64,000 nt of DNA, taken from contig CAITOL010000168.1 in assembly GCA_903893975.1 (NCBI GenBank), positions 1 through 64,000 of the forward strand. The letters are read 5' to 3'. Of the stretch, positions 1 through 64,000 are shown piece by piece. Origin of the DNA: an uncultured Rhodospirillales bacterium. Its GTDB lineage: Bacteria > Pseudomonadota > Alphaproteobacteria > Acetobacterales > Acetobacteraceae. Position numbers and translations under genes: made by a program. The number at the start of each line of letters is the position of its first letter. The first letter of the stretch is position 1. The notes below the pieces were generated by a model that saw nothing but the letters and a program-made list of their open reading frames with translations, made no database searches and was not told where the DNA came from.

Positions 1-284
1 ACCGCTTCCAGTTCCAGCCCGCTATTGCGCGCTTCGGCGCTAGGGGCGGCGATGACGGAGGCCATCTGTTCGTGGATGCGGGCGAGTTGGCTGGAGAGAT
101 TGGCCTCGCTGAAGTCCAGCAACTGCACAGTGGCGCTGATTTCCATGCTGAGTTCGGCGATCCGGCGGTCCACGAAGCGGCGCATTTCGCCAAACTGGTC
201 ACCGATTTCGGTGCGCATGGTGCGATAGAGCGCGTCGGTCGCCTGATCCGCTGGCAGCGCGGGCACCGAGTTTGTTTGCATCAT
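1..284 (-). CDS. CheZ-like chemotaxis phosphatase, N-terminal part (cut by window edge)
   Basis: The gene reads leftward off position 1, so only about 94 N-terminal residues are visible. Two adjacent ATG codons (284 and 281) are possible starts; AGGAG lies about 12 nt upstream. The visible part is polar and helical, with FGEMRRFVDRRIAELSMEI, a stretch resembling VQLLDFSEANLSSQL, and SGLELEAV at the cut end. This pattern, above all the closing LELEAV, resembles my recollection of alphaproteobacterial CheZ proteins, which dephosphorylate CheY-P. Function is therefore inference from a fragment. The chemoreceptor at the other end of the window shows that the organism is chemotactic, but the two genes are not neighbours. 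Confidence 0.5.
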   Translation of the reverse strand, partial: MMQTNSVPALPADQATDALYRTMRTEIGDQFGEMRRFVDRRIAELSMEISATVQLLDFSEANLSSQLARIHEQMASVIAAPSAEARNSGLELEA

Positions 285-350
285 GTCCACGCGTCGCTCC
301 TGCGGAAGGCTGTTCGGAGGCGAGTATGACCGCAGACGACTAAAACGAGG

Positions 351-1496
351 TTAACCAGCGCGCTGCGAGGCGCAATGGGGGGCGCGATGGGGGGCGCGAT
401 GGAACGCCAGGGCGTGATGCGGCTGCCAGGCCACTGCGGCGCTGCGGCCCGGATGTAGCCCGCCGAGCGGCGCCCCGGCCGGGCGTTTGATGGTGATATC
501 CACCGCATCCGCGGTGCCGGCGCCGAGTTGCAGCCGCAGGCGCAGCTGGTCGCCCTGAAAGACGATTTCCTGCAACACCGCGCTGATCGCGCCTTCCCCC
601 ATGTCAGTGGCCGAAATCGGCGCGACGGCGATGCGTTCCGGGCGGATGGCGAGCATGCAAGGCTCGCCGGCGCGCGCGTCCACGCACTGTGCCTCGACCT
701 CCGCGCCGCAGGCCAGCCGCACCCGGGCGATGTCGTCCTCCAGCGCCAGCACCTGGCCGGGCAGCAGGTTGTTCTCCCCCAGGAAGCGGGCGACGAACAG
801 GTTCTCGGGCGTGTCATACAGCGCCTGCGGCGTGCCGAGCTGCTGAATGCGCCCGCTGGCGAAAATGGCGATCCGGTCCGCCAGCGCCAGGGCTTCCGCC
901 TGATCATGCGTGACGTAGAGCATGGTGACGCCGAGTTGGCGGTGCAGATGGCGCAGTTCAGCCTGCAACTCCTCGCGCAGCGCCCGGTCCAGCGCCCCGA
1001 GCGGTTCGTCGAGCAGCACCAGACGCGGGTCGAACACCAAAGCGCGCGCCAGGGCGACGCGCTGTTGCTGGCCGCCGGAGAGCTGGCCCGGCAGCCGGTC
1101 CGCGAGGCCGGGCAGGCGCACCAGGTCGAGCGCGGCGCGTACTTTGCGGATCTGTTCTGCGTGCGGCACGCGGCGGACCTGCAACGGGAAGGCGATGTTT
1201 TCCGCCACCGTCATATGCGGGAACAAGGCGAAATTCTGGAACACCACGCCGATGCCGCGTTTATGCGCCGGCAGGCCGATGACCGAGCGGCCGGCGAGCT
1301 CGATATCGCCGCCATCCGGGCGTTCAAAGCCGGCCAGCATCATCAAGGTGGTGGTTTTGCCGGAGCCGGACGGGCCGAGCAGGGTGAGCAACTCGCCCTG
1401 GGCGACGTCCAACGTCAGGTCGCGCACCACGTCGGTGCGCCCGTCGAAGCTTTTGCGCACGGCATTGAAGCGGACCAGCGGTGGCGTGGGCGACAT
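351..1496 (-). CDS. ABC transporter ATPase of the PotA/FbpC type
   Basis: A 381-residue ATPase that would energise import of a polyamine, iron or similar solute at the inner membrane. Walker A is GPSGSGKTT (about residues 42-50), the signature is [15 protein letters not shown], and Walker B is LVLLDEP followed by the D-loop and the switch histidine in [15 protein letters not shown]. The C-terminal third (from about 240) is the TOBE-like regulatory domain usual for the family. The ATG at 1496 has GAGG five bases upstream. No permease or binding protein lies beside it in the window, so the partners are elsewhere or to the left. The extreme C-terminus is an odd His/Ala/Pro-rich tail encoded by a 12-bp tandem repeat. 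Substrate is unknown. Confidence 0.88.
369..404. repeat. Three tandem copies of a 12-bp unit at the 3' end of the ABC ATPase gene
   Basis: On the plus strand the unit is close to GCGCGATGGGGG, present about three times with one or two changes. It is a multiple of three, so it adds the repeating HRAP-type residues at the C-terminus of the ATPase without shifting the frame. It looks like slippage-prone sequence and copy number may vary between strains. Confidence 0.6.
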
Positions 1497-1606
1497 GGAG
1501 CCTCATCAGATGTGGCGGTGGTGGCGCATTTGCCGTCGCCGGGCGGTTTCGCGCAACTACGGATCGTTGATATAGGATGACGCAGCCAATAGGAGGAACC
1601 CGCCAT

Positions 1607-2623
1607 ATGTCGACCGAAGCCACCGAACCCAGCGTGATTGCCCGTATCGATGGGCGGGTGGGCCGCATTCTGCTGAACCGGCCGCGCCAGTTGAACGCGC
1701 TGGATCTGGACATGATCCGCGGCATGCAAAAGGCGCTGGATGCCTGGCATAGCCTGCCGAGCGTGCATGCGGTGGTGATCGAAGGCGCGGGTGGCAAGGC
1801 GTTCTGCGCCGGCGGCGATATCCGCGCCATTCGCGCCCAGGCGGTGGCCGGGGAGACGGCGCTGGTGGAGGCGTTCTTTGCCGAGGAATACGCGCTGAAC
1901 GCCACCATCGCCGCCTACCCCAAGCCGTATATCGCGCTGATCGATGGCATCTGCATGGGCGGCGGCATTGGCGTGTCGGTCTATGGCCAGATGCGGGTGA
2001 CCACGGCGGACAGCCTGTTCGCCATGCCGGAGACGGCGATTGCGCTGTTCCCCGATGTGGGCGCCACCTACATGCTGCCGCGCCTGCCGGGGGCGCTGGG
2101 GATGTATCTGGCATTGACCGGGGCGCGGCTGAAGGGCGCCGATGCGGTGCATGCCGGCATTGCCACCCATCTGGTGGCCAAGGCGGATGTGGCGGCGTTG
2201 AACGCGGCGCTGGCCAGCGATGGCGCGGCGGCGGTGGCGGCGTTCGCCCAGGCTTTGCCGCCGTTCAGCCTGGCCGGGCAGCGCGCGGCGATCGACCATT
2301 GCTTCGGGGCCGACAGCGTGACCGAGATTGTCGCCCGGCTGGAGGCCGATGGCAGCGATTGGGCCAAGGACAGCCTGCGCATGATGCGCGAGGTTTCGCC
2401 GTCTTCGGTCGTCTGGTCGTTCGCGGCGGTACGGCGCGGGGCGGCGATGACGCTGGGCGACGCGCTGGCGGCGGAGCTGAAGCTGACCCGCACCACCACC
2501 CAGCACCCAGATTTCGCCGAGGGCGTGCGGGCAATGCTGGTGGATAAGGACCGGCAGCCGAAATGGCAGCCGGCGCGGATTGAAGATGTGGACCCGGCGG
2601 TGATCGCGGCGATTCTGGCCTAG
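1607..2623 (+). CDS. 3-hydroxyisobutyryl-CoA hydrolase / enoyl-CoA hydratase family
   Basis: 338 residues of the crotonase fold. The length and C-terminal extension suit 3-hydroxyisobutyryl-CoA hydrolase, which releases 3-hydroxyisobutyrate in valine breakdown, rather than a 260-residue enoyl-CoA hydratase. Visible landmarks are AFCAGGDIRAI (CoA/oxyanion loop), GICMGGGIGVSVYG (second oxyanion strand), and MPETAIALFPDVGATYML, which holds the Glu and Asp positions used by HIBCH enzymes. The start at 1607 was chosen because AGGAGG stands at 1591-1596; an in-frame ATG at 1577 has no ribosome site. The gene is divergent from the ABC ATPase and leads a rightward run with benE and a NUDIX gene. Confidence 0.85.
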   Translation: MSTEATEPSVIARIDGRVGRILLNRPRQLNALDLDMIRGMQKALDAWHSLPSVHAVVIEGAGGKAFCAGGDIRAIRAQAVAGETALVEAFFAEEYALNATIAAYPKPYIALIDGICMGGGIGVSVYGQMRVTTADSLFAMPETAIALFPDVGATYMLPRLPGALGMYLALTGARLKGADAVHAGIATHLVAKADVAALNAALASDGAAAVAAFAQALPPFSLAGQRAAIDHCFGADSVTEIVARLEADGSDWAKDSLRMMREVSPSSVVWSFAAVRRGAAMTLGDALAAELKLTRTTTQHPDFAEGVRAMLVDKDRQPKWQPARIEDVDPAVIAAILA

Positions 2624-2644
2624 CGCCTGTTGGGGTTCCTCGTC

Positions 2645-3811
2645 ATGCAGCGTGAGATTTCTGTCACCACCGTTGCGGCCGGGTTTCTGGCGACCTTCGT
2701 CGGATTTGCCAGCACGTTCGCGGTGGTGCTGCGGGGGCTGCTGGCGGTGGGGGCAAGCCCGGCGCAGGCGGCGTCCGGACTGATGGCGGTGACGATGCTG
2801 GCCGGGGCCGGGTCGGTATGGTTGAGCCTGCGCACGCGCATGCCGACGGCGATTGCCTGGTCCACCCCAGGGGCGGCGCTGCTGGCGTCGTCGGGGGCGG
2901 TGGCCGGCGGATTTCCCGCCGCCGTTGGCGCCTTCATGGTGTGCGGCGTGCTGCTCACGCTCGCCGGCGTGTGGCGGCCGCTGGGGCGGTGGGTGGAGCA
3001 GATCCCGCCCGCGCTCGCCAACGCGATGCTCGCCGGGGTGCTGCTGAATTTGTGCCTCGCACCGGCCCGGGCGGTGGCGCAGTCGCCACTCTACGGTCTG
3101 CTGATCGTCGGCGCCTGGGTGGTGGTCGGGCGGATCAATCGGCTGCTGGCGGTGCCGGCGGCGGTGGTGGTGGCCGCCCTGGTGATTGTTGCAACCGTGC
3201 CGCTGCCGGCTGCCAGCACGCCCGGCCTGTGGCCGGCGCCGATCCTGGTCTGGCCGGTCTTTTCCCTGCCGGCGATGGTCAGCATCGCCGTCCCGCTGTT
3301 TATCGTCACCATGGCGTCGCAGAACATTCCGGGCATGGCGGTGCTGGCGCTGAACGGCTTCCGCCCCTCGGCAAGCCGGCTGTTCCGCGCCACGGGGATG
3401 ATGAGCTTCCTCGGCAGTTTCTTCGGCGGACATGCGGTGAACATGGCCGCCATCACCGCGGCGATCTGCGCCGGGGCCGACAGCCACCCCGACCCGGCGC
3501 GGCGCTATTGGGCGGCGGCGTTTTCGGGTGTCGGGTATCTGGTGGTGGGGCTGTTCGCGGGCGCGGCGACGGTGTTCATCGGTGCGGCCCCGCCGATCCT
3601 GATCGAGGCGGTGGCGGGGCTGGCCTTGCTCGGGGCCTTCGGCAGCGCGCTGGCCGGGGCGACCGCCGATCCGGCGGAGCGCGAGCCGGCGATGGTGGCC
3701 TTCGTGGTGGCGGCCTCCGGCCTCAGCTTCCTGGGCATCGGCAGCGCCTTCTGGGGCCTGATCGCCGGCGGTGCCTTGCGGTTGGCGGTGCGAATGGGGA
3801 AGATGCGCTGA
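2645..3811 (+). CDS. benE: BenE-family benzoate/H+ symporter
   Basis: About 388 residues, almost wholly hydrophobic, with about eleven or twelve predicted membrane spans. Motifs match BenE: TPGAALLASSG, the PPALANAMLAGVLL loop, ASQNIPGMAVLALNGFRP, and GGHAVNMAAITAAICAG. BenE proteins import benzoate with protons, though many homologues are untested and may carry other aromatic acids. No benzoate-ring-cleavage genes are nearby. ATG 2645 is used here; TTG 2630 in the same frame would add five residues. It follows the hydrolase by 21 bp and is followed at once by the NUDIX gene (TGA, one base, ATG), so the three are probably cotranscribed. Confidence 0.87.
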   Translation: MQREISVTTVAAGFLATFVGFASTFAVVLRGLLAVGASPAQAASGLMAVTMLAGAGSVWLSLRTRMPTAIAWSTPGAALLASSGAVAGGFPAAVGAFMVCGVLLTLAGVWRPLGRWVEQIPPALANAMLAGVLLNLCLAPARAVAQSPLYGLLIVGAWVVVGRINRLLAVPAAVVVAALVIVATVPLPAASTPGLWPAPILVWPVFSLPAMVSIAVPLFIVTMASQNIPGMAVLALNGFRPSASRLFRATGMMSFLGSFFGGHAVNMAAITAAICAGADSHPDPARRYWAAAFSGVGYLVVGLFAGAATVFIGAAPPILIEAVAGLALLGAFGSALAGATADPAEREPAMVAFVVAASGLSFLGIGSAFWGLIAGGALRLAVRMGKMR

Positions 3812-3812
3812 C

Positions 3813-4415
3813 ATGACCGACCATACCCCCGTGAGCCCGAAAGATGCGGCGAGCCTGCTGGTGCTGCGCCCAGCCGCCGACACGCAGGTGTTGATGGGCA
3901 TGCGCGGGTCCGGCCATAAATTTATGCCCAACCGGCTGGTGTTTCCGGGCGGGGCGGTGGATGACGCGGACCACACCGCGCCGATCGCCCGCCCGATGCC
4001 GGAGCATGTGCAGGCGCGGATTGCGCGCAGTGCGCCGGGCAGCCTGGCGCATGCCATCGGGGTGGCCGCCGCGCGGGAGTTGGAGGAGGAAACCGGGCTC
4101 ACGCTCGGCCAGCCGCCGGCGCTGCACGGCTTCGCCTATCTCTGCCGCGCCATCACCCCGCCGCGCTCGCCAATCCGCTTCGATGCGCGGTTTCTGATTG
4201 TCGATGCAGCGCATGTCAGCGGCACGCTAGCGGGCTCGGGCGAGTTGGAGAACCTGCGCTGGATCGGGGTTGAGGAAGTGCTGGCGACCGATATTCCGTA
4301 TCCGACGCGCGGCGTGCTGATTCTGCTGCGGCAATGGCTGACGCAAACGCCGGAGCAACGGGCGGCGCAGGTGCTGGTGCCGACCTATCGGATTAAGGGC
4401 TGGGACCCGGAATAG
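3813..4415 (+). CDS. NUDIX hydrolase
   Basis: 200 residues. The NUDIX box is partly visible as AARELEEETGL, with the REXXEEXG core that binds the catalytic metal. FMPNRLVFPGGAVD gives the upstream PGG strand. Members of this subgroup hydrolyse nucleoside-diphosphate-linked compounds such as CoA derivatives; the substrate here is unknown. The ATG at 3813 starts one base after the benE stop. A metallo-beta-lactamase-fold gene faces it tail to tail four bases away; NUDIX/MBL neighbours of this kind are common in alphaproteobacteria, which suggests a shared housekeeping role. Confidence 0.85.
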   Translation: MTDHTPVSPKDAASLLVLRPAADTQVLMGMRGSGHKFMPNRLVFPGGAVDDADHTAPIARPMPEHVQARIARSAPGSLAHAIGVAAARELEEETGLTLGQPPALHGFAYLCRAITPPRSPIRFDARFLIVDAAHVSGTLAGSGELENLRWIGVEEVLATDIPYPTRGVLILLRQWLTQTPEQRAAQVLVPTYRIKGWDPE

Positions 4416-4419
4416 CGCC

Positions 4420-5241
4420 TCAGGCGGCTTGCCAGACCTCCCCCGCCTCCTGCGCCCGGCCCTCATCGCGCAGCTTGTGCAGATGGGCGATGACGCTGCG
4501 TTCGGCCATTTTGTGCAGGCGCGGGTCGACATTGGCGTAGAGCACGCTGACGATGCCCATGGTGGTTTTGGGCCCGCTGGCCAGGGCGGCGAGGATGGCG
4601 TCCTCGCGCTGGGTGCGGTGCACCAGCAGGGCGCGCACGAAGGCGTGCGGCCGGGTGATCGGCGGGCCATGGCCGGGCAGGTACATGCTGTCATCCGGGC
4701 GGGCGAGCAGTTTGCGCAGGCTTTCGAAGTAATGCGTCATGTTGCCATGCGGCGGGCTGACCACGCTGGTGGACCAGGACATCACATGGTCGGCGGACAG
4801 AACGATGCCGGCGGCGTTGGCGTAGCAGAGATGGTCGGACGCATGGCCTGGGGTGTGGATGGCGGTCCAGCCGGCGACGACATCGCCATCGGCCAGACCG
4901 ATATCGACGCGGACCTTGCCGTCTTGCGGGGTGTGCCAGCCATAAACCGGCGCGCCGGTGGCGGCTTGCAGCGCCGGCAGGCCATCGACATGGTCGGGAT
5001 GGGTGTGGCTGAGCACGATGCGGGCGATGCGGCCGCCGGTGGCGGCGAGCACGGCGGCAAGATGGGCGGCGCTGTCCGGGCCGGGATCGACGATGCTGAA
5101 CCCGTCCTCGGCTTCCAGCAGGTAGGTGTTGGTGCCGTGATAGGTCATCGGCCCCGGATTGGGGGCAACGATGCGGGCAATGCCGGGCGCAATCGGCAGA
5201 ACGGCGCCGCGCTGCGGTTCGGGTTCGGTCAGGAAGCTCAT
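4420..5241 (-). CDS. Metallo-beta-lactamase-fold hydrolase (LACTB2-like)
   Basis: 273 residues. The metal site HTHPDHVDG is present (H79, H81, D83, H84), with later ligands in TPGHASDHL, LSADHVM and YLPGHGPPI. The C-terminal 60 residues resemble the winged-helix-like tail of the LACTB2/YcbL-type group (HKMAERSVIAHLHKL). Enzymes of this group are zinc or iron hydrolases acting on thioesters or RNA; the substrate cannot be read from sequence. It converges with the NUDIX gene with only four bases between stops, and is divergent from the methyltransferase gene at 5325. Confidence 0.85.
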   Translation of the reverse strand: MSFLTEPEPQRGAVLPIAPGIARIVAPNPGPMTYHGTNTYLLEAEDGFSIVDPGPDSAAHLAAVLAATGGRIARIVLSHTHPDHVDGLPALQAATGAPVYGWHTPQDGKVRVDIGLADGDVVAGWTAIHTPGHASDHLCYANAAGIVLSADHVMSWSTSVVSPPHGNMTHYFESLRKLLARPDDSMYLPGHGPPITRPHAFVRALLVHRTQREDAILAALASGPKTTMGIVSVLYANVDPRLHKMAERSVIAHLHKLRDEGRAQEAGEVWQAA

Positions 5242-5324
5242 GTGGTTTCGCCCCGTGATTTTCCCCTTGGATGCCTGATAGATCGGGTTTCGGCAACCGG
5301 GCTGGTTTGTGCCATAGAGCGGCG

Positions 5325-6035
5325 ATGGAACTGAACGAATACGCGCTGATGGATGCGGCCGAGGCGGGGATGTGGTGGTACCGCGCCTTGCATGCCCGGC
5401 TGGGCACGGCGTTGGCGGGGGTGCGCGGGCCGATTTTGGATGCGGGCTGTGGCACGGGCGGCCTGTTGGCCGGGTTGCCGGGCGGGCAGCTTTTCGGGCT
5501 GGAATATGTCGCCGTGGCGGCGCGGCGGGCGGCGGAAAAGTCTGGCGCGCGCATTGCCTGCGGCAGCATCAACGCGATGCCGTTTGCCGATGGCAGTTTT
5601 GCCGCGGCGGTGGCGGCGGATGTGCTGTGCCACGAAGCGGTGGCGCCGGTGGCGGCGTTGGCGGAGTTGCGCCGGGTGTTGCAGCCGGGCGGGCGTTTGG
5701 TGGTGAATATGCCGGCCTATGGCTGGCTGGCCTCCGCGCATGATCGGCGGGTGCATAATGCACGCCGGGCCACCGCCGGCAGCCTGCGGCGCCAGTTGCA
5801 GGCGGCGGGCTTTGCCGGGGTGCGGGTGCGTTACTGGAATGCGTTGCTGCTGCCGCTGATGGTGGTGCAGCGCAAAGTGCTGGCACGCGGGGCGGCGGCG
5901 GCGTCCGACGTGGCCAATTTTTCACCTTGGTTGGATGCCATTCTGTTCGCGGTGACTGATATAGAACGCCGCCTGCCCGGCTGGTTTCCGGCTGGCGGCT
6001 CCATCCTGGCGACCGCGACGCGGCCGGAGATATGA
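5325..6035 (+). CDS. Class I SAM-dependent methyltransferase
   Basis: 236 residues from ATG 5325, about 80 bp beyond the divergent start of the MBL gene. Motif I is ILDAGCGTGGLLAGLPGG, with the acidic residue of the next strand in FGLEYV and a motif II-like stretch AAVAADVLCHEAVAPVAALAELRRVLQPGGRLV. The fold is therefore clear, the acceptor is not. It lies 13 bp upstream of a lipid-linked-sugar type glycosyltransferase, so methylation of a glycan, lipid carrier or aglycone is a reasonable guess. Confidence 0.82.
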   Translation: MELNEYALMDAAEAGMWWYRALHARLGTALAGVRGPILDAGCGTGGLLAGLPGGQLFGLEYVAVAARRAAEKSGARIACGSINAMPFADGSFAAAVAADVLCHEAVAPVAALAELRRVLQPGGRLVVNMPAYGWLASAHDRRVHNARRATAGSLRRQLQAAGFAGVRVRYWNALLLPLMVVQRKVLARGAAAASDVANFSPWLDAILFAVTDIERRLPGWFPAGGSILATATRPEI

Positions 6036-6048
6036 GGATTTTGTCCAG

Positions 6049-7002
6049 ATGACGGAAGTTGAAGCGCCGCGCTACGGATTGTCGATCGTGGTGCCGGTTT
6101 ATCGCGGGGCGGCGACGGTGGGCCTGCTGGTGGAAGCGCTGGCGGCGTTGCGGCCGGCGGGCGGGATGGAGGTCGTGCTGGTCAATGACGGCAGCCCGGA
6201 CAATTCCGCCGAGGTGTGCGAGGCGCTGCTGGCGACGGCGCAGCTGCCGCTGGTGTACGTGGAGCATAGCCGCAATTTCGGCGAGCATAACGCGGTGATG
6301 TCCGGCCTGCGGGTGGCGCGCGGGGCGTATGTGATCACTATGGACGACGATTTGCAGAACCCGCCAGAGGAGGTGGTGCGGCTGTATGACCATGCCCGGC
6401 TGGGCGGATGGGATGTGGTCTACACCCGCTATGCGGAGAAGAAGCACGCCGCCTGGCGCAACCTGGGCAGCGCGTTCGCCAACCAGGTGGCGGATTGGCT
6501 GCTGGATAAGCCGAAGGGGCTGTACCTGTCATCCTTCCGCTGCATGTCCGCCTTGGTGGTGCAGGCGGTGACCCGCTATGCCGGGCCGTATCCGTATGTG
6601 GATGGGCTGATCATGCAGGTGACGCAGCGGATCGACAGTATCGAGGTGCGGCATTTGCCGCGGGCGGAAGGCCGCTCCAACTACACGATGCGCCGGCTGG
6701 TGCGGCTGTGGCTGAACCTGGCGACCAGTTTCTCGCTGGCGCCGTTGCGGCTGGCGGTGTTTGTCGGGCTGGGCATGGCGGCGCTGGGCGTGGTGGGCGC
6801 GGTGGCGACGATTGCCGAGGCGCTGACCACGCATGCGACCCCGTCCGGCTGGGCGTCGATGATGACGGTGCTGCTGCTGGTCAGCGGGGTGCAGGCGATC
6901 ATGCTCGGGGTGATGGGCGAATATCTCGGCCGCACCTTCCTGTCCGCCAACGGCAAGCCGCAGGGCAATGTGCGCAAGATCGCGCGTGGCGGTGCGGCAT
7001 GA
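6049..7002 (+). CDS. Family 2 glycosyltransferase, ArnC/GtrB/dolichol-phosphate-mannose-synthase type
   Basis: 317 residues. The N-terminal GT-A domain shows LSIVVPVYRG, VLVNDGSPDNS (nucleotide-sugar site), FGEHNAVMSGLRVARG and the metal-binding TMDDDLQNPP. Two hydrophobic spans near the C-terminus (about 230-260 and 268-290) match membrane GT2 enzymes that load a sugar onto undecaprenyl phosphate. The stop overlaps the start of an SMR-type transporter by four bases (ATGA at 6999-7002), the same pairing as ArnC with the ArnE/ArnF flippase. The sugar is unknown. Confidence 0.87.
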   Translation: MTEVEAPRYGLSIVVPVYRGAATVGLLVEALAALRPAGGMEVVLVNDGSPDNSAEVCEALLATAQLPLVYVEHSRNFGEHNAVMSGLRVARGAYVITMDDDLQNPPEEVVRLYDHARLGGWDVVYTRYAEKKHAAWRNLGSAFANQVADWLLDKPKGLYLSSFRCMSALVVQAVTRYAGPYPYVDGLIMQVTQRIDSIEVRHLPRAEGRSNYTMRRLVRLWLNLATSFSLAPLRLAVFVGLGMAALGVVGAVATIAEALTTHATPSGWASMMTVLLLVSGVQAIMLGVMGEYLGRTFLSANGKPQGNVRKIARGGAA

Positions 7003-7331
7003 TGCCGTTCTGGCTGGCATTGGCGGCGGCGATTTCCACCAGCCTGCTGGGCCAGAGCCTGCTGAAGGCGGGCGCGGGGGCGGGCAGCTTCGTGGCGCAG
7101 CTGTTCGACTGGCACACGATGGTGGGCTTTGTGCTGTATGGCGGGGCGGCGGTGCTCTACATCGTCGCGCTGCGGCGCATCCCGATGTCGGTGGCGTTGC
7201 CGTGCACGGCGGTGTCGTACGTGGCGGCGGCGGCGATCGGGCATTTCGTGTTCGGCGAGGCGTTTGGGCTGATGCACATGGCCGGGTTGGGATTTATTGT
7301 GTTTGGGGTGTGTGTGCTGGCGTTGGCTTAG
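6999..7331 (+). CDS. Small four-helix membrane protein, SMR/ArnE-like flippase subunit
   Basis: 110 residues with four hydrophobic helices, the size and layout of EmrE and ArnE/ArnF. LLGQSLLKAGAG at the end of helix 1, LYIVALRRIPMSVALP in the middle, and a final GLGFIVFGVCVLAL helix fit the family. Since it is translationally coupled to a GT2 that probably makes a lipid-linked sugar, the likely job is flipping that lipid to the periplasmic face rather than drug efflux. No second subunit is seen. The start at 6999 was preferred over 7002 because of the ATGA overlap. Its stop overlaps by four bases with the stop of the convergent TPR gene. Confidence 0.75.
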   Translation: MMPFWLALAAAISTSLLGQSLLKAGAGAGSFVAQLFDWHTMVGFVLYGGAAVLYIVALRRIPMSVALPCTAVSYVAAAAIGHFVFGEAFGLMHMAGLGFIVFGVCVLALA

Positions 7332-8746
7332 GCGGAGATGCGGTCTTTGAGCGCCTGCGCCACATCCGCCACCACCGTCGGCCAATCCCCCGGCACCGGT
7401 TGGCGGAACAGGCGTAGGGTGGGATACCACGGCGAGTCCGCACGCTGCTTCATCCAACGCCAGCAGCCATCGTAACGATCCAACAGCCAGACCGGGCGGC
7501 CGAGGCTGCCCGCCAGATGCAGCATGGCGGTATCGACGGAAATCACCAGGTCGCACGCCGCGGCCAGCGCGGCGGTATCGGCGAAGTCGTCCATTTCCGT
7601 CATTGCATCGAAAACCGGCAGTCCAGAACTGGCAATTTGTCCGGCGGCGGCACCGTTTTGCAGGCTGACAAGCCGGATATTGGCCAAACCCGCCAGCGGC
7701 GCCAAATCGGCCAACGCCATGGACCGGCGGCGATCCATCGCCGCCTGTTCCGGGTCATTCAGCCGTGGCGCCCCAGCCCAGGCCAGCCCGACCACGAAGG
7801 CCCCATCCGGGGCAATGCGGGCGCGCCAGGCGGCGACGCGGTCGGGCGCAGCCTGTAGCGGCAAGGGCGGCGGCACGCTGGTCAATCCCGTCCCGAACAA
7901 GCGTGGCAAACTCAGCAGGGAACAGCGCAAATCGTAACGTGGCAGCGGTGCGGCCACATCCACCACCTCCAGCCCCGGCAATTGGCCCAGCAGGCGCAGA
8001 AGCGGACGATGCGCGCGCAGCACCACGTGACCGCCGCGTTGCAAGATCAACGGCACGTAGCGGGCAAATTGCAGAATATCGCCGTAACCACCTTCCTCCT
8101 GCACCAGCACCCGCCGGCCATACAGCGGCTCCCCCCGCCACGGCGCGCCGGGCAGCACAGATTTGCGCCGATCCGGTGCGGCCGCCCGCCACTCCAACTC
8201 AGCCCAGCCTTCATCAAACTGACCGGCTGCGAGCAGCCCATGCGCCAAATTCACATGCGCCACCGGGCAAGCCGGCGTGGCGGCAACACCGGCGCGAAAG
8301 CAGGCAATCGCCGGCGCCATATGGCCGAGCGCCTGCAAGCTCAACCCCAGCCCGGCCAGCGGGTCGGCCGCCTGCGGCGCACGGGTCAGCGCGGCCCGAA
8401 ACGCGGCAATGGCGTCGGCGTGGCGGCCAAGGCCATGCAACGCATTACCCAAATTGGTCAGCGCGGCGACATGGTCCGGGGCGATTTGCAGCGCCGCCCG
8501 GCACAGCGCCTCGGCCTGGGTCAAATGGCCTTCGATATTGCACAGCGCCGCCAGATTGCTGGCTGCGTCTGCCTGCATCGGATCGAGCCGCATGGCCGCG
8601 CCGAACGCCTTGGCCGCCGCCGCGCGGTCACCGCGCTCCGCCGCCGCCACGCCATGCTGCAATTGCAGCCGCGCCAGTTCGGCGCCGCTGGCCGGGGGTT
8701 CGGGGATAGCTTGGTTTAGGGTAAGATCTGCAAGCGAGTACGACAT
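7328..8746 (-). CDS. TPR-repeat protein with a C-terminal glycosyltransferase-like domain
   Basis: 472 residues. Residues about 20-190 form roughly five tetratricopeptide repeats (AAAKAFGAAMRLDPMQADAA, then LTNLGNALHGLGRHADAIAA). From about 200 the pattern changes to a Rossmann-like region with VLVQEEGGYGDILQFARYVP and a late CDLVISVDTAMLHLAGSLG segment, which resembles the nucleotide-sugar site of GT9/heptosyltransferase-like domains in bacterial TPR glycosyltransferases. A role in protein or surface glycan glycosylation is inference. It is divergent from a second TPR glycosyltransferase, with 54 bp between the starts, and overlaps tail to tail with the SMR gene. Confidence 0.8.
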   Translation of the reverse strand: MSYSLADLTLNQAIPEPPASGAELARLQLQHGVAAAERGDRAAAAKAFGAAMRLDPMQADAASNLAALCNIEGHLTQAEALCRAALQIAPDHVAALTNLGNALHGLGRHADAIAAFRAALTRAPQAADPLAGLGLSLQALGHMAPAIACFRAGVAATPACPVAHVNLAHGLLAAGQFDEGWAELEWRAAAPDRRKSVLPGAPWRGEPLYGRRVLVQEEGGYGDILQFARYVPLILQRGGHVVLRAHRPLLRLLGQLPGLEVVDVAAPLPRYDLRCSLLSLPRLFGTGLTSVPPPLPLQAAPDRVAAWRARIAPDGAFVVGLAWAGAPRLNDPEQAAMDRRRSMALADLAPLAGLANIRLVSLQNGAAAGQIASSGLPVFDAMTEMDDFADTAALAAACDLVISVDTAMLHLAGSLGRPVWLLDRYDGCWRWMKQRADSPWYPTLRLFRQPVPGDWPTVVADVAQALKDRISA

Positions 8747-8800
8747 CGCCCCAGGCTAGTCGCCAGATATGAACAGAGATTAAAGCAGGATGCGCATGGT

Positions 8801-10807
8801 ATGACGCCCGAGCCTATTGCCGCCCAGCTTGCTACGGCCGTCGCCCGGCAGAACAGCGGCGATTTGTCCGCCGCGCAAGCGCTCTACTGGCAAATCCTCG
8901 CGGCCATCCCGACCCATTTCGATGCCTTGCATCTGCTCGGCGTCAGCAAATGCCAGCAAGGGCAGCAGGCGGAGGGCAGCTGGTTCATCGCCCGCGCGTT
9001 GGAGCAACGGCCGGATGACCCCGGCGCGCACTACAACCTCGCCATGGCGCTGGCCGAACAGCACCGGCACGACGACGCGCTGACCCATTTCGACCGCGCT
9101 CTGGCGCTGCGCCCGGACCACGCGCCATCCTGGTTCAGCCGGGGCGACGCGCTGCAAATCACCGGGCAGTTGCCGGACGCCATCGCCAGCTACCAGCGCG
9201 CCCTGGCACTGCAACCCGGGCTGACCGGCGCGCTGTCCAACCTGGCCATGGCCTTGCTTGCGGCGGGCCGGGCGGCGGAGGCGCTGGCGCTGTTTCAGCA
9301 GGCGCTCGAACGCGGCGCCGATCCGGTGACGGTGCAGGTCAATATCGGCCGCGCGCTGCAAGATCTCGGCCGCACGGCGGATGCCTGCAACAGCTACGCC
9401 GCCGCCTGCGCCGCCGACCCGGATGCCGCGCAGCCGCGCTGGCTCTGGGCGATGGCCACCCTGCCCGATGTCGCCACCGGCACGGCGGAGGTCGCGGCCT
9501 CCCGCCCCGCTTTCGCTGCCGCGCTGGCGCAGTTGCAGGCATGGTATGCCGCCGACCGCACCGGCAAGCGCGACCGGCTGGAACTCGCCTGGCCGTTTTT
9601 CCTCGCCTACCAAAACCGCAACAATCGCGCGTTGATGGAAACATTCGGCAGCCTGCGGGCAAATTTGCTCGGGCAGTGGTGGCAAGGCCAGGCGCTGCCC
9701 GCCCCGGCGCAGACCAAATCCCCCCGGCTGCGGGTTGGGATTGTGTCCGCGCATCTGCACAGCCATTCGGTGTGGCACGCCATCACCCGCGGCTGGTTTG
9801 CGCATCTGGACCCGGCGCGGTTCGCACTGCACGGCTTCCATCTCGGCCGCAAAAGCGATGCGGAAACCGCCTTCGCCCGCGCCCGGGCGGCCAGCTTCAC
9901 CTGGGGCGAACGCGGCCTGGCCGGCTGGGTACAAGCCATTCAGGCGGTGCAGCCGGATGTGCTGATCTATCCCGGCCTGGGCATGGATAACCTGTCCGCC
10001 AACCTCGCCAGCCTGCGCCTCGCCCCGGTGCAACTCACCAGTTGGGGCCATCCGGAAACCACCGGCCTGCCGACGATGGACGGCTTCCTCTCCGCCGCCG
10101 CGTTTGAGCCTGCCGGGGCGGAAGCCGCATACAGCGAGCGGCTGATCCGCCTGCCCGGGCTCGGCGTCGCCTATGTGCCGCAGCCGGTCATCCCCGTGCC
10201 GCCCGACCTTGCCGCGCTCGGCATCGACCCGGCACGGCCGATTTTGCTCTGCCCCGGCGCGCCGTTCAAATACGCGCCGGAAGACGACGCCACCCTGGCC
10301 GCCATCGCCGCCCAGTGCAGCCAGGCGCAGCTGATCTTTTTCCACACCAAAACCAACGCGCCACTTTCCGCCCGGCTGGAGCAGCGGCTGATCGCCAGCT
10401 TCGCGGCGCACGGGCTGGATTTCGCCGCCCACGCCACCTTCATTCCGCACCAAAGCATGCCGGCGTTTCACGGCCTGATGCAGCGTGCGGATCTGATGCT
10501 GGATACGCCCGGCTTTTCCGGCTTCAACACCGCCATGCAGGCCATCGGCAACGGCCTGCCGGTGCTGGCCTATGAAGGCCCGTTCATGCGCGGCCGCCTC
10601 GCCAGCGGGGTGATGCGCCAGCTTGGCCTGCCGGAACTGGTCGCCAGCACGCCGGCCGAATACGTCGCCCTCGCGGCGCGGCTGGTGGCGAACCCGGAGC
10701 ATCGGCAGCGTTTGCGGGCGCGGGTGACGGAGGGCGCGGCGGGGCTTTATGATGATTTGGCGGCGGTGCGGGGGCTGGAAGAAGCTATTAAGCAGTTCTT
10801 TTTGTGA
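8801..10807 (+). CDS. TPR protein with SPINDLY/O-GlcNAc-transferase-like catalytic domain (GT41)
   Basis: 668 residues. About six TPRs occupy residues 1-230 (for example GAHYNLAMALAEQHRHDDAL). The catalytic part runs from about 310: LRVGIVSAHLHSHSVWH, then VQLTSWGHPETTGLPTMDGFLS, FIPHQSMPAFHGLMQRADLMLDTPGFSG, and NGLPVLAYEGPFMRGRLASGVM. These are hallmark blocks of bacterial GT41 enzymes, which transfer GlcNAc or another sugar to Ser/Thr, often on flagellins or adhesins. The last residues and the stop lie inside a hairpin of the dispersed repeat at 10795, so the C-terminus may have been set by that insertion. Confidence 0.86.
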   Translation: MTPEPIAAQLATAVARQNSGDLSAAQALYWQILAAIPTHFDALHLLGVSKCQQGQQAEGSWFIARALEQRPDDPGAHYNLAMALAEQHRHDDALTHFDRALALRPDHAPSWFSRGDALQITGQLPDAIASYQRALALQPGLTGALSNLAMALLAAGRAAEALALFQQALERGADPVTVQVNIGRALQDLGRTADACNSYAAACAADPDAAQPRWLWAMATLPDVATGTAEVAASRPAFAAALAQLQAWYAADRTGKRDRLELAWPFFLAYQNRNNRALMETFGSLRANLLGQWWQGQALPAPAQTKSPRLRVGIVSAHLHSHSVWHAITRGWFAHLDPARFALHGFHLGRKSDAETAFARARAASFTWGERGLAGWVQAIQAVQPDVLIYPGLGMDNLSANLASLRLAPVQLTSWGHPETTGLPTMDGFLSAAAFEPAGAEAAYSERLIRLPGLGVAYVPQPVIPVPPDLAALGIDPARPILLCPGAPFKYAPEDDATLAAIAAQCSQAQLIFFHTKTNAPLSARLEQRLIASFAAHGLDFAAHATFIPHQSMPAFHGLMQRADLMLDTPGFSGFNTAMQAIGNGLPVLAYEGPFMRGRLASGVMRQLGLPELVASTPAEYVALAARLVANPEHRQRLRARVTEGAAGLYDDLAAVRGLEEAIKQFFL

Positions 10808-10902
10808 ACAAAAAGAACCAAAAAACTTCTCCTGTTCGTTGCCGCTGGCGTACGGCAACGAATTTTCGAAAGTTTTTTGCTGCTTTTTTCCAAAAAAACA
10901 GC
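10795..10902. repeat. Dispersed twin-hairpin element, copy A
   Basis: The left end is a perfect hairpin, GTTCTTTTTGT and its complement around GA (10795-10818), followed by CCAAAAAACTTC. The core holds TTCGTTGCCG...CGGCAACGAA, a 10-bp stem. The right end is GAAAGTTTTTTGC followed by an imperfect hairpin (10879-10902, one C/A mismatch). It fills the gap between the convergent GT41 and substrate-binding-protein genes and includes the GT41 stop codon (10805-10807). Related copies lie at 30146, 48117, 50855, 60698 and 61487. Confidence 0.8.
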
Positions 10903-10912
10903 GCTTCCCGGC

Positions 10913-12424
10913 CTACGGCGAAACGCTCACCCCGGCCAGCCGGATCAACCCATCCGGCACCTGGCTAAACCCGTTCAACCCCGCCTTCATCGCCACGATA
11001 TTCTTGGCGGTGTAAAGATAGATCAACGGCAGATCCTGCCGCTGAATATCCCACACTTTGCCATACAGCGCCCGCCGCGCCGCCGGATCGGTCACCGTGC
11101 GGGCTTCGTCCAGCAGCGCGTCCATCGCGGCATTGCTGTGCTTGCCGTAGTTGAAGCTGCCTTTGGAGTGCATCAGCGCCCACATATTGCCGTCCGGGTC
11201 CACCCGGCCGGACCAGCCGATCATGTAAGTGTTGAATTCCCCCTTGTAGCCAGCGGACAGCGAGGAGGCGAATTCCATCGTCTTCAGCTTCAGGTCAAAC
11301 CCGGCTTCGGCCACCATGGCTTGCAGCACTTCGCCGGTTTGTTGCGCTTCCGGGCTGTTGGTTACCGTCAGCTCTACCGCCACCCGGCCGGTCACGCCGG
11401 CTTTTTGCAGCAGCGCCTTCGCCTTGGCCACATCGCGCGCCGGCGGTTGCAGCTCGGCGAAATAATACGGCGAACTCGGCGGATTGGCCTGCACCGTGGG
11501 GGTGAACATGCCGCTATAGACGACATCAATCAGCGCCTTGCGGTCGATCGCCAGTTCAAACGCCTGGCGGATCAGCGCATTCTGCCCGATCGGCGTTTGC
11601 GCCGCCGGGCCGTTATTGAGGTTGATGTTGATGCCGGTATAAGCGAGCCCGTCGCCGATCGCCAGTTTCAGCCGCTTATCCGCCCGCACCGCCGCCACGT
11701 CGGACGGGGTGACGTATTCCAGCAGATCCAAGCTGCCCGCTTGCAAATTCGCCAACCGGACAGACGAATTCGGCACCGGCAGATAAATCACCTGATCGAA
11801 ATGATAGGCCGCGGCATTCCAATGGCCGGCAAACCGCTTCAGCACGATGCGGTCTTGCGCCACCCGGTTGTCAAACGCATATGGCCCGGCGCAAACCGGC
11901 GCCAGGCCAAATTTATCCCCCGCCGCATCGGCCGCTTTCTGCGACACCACAATGCCGGCCCGGTCGGTCAACTGCGCCAGCAACTGCGCCGCCGGTGCTT
12001 TCAGATTCAGCTTGAGGGTCAGCGGGTCCACCACATCAATGCTCTCAATGGCATTGATTTCCCCCACCCGCATGCTGCCCTTCAGGGTCAGCGCGCGCAT
12101 CAGCGAATATTTCGCCAGCTCGGCGGTCATTTCGCTTCCGTCATGCAATTTCACCCCCGGCCGCAGCGTGATCAGCAGATGCGTCGGGTCGAGGTAGCGA
12201 TAGCCGGTGGCCAGTTGCGGCACGATTTCCAGCTTGGCGTTGATGTCGAACAATTTGTCGCACATCGCCGCATAGACGATGCGGCCGACATAGCTGGAAC
12301 CCAGCGTGGGGTCGAGCATATCCGGGTCTTCCCGCAGCCCGATACGCAAGGTGGTGGGCTGCGCCATAGCCGGCACCGCAACCGAAACGGCGAGGGCCGC
12401 CGCCAGAATGAGACGCTGCATCAT
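10913..12424 (-). CDS. ABC transporter substrate-binding protein, family 5 (peptide/nickel type)
   Basis: 503 residues with a clear Sec signal peptide (LILAAALAVSVAVPAMAQ). The SBP_bac_5 pattern is visible: TLRIGLREDPDMLDPT, PQLATGYRYLDPTHLLITLRPGVKLHDG, and the usual IRQAFELAIDRKALIDVVYSG block. Such proteins capture peptides, glutathione or amino-sugar compounds in the periplasm. No permease or ATPase adjoins it. Its ATG overlaps the stop of the DUF1028 gene (ATGA at 12421-12424), so the two are translationally coupled, and DUF1028 proteins may process what this protein binds. ATG 12421 is an alternative start one codon later. Confidence 0.88.
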   Translation of the reverse strand: MMQRLILAAALAVSVAVPAMAQPTTLRIGLREDPDMLDPTLGSSYVGRIVYAAMCDKLFDINAKLEIVPQLATGYRYLDPTHLLITLRPGVKLHDGSEMTAELAKYSLMRALTLKGSMRVGEINAIESIDVVDPLTLKLNLKAPAAQLLAQLTDRAGIVVSQKAADAAGDKFGLAPVCAGPYAFDNRVAQDRIVLKRFAGHWNAAAYHFDQVIYLPVPNSSVRLANLQAGSLDLLEYVTPSDVAAVRADKRLKLAIGDGLAYTGININLNNGPAAQTPIGQNALIRQAFELAIDRKALIDVVYSGMFTPTVQANPPSSPYYFAELQPPARDVAKAKALLQKAGVTGRVAVELTVTNSPEAQQTGEVLQAMVAEAGFDLKLKTMEFASSLSAGYKGEFNTYMIGWSGRVDPDGNMWALMHSKGSFNYGKHSNAAMDALLDEARTVTDPAARRALYGKVWDIQRQDLPLIYLYTAKNIVAMKAGLNGFSQVPDGLIRLAGVSVSP

Positions 12425-13125
12425 AGGGGTCTCCCGTATTTTTCCACGTCGGCGTTGATGATATCGCGGTCCACCGTGCCCCATTGGCTATCGCGCCCGG
12501 CCAGATGGCGGCGGAAAATCGCGTAGCGTTCCAGGCTCACCCGGTGCAGCCGGCGCAGTTCGGCCAGCGGGTCGGCATGGTCGTCGGCGCGGATATCCAG
12601 GTCGGGATACGGATCGGTGGTGCAGATTTTCAGCGCCGCGGATTGTTTGCCGCGCTTGTCGCCGCCGACCGCCTCCCCCGCTTCCATCGCCGCGATCAGT
12701 CGCAGCGCGAGGTCGCCGGTGGCCGCCTGAAACCCGTCCAGCGTCGCCTGCACCACCTGCGGCCCGGCCAGCATGTTGCCGGCCACCGAGATATCCAGCC
12801 CGCGCACCATGCCAGCCCAGGTCACGCAGCCCGCCCCGGTATGCTGGGCGATGCGTCCGCTGGCATCCAGAATATGGCATTGCCGCTGGTCCCCGCCGGG
12901 GTCGCCGCGCAGCAGATCATCCAGGATCGCCTGCGGTGCCTCCCTTGCGCGCAGCCGCGGCCAGGCGGGCGGGAAATGCATCGGGTTGACCAGCGCTTGC
13001 GTGGCCATCGCCGCCACCCCGCCTTCCACCTGAATGCAAATCGCCCCAACGGCAAAAAAGCGCGAAGCCACCGCCGCGCCCAGCGCGCCAGTGGCCGGAT
13101 CTCGAACGAGAATGGACCAGGTCAT
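12421..13125 (-). CDS. DUF1028 family protein (putative Ntn-type hydrolase)
   Basis: 234 residues. It begins TWSILVRDPATGALGAAVAS and continues VEGGVAAMATQALVNP, a good match to the DUF1028 family, which has been proposed to adopt the N-terminal-nucleophile hydrolase fold. GNMLAGPQVVQATLDGFQA is another typical segment. Genes of this family often accompany peptide-type ABC transporters and amidases, and here the stop overlaps the start of a family 5 binding protein. A role in hydrolysing an amide such as a peptide or lactam is inference. The start at 13125 was chosen over longer in-frame extensions because family members begin at this point. Confidence 0.82.
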   Translation of the reverse strand: MTWSILVRDPATGALGAAVASRFFAVGAICIQVEGGVAAMATQALVNPMHFPPAWPRLRAREAPQAILDDLLRGDPGGDQRQCHILDASGRIAQHTGAGCVTWAGMVRGLDISVAGNMLAGPQVVQATLDGFQAATGDLALRLIAAMEAGEAVGGDKRGKQSAALKICTTDPYPDLDIRADDHADPLAELRRLHRVSLERYAIFRRHLAGRDSQWGTVDRDIINADVEKYGRPL

Positions 13126-13197
13126 GGCGGCGAGTGTTACGCCGCAATCCGCCGCAGGCAAGCTTGCAATGGCCGCCCTGGCAGAGAAAGATGCGGC

Positions 13198-13818
13198 ATG
13201 ACCAGCGATCACATCATCCGCGACCTCGATGCCCTGCGTGCCGTCTACGGCGAGCCCTCTGGCGGCGCGGTCGCCAAGGAAGTCGACTACCTGCACCCGC
13301 ATTACCAGGCGATGATCCGCGCCGCCCCGTTCGCGGTGCTGGCAACGGTGGGGGCGCGGGTTGTCGATGCCTCCCCGCGCGGCGACGGGCCGGGCTTTGT
13401 TGAAATCGCCGATGACCGCACCCTGCTGTTGCCGGACCGGCGCGGCAATAACCGCATCGACGGGCTGCGCAACATCCTGGCCGATAACCGCGTGGCGTTG
13501 CTGTTCCTGATCCCCGGCATTGGCGAAACCCTGCGGGTGAACGGTCGGGCGGAGATTTCGGTGGACCCGGCCTTGATGGACCGCTTCATCCACGCCGGCA
13601 AACTGCCGCGCAGCGTGCTGGTGGTGCATGTGGAAACCGTGTTCTTCCAATGCGCCAAAGCGGTCATGCGCTCGGAATTGTGGAACCCGGAACGGCAGAT
13701 TCCGCGCAGCGCGCTGCCGAGCAACGGTACCATTCTGGCCGAGGTCACCAAAGGCCAGTTCGATGGCGTGGCCTATGACGCCACCGCCCCGGCGCGCCTG
13801 CTGGAGACGCTGTATTAG
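13198..13818 (+). CDS. Pyridoxamine 5'-phosphate oxidase family FMN-binding protein
   Basis: 206 residues from ATG 13198. The split-barrel pattern is seen in FAVLATVGARVVDASPRGDGPGFVEIADDRTLLLPDRRGNNRIDGLRNIL, followed by VALLFLIPGIGETLRVNGRAEI. This matches the MSMEG_1061-like group of PPOX flavoproteins, which bind FMN or F420 and reduce uncharacterised substrates; it is not the vitamin B6 enzyme PdxH. It is divergent from the DUF1028 gene with 72 bp between starts, and stands 68 bp before a glutathione S-transferase gene. Confidence 0.8.
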   Translation: MTSDHIIRDLDALRAVYGEPSGGAVAKEVDYLHPHYQAMIRAAPFAVLATVGARVVDASPRGDGPGFVEIADDRTLLLPDRRGNNRIDGLRNILADNRVALLFLIPGIGETLRVNGRAEISVDPALMDRFIHAGKLPRSVLVVHVETVFFQCAKAVMRSELWNPERQIPRSALPSNGTILAEVTKGQFDGVAYDATAPARLLETLY

Positions 13819-13886
13819 CCGCGCGGCTTTTAGCGAGACCGCGGAACTGCTATCAAACGTTCGTAAATGGTCGGGGCGCCCGCATA

Positions 13887-14513
13887 ATGGTTACGCTGCA
13901 TCATCTCAATAACTCCCGCTCGCAACGCATTTTGTGGCTGCTGGAAGAACTGGGCATTCCCTATGAGGTGAAGCGCTACCAGCGGGATGCGCAAACCCGC
14001 CTGGCGCCGCCGGAATTGAAGGCGATCCATCCGCTGGGCAAATCGCCGGTGGTGACGGATGGCGATGCGGTGGTGGCGGAATCCGGCGCCATTGTGGAAT
14101 ACCTGATCGACACCTACGGCCAGGGCCGGCTGCGCCCGGCCGAGGGGAGCAACGCGATGGTGCCGTATCGGCACTGGCTGCATTTCGCCGAGGGCTCGGC
14201 GATGCTGCCGCTGATGCTGGCGCTGTACACCAGCCGCCTGGGCGACGCCGCTGCACCCCTGGCGCCGCGCATCAGCAGCGAAATCGCCAATCACCTGGCC
14301 TATCTCGACGGCGCGCTGGCGACCGGGCCGTTTTTGTTGGGCGACGAACTGACCGGCGCGGATATTCAGGTCAGCTTCGTGGTCGAAGCCGCCGCCGCGC
14401 GCGGGCTGCTGGCGCAGTATCCCAATCTGGCGCGCTACGGCGCCGCCATTCAGGCCCGCCCCGCCTATCAACGGGCGTTGGAGGTTGGCGGTCCGTATGA
14501 ACTCGGGCGGTAA
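13887..14513 (+). CDS. Glutathione S-transferase
   Basis: 208 residues, the normal length. The N-terminal thioredoxin-like domain has TLHHLNNSRSQRILWLLEELGIPYEVKRY, with the catalytic-loop SRSQR, the cis-proline in GKSPVV, and ESGAIVEYL, whose Glu-Ser pair binds glutathione. The alpha-helical domain ends with FLLGDELTGADIQVSF, the N-capping motif. It conjugates or reduces electrophiles with glutathione in the cytoplasm. Its last 17 bp overlap the methyltransferase gene that follows, so the two are probably cotranscribed. Confidence 0.87.
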   Translation: MVTLHHLNNSRSQRILWLLEELGIPYEVKRYQRDAQTRLAPPELKAIHPLGKSPVVTDGDAVVAESGAIVEYLIDTYGQGRLRPAEGSNAMVPYRHWLHFAEGSAMLPLMLALYTSRLGDAAAPLAPRISSEIANHLAYLDGALATGPFLLGDELTGADIQVSFVVEAAAARGLLAQYPNLARYGAAIQARPAYQRALEVGGPYELGR

Positions 14514-15222
14514 GCCAGTCAGCAAGGTCCAACGCTGGCTGCACAAGCCAGCGAGCGTCAAACTGCAAGCGGTGGCCTATAATATCGCGCGCTGGCTGGA
14601 CGCCCGGCGCGACCGGGCACTCGCCCGCCGGCATGGCCTGGATTTTGCCGGGCTGATCCAGCCGGCCGACCTCGGCAGCGCACATCCGCACTCGCAACGC
14701 CACGCCAATACCTACGAACCCTTCGACGGCATGGCGCTGCGAACAGTGCTGTATGAGGCGATGCGGTCGGGCACCGCGTTTACCCGCTTCATCGATATCG
14801 GCTCCGGCAAGGGCAAAGCCTGCCTCTACGCCGCGCGCAGCCTCGGCCTCCCTGAGGTGCTGGGCGTGGAGTTTTCCCCACCGCTGATCGCCATCGCCCG
14901 CGCCAATGCGCAGAAACTCGGGTTGACGCAGGTCCGCTTTGTCGAAGCGGATGCGGCACAGTTCCAGCTACCCGATGGCCCGAACCTGGTGTTTTTGTTC
15001 AACCCGTTCGACCAGACCATTCTGGAAGCGTTCCTGGCCAATAATCTGGCGCATTTCCAGCGCCACGGCTCGGTCATCGCCTATGGCAACGACCGGGACC
15101 GGGCGGTGCTGGCGCGGTTCGGCTTCGCCACCCTGTACCGCGATCAGGTGCTGAAACTATCCGTGCACGCCTGGTCAGACCGCGCCCAGGCGGGCACTGC
15201 CTCAGCCGTGCCCGCCCTCTAG
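14497..15222 (+). CDS. Class I SAM-dependent methyltransferase
   Basis: 241 residues. A basic N-terminal helix region is followed by the SAM-binding core: RFIDIGSGKGKACLYAARSLG (motif I), VLGVEFSPPLIAIARANA (acidic loop), and NLVFLFNPFDQTILEAFL, where NPF takes the place of the NPPY/DPPY-type motif. The substrate is not known. It starts within the GST gene and its last 21 bp overlap the 3' end of livF on the other strand. A TTG at 14485 is in frame, but ATG 14497 is the more usual start. Confidence 0.8.
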   Translation: MNSGGKPVSKVQRWLHKPASVKLQAVAYNIARWLDARRDRALARRHGLDFAGLIQPADLGSAHPHSQRHANTYEPFDGMALRTVLYEAMRSGTAFTRFIDIGSGKGKACLYAARSLGLPEVLGVEFSPPLIAIARANAQKLGLTQVRFVEADAAQFQLPDGPNLVFLFNPFDQTILEAFLANNLAHFQRHGSVIAYGNDRDRAVLARFGFATLYRDQVLKLSVHAWSDRAQAGTASAVPAL

Positions 15223-15924
15223 ATACGCCGCGCGGATTTCCGGCCGGGCCAGCAGATCCGCCCCGGTGCCGGCCATGGTAATCGCGCCATTCACCAGCAC
15301 GTAGCCACGATGCGCCAGCCGCAGCGCCTGAAACGCGTTCTGCTCCACCAGCAGCACCGTGAGACCCGTGGTGCGGTTCAGCTCGCGGATCGCATTGAAG
15401 ATCAGCTTCACCACCAAGGGCGCCAATCCAAGGCTGGGCTCATCCAGCAGCAGCAGGCTCGGCTTGCTCATCAGCGCCCGACCGATGGCCAGCATCTGTT
15501 GCTCCCCGCCCGACAGCGTGCCGCCGCGTTGGCTCAGCCGTTCCTTCAGCCGGGGGAACAGGGTGAACACCTGCTCCATCTCGTTCTTCAGGCTGGCTTC
15601 CGGCTTGCCATGCGCGCCCATCAGCAGGTTTTCATAGACTGTCATGCGCGAGAAAATGCGGCGGCCTTCGGGGGATTGGGCAATGCCGCGCCGCATGATC
15701 TCATGCGTCGGCATGGTGGTGATGTCGGTGCCCTCGTGCAGAATTTCCCCGTCGCGCGCGCGCGGGCTGCCGCAGATCGTCATCATCAGGGTGGATTTGC
15801 CCGCCCCGTTGGCGCCGATCAGGGTGACGATTTCCCCGGCATTCACATCCAGATCCACACCGCGCAGCGCCTGCACCGCGCCGTAAAACGTGGTCACGCC
15901 GCGCAGGCTCAGCACCGCGCTCAT
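15202..15924 (-). CDS. livF: Branched-chain amino acid type ABC transporter ATPase LivF
   Basis: 240 residues. Walker A GANGAGKST, signature LSGGEQQMLAIGRAL, Walker B LLLLDEPSLGLAP and the HRGYVLVNG C-terminus are all standard LivF. It pairs with LivG to power uptake through LivH/LivM. Its start overlaps the livG stop by four bases, and its 3' end overlaps the convergent methyltransferase gene. The name reflects the family; LivFGHM systems also carry urea, amides or aromatic acids. Confidence 0.92.
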   Translation of the reverse strand: MSAVLSLRGVTTFYGAVQALRGVDLDVNAGEIVTLIGANGAGKSTLMMTICGSPRARDGEILHEGTDITTMPTHEIMRRGIAQSPEGRRIFSRMTVYENLLMGAHGKPEASLKNEMEQVFTLFPRLKERLSQRGGTLSGGEQQMLAIGRALMSKPSLLLLDEPSLGLAPLVVKLIFNAIRELNRTTGLTVLLVEQNAFQALRLAHRGYVLVNGAITMAGTGADLLARPEIRAAYLEGGHG

Positions 15925-16763
15925 AGTGCGGCCTCCGTCACCGCATCATCGCCTTCATCGCCCTCACCCAGATAGGCGGCGATGACATGCGGGTCGGCGC
16001 GCACCTGTTCGGGGGTGCCGTCGCTGATTTTGCGGCCGTGATCGAGCACGACCACATGGTCCGAAATCCGCATCACCACGCCCATGTCATGTTCGATCAA
16101 CAGCAGCGAACACCGCCCGGCCACGTCGCGGCCATCGCGGATTCGCATCAGCAGCGAGGATAAATCGTCGCTCTCACGCGGATTGAGCCCGGCGGCGGGT
16201 TCATCGAGGCAGAGCAGCACCGGGTCGGTGCACATGGCGCGCGCAATCTCCAACCGGCGCTGGTCGCCATACGGCAGGCTGCCGGCGGGGTCGTCGGCGC
16301 GGTCGGTCAGGCCGATCGCCTCCATCCACAATTTCGCCTTTTCAATCGCCGCCCGCTCCGCCCGGCGATGGCCGCCCAGGCCGAACACCGCCAGCAAGCC
16401 ATTAGCCACGTTGGGCATCAACGTGTTGTGTTGTGCGACCAGCAGGTTTTCCAGCACCGTCATGCCGGCAAACAGGCGGATGTTCTGGAACGTGCGCGCC
16501 ACCTGCGCCCGCCGCGTGATCAGATGCCCGGCCATGCTGGCCAGCGGATAGGTCGCGCCGCTGGCATGGGTCAGCCGCAGCGCACCTTCGGTGGGGCGGT
16601 AAAACCCGGTGATGCAATTAAACACCGTGGTTTTGCCGGCGCCGTTCGGGCCGATCACCGCGGTGATTTCCCCCGCCCGCGCTTCGAATGACAGCGCGTC
16701 CACCGCCGTCAGCCCGCCAAACCGCATGGTCAGGGCTTCGACCGATAACAAAGGATGGGTCAT
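15921..16763 (-). CDS. livG: Branched-chain amino acid type ABC transporter ATPase LivG
   Basis: 280 residues. Walker A GPNGAGKTT, FNCITGFYRPTEG and the Q-loop region VARTFQNIRLFAGMTVLENLLV, signature SLPYGDQRRLEIARAMC, Walker B LLCLDEPAAGLNP, and the C-terminal GRKISDGTPEQVRADPHVIAAYLGE all mark LivG. It is the second of four tightly packed leftward genes; its start shares a base with the livM stop. Confidence 0.92.
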   Translation of the reverse strand: MTHPLLSVEALTMRFGGLTAVDALSFEARAGEITAVIGPNGAGKTTVFNCITGFYRPTEGALRLTHASGATYPLASMAGHLITRRAQVARTFQNIRLFAGMTVLENLLVAQHNTLMPNVANGLLAVFGLGGHRRAERAAIEKAKLWMEAIGLTDRADDPAGSLPYGDQRRLEIARAMCTDPVLLCLDEPAAGLNPRESDDLSSLLMRIRDGRDVAGRCSLLLIEHDMGVVMRISDHVVVLDHGRKISDGTPEQVRADPHVIAAYLGEGDEGDDAVTEAAL

Positions 16764-18019
16764 CAGCCGTGCCCCTCGGTCATCATATCCGCCGAAATAT
16801 GTCGCTTATCCCCCAAGGAGACCGAGGGCGTGCGGCCGGAGACCAGGCCGCGCGGGCGCACCACCATCATAATCACCAGCGCACCGCCGAAGATCAGCAT
16901 GCGGTATTCCTGGAAATCGCGGAACAACTCGCCGCCGCCGATCATCACCACCGCCGCCAGCGCCACGCCGATCTGGCTGCCCAGCCCGCCCAGCACCACG
17001 ATCGCCAGCACGATGGCCGATTCGATGAAGGTGAAGCTTTCCGGGCTGATAAACGCCTGCCGTGTGGCGAAGAACGCCCCGGCGAAGCCGGCAAAGCAGG
17101 CGCCCATGGCGAAGGCGGTCAGCTTGGTCACCGTCACGTCGATCCCCAGCGCGCGGCAGGCGATTTCGTCCTCGCGCAGCGCTTCCCAGGCCCGGCCCAA
17201 TGGCAGCCGGCGCAGGCGCAGCGATACCCAGTTGGTCAGCAGTGCCAGCCCGAGAATGACATAGAACAGGAAGATGCCGCGCTGGCTGATATTGGGCTCA
17301 ATGCCGAAGAACTCGGCGAAGCTGCCCTCCCCCCCGCTGGAGTTGAACACCAGCCCAAACAATGTCGGGCGCGGAATGCCGGACAGGCCATTCGGCCCGC
17401 CGGTCAGGCTGGTCCAGTTCAGGATCACCACCCGGATGATTTCCCCGAAAGCCAGGGTGACGATGGCCAGATAGTCGCCGCGCAGCCGCAGCACCGGAAA
17501 GCCCAGCAACACGCCCCAGAACGCCGCCAGAATCCCGGCCAGCGGCAGGCAGGTCCAGAAGCCAAGGCCGAAATTCTGCGCGATCAGCGCGTAGGAATAG
17601 GCCCCAACCGCGTAAAAGGCGACGTAGCCGAGGTCCAACAGACCGGCCAGGCCGACGACGATGTTCAACCCCCAGCCGAGCATGACATAGGTCAGCACCA
17701 GCACGCCGAGATCGACGTAATAGCGTTCGGCATAAAACGGCAGGGTGATGGTCAGCACCAGCACCACCGGGGTGAGGTAGCGGCCCGCTTTGTTGGCCAC
17801 CGCCGTGATGCGGCCGCGTTTCGGCGTGCCGGCCGGGCGGGATTTCTTCCAGGCCAGCAGCGCCAGCCGGCCAAAAAACACCAGCACCACGGCGGCGAGC
17901 ACCAGATAGGGCCGCGGCGTCAGCTCAATGGTTTGCACCCCGACTTCGGTTTTCAGCCCGATCATCGCCCCGAACAGGCCGAAGGCGATCACGGCGGAGA
18001 CAGCGGCATCGCGTAACAT
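16763..18019 (-). CDS. livM: Branched-chain amino acid type ABC transporter permease LivM
   Basis: 418 residues with about ten membrane spans. The LivM signature GLSGIPRP with GYLVTRT-like loops is represented by [35 protein letters not shown] and [34 protein letters not shown], the EAA-type coupling helix. The N-terminal 100 residues add extra hydrophobic segments and a basic loop ([15 protein letters not shown]), a long form of the protein. The start lies two bases after the livH stop. Confidence 0.9.
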
Positions 18020-18021
18020 GA

Positions 18022-18936
18022 TCAGACCTTCTCCACATCGGCGCGGCCAAGCAGGCCGGTGGGCATGAAGATCAGCACCAGAACGAGGATGGAAAACGCG
18101 GCGACGTCTTTATATTGCACCGAGAAATAGGCCGACCAGAAGGTTTCAATCAGCCCGATCGCCAGCCCGCCCAGCACCGCGCCGGGCAGCGAGCCGATGC
18201 CGCCGAGCACGGCGGCGGTGAACGCCTTCACCCCGGCGATGAAGCCGATATAAAAATCGATCACCCCGTAATAGAGCAGGAACATCAGCCCGGCGACGGC
18301 GGCAAGCGCGGCGCCGATGACGAAGGTGATGGAAATGGTGCGGTCGGTATCAATGCCCAGCAGCCCTGCCATTTTCTGGTCTTGCTCACACGCGCGCATG
18401 GCGCGGCCGAGCGGGGTGCGGGTCACCAGGTAGGTGAAGGCCACCAGCAACAGCAGGGTGACGATGGTGATGGCGATCTGCATCCAGCTCAGCTGAACCG
18501 CGAAATTATCTTCCGTCAGCAGCTTGATGCCGCCGGGCAGCATTTCCGGCATCGGCTTGACCCGCGCGCCCTGGCTGACCTGCACGAAGTTTTGCAGCAC
18601 GATCGACATGCCGATGGCACTGATCAACGGCGCGAGGCGGAACGATCCGCGCAAGGGCCGATACGCCACCCGTTCGACCGTCCAGCCATAAAGCCCGGCA
18701 ATCCCCGCAGCGAACACCAAGGTGAGCGCCAGAGCCAGCGGCACCGAGGTAATGCCCAGGCCAGACAGCACGGTCAGCGAGATCAGCGACAGGAACGCCC
18801 CGACCATGAAAATGTCGCCATGGGCGAAATTGATCATGCCGATAATGCCATAGACCATCGTGTAACCAACCGCGATCAGGCCATAGATCATGCCCAGGGT
18901 CAGCCCGTTGATCAGTTGTTGCAACGCATACGCCAA
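18022..18936 (-). CDS. livH: Branched-chain amino acid type ABC transporter permease LivH
   Basis: 304 residues, about eight spans. [41 protein letters not shown] is the classic LivH N-terminus, and [22 protein letters not shown] is the coupling helix. It leads the livHMGF operon. There is no binding protein (livJ/livK) in the window, so this transporter depends on one encoded elsewhere. The start at 18936 faces tRNA-Lys across 189 bp. Confidence 0.9.
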
Positions 18937-19125
18937 GTGCCGTCCCCTTTTGCGCTCCGCCGACTCGTCGCCGTGCGTTTCTGCAACACAGAATTGTCAT
19001 CCGGCTATAAGCATGTGGGGGGCAGCCGTGCAAGGAGACCTTAACAAGCGCACTTCCCATCCCCGCATCCGCTTGCTATATCGCCGCCCTCGCACGGTGG
19101 CGGTCTACCGACCAGAAGCCGCGGC

Positions 19126-19201
<76 letters not shown>

Positions 19202-19403
19202 AATCTCCCTCCCGATGAAAATTCCGCGTTCAGACAGCGTGCCCCCCCGGCGCGGCGCCATGCCGGTTCGGCGCGCGCGACCGCCCGTGCGCGACAAAAC
19301 GCAGACGAGGCTGCTAAGTTCTGCTACAATAAACGCTAAGTTGTTGTATAGTGGTGGCGTTTTTTCATCGTCGGGCAAGTCATTTGGCGGTCGAGGTATG
19401 TAA
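19202..19403 (+). promoter_or_regulatory. A/T-rich leader before the MORN-repeat gene
   Basis: The first half is ordinary GC-rich sequence; from about 19310 the composition turns A/T-rich (TTCTGCTACAATAAACGC, then TTGTTGTATAGT at about 19344-19352). TACAAT or TATAGT could serve as a -10 hexamer, but neither has a convincing -35 at the right distance. GAGG at 19393-19396 stands seven bases before ATG 19404. No hairpin terminator for the tRNA is visible. Confidence 0.35.
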
Positions 19404-21926
19404 ATGACAATTACTAGACATTTTATGATAATAAAATACATATCCGCAGCGATGTTAATCTTGCTCGGCGCGCCGCAAGCCTTGGCGCAAAGCCGGTTGC
19501 CGGCCTGCCCGACTGGGCCGGACGTGGTGTTCGACGGCTGCTTTGGCGCCGTAACCTACCCGATGGGCGGCAAATATGTCGGCGAATTCCGCAACGACAA
19601 AGAAAACGGCATGGGGACCTTCACCTTCCCCGACGGGAGGAAATTCGTCGGCGAGTTCCGCGACGGTGATTTCACTGCCAAGGGCGTGTTCACGTTCCCC
19701 AATGGCGAAAAATATGTCGGCGAATTCCGCGACGGCCGCTTTAACGGCGAAGGCACCTACACCTATGCCGATGCCAGTTTCTACACCGGCAGTTTCCGCG
19801 ATGGCCGGCCGAACGGCGCCGGCACTTTCGCCTTCCGCGACGGGCGCCGCTATACCGGCGCCTTCGTCAACGGCGAGTTCAACGGCCAGGGCAGTTTCAG
19901 CTTTCCCAACGGCGCCAAATATGTCGGTGCATTCCGCGATGGCAAATTCGCCGGCGAAGGCACCTATACCTACCCCGATGGCGGCAAATATGTCGGCGAG
20001 TTCCGCGACAGCACCCGCAATGGCCAGGGCACCTATATCTACCCGAACGGAGAACGCTACAGTGGCAGGTTCGTCGATGGCCGGTTCGCCAATCAGGGCA
20101 CGTTCAGCTATCCGGATGGCCGGAGTTATACCGGCACGTTCAAAGACGACAAATTCCACGGCCAGGGCAGCTTCGCCTTTCCGGACGGGCGCAAATATGT
20201 CGGCGATTTCCTCGCCGGCAAGTTCAGCGGGCGCGGCACCCTCACCTTCCCCGATGGGCGCAAATATGTCGGCGGCTTCGTCGATGGCGAATTCACCGGC
20301 CAGGGCAGCTATAGCTACCCGAATGGGGAGCAGTATGTCGGCGAATTCCGTGACGGCAAATTCGCCGGCCAGGGTACCTACAGCTACCCCAATGGCAGCA
20401 AATATGTCGGCGAACTGCACGACAATATTCCGAACGGCCAGGGCAGCTTCACCTTCGCCGATGGCCGGGTGTATGTGGGGCGCCTCGTCGATGGCAAGTT
20501 CAACGGTCAGGGCACGTTAACCTTCCCGAACGGGCGCGCCTATGTCGGCACGTTCAGCAACGACCAGTTCAACGGCCAAGGCAGCTTCACCTTCCCCGAC
20601 GGGCGCAAATATGTCGGCGAATTTCTCAACGGGAAGTTCAACGGCCAGGGCACACTCAGCTTCCGCAACGGACGGGTTTATCTCGGCAGCTTCAACGACG
20701 GGGAGTTCGACGGTCAGGGCACGTTCACCTACCCGAACGGCGAGAAATATGTCGGCACGTTCAAAGAGGGCGAGTTCAACGGCCAGGGCAGCTACACCTC
20801 CCCCATCGGGGACAGCTATGTCGGCGAATTCCGCGACAACGCCCGCAACGGCCAGGGCGTTTCCACCTTCGCCGACGGGCGCAAATATGTCGGCGGCTTT
20901 GTGGACGGAAAATTCAGCGGCCAGGGCACGCTCACGCTGGCCAATGGCCGGTCTTACGTCGGCGGTTTCGTCGATGGCGAGATGAGCGGCCGCGGCGTCT
21001 ACACCACCCCGGACGGGGAGAAATACGAGGGCGAGTTTCGCGACGACAAATTCAACGGCCAGGGCACCTACAGCTATCCAGATGGCGGGGTTTATCTCGG
21101 CGCCTTCCGCGACGGCAGCCGCAACGGCCAGGGCACCCAGGCCTATCCGAACGGGGAACGGTATGCGGGGGAATTCGTCGATGGCAAGCTGAACGGGCGC
21201 GGCATGCTAACCTTCCCGGACGGGCGGGTTTATGTGGGCGAAATGCGCGATGACCGGTTTAATGGTGTCGGCACCTACACCTATCCGAACGGCGAGAAAT
21301 ATGTCGGCGACTTCGTCGATGGGAAGTTTGAGGGCATTGGCACCTACACCTACACCGATGGCGGCAGCTATGTCGGGGAATTCCGCGCCAATAACCGCAA
21401 CGGCCAGGGCACGCATGTGTATCCGAACGGGGCGAAATATGTGGGCGACTTTCTCGACGGCAAATTCAACGGCAAAGGCAGCCTGACCATGCCGAATGGC
21501 CGGCAATATGTCGGCACGTTCAAAGACGATGCCTATGACGACCCGCTGCTGGAAGACATGGCGATTATCGCCGCCGCGATCGCGCTGCCGCTGCTGGCGC
21601 AGGGGGCGATTATCTGGCGCAACCGCAAAATCCGCTTCAACCGCGCCTGGTTCCTGGCCCTGTCGCTCAGCGCGGCGCTGGTGCTGCCGGTGGCGCTGGT
21701 CTCGCTGTATCTGGCGATTTCCGAGCTGGATTTTTATGTCACCATCGCCAGCTTCATCGCCTTGGTGACCGTGCTGCCGGGCGCGATCGGCTTTGCGGTG
21801 ACCAGCCGGCTGAACGCGCGCGGTCTGTCGCGCTGGCATTGCCTGTGGCTTTTGCCGCTCTACCCCCTTAGCATCGCCGCCATCGAAATGATGCGGGCGC
21901 CGGCCATTCCCGAGGCGGAGGCGTGA
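19404..21926 (+). CDS. Secreted/membrane MORN-repeat protein with about 29 repeats
   Basis: 840 residues. A Sec-type signal peptide (IKYISAAMLILLGAPQALAQ) is followed by a short Cys-containing linker and about 29 tandem 23-residue MORN repeats (residues 49 to about 715) of the form tYxYPDGxkYVGEFrDGkfNGqG. After them come three or four hydrophobic helices (about 722-745, 757-780, 786-808, 820-838) with basic loops. The repeats should lie in the periplasm, anchored by the C-terminal helices. MORN arrays bind lipids or act as scaffolds in eukaryotes; bacterial roles are mostly untested. It appears monocistronic, between tRNA-Lys and the pta-ack operon. Its 5' region is more A/T-rich than the surroundings. 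No catalytic domain is present. Confidence 0.85.
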   Translation: MTITRHFMIIKYISAAMLILLGAPQALAQSRLPACPTGPDVVFDGCFGAVTYPMGGKYVGEFRNDKENGMGTFTFPDGRKFVGEFRDGDFTAKGVFTFPNGEKYVGEFRDGRFNGEGTYTYADASFYTGSFRDGRPNGAGTFAFRDGRRYTGAFVNGEFNGQGSFSFPNGAKYVGAFRDGKFAGEGTYTYPDGGKYVGEFRDSTRNGQGTYIYPNGERYSGRFVDGRFANQGTFSYPDGRSYTGTFKDDKFHGQGSFAFPDGRKYVGDFLAGKFSGRGTLTFPDGRKYVGGFVDGEFTGQGSYSYPNGEQYVGEFRDGKFAGQGTYSYPNGSKYVGELHDNIPNGQGSFTFADGRVYVGRLVDGKFNGQGTLTFPNGRAYVGTFSNDQFNGQGSFTFPDGRKYVGEFLNGKFNGQGTLSFRNGRVYLGSFNDGEFDGQGTFTYPNGEKYVGTFKEGEFNGQGSYTSPIGDSYVGEFRDNARNGQGVSTFADGRKYVGGFVDGKFSGQGTLTLANGRSYVGGFVDGEMSGRGVYTTPDGEKYEGEFRDDKFNGQGTYSYPDGGVYLGAFRDGSRNGQGTQAYPNGERYAGEFVDGKLNGRGMLTFPDGRVYVGEMRDDRFNGVGTYTYPNGEKYVGDFVDGKFEGIGTYTYTDGGSYVGEFRANNRNGQGTHVYPNGAKYVGDFLDGKFNGKGSLTMPNGRQYVGTFKDDAYDDPLLEDMAIIAAAIALPLLAQGAIIWRNRKIRFNRAWFLALSLSAALVLPVALVSLYLAISELDFYVTIASFIALVTVLPGAIGFAVTSRLNARGLSRWHCLWLLPLYPLSIAAIEMMRAPAIPEAEA
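19548..21548 (+). repeat. 69-bp tandem repeat array encoding 29 MORN repeats
   Basis: The array keeps a strict 23-codon period from first to last copy with no frame change. Codons for the core YVGEF/FNGQG segments recur nearly unchanged (TATGTCGGCGAATTCCGC and AACGGCCAGGGC), while intervening codons differ, so the array is old enough to have diverged but shows local homogenisation. Its regular composition opens long false reading frames on both strands. Confidence 0.9.
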
Positions 21927-21939
21927 TCGGGCGCCGGGA

Positions 21940-21953
21940 TTGATCCGCATCAA
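21940..21953. promoter_or_regulatory. FNR/FixK-type binding site upstream of the phosphotransacetylase-acetate kinase operon
   Basis: TTGATCCGCATCAA is a perfect TTGAT-N4-ATCAA dyad, the consensus bound by FNR, FnrL, FixK and Dnr proteins. Its centre is about 61 bp before the start at 22008, a plausible distance for an activator site given a short leader. It would place acetyl-phosphate metabolism under oxygen control. The regulator itself is not in the window. Confidence 0.72.
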
Positions 21954-22007
21954 GGACAGCGTCCCGGCGTGACCTAGGGTGCCGGGCGCACACTACAGGA
22001 TCAGCGC

Positions 22008-23414
22008 ATGCCCCCCGCCACCGAGACGATGATTGAAAACCGCACCTTCGATGAAATCGCTGTCGGGGATGCGGCGAGCCTGGAACGGACGGTGACGCAG
22101 CAGGATGTGGAACTGTTCGCCATTGTCTCCGGCGACCTCAACCCGGCCTTGCTGGACCCGGGTTATGCCAAAACCGATATGTTCCACCGCGTGGTGGCGC
22201 ATGGCATGTTTGGCGCCGGCCTGATCTCCGCCCTGCTCGGCACCAAACTGCCGGGTGCGGGCACGATTTATCTGAGCCAGGATCTGCAATTTCTGCACCC
22301 GGTCACCATCGGCGACACCATTACCGCCAGCGTGCAGGTGGCGGAGAAATTTCCCGACAAAGCCAATATCCGCCTCGCCTGCCGCTGCGTGAACCAGGAT
22401 GGCGTGACCGTGATCAGCGGCGATGCGCTGGTGCGGGCACCGCGGGAAAAATCCCGCCGCCCGCGGATGGAATTGCCGGATATCCAGCTCAGCCGGCATC
22501 AACGGGTGCATGCGATGCTGGCGGCGGCCGCGGCCTACCCGGCGCTGCCGACCGCGATTGTGCATCCCTGCGATCCGGCCTCAATCGGGGCGGCGGTGGA
22601 AGCGGCGCGGGCCGGGCTGATCGTGCCGATTCTGGTCGGGCCAAAATCCAAGATCGCTGCGGCGGCAACGGCAGCCGATGCCGATATTTCCGGCTTCCGG
22701 CTGGTGGATGCGCCGCATAGCGACGCGGCAGCGGCCCAGGCGGTGGCGCTGGTGCGCAGCGGCGAAGCGGCGTTGCTGATGAAAGGCTCGCTGCACACCG
22801 ACGAGTTGCTGCACGCGGTACTGGCGCCGGAGATTGGCCTGCGCACCAAGCGCCGGTTGAGCCATGTCTATCTGATGGATGTGCCGAGCTACCCGCGTTT
22901 GCTGCTGGTGACCGATGCGGCGGTGAACATCGCCCCCGACCTCATCGCCAAGCGGGATATTGTGCAGAACGCGATTGATCTGGCGCATGTGATGGGCATC
23001 GCCTGCCCGCGCGTGGCGGTGCTGTCGGCGGTGGAGACGGTGAACCCCGATCTGCGCTCGACCCTGGATGCGGCGGCGTTGTGCAAAATGGCCGATCGCG
23101 GGCAGATCACCGGCGGGCTGGTCGATGGGCCACTGGCGTTCGATAACGCGATCAGCCCGACCGCGGCGGCGGATAAGCACATCGTCTCCCCCGTGGCCGG
23201 CCAGGCGGATATTCTGGTGGTGCCCGACCTCGAATCGGGCAACATGCTGGCCAAGCAGTTGAGCTTTCTGGCCGGGGCGGATGCGGCAGGGGTGGTGCTG
23301 GGCGCGCGGGTGCCGATTATTCTGACCAGCCGCGCCGATGGGGAACGCACGCGGCTCGCCTCCTGCGCGGTAGCGGTATTGCTGGCGCGCAAACCCGCAA
23401 CGCCAGGGGTGTAG
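22008..23414 (+). CDS. Bifunctional MaoC-like hydratase / phosphate acetyltransferase
   Basis: 468 residues. Residues about 15-145 are a MaoC hot-dog domain (VSGDLNPALLDPGYAKTDMF and VVAHGMFGAGLISALLG, the hydratase-2 motif). Residues about 165-460 are a PTA_PTB domain (PILVGPKSKIAAAA, ALLMKGSLHTDELLHAVL, HVYLMDVPSYPRLLLVTDAAVNIAPDL). The fused protein interconverts acyl-CoA and acyl phosphate. It sits three bases before acetate kinase, together completing acetyl-CoA to acetate with ATP formation. ATG 22029 is an alternative start seven codons in. The upstream FNR-type box suggests induction at low oxygen. Confidence 0.88.
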   Translation: MPPATETMIENRTFDEIAVGDAASLERTVTQQDVELFAIVSGDLNPALLDPGYAKTDMFHRVVAHGMFGAGLISALLGTKLPGAGTIYLSQDLQFLHPVTIGDTITASVQVAEKFPDKANIRLACRCVNQDGVTVISGDALVRAPREKSRRPRMELPDIQLSRHQRVHAMLAAAAAYPALPTAIVHPCDPASIGAAVEAARAGLIVPILVGPKSKIAAAATAADADISGFRLVDAPHSDAAAAQAVALVRSGEAALLMKGSLHTDELLHAVLAPEIGLRTKRRLSHVYLMDVPSYPRLLLVTDAAVNIAPDLIAKRDIVQNAIDLAHVMGIACPRVAVLSAVETVNPDLRSTLDAAALCKMADRGQITGGLVDGPLAFDNAISPTAAADKHIVSPVAGQADILVVPDLESGNMLAKQLSFLAGADAAGVVLGARVPIILTSRADGERTRLASCAVAVLLARKPATPGV

Positions 23415-23417
23415 GCC

Positions 23418-24599
23418 ATGCCGGATGCGGTGCTGGTGCTGAATGCGGGCTCATCCAGCCTGAAAGTGTCGCTGTTTGAACTGGCCGGCGGCGATGCGCT
23501 GCGGCTGGCGCTGCATGGCGAGGTGGAGCGGATCGGCAGCGCGCCACATTTCCACGCCCGCGATATGGCCGGCCATGTGCTGGCCGATCAGGACTGGGAC
23601 GCGGCGCTGGGGTTTGAGCCGTTGATGGCGGGCGTGCTGGATTGGATCGAGGCACATCTCGGCGATGACACGCTGGTCGCGGTTGGGCACCGGGTGGTGC
23701 ATGGCGGGCCGGAGCATGACCGGCCGGAGCGGGTAACGCCGGCTTTGCTGGACATCCTCGCCACGCTGACCCCGCTGGCGCCGCTGCATCAGCCGTATAA
23801 TCTCGCGCCGATCCGCGCCATTGCCGCCGCACGGCCGGCGCTGCCGCAGATCGCCTGTTTCGATACCGCGTTCCATCACGGCATGTCCGCCACCGCCACG
23901 CGGCTGGCACTGCCGCGCGCGATCAGTGCGGCGGGGGTGCGGCGCTACGGGTTCCACGGCCTGTCCTACGAATATATCGCCGATCAGTTGCGCCAGGTGG
24001 CACCGCGCTGCGCGGCCGGGCGGGTGATCGTGGCGCATCTCGGCAACGGCGCCAGCCTGTGCGCCATGCACGATGGGCGCAGCGTCGATACCACGATGGG
24101 CTTCACCGCGCTGGATGGGCTGATGATGGGCACACGCTGCGGCAGCATCGACCCGGGCGTGGTGCTGTATCTGTTGCAGCAACGCGGCATGACGGCGGCC
24201 GAGATCGAGGATCTGTTGTATCGCCGCTCCGGCCTGCTCGGCGTGTCCGGCCTGTCCGGCGATATGCGCAGCCTGCTGGCCAGTGACGGGCCAGAGGCGG
24301 CGGAGGCGATCGACCTGTTCACCTTCCGCGCCATCCGCGAAATCGGCGCGCTGACCGCGAGCCTGGGCGGGCTGGATGGGCTGGTGTTTACCGCCGGCAT
24401 CGGCGCGCATGCCGCCCCGATCCGGGCGCGGATCTGTGCCGGGCTGGGCTGGCTCGGGGTTTCGCTCGACCCTGCCGCCAACGTCGCCGGTGCCGCCGTG
24501 ATCAGCACGGCCGCCAGCCGGGTTGCGGTGCGGGTGATGGAAACCGACGAGGAGGCCATGATCGCCCGCCACACGTTGCGGCTAACCCGCCCGAACTAA
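23418..24599 (+). CDS. ackA: Acetate kinase
   Basis: 393 residues, the usual length. VLNAGSSSLKVSLFEL is the N-terminal signature, followed by GHRVVHGG, CFDTAFHHGM, the second signature RRYGFHGLSYEYI, and VAHLGNGASLCAM (phosphate loop) with TMGFTALDGLMMGTRCGSIDPG. The enzyme makes ATP and acetate from acetyl phosphate. It is the second gene of the operon and probably translated from the same transcript as the bifunctional phosphotransacetylase. The opposite direction, acetate activation, may fall to acetyl-CoA synthetase at 58.7 kb. Confidence 0.93.
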   Translation: MPDAVLVLNAGSSSLKVSLFELAGGDALRLALHGEVERIGSAPHFHARDMAGHVLADQDWDAALGFEPLMAGVLDWIEAHLGDDTLVAVGHRVVHGGPEHDRPERVTPALLDILATLTPLAPLHQPYNLAPIRAIAAARPALPQIACFDTAFHHGMSATATRLALPRAISAAGVRRYGFHGLSYEYIADQLRQVAPRCAAGRVIVAHLGNGASLCAMHDGRSVDTTMGFTALDGLMMGTRCGSIDPGVVLYLLQQRGMTAAEIEDLLYRRSGLLGVSGLSGDMRSLLASDGPEAAEAIDLFTFRAIREIGALTASLGGLDGLVFTAGIGAHAAPIRARICAGLGWLGVSLDPAANVAGAAVISTAASRVAVRVMETDEEAMIARHTLRLTRPN

Positions 24600-24688
24600 A
24601 TGCATTTCCCCCCTCGCCGTAACGGAAAAGCTGGATTAGGCTCCGCGTAAGCGACACGGAAAACCGGTCGCACGGAGGATGAACGGAC

Positions 24689-25642
24689 ATGCGGGCCTAT
24701 CTGGTCCGACGGCTGGCGGCGTTGGTGCCGACCATGTTGCTGGCGAGCCTGATCGTTTTCGTGACGGTCCGGTTGCTGCCCGGCGATGTGATCGACATGA
24801 TGATCGCGCAGAACGATATCGGATCTAAAGTCACACGCGACGCGCTGGAGGCAGCCCTCGGCTTGGATAAGCCGATGCTGACGCAGTATTTCAACTGGAT
24901 TTCCGCCATTCTGCTGCATGGCGATTTCGGTCGGTCCCTGTGGCAGCAGGCCCCAGTTTCGGATGAGTTGCTGGCCCGCCTGCCGGTCACGTTCGAACTG
25001 GGGGTGATGGCGCTGGGGGTGGCGATGCTGGTGGCAATCCCCATCGGCATTCTCTCCGCCATCCGCCAGGATAGCTGGAGCGACTATCTCGGCCGGTCGT
25101 TCTCCATCCTGATGCTGTCGATCCCCGGCTTCTGGCTCGGCACCATCGTCATGGTGTTCCCGGCGATCTGGTGGGGCGTGTCGCCAGAAGTGCGCTATAT
25201 CCCGTTTCGTGAAGACCCGCTGGGCAATCTTTGGCAACTGGCGCTGCCGGCGATCATCCTCGGCACCTCACTCTCCGCGGTGACGATGCGGATGACGCGC
25301 ACGATGATGCTTGAAGTGTTGCGCCAGGATTATATCCGCACCGCCTGGGCCAAGGGGCAAAGCGAGCGCGGGGTGATTTTGCGCCATGCGCTGCGCAACG
25401 CGCTGATCCCGGTGGTAACGCTGATCGGCCTGCAAGCGCCGATCCTGATCGGCGGCGCGGTGATCATGGAACAGATTTTCGTCATCCCCGGCATGGGGCT
25501 GCTGCTGCTGGAAGCGGTCAGCCGGCGGGATTACCCGATCATAACCGGCGTGTTCCTGCTGGTCGGCGTGGTGGTGATGCTGATCAACCTGCTGGTGGAT
25601 TTGAGCTACGGGCTGCTGGACCCGAAAGTGCGGTATCGCTGA
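24689..25642 (+). CDS. Dipeptide/oligopeptide ABC transporter permease (DppB type)
   Basis: 317 residues with six spans. RAYLVRRLAALVPTMLLASLIVF is the standard N-terminus, LLPGDVIDMM and the EAA loop TMRMTRTMMLEVLRQDYIRTAWAKG are typical, and it ends SYGLLDPKVRYR. It is first of five genes of a complete importer; its stop overlaps the next start by one base (TGATG). An 89-bp gap separates it from ackA, enough for its own promoter. Confidence 0.9.
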   Translation: MRAYLVRRLAALVPTMLLASLIVFVTVRLLPGDVIDMMIAQNDIGSKVTRDALEAALGLDKPMLTQYFNWISAILLHGDFGRSLWQQAPVSDELLARLPVTFELGVMALGVAMLVAIPIGILSAIRQDSWSDYLGRSFSILMLSIPGFWLGTIVMVFPAIWWGVSPEVRYIPFREDPLGNLWQLALPAIILGTSLSAVTMRMTRTMMLEVLRQDYIRTAWAKGQSERGVILRHALRNALIPVVTLIGLQAPILIGGAVIMEQIFVIPGMGLLLLEAVSRRDYPIITGVFLLVGVVVMLINLLVDLSYGLLDPKVRYR

Positions 25643-26496
25643 TGGCTGCATCGTCCCCCGGCTGGCTACGCCGCCTGTTCCGCGACAAAAAGCTCGGTGC
25701 CATCGGCCTGGTGATCGTGCTGGTGTTCCTGTTCTGCGGCGTGTTCGCCGACTGGCTGGCGCCGTTTGGCATGAACCAGATCAGCCCGGTCAACCGGCTG
25801 AAACCGCCTTCGGCGCAGTTCTGGTTCGGCACCGACCATCTGGGCCGCGACATGTTTTCCCGCGTGCTCTACGGCGCCCGGCTTTCGGTGATTATCGGGC
25901 TGTCGGCGGCGTCCATCGCCACGTTCATTTCGGTGACGCTGGGCATTGTCAGCGGCTATTTCGGCGGCAAGGTGGATATGCTCGTCCAGCGCGTGGTCGA
26001 TGCGTGGATGAGCTTTCCTGAACTGATCATCCTGATCGCCGTTGTCTCCGTCATCGGGCCGGGCATGCCGCAGATTATCGGCGTGCTCGGCCTGACCTTC
26101 GGCATTGGCGGGTCGCGCATCATTCGCGGTGCGGTGATTTCGGTGCGGGAGAATATGTACATCCACGCCACCCAGTCGATGGGCGCCGGCACGCTGCGGG
26201 TGCTGCTGCGGCATATTCTGCCCAACATCATGCCACCGGTGCTGGTGTTATTCAGCACCCGGGTGGGCGGGGTAATCCTGGTGGAATCCGGCCTGTCCTT
26301 CCTCGGCCTCGGCGTGCCGCCGCCGGCGCCAACCTGGGGCGGCATGCTGAGCGGCGCCGGGCGAACCTACATGTACATGGCGCCCTGGCTCGCTTTGGCG
26401 CCGGGCCTGTGCCTGACCGCCGTGGTCTACGGCATCAACGTCTTCGGTGATGCGCTGCGCGATCTGCTCGATCCGCGTATGCGCGGCAGCCGCTAA
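25642..26496 (+). CDS. Dipeptide/oligopeptide ABC transporter permease (DppC type)
   Basis: 284 residues. After a short cytoplasmic N-terminus with RRLFRDKKLGAIGLVIVLVF come six spans; FGTDHLGRDMFSRVLYGARLSVIIGL is the DppC signature, and IRGAVISVRENMYIHATQSMGAG is the coupling loop. It ends with DALRDLLDPRMRGSR. It partners the DppB-type protein immediately upstream. Confidence 0.9.
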   Translation: MAASSPGWLRRLFRDKKLGAIGLVIVLVFLFCGVFADWLAPFGMNQISPVNRLKPPSAQFWFGTDHLGRDMFSRVLYGARLSVIIGLSAASIATFISVTLGIVSGYFGGKVDMLVQRVVDAWMSFPELIILIAVVSVIGPGMPQIIGVLGLTFGIGGSRIIRGAVISVRENMYIHATQSMGAGTLRVLLRHILPNIMPPVLVLFSTRVGGVILVESGLSFLGLGVPPPAPTWGGMLSGAGRTYMYMAPWLALAPGLCLTAVVYGINVFGDALRDLLDPRMRGSR

Positions 26497-26511
26497 AAAC
26501 GGGAGCGAAAC

Positions 26512-28188
26512 ATGCGTTCAAGCATCCTGGCCACCGGCCTGCTGGCCCTGCTCGCCACCAGCGCCCAGGCGGAACCGCCGAAATACGGTGGCAATCTGGA
26601 AGTGGGCACCGTCTACGCCACCATTTCCGCGCTGTCGTTCGACCCGGCGGATTTCGCCTGGAAGCTGAACCACGATACCGGGCTGTACCTGGAAACCCTG
26701 TTCGCCGGGGATTTGTCCAAGGCAGTGCGCAATGGCGGCAAATTCAACTTCAAACCCGATGCCTGGGTGCCCAGCGAGGCGGTGCGTGGGGAGTTGGCGG
26801 AAAGCTGGGAATGGACCCAGGCGCCGCTGAGCCTGGTGGTGCATCTGCGCCACGGCATTATGTGGCCGGAAAAGGCCGGGGTGATGAAAGCCCGCGAATT
26901 TACCGCCGATGACGTGGTGTTCAGCTTTAACCGGCAAAACGCCAGCCCGAAGAAAATCCCCGGCTATTTCGACTATGTCGACAAGGTCGAAGCCCGCGAT
27001 CGCTACACCGTGGTGTTCGCGATGAAGGAGTTCAATGCCGAGTGGGATTACCGCTTCGGCTGGGGCTATTACTCGCAGATCATGCCGAAGGAACTGGCCG
27101 ATGCCGGGGCCTCGAACTGGAAGAACGCCACCGGCACCGGGCCGTTCCAACTGACCGACTACGTGCAGGGCAATGCGCAGACCTACAGCCGCAATGCCGG
27201 CTATTGGGATAAGGAGAAAATCGACGGGCAGGACTATCAACTGCCCTTCGTCGATAAGGTGACGTATCGCATCATCAAGGACGAGGCGACGCAGCACGCG
27301 GCTTTGCGCACCGGCAAGCTGGATATTCTGGAAGCGATCCGCTGGCAGGCGGTGGATAGTTTGAAAAAATCCGCCCCGCAGCTGAAATGGGCCAAATGGC
27401 TGGCGATGTCCGGCACCTATCTGTCGATGCGGGTGGATACCAAACCGTTCGACGATATCCGGGTGCGGCGGGCGCTGAATATGGCGGTGAACAAGCAGGA
27501 GATCGTCAAAGAATATTACGGTGGCAACGCCGAATTATTCGCCTATCCGCAGCATCCCGATTATGTTGGCTACTTCCAGAAGCTGGAGGAAATGCCGGCC
27601 TCGGTGCGGGAATTGTATGACTACAACCCGGAGAAAGCCAAAAAGCTGCTAGCCGAAGCGGGCTACCCGAACGGCTTCACCTTCAAAACCCAGGTCTGCG
27701 CCTGTTCCCCCGATAACATGGATTTGCTGCCGTTGGTGGCCGGCTATCTGGAAATGATCGGGGTAAAGATGGAAATCCAGCCGATGGAATACGGCGCTTT
27801 CCTGTCGGCCATGACCACCCAGACCAACGCCGCAGGCTATTTCATGGCCAACGGCCACACCAACCCCACCACCACCATTCGCAAGAATTTCGTGCCCGGC
27901 CAGGTGTGGAACCCGTCGCAATGGAACGACCCGGCGTTCAGCGCCCGGGTGGCGGAGATGTACAAAAACCCGGACGAGGCGGCCCGGCAGCAGGCCATTC
28001 GGGACATGACAGCCGAGATTATCGACAAGGCGCCGTATATCTGGCTGCCGACGCCCTACAACTACACCGCCTGGTGGCCGTGGGTGAAAAACTACGATGG
28101 GGAATTGCGCGTCGGCGCGGTGAAGCCCGGCCCGGTTTACGCCCGCATCTGGCTCGATCAGGCGATGAAAAAGCAGATGGGTCACTAG
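26512..28188 (+). CDS. ABC transporter substrate-binding protein, family 5
   Basis: 558 residues with a Sec signal peptide ([18 protein letters not shown]). The family 5 layout is clear: [19 protein letters not shown], the [13 protein letters not shown] block, [13 protein letters not shown] and [21 protein letters not shown]. Placed between the two permease genes and the two ATPase genes, it is the binding component of the same importer. The ligand cannot be told from sequence; the long form and Trp-rich tail ([20 protein letters not shown]) suggest an oligopeptide or sugar-peptide rather than nickel. Confidence 0.9.
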
Positions 28189-28193
28189 CGGCG

Positions 28194-29157
28194 ATGGCCG
28201 AAATGCTGTTGCAGGTCCGCAATCTCACCACCCGCTTCCGCACCGAAGCGGGCTGGGTGACGGCGGTGGATGATGTGTCCTTCGACCTCGCCGCGGGGGA
28301 AACGCTGGCCATCGTCGGCGAATCCGGCTCTGGCAAATCGGTCACCGCACTGTCGATGCTGCGGCTGATCCCGCGCCCGCCCGGCGAGATCACCGGTGGC
28401 AGTGTGGTCTTTGAAGGCCGCGACCTGTGCCAGGCGACGGATGCCGAAATGCAGGCGATCCGTGGCAACCGCATCGCGATGATTTTCCAGGAACCGATGA
28501 CCTCGCTGAACCCTTCCCTCACCCTCGGGGTGCAGGTGGGGGAGCCGCTGGTGCTGCATCGTGGCGCCAACTGGGCGGCTGCGTTCGCCAAAGCGGGGGA
28601 GTTGCTGGGCCGGGTGCGCATCCCCGATGCGCAGGCGCGCGTGCGGGCCTATCCGCACCAGATGTCCGGCGGGCAGCGGCAGCGGGCGATGATCGCCATG
28701 GCGCTGGCCTGCCAGCCGCGGCTGATCATCGCCGATGAACCAACCACGGCGCTGGATGTGACGGTGCAGGCGCAAATTCTAGCCTTGCTGAAGGAGCTGA
28801 CGCGGGAAACCGGGGCGGCGCTGATCCTGATTACCCACGACCTGGGCGTGGTGGCGCGCTACGCCGACCGGGTGGCGGTGATGTATGGCGGGCGCATGGT
28901 GGAAACCGCCAGCGCGCGGGATTTGTACAAGCACCCGCTGCACCCGTATACGCGCGGGCTGCTGGCCTCCATCCCACGGCTGGATGCGCCGACCGGGCAG
29001 AAATTGCGCCCCATCGAAGGCCAGCCGCCAGATCTGGCGCGGATGCCGGCGGGCTGTGCGTTTCAACCGCGCTGCCAGGTGGCGCAGCCCGACTGCACCG
29101 CCACAAGGCCGGCAATGACCGAGGCCCGGCCGCAACATTGGAAGGCGTGTTTTGTCG

Positions 29158-29168
<11 letters not shown>
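28194..29168 (+). CDS. Dipeptide/oligopeptide ABC transporter ATPase (DppD type)
   Basis: 324 residues from ATG 28194, five bases after the binding-protein stop. Walker [11 protein letters not shown]-loop [17 protein letters not shown], signature [17 protein letters not shown], Walker [15 protein letters not shown]. The C-terminal oligo_HPY region has [14 protein letters not shown], the cysteine pattern seen in DppD/OppD. It overlaps the DppF-type gene by 11 bp. Confidence 0.92.
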
Positions 29169-30138
<970 letters not shown>

Positions 30139-30145
30139 GAAGGAT

Positions 30146-30274
30146 CTTCTTTGTTTGAAAACAAAGAAGCAAAAAAACTTCAATTATTCCTGGTCGTTGC
30201 TGTACACCAAATGGCTGATGTGTACGTTGGACCAAGTTTTAAAAGTTTTTTGCTCCTTTTTTTCAAAAAAGGAG
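30146..30274. repeat. Dispersed twin-hairpin element, copy B
   Basis: Left hairpin CTTCTTTGTTT, GA, AAACAAAGAAG (30146-30169) is followed by CAAAAAAACTTC. The core contains GTACAC...GTGTAC. The right end is AAAAGTTTTTTG followed by hairpin CTCCTTTTTT, TC, AAAAAAGGAG (30253-30274). It lies between the convergent dppF-type and Gfo/Idh genes, six to seven bases from each stop. Shape matches copies A, C and D, although the hairpin arms are of a different type on each side. Confidence 0.82.
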
Positions 30275-30280
30275 ACCTTT

Positions 30281-31321
30281 CTACTTCGGCAACTCCACCC
30301 AAGCCCCGCTCCGCGCGCTCTCCGCAATCGCTTGCAGCGCCATCACCGTATCCACGCTTTCCGCCTCCGTCGCGCCGTTCCAGTGTTGCTTGCCCAGGCG
30401 GATCATGCGGGCGAAGGATTCAGCCTCGGCCCGGAAGCCGTCACCGCCGGGAACGTCCTCGGTTTCAAACGGCACCGTGCCGGGCACGCCGCGCTTGATG
30501 CGCAGTGACAGGGCGCCGGCGGCGGGGGCGTGGTTGCTGTAGGATGTTTCCACCACGCCCTTTTCGCCGATGACGACCGCATGGCGGTGGAAGGCGGTGG
30601 ACATCGAGCAGGTGATCTGGCCGAGCACGCCGTCGGGGAATTCCAACGTCGCCGCCACGGTCTGGTCCACGCCGCTTTTGGTGTAGCGGGCGGTGGCCAA
30701 AGCGCGCAGCGGGCGGGTGCCGACGGCGAGGCGCACGAAGCTCATCGCATAAGTTCCGGCATCCAGCAGCGCGCCGCCGCCGCGCGCCGGGTCCAGCCGG
30801 ATATTCGCCGGGTCCACCAACCCGTCCCCATCGGGGGAGACGATGCCGAAGCCGAAGGCAGCGGTAACAAGCTGCACCCGGCCGAGCGTGTCGCCGGCCA
30901 GCAGGTCGCGCAGGCGCAGGGTTTGCGGCTGGGACATGTAGGGATAGGCCTCCGCCACGTGGACATTGTGCTGGCGGCCGGCGGCGAACATGGCTGTGGC
31001 CTGCGCGGCGGTCATGGCCCAGGGTTTTTCGCACAGCACATGCTTGCCGGCCGCCGCCGCGCGCACCACCCAGTCGGCATGCATGTCATTGGGCAGCGGC
31101 ACGTAAATCGCGTCGATCTCCGGGTCCGCCAGCAGGGCTTCGTAGCTGGCATGGGCGCGGGGGATGCCGAGTTCGGCGGCGAAGGCGGCGGCTTTGTCCG
31201 CGCCCCGGCTAGCCACCGCGGCGACGACGGCCTGGGTTGACCCAGCCAGACCGCGGGTGAATTGACGGGCAATGTTGGCGGCGCCGAGCACGCCATACCG
31301 CACGGGGGCAAAATCGGTCAT
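30281..31321 (-). CDS. Gfo/Idh/MocA family NAD(P)-dependent oxidoreductase
   Basis: 346 residues. The Rossmann start YGVLGAANIARQFTRGL, the EKP motif in HVLCEKPWAMTAAQA, and AEAYPYMSQPQ follow the family pattern. Family enzymes oxidise or reduce sugars, inositols and their derivatives; some are trans-1,2-dihydrobenzene-1,2-diol dehydrogenase-like, and this one resembles that subgroup. Substrate unknown. It is divergent from a TetR-type regulator gene with 123 bp between starts, so it may be its target. Confidence 0.85.
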   Translation of the reverse strand: MTDFAPVRYGVLGAANIARQFTRGLAGSTQAVVAAVASRGADKAAAFAAELGIPRAHASYEALLADPEIDAIYVPLPNDMHADWVVRAAAAGKHVLCEKPWAMTAAQATAMFAAGRQHNVHVAEAYPYMSQPQTLRLRDLLAGDTLGRVQLVTAAFGFGIVSPDGDGLVDPANIRLDPARGGGALLDAGTYAMSFVRLAVGTRPLRALATARYTKSGVDQTVAATLEFPDGVLGQITCSMSTAFHRHAVVIGEKGVVETSYSNHAPAAGALSLRIKRGVPGTVPFETEDVPGGDGFRAEAESFARMIRLGKQHWNGATEAESVDTVMALQAIAESARSGAWVELPK

Positions 31322-31422
31322 TTGTGGCTACCTTGTTGGGACGCGATGGCCCGGACCATGCCGCGCGACCGGGCCGCCGGCAAGCTTGGAACCGAGTGGC
31401 GCGATGCAATTTGCAGGTCGCC

Positions 31423-31443
31423 GGGTCCGGAGATATAGGACCC
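31423..31443. promoter_or_regulatory. Inverted repeat abutting the TetR-type gene, possible operator
   Basis: GGGTCC and GGACCC are separated by nine bases and end just before the ATG at 31445; ATAGGACCCTAT is a smaller dyad overlapping it. Such a site would allow autorepression and could also affect the divergent oxidoreductase. Evidence is only the symmetry and position. Confidence 0.35.
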
Positions 31444-31444
31444 T

Positions 31445-32074
31445 ATGCACGCCATGTCCGCCCCACGACCCGCCCTCGCCGATCCATCCACCGGCCCATC
31501 CCATGTCGACGGCCGTAAATTGCGCTCAGAAGACAGCCGGCGCCGCATCGTGGCAGCGATGCTGGACCTGGTCGAAACCGGGGTCCTGGCACCAAGCGCC
31601 GATCAGGTGGCGGCCAAGGCCGGGGTCGGGCTGCGGTCCGTGTTCCGCCATTTCACCGATATGGACAGCCTCTATCTCGAAATCGGCGAGATCATCGCAC
31701 CACGGCTGCTGGCAGCCGGCCGGCGGCCATTTGTTGGCACGACCTGGCGGGAACACGTTGGCGAATTCGTCCATCGCCGGGCGCTGGCGTTCGAGGGCCT
31801 GGCACAGATTCTGCGCGCGGTGCATCTGCACAGCCACCGCTCGGCCGCGGTGCGGGCCGGTCGCGTCGAGGTCTCAAACGCGCTGCGCACCCTGTTGAAA
31901 TCGCGGATACCGGACGGCGCCCTGTCGCCGACGGCGTTCGAGGCCTTGGATATGGCGCTGAGCTTTGAAGTGTGGTCCCGCCTGCGGGATGAACAGGGGC
32001 TTTCAGTGGCGGCGGCGAAAGAGGTGCTGAGTGGGCTCGTCGATTGTATCTTGAAAACCAGCGACGTCGCCTGA
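31445..32074 (+). CDS. TetR-family transcriptional regulator
   Basis: 209 residues. An N-terminal extension of about 25 residues precedes the helix-turn-helix: RRRIVAAMLDLVETGVLAPSADQVAAKAGVGLRSVFRHFTDMDSLYLEI, which matches the TetR DNA-binding pattern. The ligand domain is unrecognised. It is divergent from the Gfo/Idh gene and ends four bases from the convergent esterase gene. ATG 31454 is an alternative start. Confidence 0.85.
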   Translation: MHAMSAPRPALADPSTGPSHVDGRKLRSEDSRRRIVAAMLDLVETGVLAPSADQVAAKAGVGLRSVFRHFTDMDSLYLEIGEIIAPRLLAAGRRPFVGTTWREHVGEFVHRRALAFEGLAQILRAVHLHSHRSAAVRAGRVEVSNALRTLLKSRIPDGALSPTAFEALDMALSFEVWSRLRDEQGLSVAAAKEVLSGLVDCILKTSDVA

Positions 32075-32077
32075 GCG

Positions 32078-32971
32078 TCAGATCGCGGCGAGGAAGCGTT
32101 TAACCTCCGCAAGGCTGGCCTGCCCCTCCGGCAGGATGCGCGCCCAGAGCGGCCAGATATGCGGCACGCCCGGCACGATATGCAGGTCCACCGTCACGCC
32201 CTGATCCTGCGCCTTGGCGGCCAGCCGACGCGAATCGTCGAGCAGTACCTCATCCGTGCTGGCGAAAATCTGCATTGGCGGCAGGTGGTGCATGTCGCCA
32301 AACAACGGCGAGCCGCGCGGGTCGTCCGCCGCGGCGGGGCCGAGATAGAGGCGGCCAACCTGGCGGATGATGTCGGCGGTGAACATCGCGCAGCGGTCGG
32401 AGTTGGCGACGTTGGAGCCGCCGGTACCGCCGAGATCGGTCCAGGGGGAAAACAGCACCAAAGCCACCGGCGCGGCCAGATCCGTATGGTCGCGCACCGC
32501 CATGGCAGTGGCCAGCGCGAGGCCGCCACCGGCCGAATCCCCCGCCAGCACGATGCGGCGCGTAGGGTTCCGTTCGGCCAGCCACCGATAGGCGGCCACC
32601 GCATCGTCCAACGCCGCCGGCAGCACGTGCTCTGGCGCCAGGCGGTAATCGAGCGCCACTACTGGGGCGTTGCCATGGATGGCCATGCCGATGGTGAGCT
32701 GGCGATGGGTTTGCGGCGAGCCGAAAATATAGCCGCCGCCGTGCAGATACAGGATCACCCGGTCATCCCGCTGGTCGGCACGGTCGATCCGCTCCAGCGC
32801 CCGGCCGTTGACGGTGCCGGTGGATACGATGACGCCGGCCGGCACGCGCAGGGCGCGACGGCCGGGCGTGCCGATTTTGGCGCGGGCGCGGGCGACGTCC
32901 AACGGCCCGGCAGCGGCGCGTTTGACCGTCCATCGCAGCGCCAGACAGAACAGCGTGGCTTGCCAGCTCAT
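32078..32971 (-). CDS. Alpha/beta hydrolase of the hormone-sensitive-lipase (HSL) family
   Basis: 297 residues from ATG 32971. YLHGGGYIFG (oxyanion HGGG, residues 77-80), GDSAGGG with nucleophile Ser146, a late Asp in STDEVLLDDS and His in GVPHIW give the full HSL-family set. These are esterases for small acyl esters. It follows the DUF1254/DUF1214 pair by four bases, and a Baeyer-Villiger-type monooxygenase is divergently encoded upstream. Baeyer-Villiger oxidation yields esters or lactones that need such an esterase, so a shared pathway is plausible. Confidence 0.85.
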   Translation of the reverse strand: MSWQATLFCLALRWTVKRAAAGPLDVARARAKIGTPGRRALRVPAGVIVSTGTVNGRALERIDRADQRDDRVILYLHGGGYIFGSPQTHRQLTIGMAIHGNAPVVALDYRLAPEHVLPAALDDAVAAYRWLAERNPTRRIVLAGDSAGGGLALATAMAVRDHTDLAAPVALVLFSPWTDLGGTGGSNVANSDRCAMFTADIIRQVGRLYLGPAAADDPRGSPLFGDMHHLPPMQIFASTDEVLLDDSRRLAAKAQDQGVTVDLHIVPGVPHIWPLWARILPEGQASLAEVKRFLAAI

Positions 32972-32975
32972 CGCG

Positions 32976-33512
32976 CTATCCCGCCGGTGCGATTGGGGTG
33001 CAGCGCACGCTGGCCTGCGCCTGCAAGGCTGGCTGCATATGCGCGCTATCCAGCACCAGCGCCCGCACCAGCAGCACGCCGGTGGCATGCGGCGGCGGCA
33101 CTTGGCGAGCATTGGGGAAGCGCGCGGTCAGCGTGGGGTCGGCGGCTTGCGTCAGGATCAGGTCCAGCGGGCGGCCGGCGAGGTCGTGATCGTTAAGGGT
33201 GAAGACGTTATCCGAATTGCGGTCATAAACCGCCGCCGACCAGTAGCCGCCGGGGGGCTGGGCGGTGACGCGCACCGGGCCGGCGCTGAGGTCGTAGACG
33301 CAGACGGCGTAGAGCAGGTCGGGGCTGGGCATCACCACGCTGCGGGCGGTGTCGGTCGGCAGCGGCGGGGTGAGCGCGTGGTTGGCGCCGGCCTGGGCGA
33401 TGACGCGGGACATGAAGATGCCGGTGATGGCGCGCGGCACCAGCCAGATGATGCCGAGATGCAGCACCGCGGCGAGTGAGAGGGTGATGGCGATGAGCCG
33501 TGCGGGCTTCAT
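32976..33512 (-). CDS. DUF1254-domain protein, membrane-anchored
   Basis: 178 residues. One N-terminal hydrophobic anchor (LIAITLSLAAVLHLGIIWLV) is followed by a domain with MPSPDLLYAVCVYDLSAGPVRV and PGGYWSAAVYDRNSDNVFTLND, the DUF1254 pattern. The family has no settled function. The start overlaps the stop of the DUF1214 gene by four bases. DUF1254 and DUF1214 are often fused in one large protein; here they are separate, short and each anchored. Confidence 0.75.
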   Translation of the reverse strand: MKPARLIAITLSLAAVLHLGIIWLVPRAITGIFMSRVIAQAGANHALTPPLPTDTARSVVMPSPDLLYAVCVYDLSAGPVRVTAQPPGGYWSAAVYDRNSDNVFTLNDHDLAGRPLDLILTQAADPTLTARFPNARQVPPPHATGVLLVRALVLDSAHMQPALQAQASVRCTPIAPAG

Positions 33513-34099
33513 GGGCAGTCCCCCGCCGGAGTGATCGACGGCAGCGGCGTGGCCTGTGGCAGGGCCAGCACGGCCGGGGCGGGATTATAGAGCCGCAGCA
33601 GCAGATGCAGCCCGCCCTGGCGGCCACCCTGGCGCCCAGTGGGCAGCCAGTTGCCGGGCTGCGGGTCTGGGCCGGTGGTCAGGGTGAAGCTGCCATCCGG
33701 GGCGAAGGCGAGGTTGCCCATATTGTAGGAAAACCGCTGGGCGGCGTTGGGGATCAGGAAGAAATCATCGGCATAGGCGGTGATGCTCCACCAGCGCGCG
33801 GTCAGGCTGCGGCCGGTGAGGGTATAGCGGCAGGCGGCGCGCAGCGGGCGGCCGGCATCATCCTGCGCGGCGGCGAAGTAAATCGTTTCGCTGGCGTTGA
33901 GCGCGAACAGGCCGGTGACCGCAACCCGCGCCCGGGTGTAAAGCCCGGCCTGCGCGCTGCCGGCGAGGCTGTTCATGCGCCAGGCGCCAACCGCGACATC
34001 TTGCGGGCCGCCGTGGAACAGCGCCCACCAAGCGGAGCCGGCCGCCAGCCCGCAGGCGACGAGCAGCACCGCCAGGGCGGTGGCAAGGTTTCGGATCAT
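33509..34099 (-). CDS. DUF1214-domain protein, membrane-anchored
   Basis: 196 residues with an N-terminal hydrophobic anchor. ALNASETIYFAAAQDDAGRP, WWSITAYADDFFLIPN and a C-terminal NWLPTGRQGG...HLLLRLYNP follow the DUF1214 pattern (the family's NWLPAP and LRLYWP motifs). Function unknown. First gene of a leftward trio with DUF1254 and the esterase, and divergent from the monooxygenase. Confidence 0.75.
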   Translation of the reverse strand: MIRNLATALAVLLVACGLAAGSAWWALFHGGPQDVAVGAWRMNSLAGSAQAGLYTRARVAVTGLFALNASETIYFAAAQDDAGRPLRAACRYTLTGRSLTARWWSITAYADDFFLIPNAAQRFSYNMGNLAFAPDGSFTLTTGPDPQPGNWLPTGRQGGRQGGLHLLLRLYNPAPAVLALPQATPLPSITPAGDCP

Positions 34100-34152
34100 G
34101 GCTGCGCGCGCGTCACCTAACGCCCTCCGGCCCGGTCAGCGGGGCCATTCTA

Positions 34153-34182
34153 TTGACAGTTTTTCTGCCAGAACCTGATAAG
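34153..34182 (+). promoter_or_regulatory. Sigma-70-like promoter for the monooxygenase gene
   Basis: A consensus TTGACA (34153-34158) is followed after 18 bases by GATAAG (34177-34182), four of six matches to TATAAT. Transcription would start near 34189, which lies after the ATG at 34183 and supports the GTG at 34243 as the true start. A similar arrangement is found at 44541. Confidence 0.5.
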
Positions 34183-34242
34183 ATGGTCAACGCGCGGCAC
34201 GGCCCGCAGCGTGGGTCGGGCGCAGGGGAAGGATGGGGGACG

Positions 34243-35703
34243 GTGGAGCATTTCGACGTTTTGATTGTCGGGGCCGGGCTATCCGGCATCGGCGCCGGGG
34301 TGCATCTGCAACAGAAATGCCCAGGCAAAAGCTACGCCATTCTGGAGGGCCGCGCCCGGCTGGGCGGCACGTGGGATTTGTTCCGCTATCCCGGCATCCG
34401 GTCTGATTCCGATATGTTCACGTTGGGCTACTCGTTCAAGCCGTGGACGGAAGCGAAGGCGATTGCGGATGGTCCGTCGATTTTACGTTACATCACAGAA
34501 ACAGCGCGCGAGCACGGGATCGACCGGCATATCCGCTTGCAGCACAAGGTGATCCGGGCGGCGTGGTCGTCGGCGGATGCGCGCTGGACGGTGGAGGCCG
34601 CGGTTGGGGCGGAGGCGACGCCGGTGGCGTTTACCTGCGGCTTTCTGTTCATGTGCAGCGGCTATTACAGCTACGACCACGGCTACACGCCGGACTTTGC
34701 CGGCATGGCGCAGTTTGCCGGGCGCATCGTGCATCCGCAGGCCTGGCCGGAGGATCTGGACTATCGCGGCCAGCGCGTGGTGGTGATCGGCAGCGGGGCG
34801 ACGGCGATGACCCTGGTGCCGTCGATGGCCGAACAGGCCGGGCATGTGACGATGCTGCAACGCTCCCCCACCTATGTCGTGGCGCGGCCGGCGGTGGATA
34901 AGGCAGCGGACTGGCTGCGGCGGCATCTGCCGGGCGGGCTGGCCTATGCGCTGGTGCGGTGGCGCAACGTGTTGCTGGGGATGTATTTCTACCAGCTGTG
35001 CAAGCGCCAGCCGGAGCGGGTGAAGCAGTTGATTTTGGGCGGGGTGCGCCAGGCGCTCGGGCCGGATTACGACGTGCAGCGGCATTTTACCCCGCGCTAC
35101 AAGCCTTGGGATCAGCGGCTTTGTCTGGTGCCGGATGGGGATCTATTCACCGCCATCCGCAGCGGCCGCGCCAGCGTGGTGACGGACGAGATCGCCGGCT
35201 TCACTGCCGAGGGGGTGCAGTTATGCTCTGGCACCGTGCTGCCGGCCGATCTGGTGGTGACGGCGACCGGGCTCGATCTGGTGGTGATCGGCAATGTGCA
35301 GGTGAGCGTGGATGGCGCACCGGTCACGCTGGGGGAGACGATGACCTATAAGGGCATGATGTACAGCGATGTGCCTAATTTCGCCGTCGCCTTCGGCTAT
35401 ACCAATGCGTCGTGGACGCTGAAGGCCGACTTGACCTGCGATTATGTTTGCCGGTTGCTGAACCATATGGCGCGGCATGGCTTTACCCAGGTGACGCCAC
35501 GGCGGCGCGATCCGTCGGTGCAGGCCGTGCCGTGGGTGGATTTCTCGTCCGGCTATATCCAGCGCGCGGTGGCCAAATTCCCCAAGCAGGGTTCGAAAAA
35601 GCCCTGGCGCCTGCATCAGAACTACGCGCGCGATCTGCTCAGCCTGCGCTATGGCCGGCTGGCGGATGGGGCGCTGGAATTTACCCGGCAGGCGAAAGCC
35701 TGA
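34243..35703 (+). CDS. Flavin-dependent monooxygenase, Baeyer-Villiger type
   Basis: 486 residues from GTG 34243. FDVLIVGAGLSGIGAGVHLQ binds FAD, LGGTWDLFRYPGIRSDSDMF is the family block, the fingerprint FXGXXXHXXXWP is met exactly by FAGRIVHPQAWP, and VVVIGSGATAMTL binds NADPH. Such enzymes insert oxygen into ketones to give esters or lactones. Close relatives start at EHFDVLIVGAG, which matches the GTG start; GGGGGA lies just upstream. The strong promoter at 34153 precedes it. An HSL-family esterase in the divergent operon could cleave the product. Confidence 0.86.
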   Translation: MEHFDVLIVGAGLSGIGAGVHLQQKCPGKSYAILEGRARLGGTWDLFRYPGIRSDSDMFTLGYSFKPWTEAKAIADGPSILRYITETAREHGIDRHIRLQHKVIRAAWSSADARWTVEAAVGAEATPVAFTCGFLFMCSGYYSYDHGYTPDFAGMAQFAGRIVHPQAWPEDLDYRGQRVVVIGSGATAMTLVPSMAEQAGHVTMLQRSPTYVVARPAVDKAADWLRRHLPGGLAYALVRWRNVLLGMYFYQLCKRQPERVKQLILGGVRQALGPDYDVQRHFTPRYKPWDQRLCLVPDGDLFTAIRSGRASVVTDEIAGFTAEGVQLCSGTVLPADLVVTATGLDLVVIGNVQVSVDGAPVTLGETMTYKGMMYSDVPNFAVAFGYTNASWTLKADLTCDYVCRLLNHMARHGFTQVTPRRRDPSVQAVPWVDFSSGYIQRAVAKFPKQGSKKPWRLHQNYARDLLSLRYGRLADGALEFTRQAKA

Positions 35704-35706
35704 ACC

Positions 35707-36360
35707 TCAGTCGAGCCAGAAGGCGGCGACATTCCCGGCATCGCCGGCGGCGCTGTGGCCGGTGAACACCTGCCCGGCCGGCCAGCCGGCCACGGCGGGC
35801 AACAAGGTGAGGCGGATACTGCCATCGGGGTGCAGATCCACCTGCGCATCGTGAAAGCCGAGGCGCTGGCCGGTGAGCGGATACTGCATTTTGTAGAACG
35901 CTTCCTTGGCGCAGAAGCGCAGCGTGGCGGCACGGGCGCGGCCATCATCGGTTGGCAGGGCGGCGATTTCTGCCGGCAGCAGCACCAGCCGTTCCATGCC
36001 CGGCTTGAAGCGCAGCCCGCTTTCCAGGTCGATCCCCAAGGCGCGCAGATCGGTCTGCCGTGCCACGGCGGCAGCGGCCTGATCGCGCGAATGGGTGATG
36101 CTGCCGAGATAGCCGGCCGGCCAGGCCGGCGCGCCGCCCGGGCTGGATGGCAGGGCGCAGGGAGCGGCGCCGAGATCGGCCAGCGCCTGCCGGGCCAGGC
36201 TGCGCCCGGCGGCGAATTCAGCCCGCCGGCCATCAGCGGCGCGCGCCACCCTGGCGGCCTCTTCAGGCCAGATCGGGCCGACATGCGCGGCGATCGCCCC
36301 GGCGCGCAGTGCCACGCAGCCGGGCAGCAGCGCGCGCAACAGCGCCCCCAACAGCATCAA
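35707..36360 (-). CDS. 4'-phosphopantetheinyl transferase (EntD/Sfp type)
   Basis: 217 residues. GIDLES (Asp111 and Glu113, Mg binding) and FCAKEAFYKMQYP (Lys152, Glu153, Lys157) are the two PPTase motifs; GRSLARQAL and GYLGSITHSRDQAAAAVA are typical of the EntD subgroup. It would convert apo-carrier proteins to holo form by attaching phosphopantetheine. No carrier-protein, NRPS or PKS gene is in the window, so its client is elsewhere. The start overlaps the stop of a Gfo/Idh oxidoreductase gene by four bases, an unusual linkage. Confidence 0.87.
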   Translation of the reverse strand: MMLLGALLRALLPGCVALRAGAIAAHVGPIWPEEAARVARAADGRRAEFAAGRSLARQALADLGAAPCALPSSPGGAPAWPAGYLGSITHSRDQAAAAVARQTDLRALGIDLESGLRFKPGMERLVLLPAEIAALPTDDGRARAATLRFCAKEAFYKMQYPLTGQRLGFHDAQVDLHPDGSIRLTLLPAVAGWPAGQVFTGHSAAGDAGNVAAFWLD

Positions 36361-37400
36361 TCCAGCCGGACCGTGCCGCCGCTGCGGCTGGCGTCCTGCA
36401 CGGCGGCGATAACGCGCAGGCTGCGCAACCCCTCACGGCCGGAGACCAGCGGGGTTTCATCCCCCCGGATGACCGCGCAGAAATGCGCGATCTGCCGTTG
36501 CAGCGGGTCGGCGGGCGGCACGGTGGCGCGCTCTACCTCAAACGCCTCCCACCAGCCGCGCGCCACCGGGTTGCGCCACAGATCGAGCTTGGGCACCGCC
36601 AGCGCGCCATGGGTGCCGGCGAGGTGGTAACAGGCCTGATCGGTGTGCGGGTAAATCGGGTTTTCCCCGGTGGTCTGTTCCCAACTCCACGGCGCCACCA
36701 CGGTATCGGACACGGTGACGGTGCCGAGCGCGCCATTGGCGAAGCGCAGCAGGATGGCGGCGGTATCTTCCACCGCGAAACCGCGCACCGCGTTGGCCGC
36801 CATCGCCTGCACGCTGGTGATTTCGCCGCAGAGATAGCGCAGCAGGTCGATATCGTGGATCAGGTTCAGCAGCACCGGGCCGGCGCCGGGGGCGCGGCGC
36901 CAGGGGGCGTTGAAATAGTCATCCGGCTTCATCAGCCAGAAAAACCCGTGCACCGCGACCAGACGGCCGATGCGGCCGGCATCCAACATCGCCTTGGCGT
37001 GCTGGATCATCGGGTTGTAGCGGCGGTGATGGCCGACCAGCAGCGGCACGCCAGCACGCTCTGCCGTTTCCACCAGCACCGTCGCGCCCGCGATATCGTC
37101 GGCGATGGGCTTTTCCACCAGCGCGGCAATGCCGGCGCGCACGCAGTCCAGACCATGCGCGACGTGCAACTGGTTCGGGGTGGCGATCACCACGCCATCG
37201 GGCCGGCCGGCGGCGCACATATCCTCGAAACCCGGATAATGCGGCACGCCAAATTCGGCGGCGACCGCCGCCGCGGCTGGCGACGGATCGACCAGCGCAT
37301 GCAGCACCGCCTGCGGGCAGGCGGCGATGTGTTCGGCATGGCGCCGCCCGATCAGGCCGACGCCCTGGACGGCCAGGCGGATGCCGCCGCGCCCGCTCAA
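36357..37400 (-). CDS. Gfo/Idh/MocA family NAD(P)-dependent oxidoreductase
   Basis: 347 residues. [15 protein letters not shown] is the nucleotide-binding start, VEKPIADDI the EKP motif, and [13 protein letters not shown] carries the HD pair used for sugar or polyol substrates. It is distinct from the 30-kb paralogue and closer to inositol or sugar-acid dehydrogenases. It overlaps AroQ upstream and the PPTase downstream by four bases each, so all three are translated from one message. A role in quinate- or shikimate-like metabolism is suggested only by the neighbour AroQ. Confidence 0.85.
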
Positions 37401-37843
37401 GGCTGGGCGGCGATCAGGGTGGCCAGGCGCTGAATGGCCAGCGTGTAGCCCTGGGTGCCGAAGCCGGCGATGACGCCATCGGCGCGGCCGGAGACGAAGG
37501 AGTGGTGGCGGAATTCCTCCCGCTTATGCACGTTGGAGATATGCACTTCAAAAATCGGGAACTCGCAGGTGTTCAGCGCATCGAGGATCGCCACCGACGT
37601 ATGGGTGAAGGCGGCGGGGTTGATGACGATGCCGGATGCATCCTCCCGCGCTTCGTGCACCCAGTCGATGATTTCGTATTCGCGGTTGGACTGATGGAAC
37701 CGCAGATCGAGTCCCAGCCCGCTGGCGGTGGCGCGGCAGGCGGCTTCCACATCGGCCAGGGTTTCATGGCCGTAAATATGCGGCTGGCGCTTGCCGAGCA
37801 GGTTGAGGTTGGGGCCGTTCAGCACATAGATCAGGCGGCGCAT
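37397..37843 (-). CDS. aroQ: Type II 3-dehydroquinate dehydratase
   Basis: 148 residues, the usual length. [21 protein letters not shown] with the catalytic Tyr, [13 protein letters not shown] and [21 protein letters not shown] with the catalytic His are diagnostic. It dehydrates 3-dehydroquinate to 3-dehydroshikimate, in the shikimate pathway or in quinate degradation. Its setting after an ABC transporter and before a polyol-type dehydrogenase, without other aro genes, leans toward a catabolic version, but this is inference. ATG 37843 follows the ABC ATPase stop by 34 bp. Confidence 0.92.
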
Positions 37844-37877
37844 GCAAAACTCCAGGCAATCGCAATGTTGGGCGATA

Positions 37878-38639
<762 letters not shown>

Positions 38640-38657
38640 GATGCGGCTCCTGGTGGG

Positions 38658-39491
38658 TTAGCTGACGGTGAACGGAATTTCCGGCAGTTCAGCCGGGAAA
38701 TCGGGCGGCGAGAGGCGCATCCAGGTGCTGTAGGCCTTGGCCAGCACGCCGTTGCCGCGGATCTGGTCGATGAAGGCGTTCAGCGCGGTGTTCATCGCCT
38801 TGTCGCCCAGGCGGCCGCAAGCGCCGTTGTAGAGGCGGGTGAATTCGAGCTTGTTCTCGAACACGCCCGGCTTGGACTGGTTGAGCCGGTCGATGTAGAA
38901 CATGTTGGCGCCGGCGGCCTGCACCTGGCCGGACAGCACGGCCTGGATGGTGGACGCATCATCATCAAAGCGGCGGATGGTGGTGCCTTCCGGCGCGTTC
39001 TTGGTGATCAGCGTGTCCTGGATGCTGGAGCGCGGCACGCCGATGACCAGGGATTTCATGTCCGCATTGGTTTTCACCACCGCGGATTTCGGCGCCACCA
39101 GCGAGATGATGTTGGCGACATAGGGCTTGCTGAACTGCACCGCCTTGGCGCGTTCCGGCAGCATGGCCATGGTGGCGAACAGCACGTCGCAGCGGCCAGT
39201 GGTCAGCGCCGGGATGCGGTTGGCGACCGCGAGCGGCATGAATTCCACCTGCACGCCGAGGAAGGCGGCGAAGGCTTTGCCGATTTCGGCATCGAAGCCT
39301 TCCTGCACGCCGCTGGAGTTCACGAAGCCCCAGGGGGGATTGTCGCCCTGGATGCCGATGACGATTTTGCCCTTCTGCTTGATGTCGGCAATCGTGTCGG
39401 CGCGGGCGATGGCGGGCAGCAGGCTGGCGCCGAGGCTGAGGGCGCTGGCGTGCAGCAGGCGACGGCGGTTGAGAGAATACGGTGCGGGCAT
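38658..39491 (-). CDS. Substrate-binding protein of the polar amino acid ABC transporter
   Basis: 277 residues. The N-terminus LNRRRLLHASALSLGASLLP looks like a Tat signal (twin arginine) ending in IARA. The mature part has GKIVIGIQGDNPPWGFVNSSG, GFDAEIGKAFAAFLGVQVEF and VAVANRIPALTTGRCD-type pattern of SBP_bac_3. Ligand unknown; the operon context (AroQ) leaves room for a cyclic acid rather than an amino acid. Confidence 0.88.
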   Translation of the reverse strand: MPAPYSLNRRRLLHASALSLGASLLPAIARADTIADIKQKGKIVIGIQGDNPPWGFVNSSGVQEGFDAEIGKAFAAFLGVQVEFMPLAVANRIPALTTGRCDVLFATMAMLPERAKAVQFSKPYVANIISLVAPKSAVVKTNADMKSLVIGVPRSSIQDTLITKNAPEGTTIRRFDDDASTIQAVLSGQVQAAGANMFYIDRLNQSKPGVFENKLEFTRLYNGACGRLGDKAMNTALNAFIDQIRGNGVLAKAYSTWMRLSPPDFPAELPEIPFTVS

Positions 39492-39513
39492 GTGCGGTTT
39501 CCTCCGGTTATGT

Positions 39514-40167
39514 TCACCGCATCGCGGCGGCGAAGCGGGCTTCCAGCCGGGCGCTGTACAAGGACAGCGGCCAGCAGAGAACGAAGTAGATGGCGCCCAC
39601 CACGCCGAAGACCAGGATCGGCTCAAAGGTGGTGTTGGAGACGATCTGGCCGGCGCGGGCGAGCTCGATAAAGCCGACGATGGCGGCGAGCGAGGTGCCT
39701 TTGATCAGTTGCACGAGGTAGCCGACGGTGGCCGGTTGGGCGATGCGCAGGGCCTGCGGCAGGATGATGTCGCGCATGCGGGCACGGTAGTGCAGGCCGA
39801 GCGCCTGGGCGGCTTCGGTCTGGCCGCGCGGCAAGGCCTGGATGGCGCCGCGCCAGATATCACCCAAAAAGGCGCTGGCGTTGAGGGTGAAGCCGATGGC
39901 CACCGCCGCCCAGGCCGGCAGTTGAATGCCGACCAGGCCGAGCCCGTAATAGACCACGAATAACTGCATCAGCAGCGGCGTGCCCTGGAAGACGGCGATG
40001 TAGCCAATGGCGAGGCGGCGCAGCAGCGCGCTTTCCGCGGTGCGCGCCAGGGCGACCAGCATGCCGACCGCGCCGCCGCCGGCGAAGGCGAGCAGCGAAA
40101 GCAGCACCGTCCATTTCAGGCCGCCAAGCAGGAAGCCGAATTCGGGCAAGCCAAATGTCTGGTTCAT
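39514..40167 (-). CDS. Polar amino acid type ABC transporter permease
   Basis: 217 residues with about five spans. GLKWTVLLSLLAFAGGGAVGM, FQGTPLLMQLFVVYYGL, and the EAA loop ALPRGQTEAAQALGLHYRARMRDIILPQALRI follow the HisM/GlnP pattern. ATG 40167 is preferred over an upstream in-frame codon because it fits family starts. It is the second permease of a heterodimeric pair. Confidence 0.9.
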   Translation of the reverse strand: MNQTFGLPEFGFLLGGLKWTVLLSLLAFAGGGAVGMLVALARTAESALLRRLAIGYIAVFQGTPLLMQLFVVYYGLGLVGIQLPAWAAVAIGFTLNASAFLGDIWRGAIQALPRGQTEAAQALGLHYRARMRDIILPQALRIAQPATVGYLVQLIKGTSLAAIVGFIELARAGQIVSNTTFEPILVFGVVGAIYFVLCWPLSLYSARLEARFAAAMR

Positions 40168-40177
40168 GCGCCGCGCC

Positions 40178-40846
40178 TTACCGGGTTGGGTAGTTGAACT
40201 GGCGGCGGGCAATCGCCGCGAAGCCGACCATCAAAATCCACGACATCGCCAGATACATGCCGGTGATGGTGAAATAGACCTCAAAGCTGCGGAAGGTGTC
40301 GGACTCGATGCGCTGCGCCACCGAGGTGAGTTCATAGGCCGCGACCGACGAGCAGATGCTGGAGGTGAGGGTGAGCATGATGAACTGGCCGGTGAGCGCC
40401 GGGAAAATCGCCCGCAGCGCCGGCGTGAGGATGATAAGGCGGAACACCTGGCCCTTGTGCAGGCCGAGCGCCAGCCCGGCCTCGGTCTGGCCTTTGGGGA
40501 TGCTTTGCACCCCGCCGCGAATGATCTCGATGGCATAGGCGCCGCCATTGAGGCCGAGGGCGAGGATGGCGGTTTGCGTTGGGTCCAGCTTCACCCCCAG
40601 GCCGGGCAGGGCGAAGAACAGGAAGAAAATCTGCACCAGAAACGGGGTGTTGCGGATGATTTCGATGAAGGTGATGGTGGCTAGGCGCACCGGGGCGCGG
40701 CGGGAATTCCGGGTGAGCACGCCGCCAATGCCAATGGCCAGCGCCAGGGCCATGCCGGACAAAGCCAGCTGGAACGTGCCCACGCAGCCCCATAGCAGCG
40801 CCGGCAGCGCGTCAAAAACGACGCTGAAATCCAGTTTTGGTCCCAT
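40178..40846 (-). CDS. Polar amino acid type ABC transporter permease
   Basis: 222 residues. LLWGCVGTFQLALSGMALALAIG, RNTPFLVQIFFLFFALPGLGV, and IPKGQTEAGLALGLHKGQVFRLIILTPALRA are standard. It heads the run of seven leftward genes (two permeases, binding protein, ATPase, AroQ, oxidoreductase, PPTase), whose gaps are 34 bp or less. Confidence 0.9.
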   Translation of the reverse strand: MGPKLDFSVVFDALPALLWGCVGTFQLALSGMALALAIGIGGVLTRNSRRAPVRLATITFIEIIRNTPFLVQIFFLFFALPGLGVKLDPTQTAILALGLNGGAYAIEIIRGGVQSIPKGQTEAGLALGLHKGQVFRLIILTPALRAIFPALTGQFIMLTLTSSICSSVAAYELTSVAQRIESDTFRSFEVYFTITGMYLAMSWILMVGFAAIARRQFNYPTR

Positions 40847-40986
40847 TCAACCGCCTCCCCCTTGGGCGCGGTTTAGCAGGGTTTTAAGTTTAACGGAATG
40901 GTTAGTTTGAAACTGCCGCAACCCGCCGCTGGCGCTGGCCGAGCGGCTGGGGCTGACGCTGCGGCGCCGCCGCGTTGGCTGGCGGA

Positions 40987-42606
40987 TCACATGGCGATGT
41001 TGCCCGGGCCGAAATCCATCACGAAGGACTGACCGGCCTTCCAGCGGATGGCCCGCCGGGTGCCGGTGAAGTTGGCGTTTTGATGCAGCACGGTGTAGCC
41101 GGGGTCGTCGCGTTCCACGAGTTGCAGGATCTGACGGAACGCTTTGCGCCGAACGTCAATATCGACCGAGGATTGTAACAGGCTCAGCGCCGCCGCAGCG
41201 TCGTCATTGCGCCACTGGCCGGCTTCCCAGGTTTGCCCGCCCGGCCCCACCGCGGCGATGGAGGCCACCGGGTCGCCAAACCAGGCCGAGTTGGAATTGT
41301 CGCAAATGCCGCGTTCGGGAAAATGCCCGAGAATCTGGCCCCAATTCTCCTTCATGGCGAGTTCGACATTCAGCCCCACCTGCCGCCAGCCTTCGACCAG
41401 GATCTGCGCTGAGGCGGTTTGGTTGGTGTAGTAATTGTTGAGTAGCTGGTACTCGATGCGGTCGCCCTTATAGTTGGCCGCTTTGAGCAACTGGCGCGCC
41501 AGCGCGGGGTCGAATTTCGGGGCGTCCCAATCGGCGAGATACATCTGGTCAAAAAACTCCCACTGCATGCCGCGTGGCACCACGGTGCGGCCTTGCCAGA
41601 GCGCATCGACGATCGATTGCCGGTCGACCGCATGGCTCAACGCACGGCGGACCAGCGGATTGGCCAGCGCGGGGTTGTATTTGTCCCACACTGAAATGCG
41701 GATGTTGTTGATTTTACCGCCCTGGACCTGAAAGCGCGGATTGGCTTCCACCGCGCCGATCTGGTCCGGCGGCAGGTCGGCGGCGAAATCGTAATCGCCG
41801 GAGAGCAGGCCGTTCACCCGGGCGGCAACGTCTGGCACCTCGACGAAGCGGATGGATTTGAGCGGCGGCCGGCCGCCCCAATATGCGTCATGCGCCTCAA
41901 GCACCAAATCCTGATCCGGGCGATAAAGGCGCACCTGGTACGGGCCGGTGCCGACCGGCTTGCGCGCCCAATCCAGCCAGGACGGCGCATCCGCGAACCC
42001 TTGGCGGGAGACGATGGCGCCGGTGTTGCGGGTCAGCCGCGCTTCCAGGGTCACGTCCGGGGTTTTGTTGAGGAAGCGGACCGTGTGCCGGTCCACGATT
42101 TCAATGCGGTCGAACCCCGGATAGGCGGATTTGGCAATGGCCGGGGCTTCCGGGGGCGGCATTTTGCTGCCAGCGCCGGCGGTGGTGGAGACGAACAGGC
42201 CGCGCTGGTCGGCGTTGGTGCCGGCCCACATGCGTTCTGGGCCAAAGCTGAAGGCGAAATCCTCCGCCGTGAGCAGGGCGCCGTTATGGAACCGCACGCC
42301 TTCGCGCAGGGAAAGTTCGAGCGTGCGGTCATCGATGCGGCGCCAGGCGGTGGCGAGGCCGGGCTTTTTGCCGAGCGTGCCGGTCCAGTCCACGAAAATG
42401 GGGCATTCGAGGAAGCTGGAAAAGATGCGGGTGCCGACATTGGACTGTTCGCGCAGAGGTTCCAGCGTGGCGGAGGTGGCGATTTTCTGCACCGCGACGG
42501 TTATGCTAGGGCGGCTGTCGACCCCCATCAGCGAGGTGGATTGGGCGATGGCGATGCGCGGGGCAACGAAAGCGGCGGCAGCGAGCAGGCTACGGCGGGG
42601 TACCAT
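40987..42606 (-). CDS. ABC transporter substrate-binding protein, family 5 (orphan)
   Basis: 539 residues with a twin-arginine-like or Sec signal (VPRRSLLAAAAFVAPRIAIAQ). WRRIDDRTLELSLREGVRFHNG, FAFSFGPERMWAG, GTGPYQVRLYRPDQDLVL and VRRALSHAVDRQSIVDALWQG are family 5 blocks. No family 5 permease is adjacent, and the amino-acid-type transporter downstream is a different class. A LysR regulator gene is divergent with 67 bp between starts, suggesting ligand-responsive control. The 140 bp between it and the next gene hold no recognisable gene. Confidence 0.87.
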   Translation of the reverse strand: MVPRRSLLAAAAFVAPRIAIAQSTSLMGVDSRPSITVAVQKIATSATLEPLREQSNVGTRIFSSFLECPIFVDWTGTLGKKPGLATAWRRIDDRTLELSLREGVRFHNGALLTAEDFAFSFGPERMWAGTNADQRGLFVSTTAGAGSKMPPPEAPAIAKSAYPGFDRIEIVDRHTVRFLNKTPDVTLEARLTRNTGAIVSRQGFADAPSWLDWARKPVGTGPYQVRLYRPDQDLVLEAHDAYWGGRPPLKSIRFVEVPDVAARVNGLLSGDYDFAADLPPDQIGAVEANPRFQVQGGKINNIRISVWDKYNPALANPLVRRALSHAVDRQSIVDALWQGRTVVPRGMQWEFFDQMYLADWDAPKFDPALARQLLKAANYKGDRIEYQLLNNYYTNQTASAQILVEGWRQVGLNVELAMKENWGQILGHFPERGICDNSNSAWFGDPVASIAAVGPGGQTWEAGQWRNDDAAAALSLLQSSVDIDVRRKAFRQILQLVERDDPGYTVLHQNANFTGTRRAIRWKAGQSFVMDFGPGNIAM

Positions 42607-42673
42607 GGCGGCCTCACATAGGAAATGGTGATGAACGATAGCCGAGCAATACGAATTTCCTTGTGGCAGTCTG

Positions 42674-43573
42674 ATGAATTCTGACGTTCCAGGCCGCCGG
42701 GAGGGCGGCATTACGGTGGCGGCGCTGCGGGCCTTTGTGGCGGTGGTAGAGGCCGGGGGCTTCTCGGCCGCCGCGCAGATGCTGGGGCTGTCGCAGCCAA
42801 GCGTGTCGGCGCAGGTGCACAACCTTGAGGAGGCGTGTGGCCTGCGGCTGTTGCATCGGCGCGGGCGGCTGGAATTGACCGAGGACGGGCGGACCTTGCT
42901 GGTGCGGGCGCGGCTCGCGCTGGCGCGGGTGGATGAGTTTGCGCGGGCGGCGGGGGACCTGACGGCGCTGCGGGGCGGGCGGCTGGTGCTGGGGTTTTCC
43001 AGCCCGGCCTTCGCCATGCCGCTGCTGGCCAGGTTTTCCGCGGCGCATCCACAGGTGGAAATCGCCACCCGCATTGGCAATACCGGGCGCCTGCTGGCCG
43101 ATCTGGCTGGGTGCCAGGCCGATGTGGCGGTGATGGCCTGCGCGGCACCGCCGGGGGAACATGAAACCGTGGTGATCGCGCGGCTGGCGCTGGGGTTGGC
43201 GGTCCGGGTGGATGATCCGCTGGCGCGCCTGGCCGCAGTGCCGTTGCAGGCCGCGCGGCCGGCGCTGCTGATCCAGCGGGAGCCGGGCTCCATGACCCGC
43301 CTGCTGTTTGAGCGGGCGCATGCGGCGCCGCTGCCGCCGAGCCTGGTGGTGGGAAGCCGGGAGGCACTGAAGGAAGCGGTGGCGGCGGGTTTGGGACAGG
43401 GCCTGTTGTTTGAAGGCGAGACCGCGCACGATCCCCGGCTGGCGTTTGTGCCCTTTTGCGCACCGGAGGTCAGCGCGGTGGTGTGCGCGGTGGCGCTGCG
43501 GGAAATGCGCGACGTGCCGGCGGTGGCCGCTTTCCTGGGCGTCGCGTCATCATCTCGTCATTTGCAGGGGTGA
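42674..43573 (+). CDS. LysR-family transcriptional regulator
   Basis: 299 residues. The N-terminal winged helix-turn-helix reads LRAFVAVVEAGGFSAAAQMLGLSQPSVSAQVHNLEEACGLRLLHR, standard LysR. The effector domain has two lobes (GRLVLGFSSPAFAMPLLARF, then VAVMACAAPPGEHETVVIARL). Divergent from the orphan binding-protein gene and followed after 51 bp by a PHP-domain gene, either of which could be its target. Confidence 0.88.
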   Translation: MNSDVPGRREGGITVAALRAFVAVVEAGGFSAAAQMLGLSQPSVSAQVHNLEEACGLRLLHRRGRLELTEDGRTLLVRARLALARVDEFARAAGDLTALRGGRLVLGFSSPAFAMPLLARFSAAHPQVEIATRIGNTGRLLADLAGCQADVAVMACAAPPGEHETVVIARLALGLAVRVDDPLARLAAVPLQAARPALLIQREPGSMTRLLFERAHAAPLPPSLVVGSREALKEAVAAGLGQGLLFEGETAHDPRLAFVPFCAPEVSAVVCAVALREMRDVPAVAAFLGVASSSRHLQG

Positions 43574-43624
43574 TGCAAGTTGCCCAAGCTATCGTAGAAA
43601 CCGATGATCCTGCGGAGATGACCG

Positions 43625-44533
43625 ATGCCCTTGCTTGCCCCGTTTGCCGCTGAAGGCCGCTTCTTCAAAGGGAATTTGCATACCCATTCCACCGCATCGG
43701 ACGCGGTGCGCGATCCGGAGCAGGTGTGCGCGCTGTATCGGGAGGCCGGGTATGATTTTCTGGCGCTGACCGACCATTTTCTGCCGAAATATGGCTTTCC
43801 GATCACCGATACGCGGCCGTTCCGCACCAATGCGTTCACCACGATTCTGGGTGCGGAGGTGCATGCGCCGAAGACCGAGTTGGGGGAGATCTGGCATATT
43901 CTGAGCGTGGGGCTGCCGCTGGATTTCCCACCGACGACGGCGGCGGAAACCGGGCCGGAACTGGCGGCGCGCTGTGCGGCGGCGGGAGCATTTGTCGCCA
44001 TTGCGCATCCGGCCTGGTACGGGCTGACGGTGGCGGATGCGGAGAGCATTGCCTGCGCCGATGCGGTGGAGGTTTATAACCACACCTCCGCCGTGGCGGA
44101 GGATCGGGGGGATGGCTGGGGGCTGCTGGATGCGCTGCTGGCGCGCGGGCATCGGCTGAGCGCCTGCGCCACGGATGACGCGCATTTTAAGTGGAACGAT
44201 TATTTCGGCGGCTGGGTGATGGTCAAAGCCGCCTCGTTGGCGCCGGAGGCGTTGGTGGCGGCGCTGAAGGCGGGGCATTATTATTCCAGCCAGGGGCCGG
44301 AAATCCATGCCATCGCGGTGACCGAGACCGAGGTGCGGGTGCAGTGCAGCGCGGCCGACGCCGTGTCCCTGCTCGGGCGGGGGTCGGTGGGCCAAGCGGT
44401 GTTCGGCTCCGGGATGACGGAGGTGACGTTGCCGCTGGCAATCCTCAAAGCCAGCCCCTATGGCCGGGTCGTGGTGATCGATGCGGCGGGCAAGCGGGCG
44501 TGGAGCAACCCGTTCTGGCGCGACGATCGATAA
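43625..44533 (+). CDS. PHP-domain metal-dependent phosphoesterase (CehA/McbA-like)
   Basis: 302 residues. GNLHTHSTASDAVRDPEQVC is the PHP motif I, FLALTDHFLP motif II, GAEVHAPKTELGEIWHILSVGLP and IAHPAWYGLT supply later metal ligands, and LSACATDDAHF the last. Relatives include trimetallic phosphodiesterases and carbaryl-type hydrolases; the substrate is not evident. GGAG stands eight bases before the ATG. It lies downstream of the LysR gene in the same direction. Confidence 0.84.
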   Translation: MPLLAPFAAEGRFFKGNLHTHSTASDAVRDPEQVCALYREAGYDFLALTDHFLPKYGFPITDTRPFRTNAFTTILGAEVHAPKTELGEIWHILSVGLPLDFPPTTAAETGPELAARCAAAGAFVAIAHPAWYGLTVADAESIACADAVEVYNHTSAVAEDRGDGWGLLDALLARGHRLSACATDDAHFKWNDYFGGWVMVKAASLAPEALVAALKAGHYYSSQGPEIHAIAVTETEVRVQCSAADAVSLLGRGSVGQAVFGSGMTEVTLPLAILKASPYGRVVVIDAAGKRAWSNPFWRDDR

Positions 44534-44540
44534 ATCGGGA

Positions 44541-44570
44541 TTGACAGGCTGGCCCTTGCCTCGACATAAG
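44541..44570 (+). promoter_or_regulatory. Sigma-70-like promoter for the PEP-CTERM protein gene
   Basis: TTGACA (44541-44546), 18 bases, then CATAAG (44565-44570), four of six matches to the -10 consensus. It sits just after the PHP gene stop and gives the downstream gene a leader of about 85 nt. The geometry is the same as at 34153. Confidence 0.45.
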
Positions 44571-44660
44571 CAACCTAATGCAAAATTATGCGTTGTTTCG
44601 TATTTTTAGTCAGCACTACGGCGGTTTGCAGCGGCGGCTATGACGTGGAAAGGCTTTTCG

Positions 44661-45695
44661 ATGCGGGTATTCGGCGCCATTGGGGCGATTGCGGCCATGT
44701 GTGCGTTTGGCATGCCGGCGCAAGCGATGCTGATTATTCCAGATTTTGGCACCAGCATCACTACGGCCGGCAATTCCGCGGCCATTGAGGCCACGATTGA
44801 CGCCGCGATTGCCGAAATCGACGGCCTGATCGTCAACCCGCTGACGCTGCATATTGACTTTCAGACCGCCAGCCTGTCCGGCGGGGGGCTGGGCACATCG
44901 ACGCAAACCCTGATGGGCGCCTTTTACAGCACCGTGCGCGCTGAATTGAGCAGCGATGCCGCGACGCATGCCTCCAACGCCGTGCTGGCGACGGCGGTGG
45001 CCAACCTGCCAACCGGATTCATCGCGCCCGATGGCGTGACCTATTCCACCACCGGGCAGACGCTGCTTTATCTGACCCAAGCCAATTACATGCTGCTGGG
45101 GAACACCACATCCCCCTGCTACGACAGCAGCGGCAATTATGTAGGCTGTTCGGCCGGCAACGGTGGCACCGATGTCGGCGTGGTGACGCTGAGCAATGCC
45201 ACCAGCGGCGGTGCAGCGCTGGACTGGACCCGGCCGGTAACATCGACGACGACCGATGCGGTGCGCGTGGTGCTGCATGAGATCGACGAAATCCTGGGCA
45301 TCGGCGGTGGCGGCAGCATGCTGGGCAACCAGACCAATGCGATCGGGATGACGGATTTGTACCGCTACAGCGCCGCCAACACGCCGTCTTACGCCACCGG
45401 GGCAACCGGGGTGTATCTGTCGATCAACAAGGGCGTGACCTCGATCGTGGCGGCCAACCAGACCGCGGGCGGCGATTATGGCGATTTCGGCGCCAGCGGC
45501 TGCACCGCCTATGTCCAGCAAGCCTTCACCTGCCAGAACCAGCAGGCCAATCTGACTGCGACCTCGCCCGAGGCGACGCTGTTGCAGGCGATTGGCTACA
45601 CGCTGATCCCGGTGCCAGAGCCGGGATCGCTGGCGATACTGGCGACGGGCATTGCCGCCATTCCGGCGCTGCGGCGCCGGCGCGGCTTGCGCTGA
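44661..45695 (+). CDS. PEP-CTERM-anchored secreted protein, metalloprotease-like
   Basis: 344 residues from ATG 44661, chosen because AAAGG lies seven bases upstream; ATG 44640 would add seven residues. A signal peptide (VFGAIGAIAAMCAFGMPAQA) starts the protein, and the C-terminus has VPEPGSLAILATGIAAIPAL followed by RRRRGLR, a classic PEP-CTERM sorting signal recognised by an exosortase. The middle contains VLHEIDEILG (His206, Glu207, Glu210), reminiscent of zinc-protease HEXXE/HEXXH helices and like the NF038122-type PEP-CTERM group. Activity is unproven. No exosortase is in the window. Confidence 0.78.
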   Translation: MRVFGAIGAIAAMCAFGMPAQAMLIIPDFGTSITTAGNSAAIEATIDAAIAEIDGLIVNPLTLHIDFQTASLSGGGLGTSTQTLMGAFYSTVRAELSSDAATHASNAVLATAVANLPTGFIAPDGVTYSTTGQTLLYLTQANYMLLGNTTSPCYDSSGNYVGCSAGNGGTDVGVVTLSNATSGGAALDWTRPVTSTTTDAVRVVLHEIDEILGIGGGGSMLGNQTNAIGMTDLYRYSAANTPSYATGATGVYLSINKGVTSIVAANQTAGGDYGDFGASGCTAYVQQAFTCQNQQANLTATSPEATLLQAIGYTLIPVPEPGSLAILATGIAAIPALRRRRGLR

Positions 45696-45752
45696 TCGGG
45701 CGCGGCGCGCAGTCTCCCCGCCACGGCGAATCTGTGACGTAAGGGAGAAATC

Positions 45753-47321
45753 ATGTCCGCGACGGCCCCGAAACCCGAGACGATGAATGGGGCCGAAAGC
45801 CTCGTCCACACTTTGCTGGCCAGCGGGGTGGATACGTGCTTCGCCAATCCCGGCACGTCGGAAATGCATTTCGTCGCCGCGCTGGACCGTATTCCGGGCA
45901 TGCGCTGCGTGCTCGGGCTGTTTGAAGGCGTGGTGACCGGGGCGGCGGATGGCTATGCCCGCATCGCCGGCAAACCGGCGGCGACCTTGCTGCATTGCGG
46001 CCCCGGCCTGGCCAATGCGCTGGCCAATTTGCACAATGGCCGCCGCGCCAACACCATGATGGTGAATTGCGTCGGCGATCAGGCGACGTATCACCGCCCG
46101 CTGGACGCCCCGTTGACCGCCGATACCGAGGGCCTGGCGCGCAGCGTGTCCGGCTGGGTGCGCACGGCGAGCTCGGCGGCCAATGTCGGCGCGGATGCGG
46201 CAGTGGCGGTGCAGGCGGCGCAGACCTCTCCGGGGCAGATCGCCACGCTGATCCTGCCGTCCGACACGTGCTGGGACAGCGGCGGGGTGATCGGGATGCC
46301 GCTGCCGATCCCCAAGCCGGCCACGGTGGACGGGCATGTGGTACGCAATGCCGCCGCCGCGCTGCGCAATGGCAAAAAGACGCTGATCCTGCTGGCCAAT
46401 GCCGCCTTGCGCGCCGAGCCGCTGGCGGACGCGGTGCGCATTGCCCAGGCGACCGGGGCCATGCTGCTGGCGCAGGGATCGAACGCCCGGGTTGAACGCG
46501 GCGAGGGCCGGCATTTCATCGACCGTATCCCCTACCCCGTCGATCAGGCGATCGCGCGGTTGAAGGATGTGGAGCAGGTGATCCTGGTCGGCGCGGTCAA
46601 GCCAGTGATCTTCTTCGCCTACCCGAACAAGCCGGGCACGCCGGTGCCGGCCAATGCGGTGGTGCACGTGCTGAGCCGGCCGGAGCACGACCAGGCGCAG
46701 GCGCTGGCGGCGCTGGCCGAGGAACTGGGCCAGCCGGCCGCCGTGCCGGCGCCGGGCTTTATCGGCGGCGAGGTCGGGCGCGGGAAAATCACCTCCGAAG
46801 CCTTTGCGGCGTCGTTGGTGGCGCTGCTGCCGGAAAATGCGATTGTCGCCGATGAAAGCGTGACCTTCGGCCGGGCGATTTACCCGAACACCGCCGGGGC
46901 GCGGCGGCATGACTGGCTGACCGTGACCGGTGGCGCCATCGGCGGCGGCATTCCGTTGGCGACCGGCTGCGCGGTGGCGGCACCGCATCGCCGGGTGGTG
47001 AACCTGGAGGCGGACGGGTCGGCGATGTACACCCTGCAAGGGCTGTGGACGCAGGCGCGGGAAAAGCTGAACGTGACCACAGTAGTGTTCGCCAACCGCA
47101 AATATCAGATCCTGCTGGGCGAATTGGCCAATGTGGGCGCCAATCCGGGCCGCACGGCGCTGGATATGATGGATCTGGGCAACCCGGATATCGACTTCGT
47201 CAAACTGGCGAACGGGATGGGCGTGGAAGCGGCGCGGGCGGACACGATGGAACAGTTCAACGACCTGTTCACCCAGTCGCTCAGCCGCGAAGGGCCGTTC
47301 CTGATTGAATTGATGACCTGA
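45753..47321 (+). CDS. Thiamine-diphosphate enzyme, acetolactate-synthase-large-subunit-like
   Basis: 522 residues, shorter than IlvB (about 560-590). GVDTCFANPGTSEMHFVAALD and CVLGLFEGVVTGAADGYARIAGKPAATLLHCGPGLANALANLHN show the Pyr domain with the activating Glu. The C-terminal PP domain has NLEADGSAMYTLQGLWTQAREKLNVTTVVFANRKYQIL, the GDG-type ThDP/Mg motif in the variant form EADGS. It belongs to the IlvB-like or benzoylformate-decarboxylase-like group of unassigned specificity. No small subunit follows, so true branched-chain synthesis is unlikely. Confidence 0.84.
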   Translation: MSATAPKPETMNGAESLVHTLLASGVDTCFANPGTSEMHFVAALDRIPGMRCVLGLFEGVVTGAADGYARIAGKPAATLLHCGPGLANALANLHNGRRANTMMVNCVGDQATYHRPLDAPLTADTEGLARSVSGWVRTASSAANVGADAAVAVQAAQTSPGQIATLILPSDTCWDSGGVIGMPLPIPKPATVDGHVVRNAAAALRNGKKTLILLANAALRAEPLADAVRIAQATGAMLLAQGSNARVERGEGRHFIDRIPYPVDQAIARLKDVEQVILVGAVKPVIFFAYPNKPGTPVPANAVVHVLSRPEHDQAQALAALAEELGQPAAVPAPGFIGGEVGRGKITSEAFAASLVALLPENAIVADESVTFGRAIYPNTAGARRHDWLTVTGGAIGGGIPLATGCAVAAPHRRVVNLEADGSAMYTLQGLWTQAREKLNVTTVVFANRKYQILLGELANVGANPGRTALDMMDLGNPDIDFVKLANGMGVEAARADTMEQFNDLFTQSLSREGPFLIELMT

Positions 47322-47413
47322 CACCAGCCGGCGCCTGACTCCCCCGCCGCGCGGCGACGTGATAGGGAAACGCCGACGACGCGGAGGGGTCCGGTCGCCG
47401 TTGGAGGGCTGGC

Positions 47414-48094
47414 GTGGCAGAGGTTTCGCAGGACGATATCGAACGCCTGGCGGCGCGCGTGGCAATGCTGGTCTCCGATGATGGGGAGGCCGCCAATGCC
47501 GGGCGCGCGGTGGGGCAACTGGCGCGGCGGCTGGGCCTGTCCGGCGGCGACCTGAAGGAATTATTCCTGACCGGCAGCCTGTCCGGCGGGCGCAAGCCGC
47601 CGGAGCCGACGGTGGATGCGCAGCAGGAAATCGCCACGCTGAAGCGCAACCTGCGCCGGTTGGAGCACGTGGTGCACAACCTGCAAGAGGAGCGCGACCG
47701 GCTGGTGGCCGAAGCCGGCAGCTTGCGGGTAGGCATGTATCGCGCCCGTGCCAATCGGAAATTGCGGCTGGGGCTGATCGGGCTGGGGGCGCTGATCGTG
47801 CTCGGCGGCGGCTGGGCGGTGGCGTATCTGGATTTCGATCTGGCGCCGCGCACGCCGCCACGCCGGGAAGCGCCGGCCGGCCTGGCCGGCACCGGCACCA
47901 CCGCCGTGGTGCGCAGCGCGCGCGGGACGCTGTATTCCGAGCCGGACAAAGCGTCCGCCCCGGTGAGCTTTGTGCCGATTGGCACCCGACTGCCGCTGCG
48001 CCGGTTGGTGTGGAATATGATGACGCAATGGGCGGAAGTGGATCTGAACGGCAAAACGGCGTTTGTGCCGACGACTGAGATTGAGATGTTTTGA
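47414..48094 (+). CDS. Membrane-anchored coiled-coil protein with SH3-like domain
   Basis: 226 residues from GTG 47414 (GGAGG six bases upstream). Residues 1-65 are helical and polar; about 68-105 form a coiled coil (IATLKRNLRRLEHVVHNLQEER); one membrane span follows (LIGLGALIVLGGGWAVAYL); the C-terminal 65 residues (TTAVVRSARGTLYSEPDKASAPVSF...WAEVDLNGKTAFVPTTEIEMF) look like a bacterial SH3 domain of the cell-wall-binding type. The SH3 part should be periplasmic. Function unknown. Repeat copy C begins 22 bp after its stop. Confidence 0.7.
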   Translation: MAEVSQDDIERLAARVAMLVSDDGEAANAGRAVGQLARRLGLSGGDLKELFLTGSLSGGRKPPEPTVDAQQEIATLKRNLRRLEHVVHNLQEERDRLVAEAGSLRVGMYRARANRKLRLGLIGLGALIVLGGGWAVAYLDFDLAPRTPPRREAPAGLAGTGTTAVVRSARGTLYSEPDKASAPVSFVPIGTRLPLRRLVWNMMTQWAEVDLNGKTAFVPTTEIEMF

Positions 48095-48116
48095 CGGAGT
48101 GAAGGCGAGTTAAGAT

Positions 48117-48249
48117 GTTCTTTTTGTGAACAAAAAGAACCAAAAAAACTTCGTCGATTCCTGGGCTTCGCCGTACACCCCCTAGGTTGGGCCGTACGCA
48201 CCGACCCAAAGAGATGAAAGTTTTTTGCTCCTTTTTTTCAAAAAAGGAG
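48117..48249. repeat. Dispersed twin-hairpin element, copy C
   Basis: Left hairpin GTTCTTTTTGT, GA, ACAAAAAGAAC (48117-48140), then CCAAAAAAACTTC. The core has two GCCGTAC words (GCCGTACACC and GCCGTACGCACCG). The right end is GAAAGTTTTTTG with hairpin CTCCTTTTTT, TC, AAAAAAGGAG (48228-48249), identical to the right end of copy B. Its left hairpin is identical to that of copy A, so the ends are mixed between copies. The gene-free stretch 48095-48411 consists of this element and an A/T-rich 5' leader for the peptidase gene. Confidence 0.82.
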
Positions 48250-48411
48250 ACCTTCCTTGAATGATCCTACCAATAATCTCGTTTTTGATACGTTTTAACT
48301 AAGTCTTCAAAAAACGGGACGAAACTCCCCCTTAGCGACATCGCGCGCTTTCCTGAGATCGTCCCAAAAGGGATGAGCCGGCCGCGATGTGCTTGCTGAG
48401 GGATTATCCCG
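48250..48411 (+). other. Leader region of the peptidase gene, no gene seen
   Basis: The first half is A/T-rich (TGATCCTACCAATAATCTCGTTTTTGATACG) and could hold a promoter, though no convincing -35/-10 pair was found. The second half is GC-rich. GAGGGA lies nine bases before ATG 48412. Confidence 0.4.
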
Positions 48412-50124
48412 ATGGCTGCCGCACCCACGATCGACTTTCGTCGCAAACTGCTGCCGCTGGACGACGGCGCGGCGGGTTTGGACCAGACCGCCCCCGTTCC
48501 GTTCGACGCGCCGAGCCCGGAGGCGCCACTGGCGAACGGGCTGGCGGTGATCACGCCGAGCGTGGTCAGCAACGGCGCCGCACAGGCGATGCTGGTGCCG
48601 CTGGCCAGCAAAACCTATGGCGTGACCGGCGCCGGGATCAAAATCGGCATCTTGTCCGACAGTTTCAACCTGACCGGCGGCTATGCCGCGGACGTGGCCA
48701 ATGGCAGCCTGGCCGCTGGGGCGACGGTGTTGAAGGAAGGCCCGGCTGGTAGCAGCGACGAAGGCCGGGCGATGGCCGAGTTGATCCACAAAATCGCCCC
48801 CAATGCGCAGATCGAGTTTTATTCGGCGTTCTATGGCGAGGCCGATTTCGCCAACGGCATCGCCGCCCTGACCGCCGCCGGCTGCAACGTGATTGTGGAC
48901 GATGTTACCTATTTGACCGAGCCGTTTTTCCAGACTGGGGACGTGATCCAGACCGCGGTGCAAACGGCGATCAATGCCGGGGTGAGCTATTTCACCTCCG
49001 CCAGCAATGAGGGCAGCAATTTCTATCAGGCGTCGTTTACCGGGGTGAAAACCACGCTGACCGGGCTGGCCGGCAGCTATCTGGCGGAGAATTTCGGCAC
49101 CGCCAGCGCGCCGGTGACGCGGCAGAGCCTGACCATCGCCAAGGGGGCGACCGCCAGCATCGACCTGCAATGGGACCAGCCTTTTGCCGGGATTGGCGGC
49201 AAGACCGGGGCGGCCAACAGCCTGGGCATGGTGCTGTACGACAGTTCCAACCACATCGTGGCCTATGCCACGATGAACGATGTGAACCGCAATCCGGACC
49301 AGATTCTGCAATTCACCAACACCACTGCCAGCACCGGGTTCAGCCTGGCGATTTTCACCAATGGCGGCAGCACTGTGCCGGGGCAGTTCAAATACATCGT
49401 CTACGGCCAGGGCACCACGATCAACGACCCGCATGCCGGCAAGGGCTCCGGCACGCTGATCGGGCATGAGGAGGTGGCGGCGGCCAACACGGTGGGGGCG
49501 GTGGCCTATACCCAAACCGCGGCCTATGGCGGCAAGAACGCGGTGGAGAGTTTTTCCTCGGTCGGGCCGGGCAGCTTGCTGTTCGACGCCAATGGCAACC
49601 GGCTGGCGCAGGCGACCAGCTCGGGCGGGGTGGATTTCATCGCCCCGGATGGTGCTGCGACCAATGTGTTCAACCCGTTCTATGGCACATCGGCCGCCGC
49701 GCCGAACGCGGCTGCGGTGGCGGCGCTGATGTTGCAGGCGAACCACACGCTGACCCCGGCGCAGGTGAGTGCGGATTTGCAGGCCTCAACCATCGGCGCC
49801 AGCGGCGGGGCCAGTGCGGCGGGGGCCGGGCTGATCCAGGCCCCGGCGGCGGTGAAGCTGGCGCTGGCGAGCAAGCCGAGCGTGGCCACCAGCACGCTCG
49901 CCACCCTAGCCGCCACGCCGACGACGGTGAGCAGCGCGCTGGGCCTGGTGAACGCCGACCCGAGCGCCACTGCCGATTTCTACGCCAGCCTGGACCCGCA
50001 GGCGGCGGCCTGGGCCCCTGATGCAGCGCCGCCGGTGGCGGCCAGCACCGCCGCCCTGGCGATGCTCAACAATCTCAATTTCGGTGTGCCGGTACTGACC
50101 GACCCGAACCCGCTCGGGGCCTGA
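48412..50124 (+). CDS. Subtilase-fold serine peptidase of the S53-like group
   Basis: 570 residues. KIGILSDSFNLTGGY holds Asp83; the position usually taken by the catalytic His is in SSDEGRAMAELIHKIAPNA, where Asp116-Glu117 suggest the sedolisin-like Glu/Asp/Ser set; IVDDVTYL gives the oxyanion Asp; FYGTSAAAPNAAAVAALML holds Ser427. No signal peptide is seen at the N-terminus (AAAPTIDFRRKLLPLDDG), and after residue 470 a low-complexity Ala/Thr/Ser tail of about 100 residues follows. It may leave the cell by a type I route or act as a self-processed protein, but nothing adjacent shows this. Confidence 0.8.
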   Translation: MAAAPTIDFRRKLLPLDDGAAGLDQTAPVPFDAPSPEAPLANGLAVITPSVVSNGAAQAMLVPLASKTYGVTGAGIKIGILSDSFNLTGGYAADVANGSLAAGATVLKEGPAGSSDEGRAMAELIHKIAPNAQIEFYSAFYGEADFANGIAALTAAGCNVIVDDVTYLTEPFFQTGDVIQTAVQTAINAGVSYFTSASNEGSNFYQASFTGVKTTLTGLAGSYLAENFGTASAPVTRQSLTIAKGATASIDLQWDQPFAGIGGKTGAANSLGMVLYDSSNHIVAYATMNDVNRNPDQILQFTNTTASTGFSLAIFTNGGSTVPGQFKYIVYGQGTTINDPHAGKGSGTLIGHEEVAAANTVGAVAYTQTAAYGGKNAVESFSSVGPGSLLFDANGNRLAQATSSGGVDFIAPDGAATNVFNPFYGTSAAAPNAAAVAALMLQANHTLTPAQVSADLQASTIGASGGASAAGAGLIQAPAAVKLALASKPSVATSTLATLAATPTTVSSALGLVNADPSATADFYASLDPQAAAWAPDAAPPVAASTAALAMLNNLNFGVPVLTDPNPLGA

Positions 50125-50186
50125 GCCCGCGCAGCGGGGCGAGAAAACCCTTGCAGCGGGCGTGGGAATTAGTTAGTTAAATAAAC

Positions 50187-50780
50187 ATGCCGCAACCCCC
50201 TCCCCCCACCCAAGTTGATGCGCCGGAGCTTGCGCGGCGGCTGGGGGTGATTCTGGCGGCGTTGGCCGCGCTGGTGGCGGCGCAGTTCTTACGGCGGCCC
50301 GGGCTTTCCGAGTGGATCGTGCCGCTATGGCAGCACCTGACCCATGTGGCGCGACGGTTCGAGCGGGCGATGACCCGCAAGCCCCGCCGCCCGGCTAAGC
50401 GCCGCGATGCCGCGCCGGTTCGCGCGGTTACCGCCGTGGCAGCGGACCAACTGCGCCCGCGTAAGCCGCGCCTGCCGACCGGTCGGGGCTGGCTGGTGCG
50501 GGCGCTGGGCTATGAAGGGCGGGGCTACCGATCGCAACTGGAGGCATTGCTGGCCGAGCCGGCAATGCAGGCGGCAATCGCCGCGCTGCCAGGCGTGGGC
50601 CGGGTGCTGCGGCCGGTATGCCGCATGCTCGACCTGCCAGCCCCGCGCACCACCGCCGAAGCCGCCGCGATTGCCGCACGGCCGAAACGGGTGCGGCCAA
50701 GCCGGGCCAAACCGGTGGCGCTGCGGCCACGCGTGCGCGGATCGTGGCGGCCGCCGACGCCGTTGCGAAAATTGGGGTGA
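50187..50780 (+). CDS. Unrecognised basic membrane protein, paralogue of the gene at 60838
   Basis: 197 residues. Segment 1 (ELARRLGVILAALAALVAAQFLRRP) is a likely membrane helix, followed by WIVPLWQHLTHVARRFERAM, a proline/arginine-rich linker, a conserved block GRGWLVRALGYEGRGYRSQLEALLAEPAM and PGVGRVLRPV, and a very basic tail. The 199-residue product of 60838-61437 shares the same order: ELVRRLGLIVGGMAALVARRFLRDP, VIVPLWGWL, GHGWLVRALGWEAAGYGSQLAALLAEPEM, PGVGRVLRPL. I know no family for them. Both genes have A/T-rich leaders with TTAGTT.TTAA directly before the ATG, and both stand next to dispersed repeat elements. Confidence 0.72.
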   Translation: MPQPPPPTQVDAPELARRLGVILAALAALVAAQFLRRPGLSEWIVPLWQHLTHVARRFERAMTRKPRRPAKRRDAAPVRAVTAVAADQLRPRKPRLPTGRGWLVRALGYEGRGYRSQLEALLAEPAMQAAIAALPGVGRVLRPVCRMLDLPAPRTTAEAAAIAARPKRVRPSRAKPVALRPRVRGSWRPPTPLRKLG

Positions 50781-50854
50781 GGTGGGGTGGGTTTCGGCTT
50801 GGGTATTTTGTTGCGATTTAGCAATTACAACATATATAAGCCATTGAAGGATAT

Positions 50855-50988
50855 CTTCTTTGTTTGAAAACAAAGAAGCAAAAAAACTTTATCACTTCTT
50901 GGCCTTCGGCGTACTCTCACCGGAGAGAGTACGCCGAAGGCTAGGCATGGATGAGGTTTTTTTGGTTCTTTTTGTTCACAAAAAGAAC
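50855..50988. repeat. Dispersed twin-hairpin element, copy D
   Basis: Left hairpin CTTCTTTGTTT, GA, AAACAAAGAAG (50855-50878), as in copy B, then CAAAAAAACTTT. The core is a near-perfect 17-bp stem, with arms at 50902-50918 and 50925-50941 (GCCTTCGGCGTACTCTC and its complement) around a 6-nt loop. The right end is GGTTTTTTTG with hairpin GTTCTTTTTGT, TC, ACAAAAAGAAC (50965-50988), the type seen on the left of copies A and C. It lies between convergent genes, four bases from the stop of the GT4 gene. Confidence 0.85.
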
Positions 50989-50991
50989 ACC

Positions 50992-52146
50992 CTACCCCTT
51001 CCCTTTCCGCTTCACCTTCCCCCGCTTAGGCGCCAGCAACGCCTCCAGCCGCTCCAGCATTCGCAGCCCGACCGCGCGATTGCCGTGGCTATGCAGCACC
51101 GCGCGTTGGCCGCGCTGGGCGCGCGCCTGGCCGCGGGCCGGGTCTTGCAGGATAGGGGTGAGCAAAGCGTGGGCGTGGCTGAGGTCGGGCTCCGCCCAAT
51201 GCTGCCCGGCGCCGTGCGGGTATTCGTCCGCCAGGACCGGGATTTCCCGCGCGCGCACCGGCAGCGCGGTGGTCGGGCTCATGAAATCGGTATTGCCGGA
51301 CCAGTCCGTGCCGAGGGCGAGGCGGCCGAGGGCCATCGCCTCCCCCAGGCCGCGCCCGAAGCCTTCGGCACGATGCAGGGAGACGAAGCAATCGCAGGCA
51401 TTGATCAGGCTGAGCACGCCGCGCGTGTCCAACGGGGTGTCGATGATTTTGATCTGCGGGTCTTGGGTGAAGTCCGCGCCCCAGTCCGAGCCGTGTTCGC
51501 CCTGCTTGACCTTCAGCACCAGTTGCAGGTCGGCAAAGGGGGTTTCGCGGCGCAGGTCGTCGAACAGGGTTTGCACGGCTTGCGGGTTTTTCCGCGCGGC
51601 GTAGGACGACATGTCGAAGAAATGCAGCAGCACGAAGGCGCTTTCGCGAATGCCAAAATGCCGGCGCGGCAGGAAGGGCATCGGCTCAAACTGCACCGCC
51701 TGGCCGACGAGGTGGCTGGTGAGGCCGGCGGCGGCGAGGCTGGACTGCACGAAGCGGGAGATGGCCCAGATTTCATCGAAACGCTGCAAGGCCGGCACCC
51801 AGGCGGAGGGGTAGGTGGGCAGTTCCCAGGCGGGGATGATGATGTTGATGCCGGCGGCGAAATCATTGCCACGGGCAGCGAAGGTTTCCAGGACGCGGTC
51901 CACTTCATCGCCGTTGATGTGGAAGATGCGGATGCCCGGCGGGACGTGATCCACCTCCAGCCCCGCCAGCAGGCTGTCATGCGCCGGGTCGGTGCGTTGG
52001 GCGTAGCGGAAAATATCGTAGACCTTCACGTCCAGCCGCATGGCGAGGCCGGCGCGGACATGGCTGCGCAGTTGCTCCCCCATGCCGATGGGCGCCCAGG
52101 GATGGCCGATGATGGTGATGGGAGTGTCGTCGATGCTGCCGGCCAT
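50992..52146 (-). CDS. Glycosyltransferase family 4-like protein
   Basis: 384 residues. ITIIGHPWAPIGMGEQLRSHVRAG is the GT-B acceptor-side start (GXGE-like loop), and VSLHRAEGFGRGLGEAMALGRLALGTDWSGNTDFM is the donor-site EX7E motif. IRIFHINGDEVDRVLETF and INIIIPAWELPTYPSAWVPALQRFDEIW fit the family too. It would add a sugar in a cell-surface glycan. It ends the leftward glycan cluster and its start lies six bases after the stop of the GT2-WbsX gene. The C-terminus is basic (KRGKVKRKGKG). Confidence 0.82.
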   Translation of the reverse strand: MAGSIDDTPITIIGHPWAPIGMGEQLRSHVRAGLAMRLDVKVYDIFRYAQRTDPAHDSLLAGLEVDHVPPGIRIFHINGDEVDRVLETFAARGNDFAAGINIIIPAWELPTYPSAWVPALQRFDEIWAISRFVQSSLAAAGLTSHLVGQAVQFEPMPFLPRRHFGIRESAFVLLHFFDMSSYAARKNPQAVQTLFDDLRRETPFADLQLVLKVKQGEHGSDWGADFTQDPQIKIIDTPLDTRGVLSLINACDCFVSLHRAEGFGRGLGEAMALGRLALGTDWSGNTDFMSPTTALPVRAREIPVLADEYPHGAGQHWAEPDLSHAHALLTPILQDPARGQARAQRGQRAVLHSHGNRAVGLRMLERLEALLAPKRGKVKRKGKG

Positions 52147-52152
52147 CGTGGC

Positions 52153-54891
52153 TTATTCCCAGCTTTTCGCGGCGACCGCGTCGCGCAGGGCTTCCAGCCA
52201 GCGGTGGCCGTAGCCGGTATCGGGTTCAAGATGCGTGCCCTCGGCCCATTCGTTCCAGGCGTTGACGAACAGCAGCCGGTGATCGCCGAGGTGGAAGTTG
52301 CGGATCTCGTCGATTTTTTCCTCGACATAAACGCGGAAGGCGTCCGGGCTGATGGCGTCGAAGCTGGTGCCGCGCAGGGGTTGGCGGGCGGTGTTGTCCC
52401 AGCTGGGAAAAACGGCGGGGTAGCGGGGATAGGCCGAACTTTCCCGGGTGATGAAGGCGCAGGCGGTTTCGGGATAGTCGTAGCGGTAGCCATTCCAGCC
52501 GTCTTTGATGATTTCCGCCGTTTCAGTGGCCGGTACGGCGCGGCCATGCGGCGGGAATTCGACGCTGGCATCAAAGCCGATATCGGCCGGGCGCAGGCCT
52601 TGATCGACCGCCTCCATACTCTCGACATAGACCAGATGCACGCCGGGGAAGCCGGCCTGGGCAAAGGCGCGGCGGCAATCGGCGGCGAAGGCGGCGGGGT
52701 CGGGCAGCAACATCGGGCGGTAGACCAGGAACAGCGGCTTACCGGCGACGCGGATGTAGCGTGGGTCGGCGGCCTGGGCGATGACGTCGGCGATGATGGC
52801 GGCGAGGGTCGCGTCGTCATAGCTTTGGGCGAGCAGGATTTCCTTCGTGCCGCCGTCCCAATGCTTGGTCCAGTTTTCATTGGCCCAGCAGACGCACCAG
52901 TTGAAGGCGATAGCGGGATGGGCGCGCACGACGTCGAGCGGTTGCGACAGCACGCGGCGGGTGCCGAAATTGTAGTAGTAGACGCAGAACCCCTCGATCC
53001 CGTAGCGGGCGGCCAGGGCGGCCTGGGCGGCCAGCGCATCGGGGCTACGTAGGTCGTAGAAGCCGAGATCGGTCGGCAGATGCGGCTGGTAGTGGCCGGT
53101 ATAGCTTGGCGTGGCCTTGGTGACGTTGGTCCACTCGGTGAAGCCTGGGCCCCACCAGAGGTTGTTTTCCGGTGTCGGGTGGAATTGCGGCAGGTAGAAG
53201 GCGAGGGTGCGGATGCGGTCCGCCTGGGCCAATGCGTCCCCCCAGCGGGCGACCAGGGCCTGCTGGTTGCGGGTGATGGTGCGCAGTTTGCGGCTGATGG
53301 AGCCGCGATTGGTGGAGACGCTGAGGTGGTGCACCACCACGGCGTCATGCAAGTAGCGGACGCGATGGCCATCGGCGAGCAGGCGGAGGCAGAGATCGGC
53401 GTCCTCGCAATAGGCGGGGCGGAAGGCTTCGTCGAACAAGGCGCCGGTGACCGCGCTGCGGCGGAGCATGAGGGCGGCGCCGGAGCAGTACATCACGTCG
53501 CGGTCGTAGCTGAAGCCGGGCTCATCCGGGTTGCGGAACAGGCCGACCATGCCGCTTTCACCGTTCGGCTTGATGAAGCAGCCGGCTTCCTGCAGGCGGC
53601 CATTGGGGTAGATCAGCTTCGGCCCGACGGCGGCGACGCCTGGCGTATCATCGAGGACCTGGACCATGCGGTCGATGGCGCCGGGTTGGACCTGGGTGTC
53701 GTTATTGAGCAGCAGGACATAGTCGCCACGGCAGCGGGCAAAGGCAGCGTTGCAGTTGGCGATGAAGCCGACATTGCTGGGCTGGCGGATGTGGACGAGG
53801 TTGGCGACCTGGGCGAGACCGGCCAGATCGGCGTCGGTCGAGGCGTCGTCGGCGACCACGATCTCGTAGGGTGCCGCGACGCCGGCATCGGCGATGGCCA
53901 TCAGGCATTCGATGGTGATGGCGGCTTCGTTGAACACCGGGATGAGGATGGACAGGCGCGGCTGCGGATCGGCCGGCAGCCGCAGGCCGGCGAGGTCGGC
54001 GGCCGGCGATGCGCTTTCCAGCAGCACCGGGGCGGTGACGCGCACCTGATCTTTTTCCGCCTGACGATGGGCGGCGAGCCGGGCCCGCAGGCTGGCATAG
54101 GCCTCCGCGCCGGCGGCGGGCAGAATGGGTTGCGGTTGGCCGACGGACGGGGTGGAGACGGCAATGCGGGTTTCACTACCAAGTTGGCGGCCTTCGCTGC
54201 GGCCAATATCGAGAAAATGGCGCAGCGGCGGGGCTTTGAGCGCGGCGATATCGGGGTAGCGGGCCCAGTAGAGCGCGCTATCGAAGCGAGCGCTCGGCCG
54301 GCGTGCCTCCAGATCTCCGATCAGCGCAAAGTGGCGCAGCGCGTCGAGCGGATCGGACGGGGCATCGTGGTTATGGGCGATATACCAGGCGAGATCAAGG
54401 AACGGGTTGGGCGACAGGCCCTGGGCCAGGCCCTCGGTCAGGTAATGGCGCAACAGGCCTTGCGGCGGCGCGGCGGGGCCAAGTGCCTCCTGATAAAACG
54501 CCGGATCGAAATACGGGCCAGGGGCGGCGAGGTCGTATTCGAGCACATCCATCAACGCGTCGAGCGTTGCCGGTTCCCCCAGCAGCAGCGGGTCGCGGGC
54601 GGCGATGTAGTGCAGGTCGATCAAGGGATGCGGCGAGCGGGATTCGCTGATGCCGTATTCGAGGAAATGCAGCAGCGGGTCTTTGTCGGCTTCCGCAACA
54701 TCGGGGTAGCGGGCGAGGTAGTAGCGGGCATCGAAATAATAGGAGAGCTTGGGGCGCTCGGCGATCGGCAGTGCCAGATAGCGCGCCACGGTGGAGACAT
54801 CGGCACGGCCACCCTGCAACGCACCGCGAAACAACCCCTCATCAACGAAGGCGGCGCAGAGCAGGCGATGGGTGATGATGAAGCTATTCAT
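52153..54891 (-). CDS. Fused N-terminal YPD-repeat region, GT2 glycosyltransferase and WbsX/GH99-like domain
   Basis: 912 residues. Residues about 50-235 carry three copies of a 60-70-residue motif (FDARYYLARYPDVAEADKDP, then LLHFLEYGISESR; again FDSALYWARYPDIAALKAPP, LRHFLDIGRSEGR). Residues about 311-540 are GT2 (LSILIPVFNEAAITIECL, EIVVADDASTDADL, YVLLLNNDTQVQPGAIDR, EDADLCLRLLADGHRV). From about 561 comes WbsX/GH99-like sequence (FYLPQFHPTPENNLWWGPGF, GFCVYYYNFG, FNWCVCWANENWTKHWDGG, LLFVNAWNEWAEGTHLEPD). Such fusions occur in O-antigen and rhamnan-type loci. The likely role is making or trimming a surface polysaccharide. Confidence 0.86.
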   Translation of the reverse strand: MNSFIITHRLLCAAFVDEGLFRGALQGGRADVSTVARYLALPIAERPKLSYYFDARYYLARYPDVAEADKDPLLHFLEYGISESRSPHPLIDLHYIAARDPLLLGEPATLDALMDVLEYDLAAPGPYFDPAFYQEALGPAAPPQGLLRHYLTEGLAQGLSPNPFLDLAWYIAHNHDAPSDPLDALRHFALIGDLEARRPSARFDSALYWARYPDIAALKAPPLRHFLDIGRSEGRQLGSETRIAVSTPSVGQPQPILPAAGAEAYASLRARLAAHRQAEKDQVRVTAPVLLESASPAADLAGLRLPADPQPRLSILIPVFNEAAITIECLMAIADAGVAAPYEIVVADDASTDADLAGLAQVANLVHIRQPSNVGFIANCNAAFARCRGDYVLLLNNDTQVQPGAIDRMVQVLDDTPGVAAVGPKLIYPNGRLQEAGCFIKPNGESGMVGLFRNPDEPGFSYDRDVMYCSGAALMLRRSAVTGALFDEAFRPAYCEDADLCLRLLADGHRVRYLHDAVVVHHLSVSTNRGSISRKLRTITRNQQALVARWGDALAQADRIRTLAFYLPQFHPTPENNLWWGPGFTEWTNVTKATPSYTGHYQPHLPTDLGFYDLRSPDALAAQAALAARYGIEGFCVYYYNFGTRRVLSQPLDVVRAHPAIAFNWCVCWANENWTKHWDGGTKEILLAQSYDDATLAAIIADVIAQAADPRYIRVAGKPLFLVYRPMLLPDPAAFAADCRRAFAQAGFPGVHLVYVESMEAVDQGLRPADIGFDASVEFPPHGRAVPATETAEIIKDGWNGYRYDYPETACAFITRESSAYPRYPAVFPSWDNTARQPLRGTSFDAISPDAFRVYVEEKIDEIRNFHLGDHRLLFVNAWNEWAEGTHLEPDTGYGHRWLEALRDAVAAKSWE

Positions 54892-54973
54892 GGATGCAGT
54901 GCTTTTCTGGCCACGCCCGGTCTGACACGTACGATGACGATCCTAGGGCCAGGGCGCACGCGAATGGAAATCT

Positions 54974-55441
54974 TCAGCCGCGGGCGCCGTCGTCACGCAA
55001 AATCGCCATCCAGTTTTCGACCACCGGCTTACTGGCAGCGTTCGGCAGCCGGCCCTCTGAGGCACCCGAGCGGAGGTAGTGTTCCAGGCCGGAGACCACA
55101 TCGCCACGCGCGATCGCCTGGGCAACATCGCGGTAGGTGGCGCTGTAGAATGCCTCGTCCACCTCCGGCGGGCTGCCGAGGCGGCCTTCGAGGTAGCCAG
55201 AGTCGACAAAATGCTGATGCAGGTCGGGAATTTTGCCGGTGGCATAGGCATCGGCAATGTCCGGATAGGTCGCCAGATAAAATTCCTCGGAAAACGGCAG
55301 CGATGCCGCCAGGGATTGCAACAATGCGCGCAGCATACGGGCATCGATGGCGATTTTGGAGCGACTGGCGAGGCGCTCCCGGTTAATGCGCAGAGCCTGC
55401 AACAGGAGATCGATGTGAGGCAGATATGCTGTCGAAGGCAC
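54974..55441 (-). CDS. Small protein with the same YPD motif as the GT2-WbsX protein
   Basis: 155 residues from GTG 55441, chosen because AGGAG (complement of 55451-55455) precedes it by nine bases; an in-frame TTG at 55570 has no ribosome site and runs into A/T-rich sequence. The protein contains EEFYLATYPDIADAYATG followed by HFVDSGYLEGR, then DEAFYSATYRDVAQAIARG followed by HYLRSGASEGRLP, two copies of the repeat at the N-terminus of the adjacent 912-residue protein. There is no catalytic domain. It may be an adaptor or a relic of a larger gene. It lies 82 bp upstream of the GT2-WbsX gene in the same direction. Confidence 0.62.
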   Translation of the reverse strand: MPSTAYLPHIDLLLQALRINRERLASRSKIAIDARMLRALLQSLAASLPFSEEFYLATYPDIADAYATGKIPDLHQHFVDSGYLEGRLGSPPEVDEAFYSATYRDVAQAIARGDVVSGLEHYLRSGASEGRLPNAASKPVVENWMAILRDDGARG

Positions 55442-55642
55442 CTGGCAACGCTCCTGAAATTTTTCAGTGATCAGCAATAAAGAAGCAGGCGAAACTGGGC
55501 AACCGTCAATAAGGTTAAATCGTTGATTTACATATGTGGACGCAGCCGCGATTGCCGTGCTCGCAGTCAAGCGGGCATAGATTTACTGAAAACGGTGAAT
55601 CAATCGGAAACCGCGCCGCAATCGTGTGACAGCGGGGCGTCA

Positions 55643-55801
55643 TCAAAAGTCGCTACAGCGGCCTTTATGCTCCCAGTCACCATAACGGGTTGGCTCCGGG
55701 CCGGTCGGGCCGCCAATTTCCTTCGGCAGTGCCGGGCTCGGGGCAACCGGGGCGGTAGTGGCGATTGGCGCGGCGGGAAGTGTCGGCTTGGCTTCGGTCA
55801 T
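55643..55801 (-). CDS. DUF1674 protein, SDHAF4-like succinate dehydrogenase assembly factor
   Basis: A 52-residue reading frame, starting TEAKPTLPAAP and ending EIGGPTGPEPTRYGDWEHKG followed by RCSDF. That C-terminus is the conserved DUF1674/SDHAF4 signature. In mitochondria SDHAF4 binds flavinated SDHA and helps it join SDHB; the bacterial protein is presumed to do the same. The ATG overlaps the ccmG stop (TCATGA on the minus strand is shared), so it is coupled to cytochrome c biogenesis genes. There is no sdh gene in the window. Confidence 0.85.
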   Translation of the reverse strand: MTEAKPTLPAAPIATTAPVAPSPALPKEIGGPTGPEPTRYGDWEHKGRCSDF

Positions 55802-56352
55802 GATTCATATTTCCGGATCAGTGGGATGATTTGCTGCGCCACCATGTCAGACGTCAGCGGCCCATCGACATGCCAGCGCACATAGCCGTCACCATCCACC
55901 AGGAAGGTTTCCGGCACCGTTTCCACCCCCCAATCGATGGCGGTGCGCCCAGGTTCGTCGATGGCACTGCGGCTATAGGGATCGCCCTCGCGTTCCAGGA
56001 ACTGCAATGCAGAACTACGTTTATCCTTAAACGCCACCCCCCAAAGCGGCATACCCGCGGCTTTCAACTCAAGCAACACCGGATGCTCGGTCACGCAAGG
56101 TTGCGACCACGACGCCCAGAAATGCACCAAAACCGGCTTGCCACCGTTGAAGATGTCCACCGCCTGAAACCCATCGCCGCTAATTCCAGGCAGGCGGAAG
56201 CCGGGAATCCGCTTGCCGCTAAGCACGCTTGGGGTGCCGCGCATATCCGGGTCGCCGCGCAGCCATTGCCGCCACGCATACCAGCCGCCACCACCAAGCC
56301 CGGCGAGCGCCACAACCGGCAACGAGAACAAAAAAGCGCGGCGAAGATTCAT
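55798..56352 (-). CDS. ccmG: CcmG/DsbE-type thioredoxin-like protein with one active-site cysteine
   Basis: 184 residues. An N-terminal anchor (AFLFSLPVVALAGLGGGGWYAW) places the thioredoxin domain in the periplasm. FWASWSQPCVTEHPVLLEL is the active site, where most CcmG have WCXPC: the first Cys is Ser (residue 83, codon TCG) and only Cys86 remains. The cis-proline loop VETVPETFLVDGDG and the GVAFKDKRSSALQFL acidic groove region are typical. CcmG normally reduces apocytochrome c. With a single Cys it could not do a dithiol exchange, so either a monothiol mechanism or a degraded role applies. Confidence 0.86.
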   Translation of the reverse strand: MNLRRAFLFSLPVVALAGLGGGGWYAWRQWLRGDPDMRGTPSVLSGKRIPGFRLPGISGDGFQAVDIFNGGKPVLVHFWASWSQPCVTEHPVLLELKAAGMPLWGVAFKDKRSSALQFLEREGDPYSRSAIDEPGRTAIDWGVETVPETFLVDGDGYVRWHVDGPLTSDMVAQQIIPLIRKYES

Positions 56353-56418
56353 TGCGGCGGGGGCTCCTGGATCATCGCCTCACAATCTCGGCTTTCTCCC
56401 TCAATCCCACAAGGCACC

Positions 56419-56880
56419 CTAGCGGGTGTTGGCGGGCGGGTTCCACTGGCCAGACTTTTTCAACGCATCGGCAACCTCTGGCGGCATGTAGGTCTCATCA
56501 TGTTTGGCCAACACTTCGCTCGCCTGGAACGTCCCATCGGCACGCAATGCCCCCAGGGCTACCACCCCCTGCCCCTCGCGGAACAGATCCGGCAGCACAC
56601 CCGCATAGTCCACCGTCACCGCCGCTTTGCCGTCCGTTACCCGAAACCGCGCCACCGGCTTACCGTCCTGGCGCGCCTGGGCCACGCTGCCGGTTTCCAC
56701 CAACCCGCCGATCCGGAACGTCCGCCCCACGCTCGGGGCTTTGCTGGCAATATCGGCCGGCGCCAGAAAGAACACCATGTTGTCGCGCAAGGCGGTGAGC
56801 GCGAACGCCGTCGCCGCCCCCAACCCGGCGAGGCACACCAGCAGCACCACCAGCCGGCGATGCTTACGGCTCATCGCCAT
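56419..56880 (-). CDS. ccmE: Cytochrome c-type biogenesis heme chaperone CcmE
   Basis: About 153 residues. A short N-terminus SRKHRRLVVLL and one span anchor it; the OB-fold domain includes FRIGGLVETGSVAQ, VDYAGVLPDLFREGQGVVALG, and LAKHDETYMPPE, where the His forms the covalent bond to heme. The ATG at 56880 shares a base with the ccmD stop (TGATG); ATG 56874 is an alternative. It hands heme to the CcmF/H lyase, whose genes are not here. Confidence 0.9.
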   Translation of the reverse strand: MAMSRKHRRLVVLLVCLAGLGAATAFALTALRDNMVFFLAPADIASKAPSVGRTFRIGGLVETGSVAQARQDGKPVARFRVTDGKAAVTVDYAGVLPDLFREGQGVVALGALRADGTFQASEVLAKHDETYMPPEVADALKKSGQWNPPANTR

Positions 56881-57014
56881 CAGCGCGCCCGCGGGTCGAG
56901 TTGCGCCAACCGCCGCCGCGCCTGTCGCAAGCGCGCCACCGCCGCCCACGACAATGCGCCCGCAACCAGCGCCGTCAGCCCATAGGCCGAAAGAATATAC
57001 GGTAAATGCGTCAT
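56880..57014 (-). CDS. ccmD: CcmD, small heme-exporter subunit
   Basis: 44 residues: one membrane helix (ILSAYGLTALVAGALSWAAV) followed by a basic cytoplasmic tail (ARLRQARRRLAQLDPRAR), just as in known CcmD. Its start overlaps the ccmC stop by four bases and its stop meets ccmE. It holds CcmE to the CcmABC complex. Confidence 0.88.
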   Translation of the reverse strand: MTHLPYILSAYGLTALVAGALSWAAVARLRQARRRLAQLDPRAR

Positions 57015-57781
57015 GCGTTCCCTTCCCGCGCCTGTGCCAGCAACAGGCCGCGGATACGTCGTTCCATCACCGCCGCCCGCAGCCGCGCCATCACCAGCGC
57101 GCCAAACCCCAGCGAAAATCCCAAAGCCGAGAACAACAGCGGCCACAGCATCCGGCTATCCATCGTCGGGCTGCCAGACAGCGTAATGCTGGCCGGCTGA
57201 TGCAGCGTGTTCCACCAATCGACCGAGAACTTGATAATCGGCAGGTTCACCACCCCCACCAGGGCCAGGATCGCCCCGGCCCGCTGCCCGCGCTCCGGGT
57301 CATCGAAGGCCCGCACCAGCGCCACATGGCCAAGATAGAGAAAAAACAGCACCAGCACCGAGGTCAGCCGCGCATCCCACACCCACCAGGCGCCCCACAT
57401 CGGCCGCCCCCAGATGCTCCCGGTCGCCAGCGCCACCGCCGTCACCGCCGCGCCAACCGGGCTGATTTCCGCCGCCGCCAAATCCGCCAGCGGATGCCGC
57501 CACACCAGCGACAGCACCGAACAGACCGCCAACGCCAGATAGCCGGAACTCGCCAGCCAGGCCGCCGGCACGTGAATATAGATAATCCGCATCGCGTCGT
57601 GCTGGATCCGGTCCGCCGGGGCAAAAAACATCCCCCAGCCAATCCCCACCACCAGCAGCACCAACGCCGCGACGGTCAAATACGGCTGCACCCGCGCCGC
57701 CAGTCGCAAAAAGCGCCCAGGGTTGGCAAAACGATGCAGCACGTGTCCGGTGCGCGCGGGGGATGTGGCGATCTGGTTCAC
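57011..57781 (-). CDS. ccmC: Heme export protein CcmC
   Basis: About 256 residues with six spans. GRPMWGAWWVWDARLTSVLVL is the tryptophan-rich WWXWD heme-handling motif, flanked by histidines in IIYIHVPAAWLA and WWNTLHQPASIT. No ATG is available near the expected start; GTG 57781 is used here and GTG 57742 (just before LHRFANPGRF) is equally possible. It heads the leftward group ccmC-ccmD-ccmE-ccmG-DUF1674, divergent from the EVE gene. Confidence 0.88.
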   Translation of the reverse strand: MNQIATSPARTGHVLHRFANPGRFLRLAARVQPYLTVAALVLLVVGIGWGMFFAPADRIQHDAMRIIYIHVPAAWLASSGYLALAVCSVLSLVWRHPLADLAAAEISPVGAAVTAVALATGSIWGRPMWGAWWVWDARLTSVLVLFFLYLGHVALVRAFDDPERGQRAGAILALVGVVNLPIIKFSVDWWNTLHQPASITLSGSPTMDSRMLWPLLFSALGFSLGFGALVMARLRAAVMERRIRGLLLAQAREGNA

Positions 57782-57927
57782 GCCGCTACCATACGCGCCT
57801 TGCCGCCATGTTTGAAGCGCCCACGGCCCCGCGCTATGCAACCTTGCCGAGATGTCACAGACCGCAAACCATGCGCTAGATCAATGCACGCCCACCCGAA
57901 CCCACCTTTGCAGGAGAGCATAGCCCG

Positions 57928-58350
57928 ATGGCCTATTGGTTGGTGAAGTCCGAACCCGACGCCTTCAGCTGGGCGCAACAGGTCCTCAACGGCATCGAAC
58001 CCTGGACCGGCGTGCGCAACCACATGGCGAAAAACAACCTCAAAGCCATGCGTACCGGCGACCTCGCCTTTTTCTACCACTCCAACATCGGCAAGGAGAT
58101 CGTCGGCGTCGTCCGCGTCGTCCGCGAAGCCTACCCCGACCCCACGGTAGAACCCGGCGAAAAAGGCGACTGGGTTTGCGTCGATATGCAGGCCGTCGGC
58201 CCCATGCCCCACCCGGTCACCCTCGCGGCCATGAAGGCCGATCCGGCCTTTGCCGACCTCGCACTGATCCGCATGTCCCGCCTGTCGGTGCTGCCGGTCA
58301 CGCCGGAGCACTGGGCCGCCATCTGCCAGCGCGGCGGCTGGCCGGCATGA
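57928..58350 (+). CDS. EVE-domain protein
   Basis: 140 residues. YWLVKSEPDAFSWAQQVLNG with WTGVRNHMAKNNLKAMRTGDLAFFYHSN is the EVE/thymocyte nuclear protein 1 pattern, a PUA-like fold that binds modified bases. The role in bacteria is unsettled; modified nucleic acid binding is the usual idea. Its stop overlaps the start of the Rieske protein gene (ATGA at 58347-58350). Confidence 0.88.
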   Translation: MAYWLVKSEPDAFSWAQQVLNGIEPWTGVRNHMAKNNLKAMRTGDLAFFYHSNIGKEIVGVVRVVREAYPDPTVEPGEKGDWVCVDMQAVGPMPHPVTLAAMKADPAFADLALIRMSRLSVLPVTPEHWAAICQRGGWPA

Positions 58351-58691
58351 CCTGGCAGCCGCTCTGCCGGCTGGATGCGCTGGAGGATGGCGGCTCACAG
58401 GGCTTCCCCGCCCCACCCGGCAGCTTCATCGGCCTGTTCGCCGTCCGCCAGGCCGGCACCGTCTACGCCTACCTCAATTCCTGCCCGCATATCGGCGTGC
58501 CGCTCGACTGGCTGCCCAACCGCTTCCTCTCCACCGATGGCCGCCGTATCATCTGCGCCATGCACGGCGCCGAATTCACCATCGCCGAGGGCAAATGCAT
58601 CGCCGGCCCCTGCCTCGGCGACCATCTGCAACCGGTGCCGGTCCGCATCGAGGGCGACATGGTGCTTGTGCAGGATGACGCGTTGCGATAG
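58347..58691 (+). CDS. Rieske [2Fe-2S] ferredoxin-like protein
   Basis: 114 residues. The cluster ligands are CPH (in YLNSCPHIGVPLDWL) and CAMH (in IICAMHGAEFTIAEGKC), giving the CXH...CXXH set, followed by a C-terminal strand pair. It is a small soluble protein of the naphthalene-dioxygenase-ferredoxin or NirD type without an oxygenase gene nearby. Translational coupling to the EVE gene suggests the two are used together. Function unknown. Confidence 0.85.
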   Translation: MTWQPLCRLDALEDGGSQGFPAPPGSFIGLFAVRQAGTVYAYLNSCPHIGVPLDWLPNRFLSTDGRRIICAMHGAEFTIAEGKCIAGPCLGDHLQPVPVRIEGDMVLVQDDALR

Positions 58692-58742
58692 GCGAAACCG
58701 TCGCCTGGGGGTGGACGACGCACAGGGAATGGGAGACGCCAA

Positions 58743-60674
<1,932 letters not shown>

Positions 60675-60697
60675 ACGGCTCACTTCCCTTCCCTTCT

Positions 60698-60788
60698 CCC
60701 TCTCCCGCACTTAGCGGGAGAGGGTCGGGGTGAGGGTCGAAAGTCCAGAAAAGTCCGCCTTTTTTGAAAAAAAGGCGCAAAAAACTTC
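60698..60788. repeat. Dispersed element, copy E (second type)
   Basis: It begins with a GC hairpin, CCCTCTCCCGC, ACTTA, GCGGGAGAGGG (60698-60724), continues TCGGGGTGAGGGTCGAAAG, and ends with an A/T hairpin CGCCTTTTTT, GA, AAAAAAGGCG (60756-60777) plus CAAAAAACTTCCC. The second half matches the end module of copies A-D. It lies between the convergent acs gene and the unrecognised paralogue gene, and is related to the two copies at 61487 and 61630. Confidence 0.8.
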
Positions 60789-60837
60789 CCTATTTTTCCT
60801 CTGATTATATTCTGATACCGTAACAAAATCGACACGA

Positions 60838-61437
60838 TTAGCCCCGATCCCACGAGGCCCGTTTTTGCCCCGCCTGCCACGGCGGGCGGATCGGCCCGGG
60901 CGACCACGGCTTCTCCCGCACCACGCGCGGCGTTCGCACCCGCACCTTGCGCGGGCGCACCGCCGCCGCCGGCTTTGCCGGCACCGGCCCCACCTGCACC
61001 CCTAATATCCACCCCAACGGCCGCAACACCCGGCCCACGCCCGGCACCGCCTCCAGCAAGGCCACCATCTCCGGCTCCGCCAGCAGCGCCGCCAACTGGC
61101 TGCCATAGCCCGCCGCCTCCCAGCCCAACGCGCGCACCAACCAACCATGCCCAGACGGTAACCGCACCCGCGGCGTCGTCCGCGCTACGGCCGGCACTGG
61201 CGACATTGGGGGCGCCTTGCGCACCCGCACCACCGCCGGCCCCAGCCGCAACCGAGCAAACCGCTGCACCCGCCGGTTCAACCAGCCCCAAAGCGGCACG
61301 ATCACGGCAAAAAATTTCGGGTCACGCAAAAACCGCCGCGCCACCAGCGCCGCCATCCCACCCACAATCAACCCCAACCGCCGCACCAACTCCGGTGCAG
61401 CGTCGCTCAAGCGCGAATTGGGAGTTTGTTGGATCAT
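60838..61437 (-). CDS. Unrecognised basic membrane protein, paralogue of the gene at 50187
   Basis: 199 residues from ATG 61437. Same order of segments as its paralogue: ELVRRLGLIVGGMAALVARRF (helix), VIVPLWGWL, a Pro/Arg-rich linker, the block GHGWLVRALGWEAAGYGSQL with LLAEPEM and PGVGRVLRPLGWIL, and a basic Pro/Arg tail. No known domain recognised. A perfect palindrome GTTAATATTAAC (61441-61452) lies just upstream of the ATG. The gene is bracketed by repeat copy E and the tandem copies at 61487. Confidence 0.72.
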   Translation of the reverse strand: MIQQTPNSRLSDAAPELVRRLGLIVGGMAALVARRFLRDPKFFAVIVPLWGWLNRRVQRFARLRLGPAVVRVRKAPPMSPVPAVARTTPRVRLPSGHGWLVRALGWEAAGYGSQLAALLAEPEMVALLEAVPGVGRVLRPLGWILGVQVGPVPAKPAAAVRPRKVRVRTPRVVREKPWSPGPIRPPWQAGQKRASWDRG

Positions 61438-61440
61438 AAC

Positions 61441-61470
61441 GTTAATATTAACAACTAACGCCGCCCTCTG
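61441..61470 (-). promoter_or_regulatory. A/T-rich leader with palindrome GTTAATATTAAC
   Basis: Read toward the gene, the leader is GTTAGTTGTTAATATTAACG immediately before the start. The other paralogue at 50187 has TTAGTTAGTTAAATAAAC in the same place. The shared TTAGTT.TTAA core in otherwise GC-rich DNA could be a promoter -10 region or an operator; no Shine-Dalgarno is seen in either. Confidence 0.4.
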
Positions 61471-61486
61471 CAACCCCTTTCCTACT

Positions 61487-61760
61487 CCCTCTCCCGCACT
61501 TGGCGGGAGAGGGTTGGGGTGAGGGTCGAAAATCCAGAAAGGCCCGCCCCCTTTTGAAAAAAGGCGCAAAAACCTCCCAACTTTAACCCCCAACCCAACC
61601 CGAGAAAGCACGGCAACCCCTCTCTTCCCCCCTCTCCCGCGCTTGGCGGGAGAGGGTCGGGGTGAGGGTCGAAAATCCAGAAAGGCCCGCCCCCTTTTGA
61701 AAAAAGGCGCAAAAACCTCCCAACTCTAGCTCCCCCGCAACCCGGGAAAGCACGGCAACG
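61487..61760. repeat. Tandem pair of about 143-bp dispersed elements (copies F and G)
   Basis: Two units start at 61487 and 61630 with CCCTCTCCCGC and both run through GCGGGAGAGGGT.GGGGTGAGGGTCGAAAATCC, AGAAAGGCCCGCCCCC, TTTTGAAAAAAGGCGC, AAAAACCTCCCAACT and a closing AAAGCACGGCAAC. They differ at few positions. Copy E at 60698 is a shorter version. The stretch 61438-61803 has no gene; it consists of the leader of the paralogue gene, these repeats and a last hairpin remnant at 61779-61800. Confidence 0.82.
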
Positions 61761-61778
61761 CGCAGACTCAGTTGCAGT

Positions 61779-61800
61779 CCTTTTTGTTCACAAAAAGAAC
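61779..61800. repeat. Single hairpin remnant of the dispersed element family
   Basis: TCCTTTTTGTTCACAAAAAGAAC repeats the right-end hairpin of copy D with one or two mismatches, and is followed by ACCTTA, next to the CoA-transferase stop at 61804, just as copy D adjoins the GT4 stop. Confidence 0.6.
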
Positions 61801-61803
61801 ACC

Positions 61804-63051
61804 TTACCCCAACTTCCGCCGCGTCGTATGCACCACCCCCGCCGCCTTCAGCGCCGCCACTTCCTCCGGCGCGAAGCCAAACTCGGCGAACACCTCATCG
61901 GTATGCTGGGCATAGGTCGGCGGCTTGCTCCGCGTCCCCCCCGGCGTGCGCGACAGTTTGATCGGCGTGCCCAAGCCTTTGTAATCATCCAGCTCGGTCA
62001 CCATCTGCCGCGCCACCGTGTGCGGGGCGACCATGGATTCGTCCACATGCAGCACCGGCCCGGCCGGCAGCCCCATTTTCAGCAGCTTGATGCACAGCTC
62101 ATGCCCATCCTGCTCCGCCAGCACCGCCGCGAACTCGGCCATCAGCGCCGGCCGGTTTTGCAGCCGGTCGGCATTTTTCAGGAAGCGCGGGTCACGCCCC
62201 AGTTCCGGGCGGCCGAGCGCGTCGCAGAGTTTGGTGAACTGGCCATCATTGCCAGACGCCACGAAAATCTCACAGGTCTTGGTCGGGTATTTCTCATACG
62301 GCGCCAGGTTCGGGTGCGGATTGCCCAACGGCGCCGGCCGCTTGCCGTTCAGGAAGAAGTTCGGCGCCTGTGGGTGCAGCAGGGACATGCCGCAATCATG
62401 CAGCGTCATATCCAGATGCTGCCCCCGGCCGGAGGTCTTGCGCTCATGCAGCGCCATCAGGATGGCGATCACCGAGTAGAGCCCGGTGGCGATGTCCACA
62501 ATCGGCGTGCCCATCCGCAGCGGCCCGGTCGTCGGGTCGCCGTTAATGCTCATCAACCCCGTCATCGCCTGCAAAATCGCGTCATAGCCGGGCAGCCCGC
62601 CCAGCGGGCCGTCGGCGCCAAAACCGGACACCCGGCAATGGATCAGGCCGGGAAAGCGCGGCTCCAGGTCCTTCTCATAGCCCAGGCCCCATTTCTCCAT
62701 GCCGCCCGGCTTGAAGTTCTCCACCAGGATATCCGCGCCCTCCAGCATCCGCAGCAGCACCGCCCGGCCTTCCGGCTTGGACAAATCCAGCCCGATCGCC
62801 CGCTTATTGCGATTCACGCCAATGAAGTAGCTGGCATCCTCCCCCTTGAACGGGGGGCCCCATTCGCGGGTTTCATCGCCCTGCGGCGGCTCAATCTTGA
62901 TCACGTCGGCGCCGTGATCGGACAGCACCATGGTGCAATACGGCCCGCCCAGCACGCGGGTCAGGTCAATCACCTTCAGCCCGGCCAGCGCGCCCGGCGA
63001 CATAGCAAGCCCCTTGCCGGGTTGCAGATTGGTGTCACTGGCCATGCTCAT
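61804..63051 (-). CDS. CaiB/BaiF family III CoA-transferase
   Basis: 415 residues from ATG 63051 (GAGGAGG eight bases upstream). LAGLKVIDLTRVLGGPYCTM is the N-terminal block; ADVIKIEPPQGDETREWGPPF, NRNKRAIGLDLSKPEGR, ILVENFKPGGMEKWGLG and GLPGYDAILQAMTGLM follow, where the Asp of GYD is the catalytic residue. It moves CoA between acyl-CoA and a free acid such as oxalate, carnitine or succinate derivatives; specificity is not evident. It ends next to repeat sequence. Confidence 0.9.
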   Translation of the reverse strand: MSMASDTNLQPGKGLAMSPGALAGLKVIDLTRVLGGPYCTMVLSDHGADVIKIEPPQGDETREWGPPFKGEDASYFIGVNRNKRAIGLDLSKPEGRAVLLRMLEGADILVENFKPGGMEKWGLGYEKDLEPRFPGLIHCRVSGFGADGPLGGLPGYDAILQAMTGLMSINGDPTTGPLRMGTPIVDIATGLYSVIAILMALHERKTSGRGQHLDMTLHDCGMSLLHPQAPNFFLNGKRPAPLGNPHPNLAPYEKYPTKTCEIFVASGNDGQFTKLCDALGRPELGRDPRFLKNADRLQNRPALMAEFAAVLAEQDGHELCIKLLKMGLPAGPVLHVDESMVAPHTVARQMVTELDDYKGLGTPIKLSRTPGGTRSKPPTYAQHTDEVFAEFGFAPEEVAALKAAGVVHTTRRKLG

Positions 63052-63256
63052 CCGGCCGTCCTCCTCATTGCTGCCCGGTCCTGGCCCCAACGGCGCGGAT
63101 GCAGGCGGGCACTGGTATTGCCACAGCCAACGCCCCATCGAAAGCCCCAGCCGGCGCGGCGGCCAACCGGTGCCATTCATCGCCAGTTTACCGTTCGCGC
63201 GTATTCAAACGCTCACGGGCATGTTTCCTTCCGAAACTGTAGGAGTTTGATCCAAA

Positions 63257-64000
63257 ATGAAACTTTCTGTTACCAGCCGAATCTATGGCGGCTTCACGGC
63301 AATCGCCTTGATCGGCTTGGGAACTGCTGGCTTTGCCGCCTGGCAGTTAGCCTCCGTGACCACCGATGTCGCACTGATGCAGCGCTATTCCAACAGCGCC
63401 GTCCGCGCTCTCGAAATTGACAAAAAACTGGAAGTGCAGCGCCGTGCCATCCTCCGCTTCAGCGTCACCGGAGAAGCGGACGCCCTCAAGGAAGCCCGGC
63501 AGGCCGAAGCCGCCAGCCGCACCATGACGGAAGAGGGACTTACCACCACCGCGTCCGAGCAACGCAAAGCGGGCTATCGCATCGTTCGCGGCAAATTGGT
63601 CGAGTATGAAGCCGCTGTCTCCAGCATCGAAACCGACCTCGGGGCCATGTACAGCTTCCGTGACAAGATGTATCAGTCCGGCGAACGCGACGAGCAACTT
63701 TATGCCGCCCTGTCTGCCTTCGCCGCTAAAAGCGGAAACACGAGCTTCGGCGACGCCGTCGACGCCTTGCACAACGCCGTGCTGCAATGCCGCATCGCCA
63801 ATTTGCGCTACCAAAGCCTGGCCGAAGCCGGCGAACTCACCAAGTTTGATGCGGCATACGGCAAAGCCGTCGCCCTGGTCGCCCAAATCAAGCAGATGGC
63901 CGTTCCGGGCGCCGCCGATCTGGTCAACCCGATCGAGGCGGCCATTGACGCCTATGCCACCAACTTCCGCAGCTACGTGCAAAAGCGCCAGTCGGTGGAC
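63257..64000 (+). CDS. Methyl-accepting chemotaxis protein, N-terminal part (cut by window edge)
   Basis: 248 residues are visible. After a short basic start (KLSVTSRIYGGF) comes TM1 (AIALIGLGTAGFAAWQLA), then a long polar helical sensor region with many Glu/Lys/Gln (EIDKKLEVQRRAILRF). The second span, HAMP and signalling domain lie beyond the edge. AGGAG at 63241-63245 precedes the ATG by 11 bases. The layout suits a chemoreceptor with a four-helix-bundle sensor. Ligand unknown. Confidence 0.75.
   Translation, partial: MKLSVTSRIYGGFTAIALIGLGTAGFAAWQLASVTTDVALMQRYSNSAVRALEIDKKLEVQRRAILRFSVTGEADALKEARQAEAASRTMTEEGLTTTASEQRKAGYRIVRGKLVEYEAAVSSIETDLGAMYSFRDKMYQSGERDEQLYAALSAFAAKSGNTSFGDAVDALHNAVLQCRIANLRYQSLAEAGELTKFDAAYGKAVALVAQIKQMAVPGAADLVNPIEAAIDAYATNFRSYVQKRQSVD

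Follow-up and report, generated by a model that had tools for sequence, protein, structure and literature searches.

How would a bacterium use a long MORN-repeat array that is placed between a signal peptide and a group of membrane helices, and on which side of the inner membrane would such an array lie? These questions are raised by a gene in the DNA analysed here, a stretch of 64,000 nucleotides from an uncultured Rhodospirillales bacterium (the window). A sequence-only reading had previously proposed a large, membrane-anchored protein on the periplasmic side, with a signal peptide, 29 uninterrupted 23-residue repeats, three or four terminal helices and no accompanying enzyme domain. It also pointed to an A/T-rich leader and to an adjoining tRNA-Lys gene as a possible integration site, and it implied that a MORN array outside the eukaryotic cell is remarkable. 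We find that the ORF, which starts with ATG and has a GAGG upstream (positions 19393–19396), is a genuine gene for an apparently exported MORN-repeat membrane protein (Table 1). The protein, hereafter called the window protein, is a membrane-tailed form of the exported MORN proteins of bacteria, a class that is widespread but has received little study. What is new is the predicted anchoring of an exported MORN array by C-terminal helices, which was seen in no relative examined.

Table 1. The MORN gene, its parts and its upstream neighbour (positions refer to the window)
Feature	Position	Strand	Basis
tRNA-Lys (anticodon CTT), upstream neighbour	19126..19201	+	ARAGORN
A/T-rich leader and gene start, 43.5% GC (window 65.6%)	19320..19490	+	Composition, codon counts
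Exported MORN-repeat membrane protein gene, 840 aa	19404..21926	+	ORF list, Pfam, sequence inspection
Signal peptide, residues 1–28, predicted cleavage ALA/QS; alternative start ATG at 19425	19404..19487	+	Sequence and hydropathy
N-terminal cap, Cys35 and Cys46, motif RLPxCP...F-x-x-C-x-G	19488..19574	+	Alignment
28 complete 23-residue MORN repeats, residues 58–701	19575..21506	+	Pfam, register analysis
Half MORN repeat ending the array, residues 702–709	21507..21530	+	Register analysis
Four predicted membrane helices, residues 714–830; loops 1 and 3 positive, loop 2 negative (N-out, C-out)	21543..21893	+	Hydropathy, models, loop charges

Pfam recognised the MORN motif (PF02493) in 28 stretches of the window protein with an E-value of 1.1e-150 (score 481 bits, Pfam threshold 22.5). 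The 23-residue register is exact, and all 28 complete copies have Y or F at position 1 and G at positions 3 and 14. The 23-residue repeats had thus been recognised correctly and their number reaches 29 if the half copy is counted, but only 28 of them are whole. A block period of four or six repeats was suggestive and not significant (permutation p 0.06), and since the higher-order period had this p-value, we do not claim a recent block duplication within the array. The closest sequences with solved structures were those of the crystallised MORN1 proteins (E 7.7e-40). MORN1 of Trypanosoma, Toxoplasma and Plasmodium shares the uninterrupted MORN array with the window protein, whereas it has 15 repeats, is intracellular and carries neither a signal peptide nor membrane helices. 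Structure prediction, which the sequence-only reading had named as a check, answered in part: single-sequence AlphaFold models (mean pLDDT 57 and 58) support an alternation with two strands per repeat as well as the four helices, but they give no detailed shape. The matches to beta-helix proteins (among them tailspikes and adhesins) from the fold comparison of the full model (mean pLDDT 57) were given no weight, as Foldseek returned no match at E 0.001; other folds remain compatible. In Pfam, no domain besides MORN exceeded the cut-off in the window protein, and residues 704–840 gave no match of any kind, so the enzyme domain that follows the array in MORN-caspase and other MORN-enzyme fusions is lacking. 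On this point the sequence-only reading was right.

With regard to export, the N-terminus holds a hydrophobic stretch that ends at a standard cleavage site; the signal peptide, as proposed earlier, is assigned by hydropathy and inspection. The cap region that follows (residues 29–57) holds C35 and C46, the sole cysteines outside the membrane part, and a degenerate, shortened MORN copy (N-cap, residues 43–57) precedes the array. The signal peptide would be cleaved, and a disulphide between C35 and C46 would close the cap. At the other end of the protein, helices are predicted at about residues 714–739, 747–773, 777–805 and 811/819–830, which settles the expected three or four at a predicted four. 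Loop 1 between helices 1 and 2 (IWRNRKIRFNRAW) contains five K+R and no D+E, loop 2 between helices 2 and 3 (LAISELDFYVT) no K+R and two D+E, and loop 3 between helices 3 and 4 (SRLNARGLSRWHC) three K+R and no D+E, while the C-terminal tail after helix 4 is slightly acidic (one K+R, two D+E). The loop charges test the topology independently of the signal peptide, and according to the positive-inside rule they would give array and C-terminus alike a periplasmic location. Signal peptide, cysteine-pair cap and positive-inside rule all agree on this predicted N-out topology with a periplasmic array, which is thereby supported at the level of hydropathy, charge and the low-confidence models described above. 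The host genome also encodes LptD (E 1.7e-62), so an outer membrane exists, and together with signal peptide, cap and loop charges this supports the view of a large membrane-anchored protein on the periplasmic side.

Exported MORN proteins of this kind are by no means rare. The window protein was matched in 87 of the 385 genomes of its class, at least one MORN gene was found in each of the five genomes of the genus, and MORN repeats have been called ubiquitous in prokaryotes (PMC7725318). Judged by a simple rule based on hydropathy, as many as 42 of the 69 distinct MORN ORFs fetched begin in the manner of a signal peptide; it should be underlined that this rule overlooks some genuine cases, including the window protein, and that the survey was built from matches to the window protein and hence does not sample MORN genes without bias. 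The view that such an array is remarkable merely for lying outside a eukaryotic cell is not supported. Between the signal-peptide-like start and the first repeat, 21 of these 42 ORFs have two cysteines, 15 have none, five have one and one has three, which suggests that a disulphide cap may be widespread. The cysteine-pair cap PxC...C-G marks one large group of exported MORN proteins and is present in the window protein, whose cap (RLPACP...FDGCFG) aligns with those of L042, L118, L054, L013, L114 and L087. The C-terminal domains of cap-bearing proteins include a caspase (L042), a trypsin-like protease (L118) and a peptidoglycan-binding domain (L087), and all three proteins resemble the window protein in having a signal peptide or lipobox-like start, the cysteine pair and a 23-residue MORN array. 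Since the same cap and array stand before varied C-terminal domains, they appear to be a reusable exported module with interchangeable tails. After the array, exported capped MORN proteins carry an enzyme or a wall-binding domain or have no further domain; the window protein has a larger number of repeats, and its array is followed by four predicted membrane helices.

Several other MORN genes were noted along the way. The peptidoglycan-binding protein L087 (L087:6669-7562, minus strand) is a second capped MORN protein of the same genome (G000:C45), with a lipobox-like VAGC and a C-terminal PF01471 domain. This genome also encodes a protein with MORN repeats and an aspartyl-protease domain (PF13975), cut by the contig end (L086:8577-9302); counterparts with a signal-peptide-like start are present in all four congeners (L015-L018), so that this gene is conserved in the genus, unlike the window gene. 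On Picosynechococcus plasmids, a MORN gene with a signal peptide adjoins TonB and iron-uptake genes (L132:2501-3268 and L130:2540-3448). A small genome of 1.2 Mb from the same class (G059) gave 24 MORN matches on many contigs (L010, L025, L033, L035-L038), an expanded MORN family.

The membrane tail is a different matter. These 137 residues had no confident relative in 100 relatives, nor in larger sets of 299 family, 385 class and 349 phylum genomes, and no confident match in Pfam, PHROGs or PDB sequences. The tail searches gave three weak matches (G116, L101 and L127; E 1.8e-4 to 9.4e-4), and the one in G116, whose reading frame resembles an ABC-transporter permease, was rejected as a chance hydrophobic likeness. 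In a strict scan, which recovers the window protein, no C-terminal helix bundle was detected among the 76 other MORN ORFs. Just one of the others was seen to have hydrophobic helices downstream of its array, an ORF of 1298 residues on a Methylomonas plasmid (L129) whose long tail contains two hydrophobic segments midway. Nor was the gene found in the four congeners, the assemblies of which are fragmented and 91–97% complete; as far as can be seen, it is species-specific. Conservation of gene and position in all relatives, the pattern that would have spoken against the sequence-only reading, was thus not observed. As to phylogenetic distribution, MORN arrays are common, whereas no orthologue of the whole gene and no confident relative of its tail was found. 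A scan of viral_contigs yielded no relative of the window protein, two phage records contained distant MORN matches, and no close viral or plasmid relative was found. The gene stands alone, with no partner gene and no orthologue to show a conserved neighbourhood.

Taken together, the window protein is probably an exported, inner-membrane-anchored periplasmic scaffold, the ladder of which serves as a protein-binding, self-associating rod. The signal peptide would direct the chain through Sec and then be cut off, the disulphide-bonded cap would close the start of the array, and the 28 repeats would fold into one long beta-sheet ladder, held at its base in the inner membrane by the four C-terminal helices with both termini outside. 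In the periplasm the ladder would bind proteins and self-associate as a rod; it would be long enough for the cell wall and the outer membrane, and may link or space envelope layers. We infer an array length of about 25 nm and a binding or tethering role. The lengths given for TbMORN1 are about 80 Å for nine MORN repeats and about 250–260 Å for a dimer with 14 repeats (PMC7725318); at this spacing of nine repeats per 80 Å, known from crystal structures, 28 repeats in one chain would measure about 250 Å. A periplasm-spanning length equal to this is quoted for an envelope complex of Brucella, another alphaproteobacterium (PMC12436622). Moreover, MORN1 proteins dimerise via their repeats, and binding to membranes was not supported for them (PMC7725318). 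The rod is also supported by the capped, lipoprotein-like and peptidoglycan-binding L087 from the same genome. No outer-membrane or wall-binding domain was seen at the free N-terminal end of the window protein.

A narrower form of the rod, to which we attach a tentative and rather low likelihood, is a periplasm-spanning tether resembling junctophilin, in which the ladder would contact the outer membrane or the wall and set the distance between the layers. Junctophilin is eukaryotic and cytosolic, its MORN groups are split by a joining region and it has a single C-terminal helix, whereas the window protein has four; the likeness is one of analogy and not of kinship. It consists in the order of parts, an N-terminal MORN array followed by a C-terminal membrane anchor, and junctophilin, which inserts into a membrane at its C-terminus, touches two membranes with one protein (PMC9692390). 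The estimated length, which matches a periplasm, and the occurrence in the same genome of L087, in which the window protein's cap is combined with a peptidoglycan-binding domain, are further points in favour of a tether. So is TIC100 of the chloroplast envelope, a MORN protein that probably lies between the two envelope membranes (PMC9338805), although the match is weak (E 8.5e-4) and TIC100 has three recognised repeats, belongs to a translocon complex and has no anchor of its own described in that paper; again we regard this as analogy and not kinship. However, junctophilin differs in its mode of anchoring and in facing the cytosol, the window protein shows no identified contact site for the outer membrane, and in a careful test membranes were not bound by MORN repeats (PMC7725318). 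It is also evident that array length varies freely among relatives, contrary to what is expected of a fixed ruler. We consider it unlikely that the protein is an independently evolved bacterial counterpart of junctophilin, that is, a single-chain MORN ruler with a new four-helix anchor which spans the periplasm and fixes the distance from the inner membrane to the outer membrane or wall. Two further explanations concern the ends of the protein. The array could be cytoplasmic if the N-terminal hydrophobic segment were a retained anchor, with the repeats binding cytoplasmic partners as proposed for the MORN-heliorhodopsins of Dethiobacteria. These also join bacterial MORN repeats to membrane helices, and their repeats are described as cytoplasmic (PMC8612252); they differ from the window protein in having about three repeats, located on the cytoplasmic side and N-terminal to the rhodopsin. 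That the signal peptide was called by hydropathy and inspection leaves some room for such an arrangement, but the loop charges of the tail oppose it, ALA/QS is a standard cleavage site and exported relatives typically carry the cysteine-pair cap, so we find a cytoplasmic array very unlikely. The helical tail might instead be an accidental fusion, in which a soluble exported MORN protein ran on into a membrane-protein frame and anchoring is unselected. This would fit a tail without a confident relative in any search and an architecture seen once; it is nevertheless improbable, given a third-position GC of 0.856 in the tail, as in neighbouring genes, and loop charges that are coherent with the signal peptide.

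A last explanation concerns the origin of the gene, namely that an element which integrated at tRNA-Lys carries it as cargo. The proximity noted in the sequence-only reading is real: the MORN gene begins 202 nt past the tRNA gene on the same strand, and downstream of it lie a gene for a MaoC–phosphate acetyltransferase fusion and an acetate kinase gene. The A/T-rich leader is equally real, the 170 nt from position 19320 being among the lowest 0.5% of such stretches in GC content. Moreover, the 29 signal-peptide codons include three ATA and one AGA, compared with one ATA and no AGA in the 2020 codons of five neighbouring genes. These features, together with the lack of the gene in all four congeners searched, favour a cargo gene. 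In contrast, no att-like repeat was detected, as the longest match to the 3' half of tRNA-Lys in the 64 kb window was 10–11 nt, equal to that in shuffled sequence. Pfam revealed no recombinase, integrase or transposase among about 18 window ORFs scanned, and these neighbours are ordinary transport, sugar and other metabolic genes. Outside the leader, the gene has a native, neighbour-like third-position GC of 0.77–0.86, and it has no close relative on viruses or plasmids. In the congeners, liv transporter genes (livH), tRNA-Lys and pta-ack are found at unlinked places, so little can be read from the position of the MORN gene beside the tRNA gene; the neighbourhood is generally rearranged across these genomes. 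We therefore give hardly any credence to integration at tRNA-Lys, while a recent acquisition of the MORN gene is possible.

The proposed periplasmic rod bears on a wider question, as the function of MORN repeats is unsettled and their binding to membranes has been doubted in careful work (PMC7725318). Their exported bacterial forms, although common, have received little attention. An inner-membrane-anchored ladder of about 25 nm would offer a clean test of rods versus tethers, with an array that can be shortened in steps of 23 residues. The cysteine-pair cap provides a simple sequence mark for a whole class of exported MORN proteins, those with interchangeable tails.

Elsewhere in the window we noted a gene for a PEP-CTERM-tagged protein (44640–45695) and a gene for a subtilase-family protease (48412–50124). 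Two long antisense ORFs on the minus strand were taken as artefacts of high G+C content, one opposite the MORN array (19455–20420) and one, without a domain of its own, opposite Pfam-supported plus-strand genes (44616–48209).

Follow-up and report, generated by a model that had tools for sequence, protein, structure and literature searches.

Small mobile palindromic elements in Acetobacteraceae and Rikenella whose mirror-rule ends may fold as intrastrand triple helices

MITEs such as RUP, Correia/NEMIS, and ERIC are short, non-coding, terminally inverted sequences that are dispersed near genes and show filled and empty sites. For RAYT, the enzyme counterpart of REP, recognition of a single strand is known, and in the U-rich RNA triple helices of ENE/MALAT1 and SAM-II a U-run lies in the major groove of a hairpin. 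The family described here shares all of the listed features of MITEs and, like REP/REPIN, consists of palindromic intergenic repeats, often in inverted pairs. Also among the closest known systems are the intrastrand triplex motifs (PIT, BoxC/TMECO, and ITxF classes II and IV), which have the same three blocks, arranged as Y-R-R' or H-Y-R, and are likewise intergenic, present in many copies, and very different in copy number between relatives (PMC4666352). The GC-rich bacterial triplex motif is nearly invariant, and footprinting revealed no stable triplex formation in vivo (PMC4666352). The spacers between the blocks are 1–6 nt for ITxF and 0–10 nt according to Hoyne, as told in PMC4666352. The main text of that paper contains no mention of Aceto-, Glucon-, Alistipes, Rikenell- or Bacteroid-. 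Literature searches on palindromic repeats, bidirectional terminators, intrastrand triplexes, MITEs, and triplex covariation brought up no description of the family, and full-text searches for its four hairpin sequences gave no paper.

The window (the whole 64,000-nt stretch of contig CAITOL010000168.1 that was analyzed, from an uncultured Rhodospirillales bacterium of the Acetobacteraceae) contains four palindromes that are copies of one family of small, non-coding, mobile palindromic DNA elements. The element measures ~145 bp in Acetobacteraceae and ~290 bp in Rikenella. Most full copies are 120–150 bp long, dispersed, bounded by terminal inverted repeats, and without an ORF of their own, and in these respects fit MITEs. 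A full copy is composed of a few outer bases, an end hairpin, C, A6/A7, CTTC, a core of about 70 nt, GAAG, T6/T7, G, and a second end hairpin. Three end types were found in the own genome, namely H1 (GTTCTTTTTGTGAACAAAAAGAAC), H2 (CTNC-T6..A6-GNAG), and H3 (CTTCTTTGTTTGAAAACAAAGAAG), and a first classification of 84 full copies gave the pairings H1/H2 (50), H1/H3 (22), H2/H3 (3), and H1/H1 (2), with seven copies unclassed.

Copy D (50853–50993) lies between convergent genes (50187–50780 on the plus strand and 50992–52146 on the minus strand) predicted, as elsewhere in this work, with our own simple hexamer model. Its left end unit (50855–50889, plus strand) is of type H3, with the hairpin CTTCTTTGTTTGAAAACAAAGAAG, the linker C, the run A7, and CTT; the right one (50954–50988, minus strand) is of type H1, with the hairpin GTTCTTTTTGTGAACAAAAAGAAC, the linker C, and the run A7. 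Both obey the mirror rule set out below. Copy B (30139–30282; ends H3 left and H2 right) is located between the stop codons (30138 and 30281) of convergent predicted genes, and copy C (48111–48257), with H1 as its left end and H2 as its right, has tandem genes on its two sides. Copy A (10789–10910) has a short core, a left run of A6 where the rule predicts seven, and a G-T pair in the right hairpin. A solo end unit (60750–60787, plus strand: AAAAAAAGGCG, C, A6, CTT) and a decayed one, an H1-like hairpin without the purine run (61777–61800, minus strand), are also present. The solo unit stands shortly 3' of a BoxC-like triplex motif, one of three BoxC/TMECO-like motifs (CCCTCTCCC..GGGAGAGGG..GGGTGAGGG, with a 9-nt first loop) at 60698–60736, 61487–61525, and 61630–61668; ~14 nt beyond each of these comes an A/T end unit or its degenerate remnant, so that two kinds of triplex motif adjoin. 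Within the predicted gene 19404–21926, a separate 69-nt repeat stands head to tail in over 20 units (19545–21543).

In the own genome, BLAST with copy D revealed further full-length copies, down to ~79–91% identity, and nhmmer gave 112 merged hits in the 0.94 Mb of genome fetched around matches. Together with its run, the H1 hairpin was counted 108 times in the own genome (4.2 Mb), and 0 times when read backwards. In total, 14 of the 60 genomes searched, the own genome included, match copy D. The H1 pattern was absent from the 397 Pseudomonadota genomes searched besides the own one, and the exact H1 36-mer is also found in MAGs labelled Rikenella or Rikenellaceae (Bacteroidota), which places the family in two phyla; the ORFs flanking one Rikenella copy (L147) we take, from reading by eye, to be RNase HII, argininosuccinate synthase, and ArgC. 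In the larger Rikenella element, the left hairpin is constantly H1 (or its A-to-G variant) and the right one is of another kind; RNAalifold folded 13 copies into a structure with a central stem, a hairpin at each end, and an outer stem. In some copies (L243, L255, L262, L267) a second sequence (..GAGACCAGAGACCGCTGGCGGGC.. or like) sits in the loop of the right hairpin. Carrier genomes hold 6 to 421 H1 matches, although some of them, with equal counts, are probably present twice. The element has been dispersed and amplified lineage by lineage. In G024 (e.g., contig C179), H1 has just 7 matches, against 69 units of AAAAAAAGAAG/A7; the latter often face each other in pairs ~180 nt apart, an arrangement repeated several times on one contig. 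Copy D had no match in PLSDB or INPHARED. A copy from G463 matched two Pseudoroseomonas cervicalis plasmids and, weakly, one from Lactococcus, with no phage match, and a Rikenella copy had no plasmid match. Among viral contigs, 12 and 18 matching stretches were observed, and 0 for the Rikenella variant.

Comparison of filled and empty sites in relatives demonstrates insertion. At six of eight flank-matched sites in G461, G462, G463, and G471 (L308/L307 and L297/L294 among them; flank identity 74–93%) one genome is filled and the other empty, two of the six being back-to-back hairpin pairs; one site is filled in both, and one (L352/L337) is unclear owing to its poorly aligned left flank. A ninth site (L310/L311) is filled in both genomes, with ends that are nearly identical while the core is lost. 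Some insertions are found directly behind stop codons (TAAGG in L348/L347, TAGG in L337/L338). By eye, no target-site duplication was recognized in these flanks, which are too diverged for certainty. The site of copy C carries a copy in the opposite orientation in G003 and none in G001 or G004; that of copy D carries an inverted copy in G003, half a copy in G004, and none in G001. Inside-out pairs, with end hairpins back to back and runs pointing outward, were observed at L297 (~3800), L338 (~3900), and L049 (~11220); all look like element junctions, and those of L297 and L338 are absent from the relative's matching site. Several G000 contigs (e.g., C121, C155, C166, C23, and C36, as well as C86) start or stop in or near an element copy.

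No mobilizing enzyme, transposase, or autonomous copy was recognized around 49 unpaired ends in the fetched part of G000, and the facing ends in L032 and L039, considered as borders of an autonomous transposon, enclose only ordinary-looking ORFs. The family thus differs from MITEs in its triplex-type hairpin ends and in that neither a parent transposase nor a target duplication was found. A REP/RAYT identity was rejected as well: the single Y1 (RAYT-like) gene of the genome (L105, 1200–2000) lies among a different, REP-like repeat of its own (GTAGGGCGGATGCAATCCGCC), Y1 is absent from 32 of 35 relatives, including the element carriers G002, G003, G004, G008, G024, and G027, and the ends of the family, unlike REP, have no GTAG head.

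Each end of the element is a unit of a hairpin, a short linker, and a purine run. In 413 of 449 units the run exactly mirrors the loop-proximal purine arm, both in its length and in where G stands; the units are related by descent and therefore not independent counts, and the other 36 break the rule. In the five sets analyzed, 147/166, 71/82, 17/17, 67/68, and 111/116 units obeyed it, against shuffled means of 84.0, 25.9, 4.9, 26.5, and 82.1; the H1 units of the Rikenella and named-loci sets, which were fetched with an H1 pattern that includes the run, are not independent evidence, whereas 20 of the 27 stretches of the G463 set (71/82 against 25.9) were taken without looking for units. When distinct arm/run types are counted, the margin is smaller (17/28 in G000, with a shuffle maximum of 17, and 9/19 in G463, with a maximum of 11). 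Runs that contain a G are exact mirrors in 38 of 45 cases and match in the unreversed direction in none of the 45, and the lengths of arm and run (5 to 8) agree in 412/442. Among the combinations of arm|base and run are ACAAAAA|GAAC with A7 and AAAAAA|GGAG with A6, as well as AAAAA|GAAG with A5, AGAAAAA|GAAG with AAAAAGA, AGAAAAAA|GAAG with AAAAAAGA, AAGAAA|GGGAC with AAAGAA, AGAAAA|GGTAC with AAAAGA, and ACAAAGA|GAAC with AGAAAAA; where the arm has C, the run has A. Units of this kind are AGAAAAAGAAG/AAAAAGA and AAGAAAGGGAC/AAAGAA.

In elements whose two runs differ, the run matches its own arm in 214 of 234 cases and that of the partner end in 7, copies with an unparsed end (11/65 in G000, 1/29 in Rikenella) being omitted; pairing between the two ends is thus excluded as the cause. 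A base stem of 4 bp goes with a linker of 1 nt (366 units), and one of 5–6 bp with a linker of 2 nt (33 units), as would be needed by a third strand climbing past the base. Base stem and linker together form a spacer that measures 5 nt in the majority of Acetobacteraceae units, which is within the limits of both ITxF and Hoyne, and 7–8 nt in the right ends of Rikenella, beyond ITxF and within Hoyne. H1 is almost invariant within a genome, and the third pair of the H2 hairpin covaries (C-G in 24, T-A in 16, and G-C in 11 of 57). Both ends bear the same hairpin in 0/54 elements of G000, 0/18 of G462, and 0/28 of Rikenella. In G463, 9/43 elements have identical ends, so that a strict rule of unlike ends was discarded in favor of a subfamily trait, and with it went the idea that branch migration is blocked by unlike ends.

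Arm and run also change together. Searches that allowed A or G at both places, tallied from match listings, gave 143 of 144 matches on the diagonal in three Rikenella genomes (50 A/A, 93 G/G; off-diagonal 1 and 0), and 148 of 150 among the matches listed, out of 740, in 13 Acetobacteraceae genomes, ten of them with matches (75 A/A, 73 G/G; off-diagonal 2 and 0). In one orthologous copy, CTTCTTTTTCT..AGAAAAAGAAG C AAAAAGA in G463 (L334) corresponds to CTTCTTTTTTT..AAAAAAAGAAG C AAAAAAA in G462 (L335), i.e., the Y arm, the R arm, and the run show three coordinated changes in place. As far as can be seen from the sequences, such differences between copies are explicable only by a match of three strands, and their joint change in two distant phyla suggests that such helices may be kept by selection. 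A complementary run would mean pairing, while a mirrored one implies a third strand in the major groove; the hairpin is additionally needed only if the folding molecule is single-stranded.

The arrangement expected of an intrastrand triplex, in which a Y and an R block are joined on one strand by a third block mirroring R, is present in the same 413 units. In the classes of PMC4666352, one strand reads Y-R-R' (class II) and the other H-Y-R (class IV, T.A-T and C+.G-C). The BoxC/TMECO consensus (CCCTCNCCC N3-6 GGGNGAGGG N3 GGGNGAGGG) does not describe the end units, which are A/T-rich, in contrast to the GC-rich published motif CCCTCNCCC..GGGNGAGGG..GGGNGAGGG. Unlike the published motifs, those of this family come in inverted pairs, with one motif at either end of the element, occur in several co-changing arm/run types, and have visible insertion sites.

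Our main reading, to which we assign a probability of about 0.6, is that these are mobile palindromic elements whose mirror-rule ends would fold as intrastrand triplexes and be recognized for mobility. On a single DNA strand, as in a lagging-strand gap or when freed by supercoiling or in a transposition intermediate, the run would fold back and enter the major groove of its own hairpin as a third strand. Triads of the pyrimidine motif (T.A-T and C+.G-C) would form from one strand at the first end and from the complementary strand at the second. For A/T, the purine motif of the opposite strand is weak. The clamped hairpins would then be the structure recognized by a trans-acting enzyme that moves the element. 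It is possible, at somewhat worse than even odds, that the address is purely structural, i.e., that the enzyme reads triple-helical hairpins on single-stranded DNA and that any sequence in which three strands match can serve as an end. In Acetobacteraceae, the element would settle immediately after stop codons, the least harmful place for it, and it may also separate convergent genes.

The position relative to genes bears on a second explanation, which we consider unlikely, by which the element acts in RNA: lying between convergent genes, it would serve transcripts from both directions as a 3'-end structure, either terminator or end protector, and each transcript would have a U.A-U triple helix at its far end. 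For 95 of 179 ends the nearest gene boundary is a predicted stop codon, and the end hairpins begin a median of roughly 11 nt past it. Divergent gaps are avoided in G000 (2/57 gaps with an element against 75/191 without, p = 2e-8), convergent ones are preferred (19/57 against 30/191, p = 0.007), divergent gaps are also avoided in G462/G463 (4/45 against 80/311, p 0.014), and the annotated Pseudoroseomonas plasmid copy sits exactly between two convergent CDS ends; pyrimidine-motif triplexes are, moreover, possible in RNA (PMC4666352). However, a scan of copy D found no intrinsic terminator (G+C-rich stem with a T-run within 0–2 nt) on either strand, as the T-runs do not directly follow the stem. 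Matches to Rfam at the gathering score in the window and 14 loci were limited to tRNA, and those below the cut-off, such as miRNA, snoRNA, sRNA, and plastid 3'UTR families matching a long hairpin, were set aside. Unpaired units keep a hairpin followed by an A-run downstream of stop codons, a purine motif that does not form in RNA (PMC4666352). The 35 Rikenella copies with genes on both sides stand in the contexts ++ (16), -- (10), divergent (8), and convergent (1); such copies need not be transcribed, yet both of their units obey the rule. Unlike ENE/MALAT1 and SAM-II, the present family involves both strands and extends to divergent promoter gaps. As such gaps hold copies too in Rikenella, the evidence of the end units favors DNA over RNA, and since divergent gaps are avoided in G000 and G462/G463 and not in Rikenella, mobility addressed by structure is ranked first and RNA termination second.

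The first-pass annotation had located selection in the core palindrome itself, as RNA or cruciform, with arms that share almost no sequence, pair within each copy, and retain GTAC. This we regard as improbable, although part of it stands. GTAC does recur in all four copies. The stem of copy D (17 bp with a loop of 6; 50902–50918/50925–50941, within the core palindrome 50902–50941) is exactly where it was quoted and far exceeds chance (folded as DNA, z = -8.5, with 0/200 shuffles as good), as does the 10-bp stem TTCGTTGCCG/CGGCAACGAA of copy A (10835–10844/10853–10862; z = -5.2). In copy B, GTACAC/GTGTAC is present at 30202–30207/30220–30225, but z = -0.9 with 37/200 shuffles as good, so that the stem is not beyond chance; the core of copy C, with GTAC at 48173 and 48194, has no stem and is not palindromic (z = +0.8). 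Far from sharing almost no sequence, the copies belong to an alignable family, in which 19 copies of the D subfamily have a mean column identity of 89%; the proposed pairing inside every copy holds for D and A alone.

In the alignment of these 19 copies, pairing of the 17-bp stem holds in 81.7% of cells (29–45% when slid), and no excess of compensatory change was found, contrary to what had been proposed. There are four compensatory pairs, against 3.9 in shuffles, and 10 cells changed on both sides, against 8.0 ± 1.8 (98/500 shuffles as high), and at three variable pairs, 9, 12, and 9 of the copies lack pairing. Three-pair helices inside the arms keep their pairing in 98.2% of cells, and a C-G/G-C switch occurs once. 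The arms draw a nine-base word from a limited set (GCCTACGGC, GCCGTTGGC, GCCTGCGGC...) in which every word has self-complementary ends, and the two words are identical in 14/33 copies, against 7.6 ± 2.1 by chance. Cores exceed flanks and dinucleotide shuffles in self-complementarity, with a median folding z of -5.6 for H1/H3 (n = 19), -1.3 for H1/H2 (n = 41), -2.0 for G463 (n = 43), and -3.9 for G462 (n = 18), against 0.0 for control flanks (n = 60). The orthologous cores of L334/L335 differ in sequence and both fold (z -4.7 and -4.4), whereas those of L310/L311 diverged without kept pairing (z +0.5 and -1.1). Structure thus matters, as had been proposed, but the clear covariation sits in the end units, outside the stretch first quoted; in our main reading the core would be free to change its sequence while tending to stay self-complementary.

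A further explanation, no more probable than selection on the core, takes the hairpins as plain palindromic protein-binding sites with an adjacent, bending A-tract, the mirror being a by-product of homopolymers. The near-invariance of H1 per genome and its identity across two phyla are as would be expected of a sequence-specific site, but lengths and G positions that match in several run types, as well as the specificity of the run for its own arm, argue against it. The weakest alternative, selfish palindromes of unselected structure whose arms are kept alike by template switching in replication (quasi-palindrome correction), explains the Watson–Crick covariation of the H2 third pair and the wholesale turnover of the L334/L335 cores with kept complementarity, yet it cannot link run to arm in mirror order, because copying a strand back gives the complement, nor does it fit the L310/L311 ends, which persist without their core.

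The reading of the family as mobile elements with triplex-forming ends touches an old question, whether intrastrand triple helices form and act in living bacteria, and makes it directly testable by mutants with matched and mismatched arms and runs. It also points to a predicted enzyme behind a very active small element. If true, no earlier natural intrastrand triplex known to us has comparative evidence of function from three strands, and structure-addressed recognition would let the ends diversify, in length (5–8) and in their A, G, and C positions, and still work in two phyla.
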